The notes under the pieces are model-generated. The model did not search any database. It was not told the DNA's origin and saw only the letters and a list, made by a program, of their open reading frames with translations. Shown in pieces: positions 1-10,908 of a DNA stretch of 10,908 nucleotides (the first letter of the stretch is position 1; each line of letters starts with the position of its first letter). A program made the translations under genes and the position numbers. The stretch lies in NCBI GenBank assembly GCA_946011705.1, contig CAMGCA010000036.1, positions 1-10,908 on the forward strand, in the 5' to 3' direction. Origin of the DNA: an uncultured Clostridia bacterium (GTDB lineage: Bacteria > Bacillota > Clostridia > Oscillospirales > Oscillospiraceae).

Positions 1-63
1 GCACACTGTATGTCTCCGCGCCAAAAACCAACCGGGCTCCCTCCCCTCTCCAGAAACATTGGA

Positions 64-1272
64 TCAGTGCCTGCAATAATACTCTATCAATGATTCCGGA
101 AGATGCTCCCGGATAAACGCGCTGCTTTCCGCCTGTTTGCTGGCGGAGCTGAGTGACATCGGAAGCGTCTCCATATCCCAGACATCCTTCGGTCCGGCTG
201 TATAAAGGTTCACGTTTGCCTTCTCCGGCAGGATGATCTCATTCTTCATTCCGTCCAGCGCCGCCCAGATCAGCCGCGCGAAGGCACTGTAGGGATGCGC
301 GGTGCAGTCCGGCGAACGAAGCTCCATTCTGCGGAACTCGCCGGACGCGGCCGGAACCCGGATCAGCATGGACCGGTTGTTGTTGGACCAGGAAATATAT
401 TTGGGAGCCTTGCAGACGCCAAGACGATTATACGACTGCACTGTGGGGTTCAGGAAGCGGGTCATGTCCGCCACATGGCACAGCACGCCACCGATCATGT
501 GCTTCATCCGGGTGTCACTGCTGCCCCGGACGGACATATTGATGTGGAAACCGCTGCCGGGCTGATCCGCAATGGGCTTGGGAGAAAAATCCGCGTAGAG
601 ACCATTGGCGGCAGCGATGGTTTTCACCACCGTGCAGAAGGTCACGGCATTGTCCGCAGCCGTCAGCGCATCAGAGTAACGAAAATCGATCTCGTTCTGT
701 CCAGGCCCCTGCTCGTGGTGGGAAGACTCCGGCTGAATACCCATCCGCTCCAGTGTCAGGCAAATCTCCCGGCGGACATTCTCACATTCATCATCGGGAG
801 ATACGTCCATATAGGTCGCCTGATCATAGGGAATATGGGTGGGTTCACCATTTTCGTCCTGCTTGAACAGGTAGAATTCCAGTTCAGAGCCGAAGAAAAA
901 GGTATAGCCCGCCGCGGCAGCGTCCGCAATCGCCTGCTTCAGAATGCTTCTGGTGTCGTGGATGAAAACCTTGCCGGACTGGTCGGTGACGGTGCAGAAC
1001 ATTCTGACAACGCTTCCATGCTCCGGGCGCCAGGGCAATACCGCGATGGTCGCGGGATCCGGGCGCAGAAACAGGTCGGAATGCACCTCATCGCCAAAGC
1101 CCTCGATGGCGGAAGCGTCAATGGCGATTCCGTACGCGAAGGCGCGCTCCAGCTCGTGGGGCATAATGGAAATATTCTTGTGCCGTCCCAGCACGTCACA
1201 GAAGGCAAGCCGGATAAACTTCACATCTTCCTCCTGAATAAACTGGATAACTTCCTGCGGAGTATACTTCAT
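64..1272 (-). CDS. glnA: Class I glutamine synthetase (GSI-alpha-like), short form
   Basis: Glutamate-ammonia ligase family protein of 402 residues, expected to make glutamine from glutamate, ammonium and ATP in the cytoplasm as a dodecamer. Seen: metal-binding glutamates in GSELEF (E130, E132) and in the EQGPGQNE motif (E187, E194), the GSGFH histidine (H243), the NRS arginine (R300), and MELR (E317, R319). The seven-residue spacing between E187 and E194 fits the GSI-alpha type, and no adenylylation-site NLYDLP motif is seen. The frame extends upstream to a TTG at 1311, but the ATG at 1272 is preferred because AGGTAGG lies just before it and family similarity starts there. Two oddities: the flap glutamate that normally closes the ammonium site is Lys (K288, in CKAP), and the C-terminus ends about 25-30 residues earlier than the usual ~440-residue enzyme. 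The family is certain; true glutamine synthetase activity, as against another gamma-glutamyl ligase activity, is likely but not proven. Confidence 0.88.
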   Translation of the reverse strand: MKYTPQEVIQFIQEEDVKFIRLAFCDVLGRHKNISIMPHELERAFAYGIAIDASAIEGFGDEVHSDLFLRPDPATIAVLPWRPEHGSVVRMFCTVTDQSGKVFIHDTRSILKQAIADAAAAGYTFFFGSELEFYLFKQDENGEPTHIPYDQATYMDVSPDDECENVRREICLTLERMGIQPESSHHEQGPGQNEIDFRYSDALTAADNAVTFCTVVKTIAAANGLYADFSPKPIADQPGSGFHINMSVRGSSDTRMKHMIGGVLCHVADMTRFLNPTVQSYNRLGVCKAPKYISWSNNNRSMLIRVPAASGEFRRMELRSPDCTAHPYSAFARLIWAALDGMKNEIILPEKANVNLYTAGPKDVWDMETLPMSLSSASKQAESSAFIREHLPESLIEYYCRH

Positions 1273-1306
1273 ACGCCTACCTGCTTTCTCAAAATAGTCG
1301 CGGTAA

Positions 1307-1322
1307 TTCAATCCCGATTGAA
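1307..1322. promoter_or_regulatory. Perfect 16-bp palindrome, candidate operator for glnA
   Basis: TTCAATCCCGATTGAA is a perfect inverted repeat with 7-base arms around a 2-base centre. It lies immediately downstream of the proximal minus-strand -10 box and overlaps the predicted transcription start near 1325. A repressor dimer bound there would block glnA initiation. It does not match the GlnR/TnrA box (TGTNAN7TNACA) known from bacilli, so no regulator can be named. It could also form a small hairpin in the glnA leader RNA. Confidence 0.45.
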
Positions 1323-1331
1323 GGTGAGACT

Positions 1332-1360
1332 ATTATAGCAGACCTAAAACGGAATTTCCA
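1332..1360 (-). promoter_or_regulatory. Proximal glnA promoter with extended -10
   Basis: Read on the minus strand, TGCTATAAT gives a perfect -10 (1332-1337) with the TGn extension. A 4/6 match to the -35 (TGGAAA, 1355-1360) lies 17 bases upstream. The predicted start is near 1325, leaving about 50 bases of leader before the ATG at 1272. That start leaves little room for initiation at the TTG at 1311. Confidence 0.6.
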
Positions 1361-1445
1361 TATTTTTACAAAAAATACTCAAAAAATAGATTATGTTGAG
1401 ATAAACCGCAAAAAAGGCCGGAAACAAGGACAAATCTTAAATTTC

Positions 1446-1463
1446 TTGACCATCTTTGACCAT
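1446..1463. repeat. Tandem TTGACCAT direct repeat, candidate regulator site
   Basis: TTGACCAT occurs at 1446-1453 and again at 1456-1463, a 10-base period of about one helical turn. On the minus strand it occupies roughly +1 to +19 of the distal glnA promoter. That spacing and position suit a protein binding two half-sites on one face of the DNA, but no specific regulator is recognised. Chance is possible in this AT-rich gap. Confidence 0.35.
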
Positions 1464-1470
1464 TGCTGGC

Positions 1471-1499
1471 ATTATATTCCATGTGATAACCTTTGTCAA
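1471..1499 (-). promoter_or_regulatory. Distal glnA promoter, perfect sigma-A consensus
   Basis: On the minus strand TTGACA (1494-1499) and TATAAT (1471-1476) are separated by exactly 17 bases, a full consensus match. Transcription would begin near 1464 and give a leader of about 190 bases running through the proximal promoter into glnA. It is arranged back to back with the glnN promoter, and the two -35 boxes are 37 bases apart. Confidence 0.7.
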
Positions 1500-1511
1500 T
1501 CTATCCAAAGG

Positions 1512-1527
1512 CAAAAAACTTTTTTTG
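1512..1527. promoter_or_regulatory. A6/T7 tract shared by the divergent promoters (UP-element-like)
   Basis: A run of six A and seven T (CAAAAAACTTTTTTTG) sits between the two -35 boxes. Measured from the predicted starts it falls at about -45 to -60 of the glnN promoter and about -48 to -63 of the distal glnA promoter. This is close to where UP elements contact the RNA polymerase alpha subunits. The tract should also bend DNA. The role is inferred from position and composition. Confidence 0.4.
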
Positions 1528-1536
1528 TGCAGGGTG

Positions 1537-1565
1537 TTGACAAACCGAGTATTCTGTTGTAAAAT
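1537..1565 (+). promoter_or_regulatory. glnN promoter
   Basis: TTGACA (1537-1542), a 17-base spacer and TAAAAT (1560-1565) make a near-consensus sigma-A promoter on the plus strand. The predicted start is around 1572, only a few bases before the terminator hairpin. Its -35 region TTGACAAA forms an 8-base inverted repeat with TTTGTCAA at 1492-1499, which is the -35 of the divergent promoter. Confidence 0.72.
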
Positions 1566-1574
1566 GCGCCACGT

Positions 1575-1624
1575 AAGGCAAGGATGTCTTTGAGCACAGG
1601 CTCATAGGCATCCTTGTCTTTTTT
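1575..1624 (+). terminator. Intrinsic terminator in the glnN leader (probable attenuator)
   Basis: Bases 1575-1589 pair with 1606-1620 (15 pairs, two of them G-U). After one T-T mismatch, TGAGC (1591-1595) pairs with GCTCA (1600-1604) around an ACAG loop, and the stem ends in a six-T run (1619-1624). This is a strong Rho-independent terminator lying after the glnN promoter and about 35 bases before the glnN start codon. It should cut most transcripts to about 50 bases unless termination is prevented. There is almost no RNA upstream of the hairpin to form a competing antiterminator, so a protein that binds the nascent hairpin or the polymerase is the simplest control model. Confidence 0.75.
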
Positions 1625-1659
1625 ATTAACAGCTATGATTTTGAAAGGGTGTTTATTCT

Positions 1660-3756
1660 ATGGGTACTATCTCCGATTATTTTGGCTGTCTGGTTTTTGA
1701 TGACCGCGTCATGAAGGCGAATTTAAGCTCCGATGTTTATCGGTCTCTGCGTAAGACCATCGAGCAGGGAGCCAAGCTGGACCCCAGTGTGGCCAACGCT
1801 GTCGCCGCTGCCATGAAGGATTGGGCCGTTGCCAACGGTGCTACCCACTATACTCATTGGTTCCAGCCCCTTACCGGCATTACCGCTGAGAAGCACGACA
1901 GCTTCATCTCCCCCGCTCCCGACGGCGGCGTGATCATGGATTTCTCCGGCAAGGAACTGATTAAGGGTGAGCCTGACGCTTCCAGCTTCCCTTCCGGCGG
2001 CCTGCGCGCCACCTTCGAAGCCAGAGGCTATACCGCCTGGGACCCCACCTCCTACGCCTTTATTAAGGGTAAGACCCTTTGCATTCCCACCGCGTTCTGC
2101 TCCTATGGCGGCGAGGCGCTGGATAAGAAGACCCCGCTGCTGCGCTCCATGGAGGCCCTGAACCGTCAGGCCATGCGGATTCTGAAGCTTTTCGGCAACA
2201 AGGATGTCAAGTGTGTCCGTACCTCCGTCGGTCCCGAGCAGGAGTATTTCCTGATTGACCGGGAGATGTACAACAAGCGCAAGGACCTGATTTACACTGG
2301 CCGCACCCTGTTTGGCGCAAAGCCTCCCAAGGGTCAGGAGATGGACGATCACTACTTCGGCGTCATCAAGCCCAGAGTCGCAGCCTACATGGCCGACCTG
2401 AATGAGGAGCTGTGGAAGCTGGGCATTCTGGCAAAGACCGAGCACAACGAGGTTGCCCCCGCTCAGCACGAGCTGGCTCCCATCTACACCACTACCAACA
2501 TCGCCACCGACCACAACCAGCTGACCATGGAGATCATGCAGAAGGTCGCCGCCAAGCATGGCCTGGTGTGCCTGCTCCATGAGAAGCCCTTCGCCGGCGT
2601 CAACGGCTCCGGCAAGCACAACAACTGGTCCATCGCCACCAACACCGGTGTGAACCTGCTGTCCCCTGGTGAGACCCCCTATGAGAACGCCCAGTTCCTG
2701 CTGTTCCTGTGCGCGGTCATCAAGGCCGTAGACGATTATCAGGATTTGCTGCGGCTGTCCGTTGCCACCGCCGGCAACGATCATCGTCTGGGCGCCAACG
2801 AGGCTCCTCCCGCTGTGGTGTCCATTTTCCTGGGCGATGAGCTGATGGCCATTCTGGATGCCATTGAGAACGACACCCCCTATGCCGGCACCCAGAAGAC
2901 CACCATGAAACTGGGCGTGGACGTTCTGCCCCGGTTCGCCCGGGACACCACCGACCGCAACCGTACATCTCCCTTCGCTTTCACCGGCAATAAGTTCGAG
3001 TTCCGTATGCTGGGCTCCTCCAACTCCATTGCCTGCGCCAACATGATGCTCAACTCCGCTGTGGCGGAATCTCTGAAGATCTACGCCGACCGTCTGGAGG
3101 GGGCTGAAGACTTTGAGACCGCCCTGCACGACATGATTAAGAAGACCATCAAGGATCACAAGCACATCCTGTTCAACGGCAACGGCTATGACGAGTCCTG
3201 GATCAAGGAAGCCACCGAAAAGCGGGGCCTGTGCAACTATCCCACTACCCCCGACTGTATGCCCCATCTGCTGGACGAGAAGAACGTGAAGATGCTCACC
3301 TCCCACAAGGTCTTCTCCGTTGCGGAGCTGGAGTCTCGCTGCGAGATCATGCTGGAGAACTACTGCAAGACTGTGCGCATTGAGGCCACCACCATGATTG
3401 ACATGGCCCGCAAGCAGATTCTTCCTGCTGTGGAGAGCTACGTCAGCGATCTTGCTAAGTCCGCCGCTGCAAAGAAGGCCGTTGCTCCCACCGCCGCCTG
3501 TGCCTATGAGACCGGACTGATTACAAAGCTCTCCGTTCTAACGGATCAGATCGCGGAGAAGACCGACGAGCTGGAAAGCGCGCTGCTGGTCCTGTTGGGC
3601 ATCACCGATACCAAAGAAGAAGCCTTCGCTATCCGGGATACCATCCTTGGAAAGATGGCAGCCCTGCGTGCCGTAGCCGATGAGGCTGAGACCCAGACCG
3701 CTGAAAAGTACTGGCCCTTCCCCACCTACGGCGACCTGCTCTTCGGCGTCCGCTAA
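1660..3756 (+). CDS. glnN: Type III glutamine synthetase (GSIII)
   Basis: Cytoplasmic ATP-dependent glutamate-ammonia ligase of the GSIII family, 698 residues, near the usual ~700-730. Seen: the GSIII N-terminal block including [11 protein letters not shown] (121-131) and [14 protein letters not shown] (146-159). The catalytic core follows, with GPEQEYF (E193, E195), [10 protein letters not shown] (E264, E271) and [14 protein letters not shown] (307-320). After that come the [19 protein letters not shown] arginine-rich ATP/glutamate segment and [10 protein letters not shown], and the protein ends in the typical FPTYGDLLF tail. The ATG at 1660 follows GAAAGGG at a suitable distance. It is divergent from a class I enzyme and upstream of the ammonium transporter, which fits a role in ammonium assimilation. 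The promoter and terminator ahead of it suggest expression set by antitermination. All catalytic motifs appear intact. Confidence 0.97.
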
Positions 3757-3785
3757 CATTCGCTACCCTTTCATAGCTGCCAAAT

Positions 3786-3829
3786 GCCGTCCCGGACGGC
3801 CCGTGGGAGGGGGCTGACCACCCCCTCCC
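3786..3829 (+). other. Two GC-rich hairpins after glnN
   Basis: GCCGTC/GACGGC (3786-3800, 3-base loop) is followed by a perfect 9-base stem GGGAGGGGG/CCCCCTCCC (3805-3829, 7-base loop). They lie 30-75 bases after the glnN stop. No U-run follows, so a standard intrinsic terminator is not supported. They may protect the glnN 3' end, pause polymerase, or form part of the transporter gene leader. The 3' arm of the second hairpin contains CCTCC, which could pair with the transporter ribosome binding site GGAGG (3954-3958) if freed. Confidence 0.45.
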
Positions 3830-3860
3830 GGAAAGCGGCTTATGTTTACATGATTCAGTA

Positions 3861-3924
3861 CTTTCCCGGTTTGAGCCACGCGTCCAAATCGGGAAAGCCA
3901 TTTACGGGAGCTTTCATGGCTCCC
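3861..3924 (+). other. Structured leader of the ammonium transporter gene with competing hairpins
   Basis: Bases 3861-3873 pair with 3885-3897 (13 pairs, one G-U, 11-base loop), and GGGAGC (3906-3911) pairs with GCTCCC (3919-3924). A different fold is also possible in the same stretch: GAAAGC (3893-3898) with GCTTTC (3910-3915), or GCCAT (3897-3901) with ATGGC (3916-3920). The alternatives use the arms of both main hairpins, so they exclude each other. I see no promoter in 3757-3965, so this RNA is probably part of a glnN read-through transcript. It matches no riboswitch class that I recognise. Confidence 0.4.
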
Positions 3925-3965
3925 AGGGAAAAAGAGAAGAACCAAATTATTAAGGAGGTAAGATT

Positions 3966-6900
3966 ATGAGTGAAGTATGGAGTGTATGGTATCTGATCGG
4001 CGCGGCATTGGTTTTCTGGATGCAGGCTGGCTTTGCAATGGTGGAAGCCGGTTTTACCAGAGCAAAAAACACCGGCAATATCATCATGAAGAACCTGATG
4101 GACTTCTGCATTGGCACAGTTGTCTTCGTCCTGATCGGTTTCAGTCTGCTGATGGGTGAAGACCTGCTTGGCTTCATCGGCAAGCCCGGGTTCGACCTGT
4201 TCACCGCCTACGAAAGCTTCGATTTCTCCTGCTTCGTATTCAACCTGGTATTCTGCGCCACCACCGCGACCATTGTTTCCGGTGCCATGGCGGAGCGTAC
4301 CAAATTCCTGTCCTACTGCATCTATTCCGCAGTCATCTCCGCATTGATCTATCCCATCGAGGCCCACTGGATCTGGGGCGGCGGCTGGCTGGCAAGCCTG
4401 GGCTTCCACGATTTTGCCGGTTCCTGCGCCATCCACATGGTCGGCGGCATCTCCGCCCTCATCGGCGCGAAGCTGCTCGGACCGCGTATCGGCAAGATAA
4501 CCCAGGACGCTTCCGGCAAGATCGTAAAGGACAACGCCTTCCCCGGCCACAGCATCGCTCTGGGCGCTCTGGGCGTCTTCATCCTCTGGCTGGGCTGGTA
4601 CGGCTTTAACGGCGCTGCCGCGACCTCCGTCGGCCAGCTGGGTTCTATTTTCCTGACCACCACGGTTGCCCCTGCTGTAGCCACCGTTGTGTGCATGATC
4701 TTCACCTGGGTGAAGTACGGCAAACCCGATGTCTCCATGTGTCTGAACGCCTCCCTGGCGGGCCTGGTTGCCATCACCGCCGGCTGCGACGTTACCGACT
4801 GCCTGGGCGCTACCATCATCGGCGCTGTTTCCGGCGTGCTGGTGGTATTCGGTGTGTGGCTGCTTGACCACAAGCTGCGCATCGACGATCCCGTAGGCGC
4901 TGTTGCCGTCCACTGCATGAACGGTATCTGGGGCACCATCGCTGTGGGCTTCTTTGCCACCAGCACCGCTCCCGGCTATGCCGTTGCCAACGCTTCCGGC
5001 GAGACCATCGAGGGTCTGTTCTACGGCGGCGGCTTCCAGCTGCTGGGCCTGCAGCTGCTGGGCTTCGCTTCCGTGGCGCTGTGGACCGTTGTTACCATCA
5101 CTATCACCTTCCTGGTGATCAAGGCTACCATCGGCCTGCGTGTCACAAGAGAGGAAGAGATCACCGGTCTGGACGCTACCGAGCACGGCCTGCCCTCCGC
5201 GTACGCCGGCTTCGCCATGCTGCCTGACATGGTTGATGAGGACGCGCCCGTTGTCGTTACCGGCGATGTTCCCGCCGCCGAAGCAATTCCTGTCAAGAAG
5301 ATGCCGACTTTCGAGGATGGCACCACTCCCAAGTTGACAAAGATCGAGATTATCTGCAAGGAGTCCCGTCTGGAGAATCTGAAGAACGCGATGATTACCA
5401 TTGGTATTTCCGGCATGACCGTTTCCCACGTCATGGGCTGCGGCGCCCAGAAGGGCAAGCCCGAATACTATCGTGGTGTTCCTGTGGAAGCAAGCCTGCT
5501 TCCCAAGGTGCAGGTTGACATTGTGGTCAGTAAGGTTCCCGTCCGTACTGTCATCGAAACCGCTAAGAAGGTGCTGTATACCGGTCACATTGGCGACGGC
5601 AAGATTTTCGTATATGATGTCGAGAATGTCGTTAAGGTTCGTACCGGTGAAGAGGGCTACGATGCCCTGCAGGATGTAGAATGTTGTCGTTGGGGTGTGC
5701 GGCGTTTTGGGGCTCTCGCTCGGGTTGGTTTTAAGGAGGAAACAGATATGTGTTCCATTATTGGTTATTGCGGAAAGCCTCTGGACATGGCAGCGTTTCA
5801 GAAGGGCTTTTCCAGAACGATCTCCCGCGGTCCTGATGATTCCCGCATTCTGGATGTGGGCCAGGGCATTCTTGGTTTTCACCGTCTTTCCATTATGGGC
5901 CTGCATCCGGAGGGAATGCAACCCTTTACCCTGAATTCCAGCGCCGTTGTCTGCAACGGTGAAATCTACGGCTTCGAAAAATTCCGCAGCCAGCTGCGTG
6001 GCAAATATACGTTTAACAGTGACAGTGACTGTGAGATTCTGCTGCCCCTGTACTTTGAGTACGGCGTAAAAATGTTCTCCATGCTGGATGCCGAGTACGC
6101 CTGCATTCTGTACGATGGAGAAAAGAAACAGTTTATCGCCGCCAGAGACCCCATCGGCATCCGCCCGCTTTACTACGGCTACGATGCGGCGGGAACCATT
6201 GTGTTTGCCAGCGAACCCAAGAACCTGATGGGCCTTGTGAAGGAAATTCTCCCCTTCCCTCCCGGCCACTACTATGCCGACGGCAAGTTCGTGTGTTATA
6301 ATGATATCGCGGCGGTAGATTCCTATTGCCACGATGATCTGGAAACGGTCTGCGGAAACATTCACGACAAATTGGTAGCAGGCGTTCAGAAGCGTTTGGT
6401 TGCGGATGCCAAGGTTGGCTTCCTGCTCAGCGGCGGTCTGGATTCCTCTCTTGTGTGCGCAATCGCTGCCCGGGAAAGTGAAAAACCCATCAAAACCTTT
6501 GCCATTGGTATGTCCGGAGACGCCATTGACCTGAAATATGCCAAGCAGGTTGCCGATTTTTTGGGCAGCGACCACAAAGAAGTTATAATTTCTAAAGAAA
6601 TAGTCTTGCAGGCTCTGGAAAATGTGATAGAATTACTAGGGACGTTCGATATCACAACCATCCGTGCCAGCATTGGTATGTATCTGGTCTGCAAGTACAT
6701 CCACGAGAACACGGATATCCGCGTCCTGCTGACCGGCGAGATTTCCGATGAGCTGTTCGGCTACAAGTACACCGATTTCGCGCCCTCCGGAGAAGCTTTC
6801 CAGACGGAAGCCCAGAAGCGTATCCGGGAGCTGCATATGTACGATGTGCTTCGGGCTGACCGCTGCATCAGCGTCAACTCGCTGGAAGCCCGCGTCCCCT

Positions 6901-7328
6901 TCGGTGATCTGGACTTTGTCAAATACGTCATGTCCATTGATCCGGAACTGAAACTCAACAGGTACAATAAGGGTAAGTACCTGCTCCGCCACGCCTTTGA
7001 GGAGGGCGGCTATCTCCCCCATGACATCCTGTGGCGGGAGAAAGCGGCTTTTTCCGATGCCGTGGGTCACTCCATGGTGGATTACCTGAAGGAATACGCG
7101 GAATCCTGCTATACCCAGGAGGAGTTCGAACTGAAGCGTCAAAAATACTCCCACGCTCAGCCCTTTACCAAAGAGTCGCTGCTCTACCGTGAAATCTTTG
7201 AGAAATACTACCCCGGTCAAGGTCAGATGATTGTGGATTTCTGGATGCCGAACAAGGAGTGGGAAGGCTGCAATGTCAGCGATCCTTCCGCCCGTGTTCT
7301 GTCCAACTACGGTGACAGCGGAAAATAA
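3966..7328 (+). CDS. amt: Ammonium transporter-PII (GlnK) protein, frame open into asparagine synthetase
   Basis: Open frame of 1120 codons. Residues 1-~400 are an Amt/Mep/Rh channel with about 11 membrane segments. The signature [13 protein letters not shown] starts at D149, the pore histidines are H157 and H316, and the AHWIWGGG and WYGFN motifs are present. After a ~50-residue linker, residues 457-572 form a PII domain with a T-loop (YYRG, R503) and the signature [10 protein letters not shown] (539-548). PII binds ATP/ADP and 2-oxoglutarate and plugs the channel when nitrogen is ample; Amt-PII fusions are known in Firmicutes. The uridylylated Tyr51 of enteric PII is Val here (V507). The start ATG has AAGGAGGT seven bases upstream. 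The PII domain should stop after E572, but codon 573 is TGT and the frame runs through 22 codons into AsnB. The Amt-PII product is certain; whether the full fusion is made is not. Confidence 0.85.
5682..5747 (+). other. 22-codon linker with no stop between the PII domain and AsnB
   Basis: This stretch follows the natural end of the PII domain and precedes the AsnB ATG. It is G/T-rich and uses codons unlike the flanking genes (CGT, CGG, GGG, TTT, GTT clustered), and its last third is a ribosome binding site, so it reads like an intergenic spacer that happens to lack a stop. The first codon, TGT, is one base from TGA. Stops are present in the other two frames (TAG at 5677, TAA at 5732). Either a stop-loss mutation, a sequence error or a real fusion would explain it. 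Confidence 0.7.
5733..5740 (+). promoter_or_regulatory. Internal ribosome binding site for asnB
   Basis: AAGGAGGA lies eight bases before the ATG at 5748. It is as strong as the sites of the separate downstream genes. It supports independent initiation of AsnB with Met then Cys, even though the upstream frame stays open through it. Confidence 0.8.
5748..7328 (+). CDS. asnB: Asparagine synthetase B, glutamine-hydrolysing
   Basis: Makes asparagine from aspartate, glutamine and ATP. 526 residues, slightly shorter than E. coli AsnB (554). Domain 1 is a class II glutamine amidotransferase: nucleophile Cys2 right after Met, RGPDDS (27-32), HRLSIM (45-50), NGEIYG (70-75). Domain 2 is the synthetase: PP-loop SGGLDSS (228-234), [10 protein letters not shown] (329-338), and a later [11 protein letters not shown]. 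The cysteine must be N-terminal after Met removal, so the internal ATG with its own ribosome binding site is taken as the true start. If made only as a C-terminal part of the Amt-PII frame, the enzyme would lose glutaminase chemistry and at best use free ammonium. Bases 6581-6650 contain an AT-rich, rare-codon patch without disrupting the protein. It sits between ammonium uptake and the aspartate-using purine genes. Confidence 0.93.
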
Positions 7329-7345
7329 TCAGGAGGAACAAAGAA

Positions 7346-8059
7346 ATGGAACAGAAAGAGCAGCTTTATGAAGGGAAGGCAAAAAAGGTTTTTGCCACCG
7401 ATGACCCCGAGCTTCTGATCGTGGCGTACAAGGATGACGCTACGGCATTCAATGGGCTGAAAAAAGGCACCATTGTGGGCAAGGGCGTCATCAACAACAA
7501 GATGAGCAACCGCCTGATGGCGATGCTGGAAAAGAACGGCATCCCCACCCACTATGTGCGCGAGCTCAGTGACCGGGAGACCCTGGTCAAGAAGGTCAGC
7601 ATCGTCCCCCTGGAGGTTATCGTGCGCAATATCTCCGCCGGCTCCTTCGCCAAGCATTACGGCGTGGAGGAAGGCATTGTATTCGAACAGCCCACCGTGG
7701 AATACTCCTATAAGAATGACGCCCTCGGCGATCCCCTGCTGAATACCAGCCACGCGCTGGCCCTGAAGCTGGCTACTGCAGAGGAAATCGAAACTATCCG
7801 CACCTACGCCCTGCGCGTCGATGAACTGCTCAAGGCCTTCTGGAAGACCTGCGGCGTTACGCTGGTGGACTTCAAGCTGGAGTTTGGCCGCCTCAGCGAC
7901 GGTACCATTGTGCTGGCTGACGAAATCAGCCCCGATACCTGCCGCCTGTGGGATGCCGCTACCGGTGAAAAGCTGGACAAGGACCGTTTCCGCCGGGATC
8001 TGGGCGGTGTGGAGGAGGCCTACGCCGAAATCATGCACCGGCTGGAAGAGCACCTGTAA
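7346..8059 (+). CDS. purC: Phosphoribosylaminoimidazole-succinocarboxamide (SAICAR) synthase
   Basis: Joins aspartate to CAIR using ATP, giving SAICAR in de novo purine synthesis. 237 residues, the standard bacterial length. Seen: the N-terminal [10 protein letters not shown] nucleotide-binding strand (7-16), both SAICAR synthetase signatures, [15 protein letters not shown] (86-100) and LVDFKLEFG (173-181), and [13 protein letters not shown] (191-203). The AGGAGG at 7331-7336 sets the ATG. The gap after asnB is 17 bases, so the gene is co-transcribed and probably translationally coupled. No missing residues were noticed. It is the first of four purine genes and shares aspartate as substrate with AsnB and PurA. 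Confidence 0.97.
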
Positions 8060-8071
8060 GGAGGTACCTAA

Positions 8072-9346
8072 ATGGCTAATTCTGCGATTGTTGGCATCAA
8101 CTGGGGCGACGAAGGCAAGGGGCGTATGGTCGACCTGCTGACAGATCACTTTGATGTGGTCGTCCGTTATCAGGGCGGCGGCAACGCCGGTCACACCGTG
8201 GTAAACGATCAGGGCAAGTTTGCCCTGCATCTGCTGCCTTCCGGTATTTTCCGCCAGGGTGTTGTCAATATTCTGGGCAACGGTGTTGCCCTGGATCCCG
8301 AGAATCTCTGGAAGGAAATTGAGGAGGTCACCAGCAAGGGTGTCCCCATTACCCCGGAGAACCTGAAAATCAGTGACCGGGCTTCCCTGCTGCTGCCCTG
8401 GCACCGGGAGCTGGACGGACTGGAAGAGGCCCGTCTGGCAGATAAAAAGTACGGTTCCACCAAACAGGGCATTGCCCCGTTCTACTCTGACAAGTATCAG
8501 AAGAAGACCATCCTCGCCGGTGAGCTGCTGTACCCTGAACACCTCATGGAGCACCTGAAGGATTTGATGGAGTGGAAGAATCTGACCCTGACCCGGGTGT
8601 ACGGCGCCAAGCCTGTTACCATGGAGGATCTGGAAGTCTGGATTGATGTTTTCTGCAACAAGATCAAGCCCTTTATCTGCGACACCGGCGCCTTCCTGCG
8701 GAAGGCCCAGACAGAGGGAAAGCAGATCCTGTTTGAGGCCCAGTTGGGCGCCCTGCGCGACCTGGATTACGGCATCCATCCCTACACCACCTCCTCCAAC
8801 GCCATCGCTGCCTACGCCCCCGTGGGTTCCGGCCTGCCGTCGGCGAAAATTGATGAGGTCATCGGCGTGGTCAAGGCCTACTCCACCTGCGTCGGTGAAG
8901 GCCCCTTTGTGTGCGAGATGTTCGGCGAGGAAGCGGAGGAGCTTCGTAAGGCTGGCTTTGAATACGGCGCGAAAACCGGCCGTCCCCGCCGTGTCGGCCC
9001 CATCGACATCGTGGCTACCCGCTACGGTATCCACGTGCAGGCCGCTACCAATGTGGCTCTGACAAAGCTGGACGGCCTGAGTTATCTGGATAAAATCCCC
9101 ATCTGTACCCACTACACCATCGATGGTCAGATTACCGATGAGTTCCCCTTCCCCTCCCTGCTGAACGACGCGAAACCGGTCATCGAATATATGGATGGCT
9201 GGAAGTGCGACATTTCCGGCGTGCGGAACTGGGAAGATCTGCCGGAGGCAGCCCGGAGATATGTGGAATTCATTGAACAGAATATCGATTGCCATATTGG
9301 CTATGTCTCCGTGGGTCCCGAGAGAGACAGCATCATTATTCGTTAA
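8072..9346 (+). CDS. purA: Adenylosuccinate synthetase, divergent motif variant
   Basis: Condenses IMP with aspartate using GTP to give adenylosuccinate, the first committed step to AMP. 424 residues, normal length. Seen: WGDEGKG P-loop (11-17) with catalytic D13, GGGNAGHT with H41, TSSN (240-243), TGRPRR (302-307), and the guanine-binding TKLD (331-334). Several normally fixed segments differ: NWGDEGKG instead of QWGDEGKG, a GSTKQGIAPFYSDK stretch (128-141) in place of the usual GTTGRGIGPAYEDK type, FEAQLG instead of FEGAQG (221-226), and RRVGP instead of RRCGW. Catalytic residues are kept, so activity is expected and the gene probably belongs to a divergent clade. The AAGGAGG at 8058-8064 overlaps the purC stop codon, suggesting translational coupling. 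Confidence 0.95.
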   Translation: MANSAIVGINWGDEGKGRMVDLLTDHFDVVVRYQGGGNAGHTVVNDQGKFALHLLPSGIFRQGVVNILGNGVALDPENLWKEIEEVTSKGVPITPENLKISDRASLLLPWHRELDGLEEARLADKKYGSTKQGIAPFYSDKYQKKTILAGELLYPEHLMEHLKDLMEWKNLTLTRVYGAKPVTMEDLEVWIDVFCNKIKPFICDTGAFLRKAQTEGKQILFEAQLGALRDLDYGIHPYTTSSNAIAAYAPVGSGLPSAKIDEVIGVVKAYSTCVGEGPFVCEMFGEEAEELRKAGFEYGAKTGRPRRVGPIDIVATRYGIHVQAATNVALTKLDGLSYLDKIPICTHYTIDGQITDEFPFPSLLNDAKPVIEYMDGWKCDISGVRNWEDLPEAARRYVEFIEQNIDCHIGYVSVGPERDSIIIR

Positions 9347-9358
9347 GGAGAAAAAGAA

Positions 9359-10774
9359 ATGACCGAGAAATACGAGTCCCCGCTGAGTTCCCGCTATGCC
9401 TCGGAGTATATGCTGAAGCTGTTCTCCATGGATACCCGGATTCAGACCTGGCGTAAGCTATGGGTCTCGCTGGCAAGGGCGGAAATGGAGTTGGGCCTGC
9501 CTGTTACGGCAGAACAGGTGGCCCAGCTGGAGGCGCACATCACCGATATCGACTATGAATGCGCCGCGGCCCGGGAAAAAGAAGTGCGCCACGATGTGAT
9601 GGCCCATGTCTATGCCTACGGCAAGGTCGCGCCGGAGGCTGCCGGTATCATTCACCTGGGCGCTACCAGCTGCTATGTCACCGACAATGCGGACATTGTC
9701 ATTTACCGCGACGGTCTGAAATATCTTCGCGGGGAGCTTCTCAAGGTTGTCGCGAATCTGGCAGAATTCGCTTCCCACTACAAGGCCATGCCTACACTTG
9801 GCTACACACACTATCAGCCCGCACAGCTGGTCACTGTGGGCAAACGCGCAACCCTTTGGATGCAGGATTTCCTGGCGGATCTGGAAGAACTGGATTTTGT
9901 GCTGGAAACCATGAAATTTCTTGGCTGCCGGGGCACTACCGGCACCGAGGCCAGCTTCCTGGAGCTTTTTGGCGGCGACACCGGGAAGATCGACGAAATG
10001 AACAAGAAAATCAGCGCGGACTTTGGATTCAGCAAGTGTTTCAGCGTCTGCGGTCAGACCTATCCCCGGAAGCTGGACAGCCGGATCCTCAATGTCCTGT
10101 CCTCCATCGCCCAGAGCTGCTACCGGATGGCCAACGATATCCGCCTGCTGCAGCATGACCGTCAGGTGGAAGAGCCTTTTGAAAAGAATCAGATTGGCTC
10201 CTCCGCCATGGCTTACAAGCGCAATCCCATGCGCTCTGAGCGTATTTGTTCCCTGTCCCGCTATCTGATGGCGGATGCCCTGAACGCTCCCATGACGGCC
10301 TCTACCCAGTGGCTGGAGCGTACACTGGACGATTCCGCCAACCGCCGCATTTCCCTGCCCGAGGGCTTCCTCTGCGCGGACGCCATTTTGCGGCTGGCTC
10401 AGAATGTGCCCAACGGCCTGCACGGCCTCGAGGAAAGCGAGGGGGAGCCGGTGCGGGAGTTTCTGCCCATTATCGCCACGGAAAATCTGATGATGGAAGG
10501 CGTGAAGCATGGCGGCAACCGTCAGGAGCTGCATGAGATCATCCGCAGCTGCTCCATGGACGCCACCGCGAAAATGAAGAACGGCGAAAGCTGGGATCTT
10601 CTCAGCGATCTGGCAACGCACTCCGAGTTCGGCATGACCAAGGAAGAGATGGATGCCGTCATGGATCCCTCCCTCTATACCGGCCGGTGCGCCGAGCAGG
10701 TGGAGCGCTTCCTGGCGGAAGTCCGGCCGCTGCTTGCCGACGTATCCAAGTCGGATACGGAAATCAACCTGTAA
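9359..10774 (+). CDS. purB: Adenylosuccinate lyase, animal ADSL-like type
   Basis: Removes fumarate from SAICAR and from adenylosuccinate, so it acts on the products of both PurC and PurA encoded just upstream. 471 residues. Seen: RHDVMAH (77-83), [15 protein letters not shown] (96-110), THYQPAQ with catalytic H151, the fumarate-lyase loop [11 protein letters not shown] (280-290) with the catalytic serine region, and [13 protein letters not shown] (318-330). The length and these segments resemble vertebrate ADSL more than the ~430-residue B. subtilis PurB. The AAGGAG at 9345-9350 overlaps the purA stop, and the ATG follows 12 bases after that stop. No defects were seen. Confidence 0.96.
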
Positions 10775-10787
10775 CAGGAGACAGAAT

Positions 10788-10908
10788 ATGGACGAAAAGA
10801 TACTGGTGCTGGATTTCGGCGGTCAGTACAATCAGCTCATTGCCCGACGGGTTCGGGAACAGAACGTTTACTGCGAGATCAAGCCCTATACCACGACCAT
10901 TGAGGAAA
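10788..10908 (+). CDS. guaA: GMP synthase, N-terminal fragment (cut by window end)
   Basis: The first 40 codons match the start of the class I glutamine amidotransferase domain of GMP synthase: [20 protein letters not shown] at residues 5-24, then a YCEIKPY strand. The enzyme converts XMP to GMP using glutamine and ATP. Only the start is visible; the catalytic Cys-His-Glu and the PP-loop domain lie beyond the window. GGAG (10777-10780) precedes the ATG, 13 bases after the purB stop, so it belongs to the same operon and adds the GMP branch to the AMP branch genes. Truncation is due to the window edge, not gene damage. Confidence 0.9.

Follow-up and report, generated by a model that had tools for sequence, protein, structure and literature searches.

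We propose that the single reading frame joining an ammonium channel, a PII sensor and an asparagine synthetase in the stretch of DNA analysed here (10,908 nt, hereafter the window) very probably reflects an error in the draft sequence, by which two adjacent genes, a stop-ended Amt-PII gene and a separate asnB, were linked through a miscalled spacer. The window lacks a stop codon that the relatives compared carry, its spacer departs from theirs by one-sided substitutions, and a hairpin kept in their spacers is broken; from this we infer that the strain itself carries the stop. The draft genome from which the window comes (as contig 36) consists of 372 contigs, with a completeness of 73.36% and a contamination of 3.36%; it presumably derives from a metagenome assembly.

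The frame itself is as the first-pass annotation described it: according to the list of open reading frames, positions 3966-7328 hold 1120 codons without a stop. Its product carries an ammonium transporter domain (residues 7-409) followed in the same frame by a P-II domain (458-562), both above the Pfam gathering score. Positions 3966-5681 thus show the domain pair of the Amt-PII fused ammonium transporters (PF00909 + PF00543), a pair carried by many database proteins among the matches listed in a search that took lengths from 616 aa; the difference from these proteins is that, in the present assembly, the frame continues into asnB. A literature search on Amt with a PII domain matched no paper. 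The PII part ends near E572 (codon 5679-5681) and is followed by a linker of 22 codons (5682-5747). The AsnB part runs from residue 595, where ATG TGT at 5748 places a cysteine at position 2 after the start codon, a possible N-terminal Cys. The curated cut-off is exceeded by both its amidotransferase and its Asn_synthase domain, and positions 5748-7325 reach 614.9 bits with NF006949, whose cut-off is 499. Read from its own ATG, this part shows no difference from AsnB, asparagine synthase B (NF006949, TIGR01536), including the Met-Cys start. The positions given earlier for the PII end, the linker, the ribosome site and the ATG with Cys2 all proved accurate (Table 1).

Table 1. Features of the amt-PII/asnB junction, in positions of the window; G009 is the closest relative.
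Feature	Position	Strand	Basis
Amt-PII gene	3966..5681	+	PF00909 397.2 bits, PF00543 81.4 bits; the relatives' gene stops here
Abnormal A-free spacer stretch; relatives have stop and hairpin here	5682..5724	+	comparison with G009
Shine-Dalgarno-like AAGGAGG of asnB	5733..5739	+	read from the sequence; the six closest relatives share GGTTTTAAGGAGGAAACAG with the window
asnB, glutamine-dependent asparagine synthetase, Cys at position 2	5748..7328	+	NF006949 asparagine synthase B, 614.9 bits

The junction was compared in two sets of relatives. For the first, the 80 best loci were taken out of at least 590 in genome_contigs; 71 of the 80 gave a PII end, the other nine having an asnB match and no Amt match. 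For the second, restricted to the same genus, 101 genomes were searched by protein and 136 with the junction DNA; 43 of the 136 matched the latter, the window's own genome included, and 28 loci (L122-L149) from the 42 others were used, L150 being left out as it matches the asnB side only. A stop codon stands at the PII end or at most two codons further on in every locus of both sets: in the first set directly after the codon matching 5681 in 65/71 and within two codons in 6/71, and in the genus loci (28/28) directly in 27 and two codons on in one. The window, put through the same test, was the sole exception. asnB lies downstream on the same strand in 47 of the 71 and downstream in 18 of the 28 loci; the stop precedes it in 47/47 and 18/18, and it begins with ATG TGT or ATG TGC in all of them. 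L038 and L072 both have a stop ahead of asnB, and an alignment of 18 selected junctions had TAA in every one. A fused Amt-PII-AsnB frame was found in none of the relatives with both genes (0/47 in genome_contigs, 0/18 in the genus). Overall, the domain logic by which two proteins had been expected is supported. The further suggestion, that a membrane-tethered Amt-PII-AsnB is made as well, is opposed by a stop at or within two codons of 5682 in 71/71 and 28/28 loci, which is the very outcome of the junction comparison that had been named beforehand as speaking against the fusion.

Protein databases point the same way. Among about 5.8 billion proteins, searched within 0.55-1.75 times the query length and with fusions judged by precomputed Pfam domains, no Amt-PII-AsnB protein occurred among the 120 listed of 770 matches or the 120 listed of 1122, and none of those listed combined a transporter or PII domain with a synthetase domain. 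In the search with 1122 matches, scoring covered the 7993 candidates with most words in common, and the best match among those listed reached 1149 bits at 51% query coverage, against 2588.8 bits for the window's frame versus itself. P0001 and P0002, the best matches of the search with 770 matches, are not fusions with Amt: each is a synthetase that starts with Met-Cys and has an inner repeat.

The window has no stop at the junction because of an abnormal A-free stretch in the spacer, 5682-5724; every stop codon contains an A, and an A-free stretch therefore opens any frame. The A-free run as a whole (5682-5732, 51 nt) is the longest of the window, the next one measuring 31 nt. As stand-alone evidence it is weak, since A-free or T-free runs of at least 40 nt are not unusual for this draft (31 in 335,047 bases of 19 sampled contigs), and the argument thus rests on the comparison with relatives.

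With G009 as the reference, the frame outside 5682-5724 differs at 169 of 3317 columns (5.1%), 123 of these differences being transitions and only 10 falling into the class A>T or C>G. Within the stretch, differences occupy 17 of 43 aligned columns, with 7 further gap columns (the window's spacer being 7 nt shorter than that of G009), and 14 of the 17 belong to that class; the other three (two A>G, one C>T) were placed by the aligner in the gapped 5' part. Over the 37 ungapped columns 5688-5724, all 12 differences belong to this one class (7 A>T, 5 C>G), altering 7/7 A and 5/13 C of G009 and none of its 13 G or 4 T. If each change followed the outside spectrum, 12/12 would have a probability of about 2e-15, a figure that assumes independent changes and a coding spectrum valid for the spacer. 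The other relatives in register over the 37 columns give a similar share (12/15 for G052, 11/16 for G076, 11/15 for G084), while these three and G009 differ mutually at 1-7 columns. G030 and G132, with a loop one base shorter, are out of register and count for the last 16 columns only; there, the share is 3/3 for four relatives, 3/4 for G084 and 3/5 for G076, the six closest relatives differing mutually at 0-2 sites. Among 49,544 aligned columns (39 of the 372 contigs of the draft genome, each up to its first 20 kb, aligned with 60 contigs of G009 limited likewise and with L112), this was the only place where a 40-column segment held at least 10 substitutions all of one tested class; no second place like 5688-5724 was found there that would show the fault to recur.

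These same changes break a strong hairpin. The spacers of six relatives fold at -28.0 to -31.6 kcal/mol, that of the window at -12.0 kcal/mol and into a different structure. The pattern GGGAGAGC-N10-20-GCTCTCCC was found in six of nine genomes searched, each time at the amt-PII/asnB spacer, with a second match elsewhere in the genome of G052; the exact pattern was not found in the window's own genome, G005 or G032, and the pattern run backward as a control had a single match, in G009. In L112, L113, L114, L118, L119 and L151, the hairpin reads GGGAGAGC(C/T)GC..GC(G/A)GCTCTCCC and corresponds to 5688-5724 of the window. It lies just upstream of the asnB ribosome site and shows C-G/T-A swaps among the relatives. 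Searched with the spacer from six sources, Rfam yielded nothing at E ≤ 1. The hairpin may be a putative regulatory or stability element of asnB.

To our knowledge, a one-sided mixture of A>T and C>G fits no familiar mutagen or drift pattern, and the first-pass annotation had already named a base error as the plain alternative to its fusion. The substitution pattern now favours that alternative, since it agrees better with faulty base calling than with evolution. In two-colour Illumina sequencing, according to PMC13218037, T is seen in green, C in red, A in both and G in neither. Losing the red image would turn A into T and C into G. The artefact described in that paper is an excess of T>G and A>C, which would correspond to a loss of green; red loss is our extension of it. 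One lost colour predicts paired one-sided errors, and red loss predicts precisely A>T with C>G, the only changes in 5688-5724 (12/12) and 14 of the 17 in the gapped stretch 5682-5724, all against G009. Our case differs from the artefact published in PMC13218037 both in the bases exchanged and in being a probable run of errors in an assembled contig.

A red-channel loss is thus our candidate for the instrument cause, with two conditions attached. As 8 of the 13 C are unchanged, the loss would have to be partial; and as an assembler usually requires more than one read, either the depth was very low or several reads shared the fault. Reads passing through the stable hairpin would most likely have lost red-channel signal, turning A into T and part of C into G, and the miscalled stretch, now without A, would read open and link the two genes. 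Phasing, with each base replaced by its neighbour, did not fit the alignment block when read by eye.

Among the alternatives, we give most attention to the sequence being right, although we consider this improbable. A recent real change of the spacer would have removed the stop, with asnB still expressed mainly from its own start and some read-through to Amt-PII-AsnB. The frame is indeed open as given, the spacer of 66 nt is a multiple of three, and natural indels do occur in the genus, where spacers measure 66-80 nt and, in one case, 305 nt. However, a real stop loss requires 12 of 12 one-sided transversions within 37 nt, against 5.1% divergence made up largely of transitions elsewhere (123/169); it also disrupts the hairpin, which is kept, with C-G/T-A swaps, among six close relatives, and no Amt-PII-AsnB protein stood among the database matches listed. 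That a true stop loss, in addition, yields a minor read-through product tethering AsnB to the ammonium channel beside the free enzyme seems to us highly improbable.

Some other fault of assembly, such as a single bad read filling a low-depth gap, or mixed strains, is less probable still; the fragmentation, incompleteness and contamination of the draft and the stable GC-rich hairpin at this place in the relatives would suit it, inverted repeats being known to provoke Illumina errors, but a strain mixture is not expected to leave A>T and C>G alone, a pattern that points to base calling. Two further ideas were discarded: a diversity-generating retroelement, whose mutagenesis is directed at A, since C is altered too; and template switching inside the hairpin, since, judged from sequences and folds, the change breaks the pairing and copies neither arm.

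Under the preferred reading, that of two genes and a miscalled spacer, the Amt-PII gene would end with its stop, and some 66 nt of spacer, bearing the hairpin and a Shine-Dalgarno site, would part it from asnB, a gene of its own. The cell would make an Amt-PII channel in which, judging from the functions of these families, the PII domain should gate ammonium entry by nitrogen status, while AsnB would be made separately from its own Shine-Dalgarno site with Cys2 free; a physical link between channel and enzyme would not be needed. An attractive channel-sensor-enzyme fusion, which is probably false, is thereby removed. We also suggest a simple test for apparent gene fusions in draft assemblies: since losing A abolishes every stop codon, a short A-free junction (T-free on the other strand) should be suspected where it differs from relatives by A>T and C>G alone.

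The surroundings of the two genes deserve a final comment. Upstream lies an open reading frame (1660-3756) that we take to be a glnN-like glutamine synthetase, and the further neighbouring frames are presumably purine genes, so that nitrogen and purine genes form one run over 1660-10774 (glnN-like, amt-PII, asnB, then purine). A glnN-like gene, amt-PII and asnB occur on one strand and in this order in 39 of 80 related loci, 12 of which have purC and/or purA matches behind asnB, counted on flanks of at most 4 kb and with many loci cut by contig ends. Co-location with a glutamine synthetase-like gene suits a role in nitrogen assimilation. Elsewhere in the draft genome, one contig (G000:C17, locus L168) holds several long T-free runs of up to 138 nt, perhaps a contaminant or a repeat.
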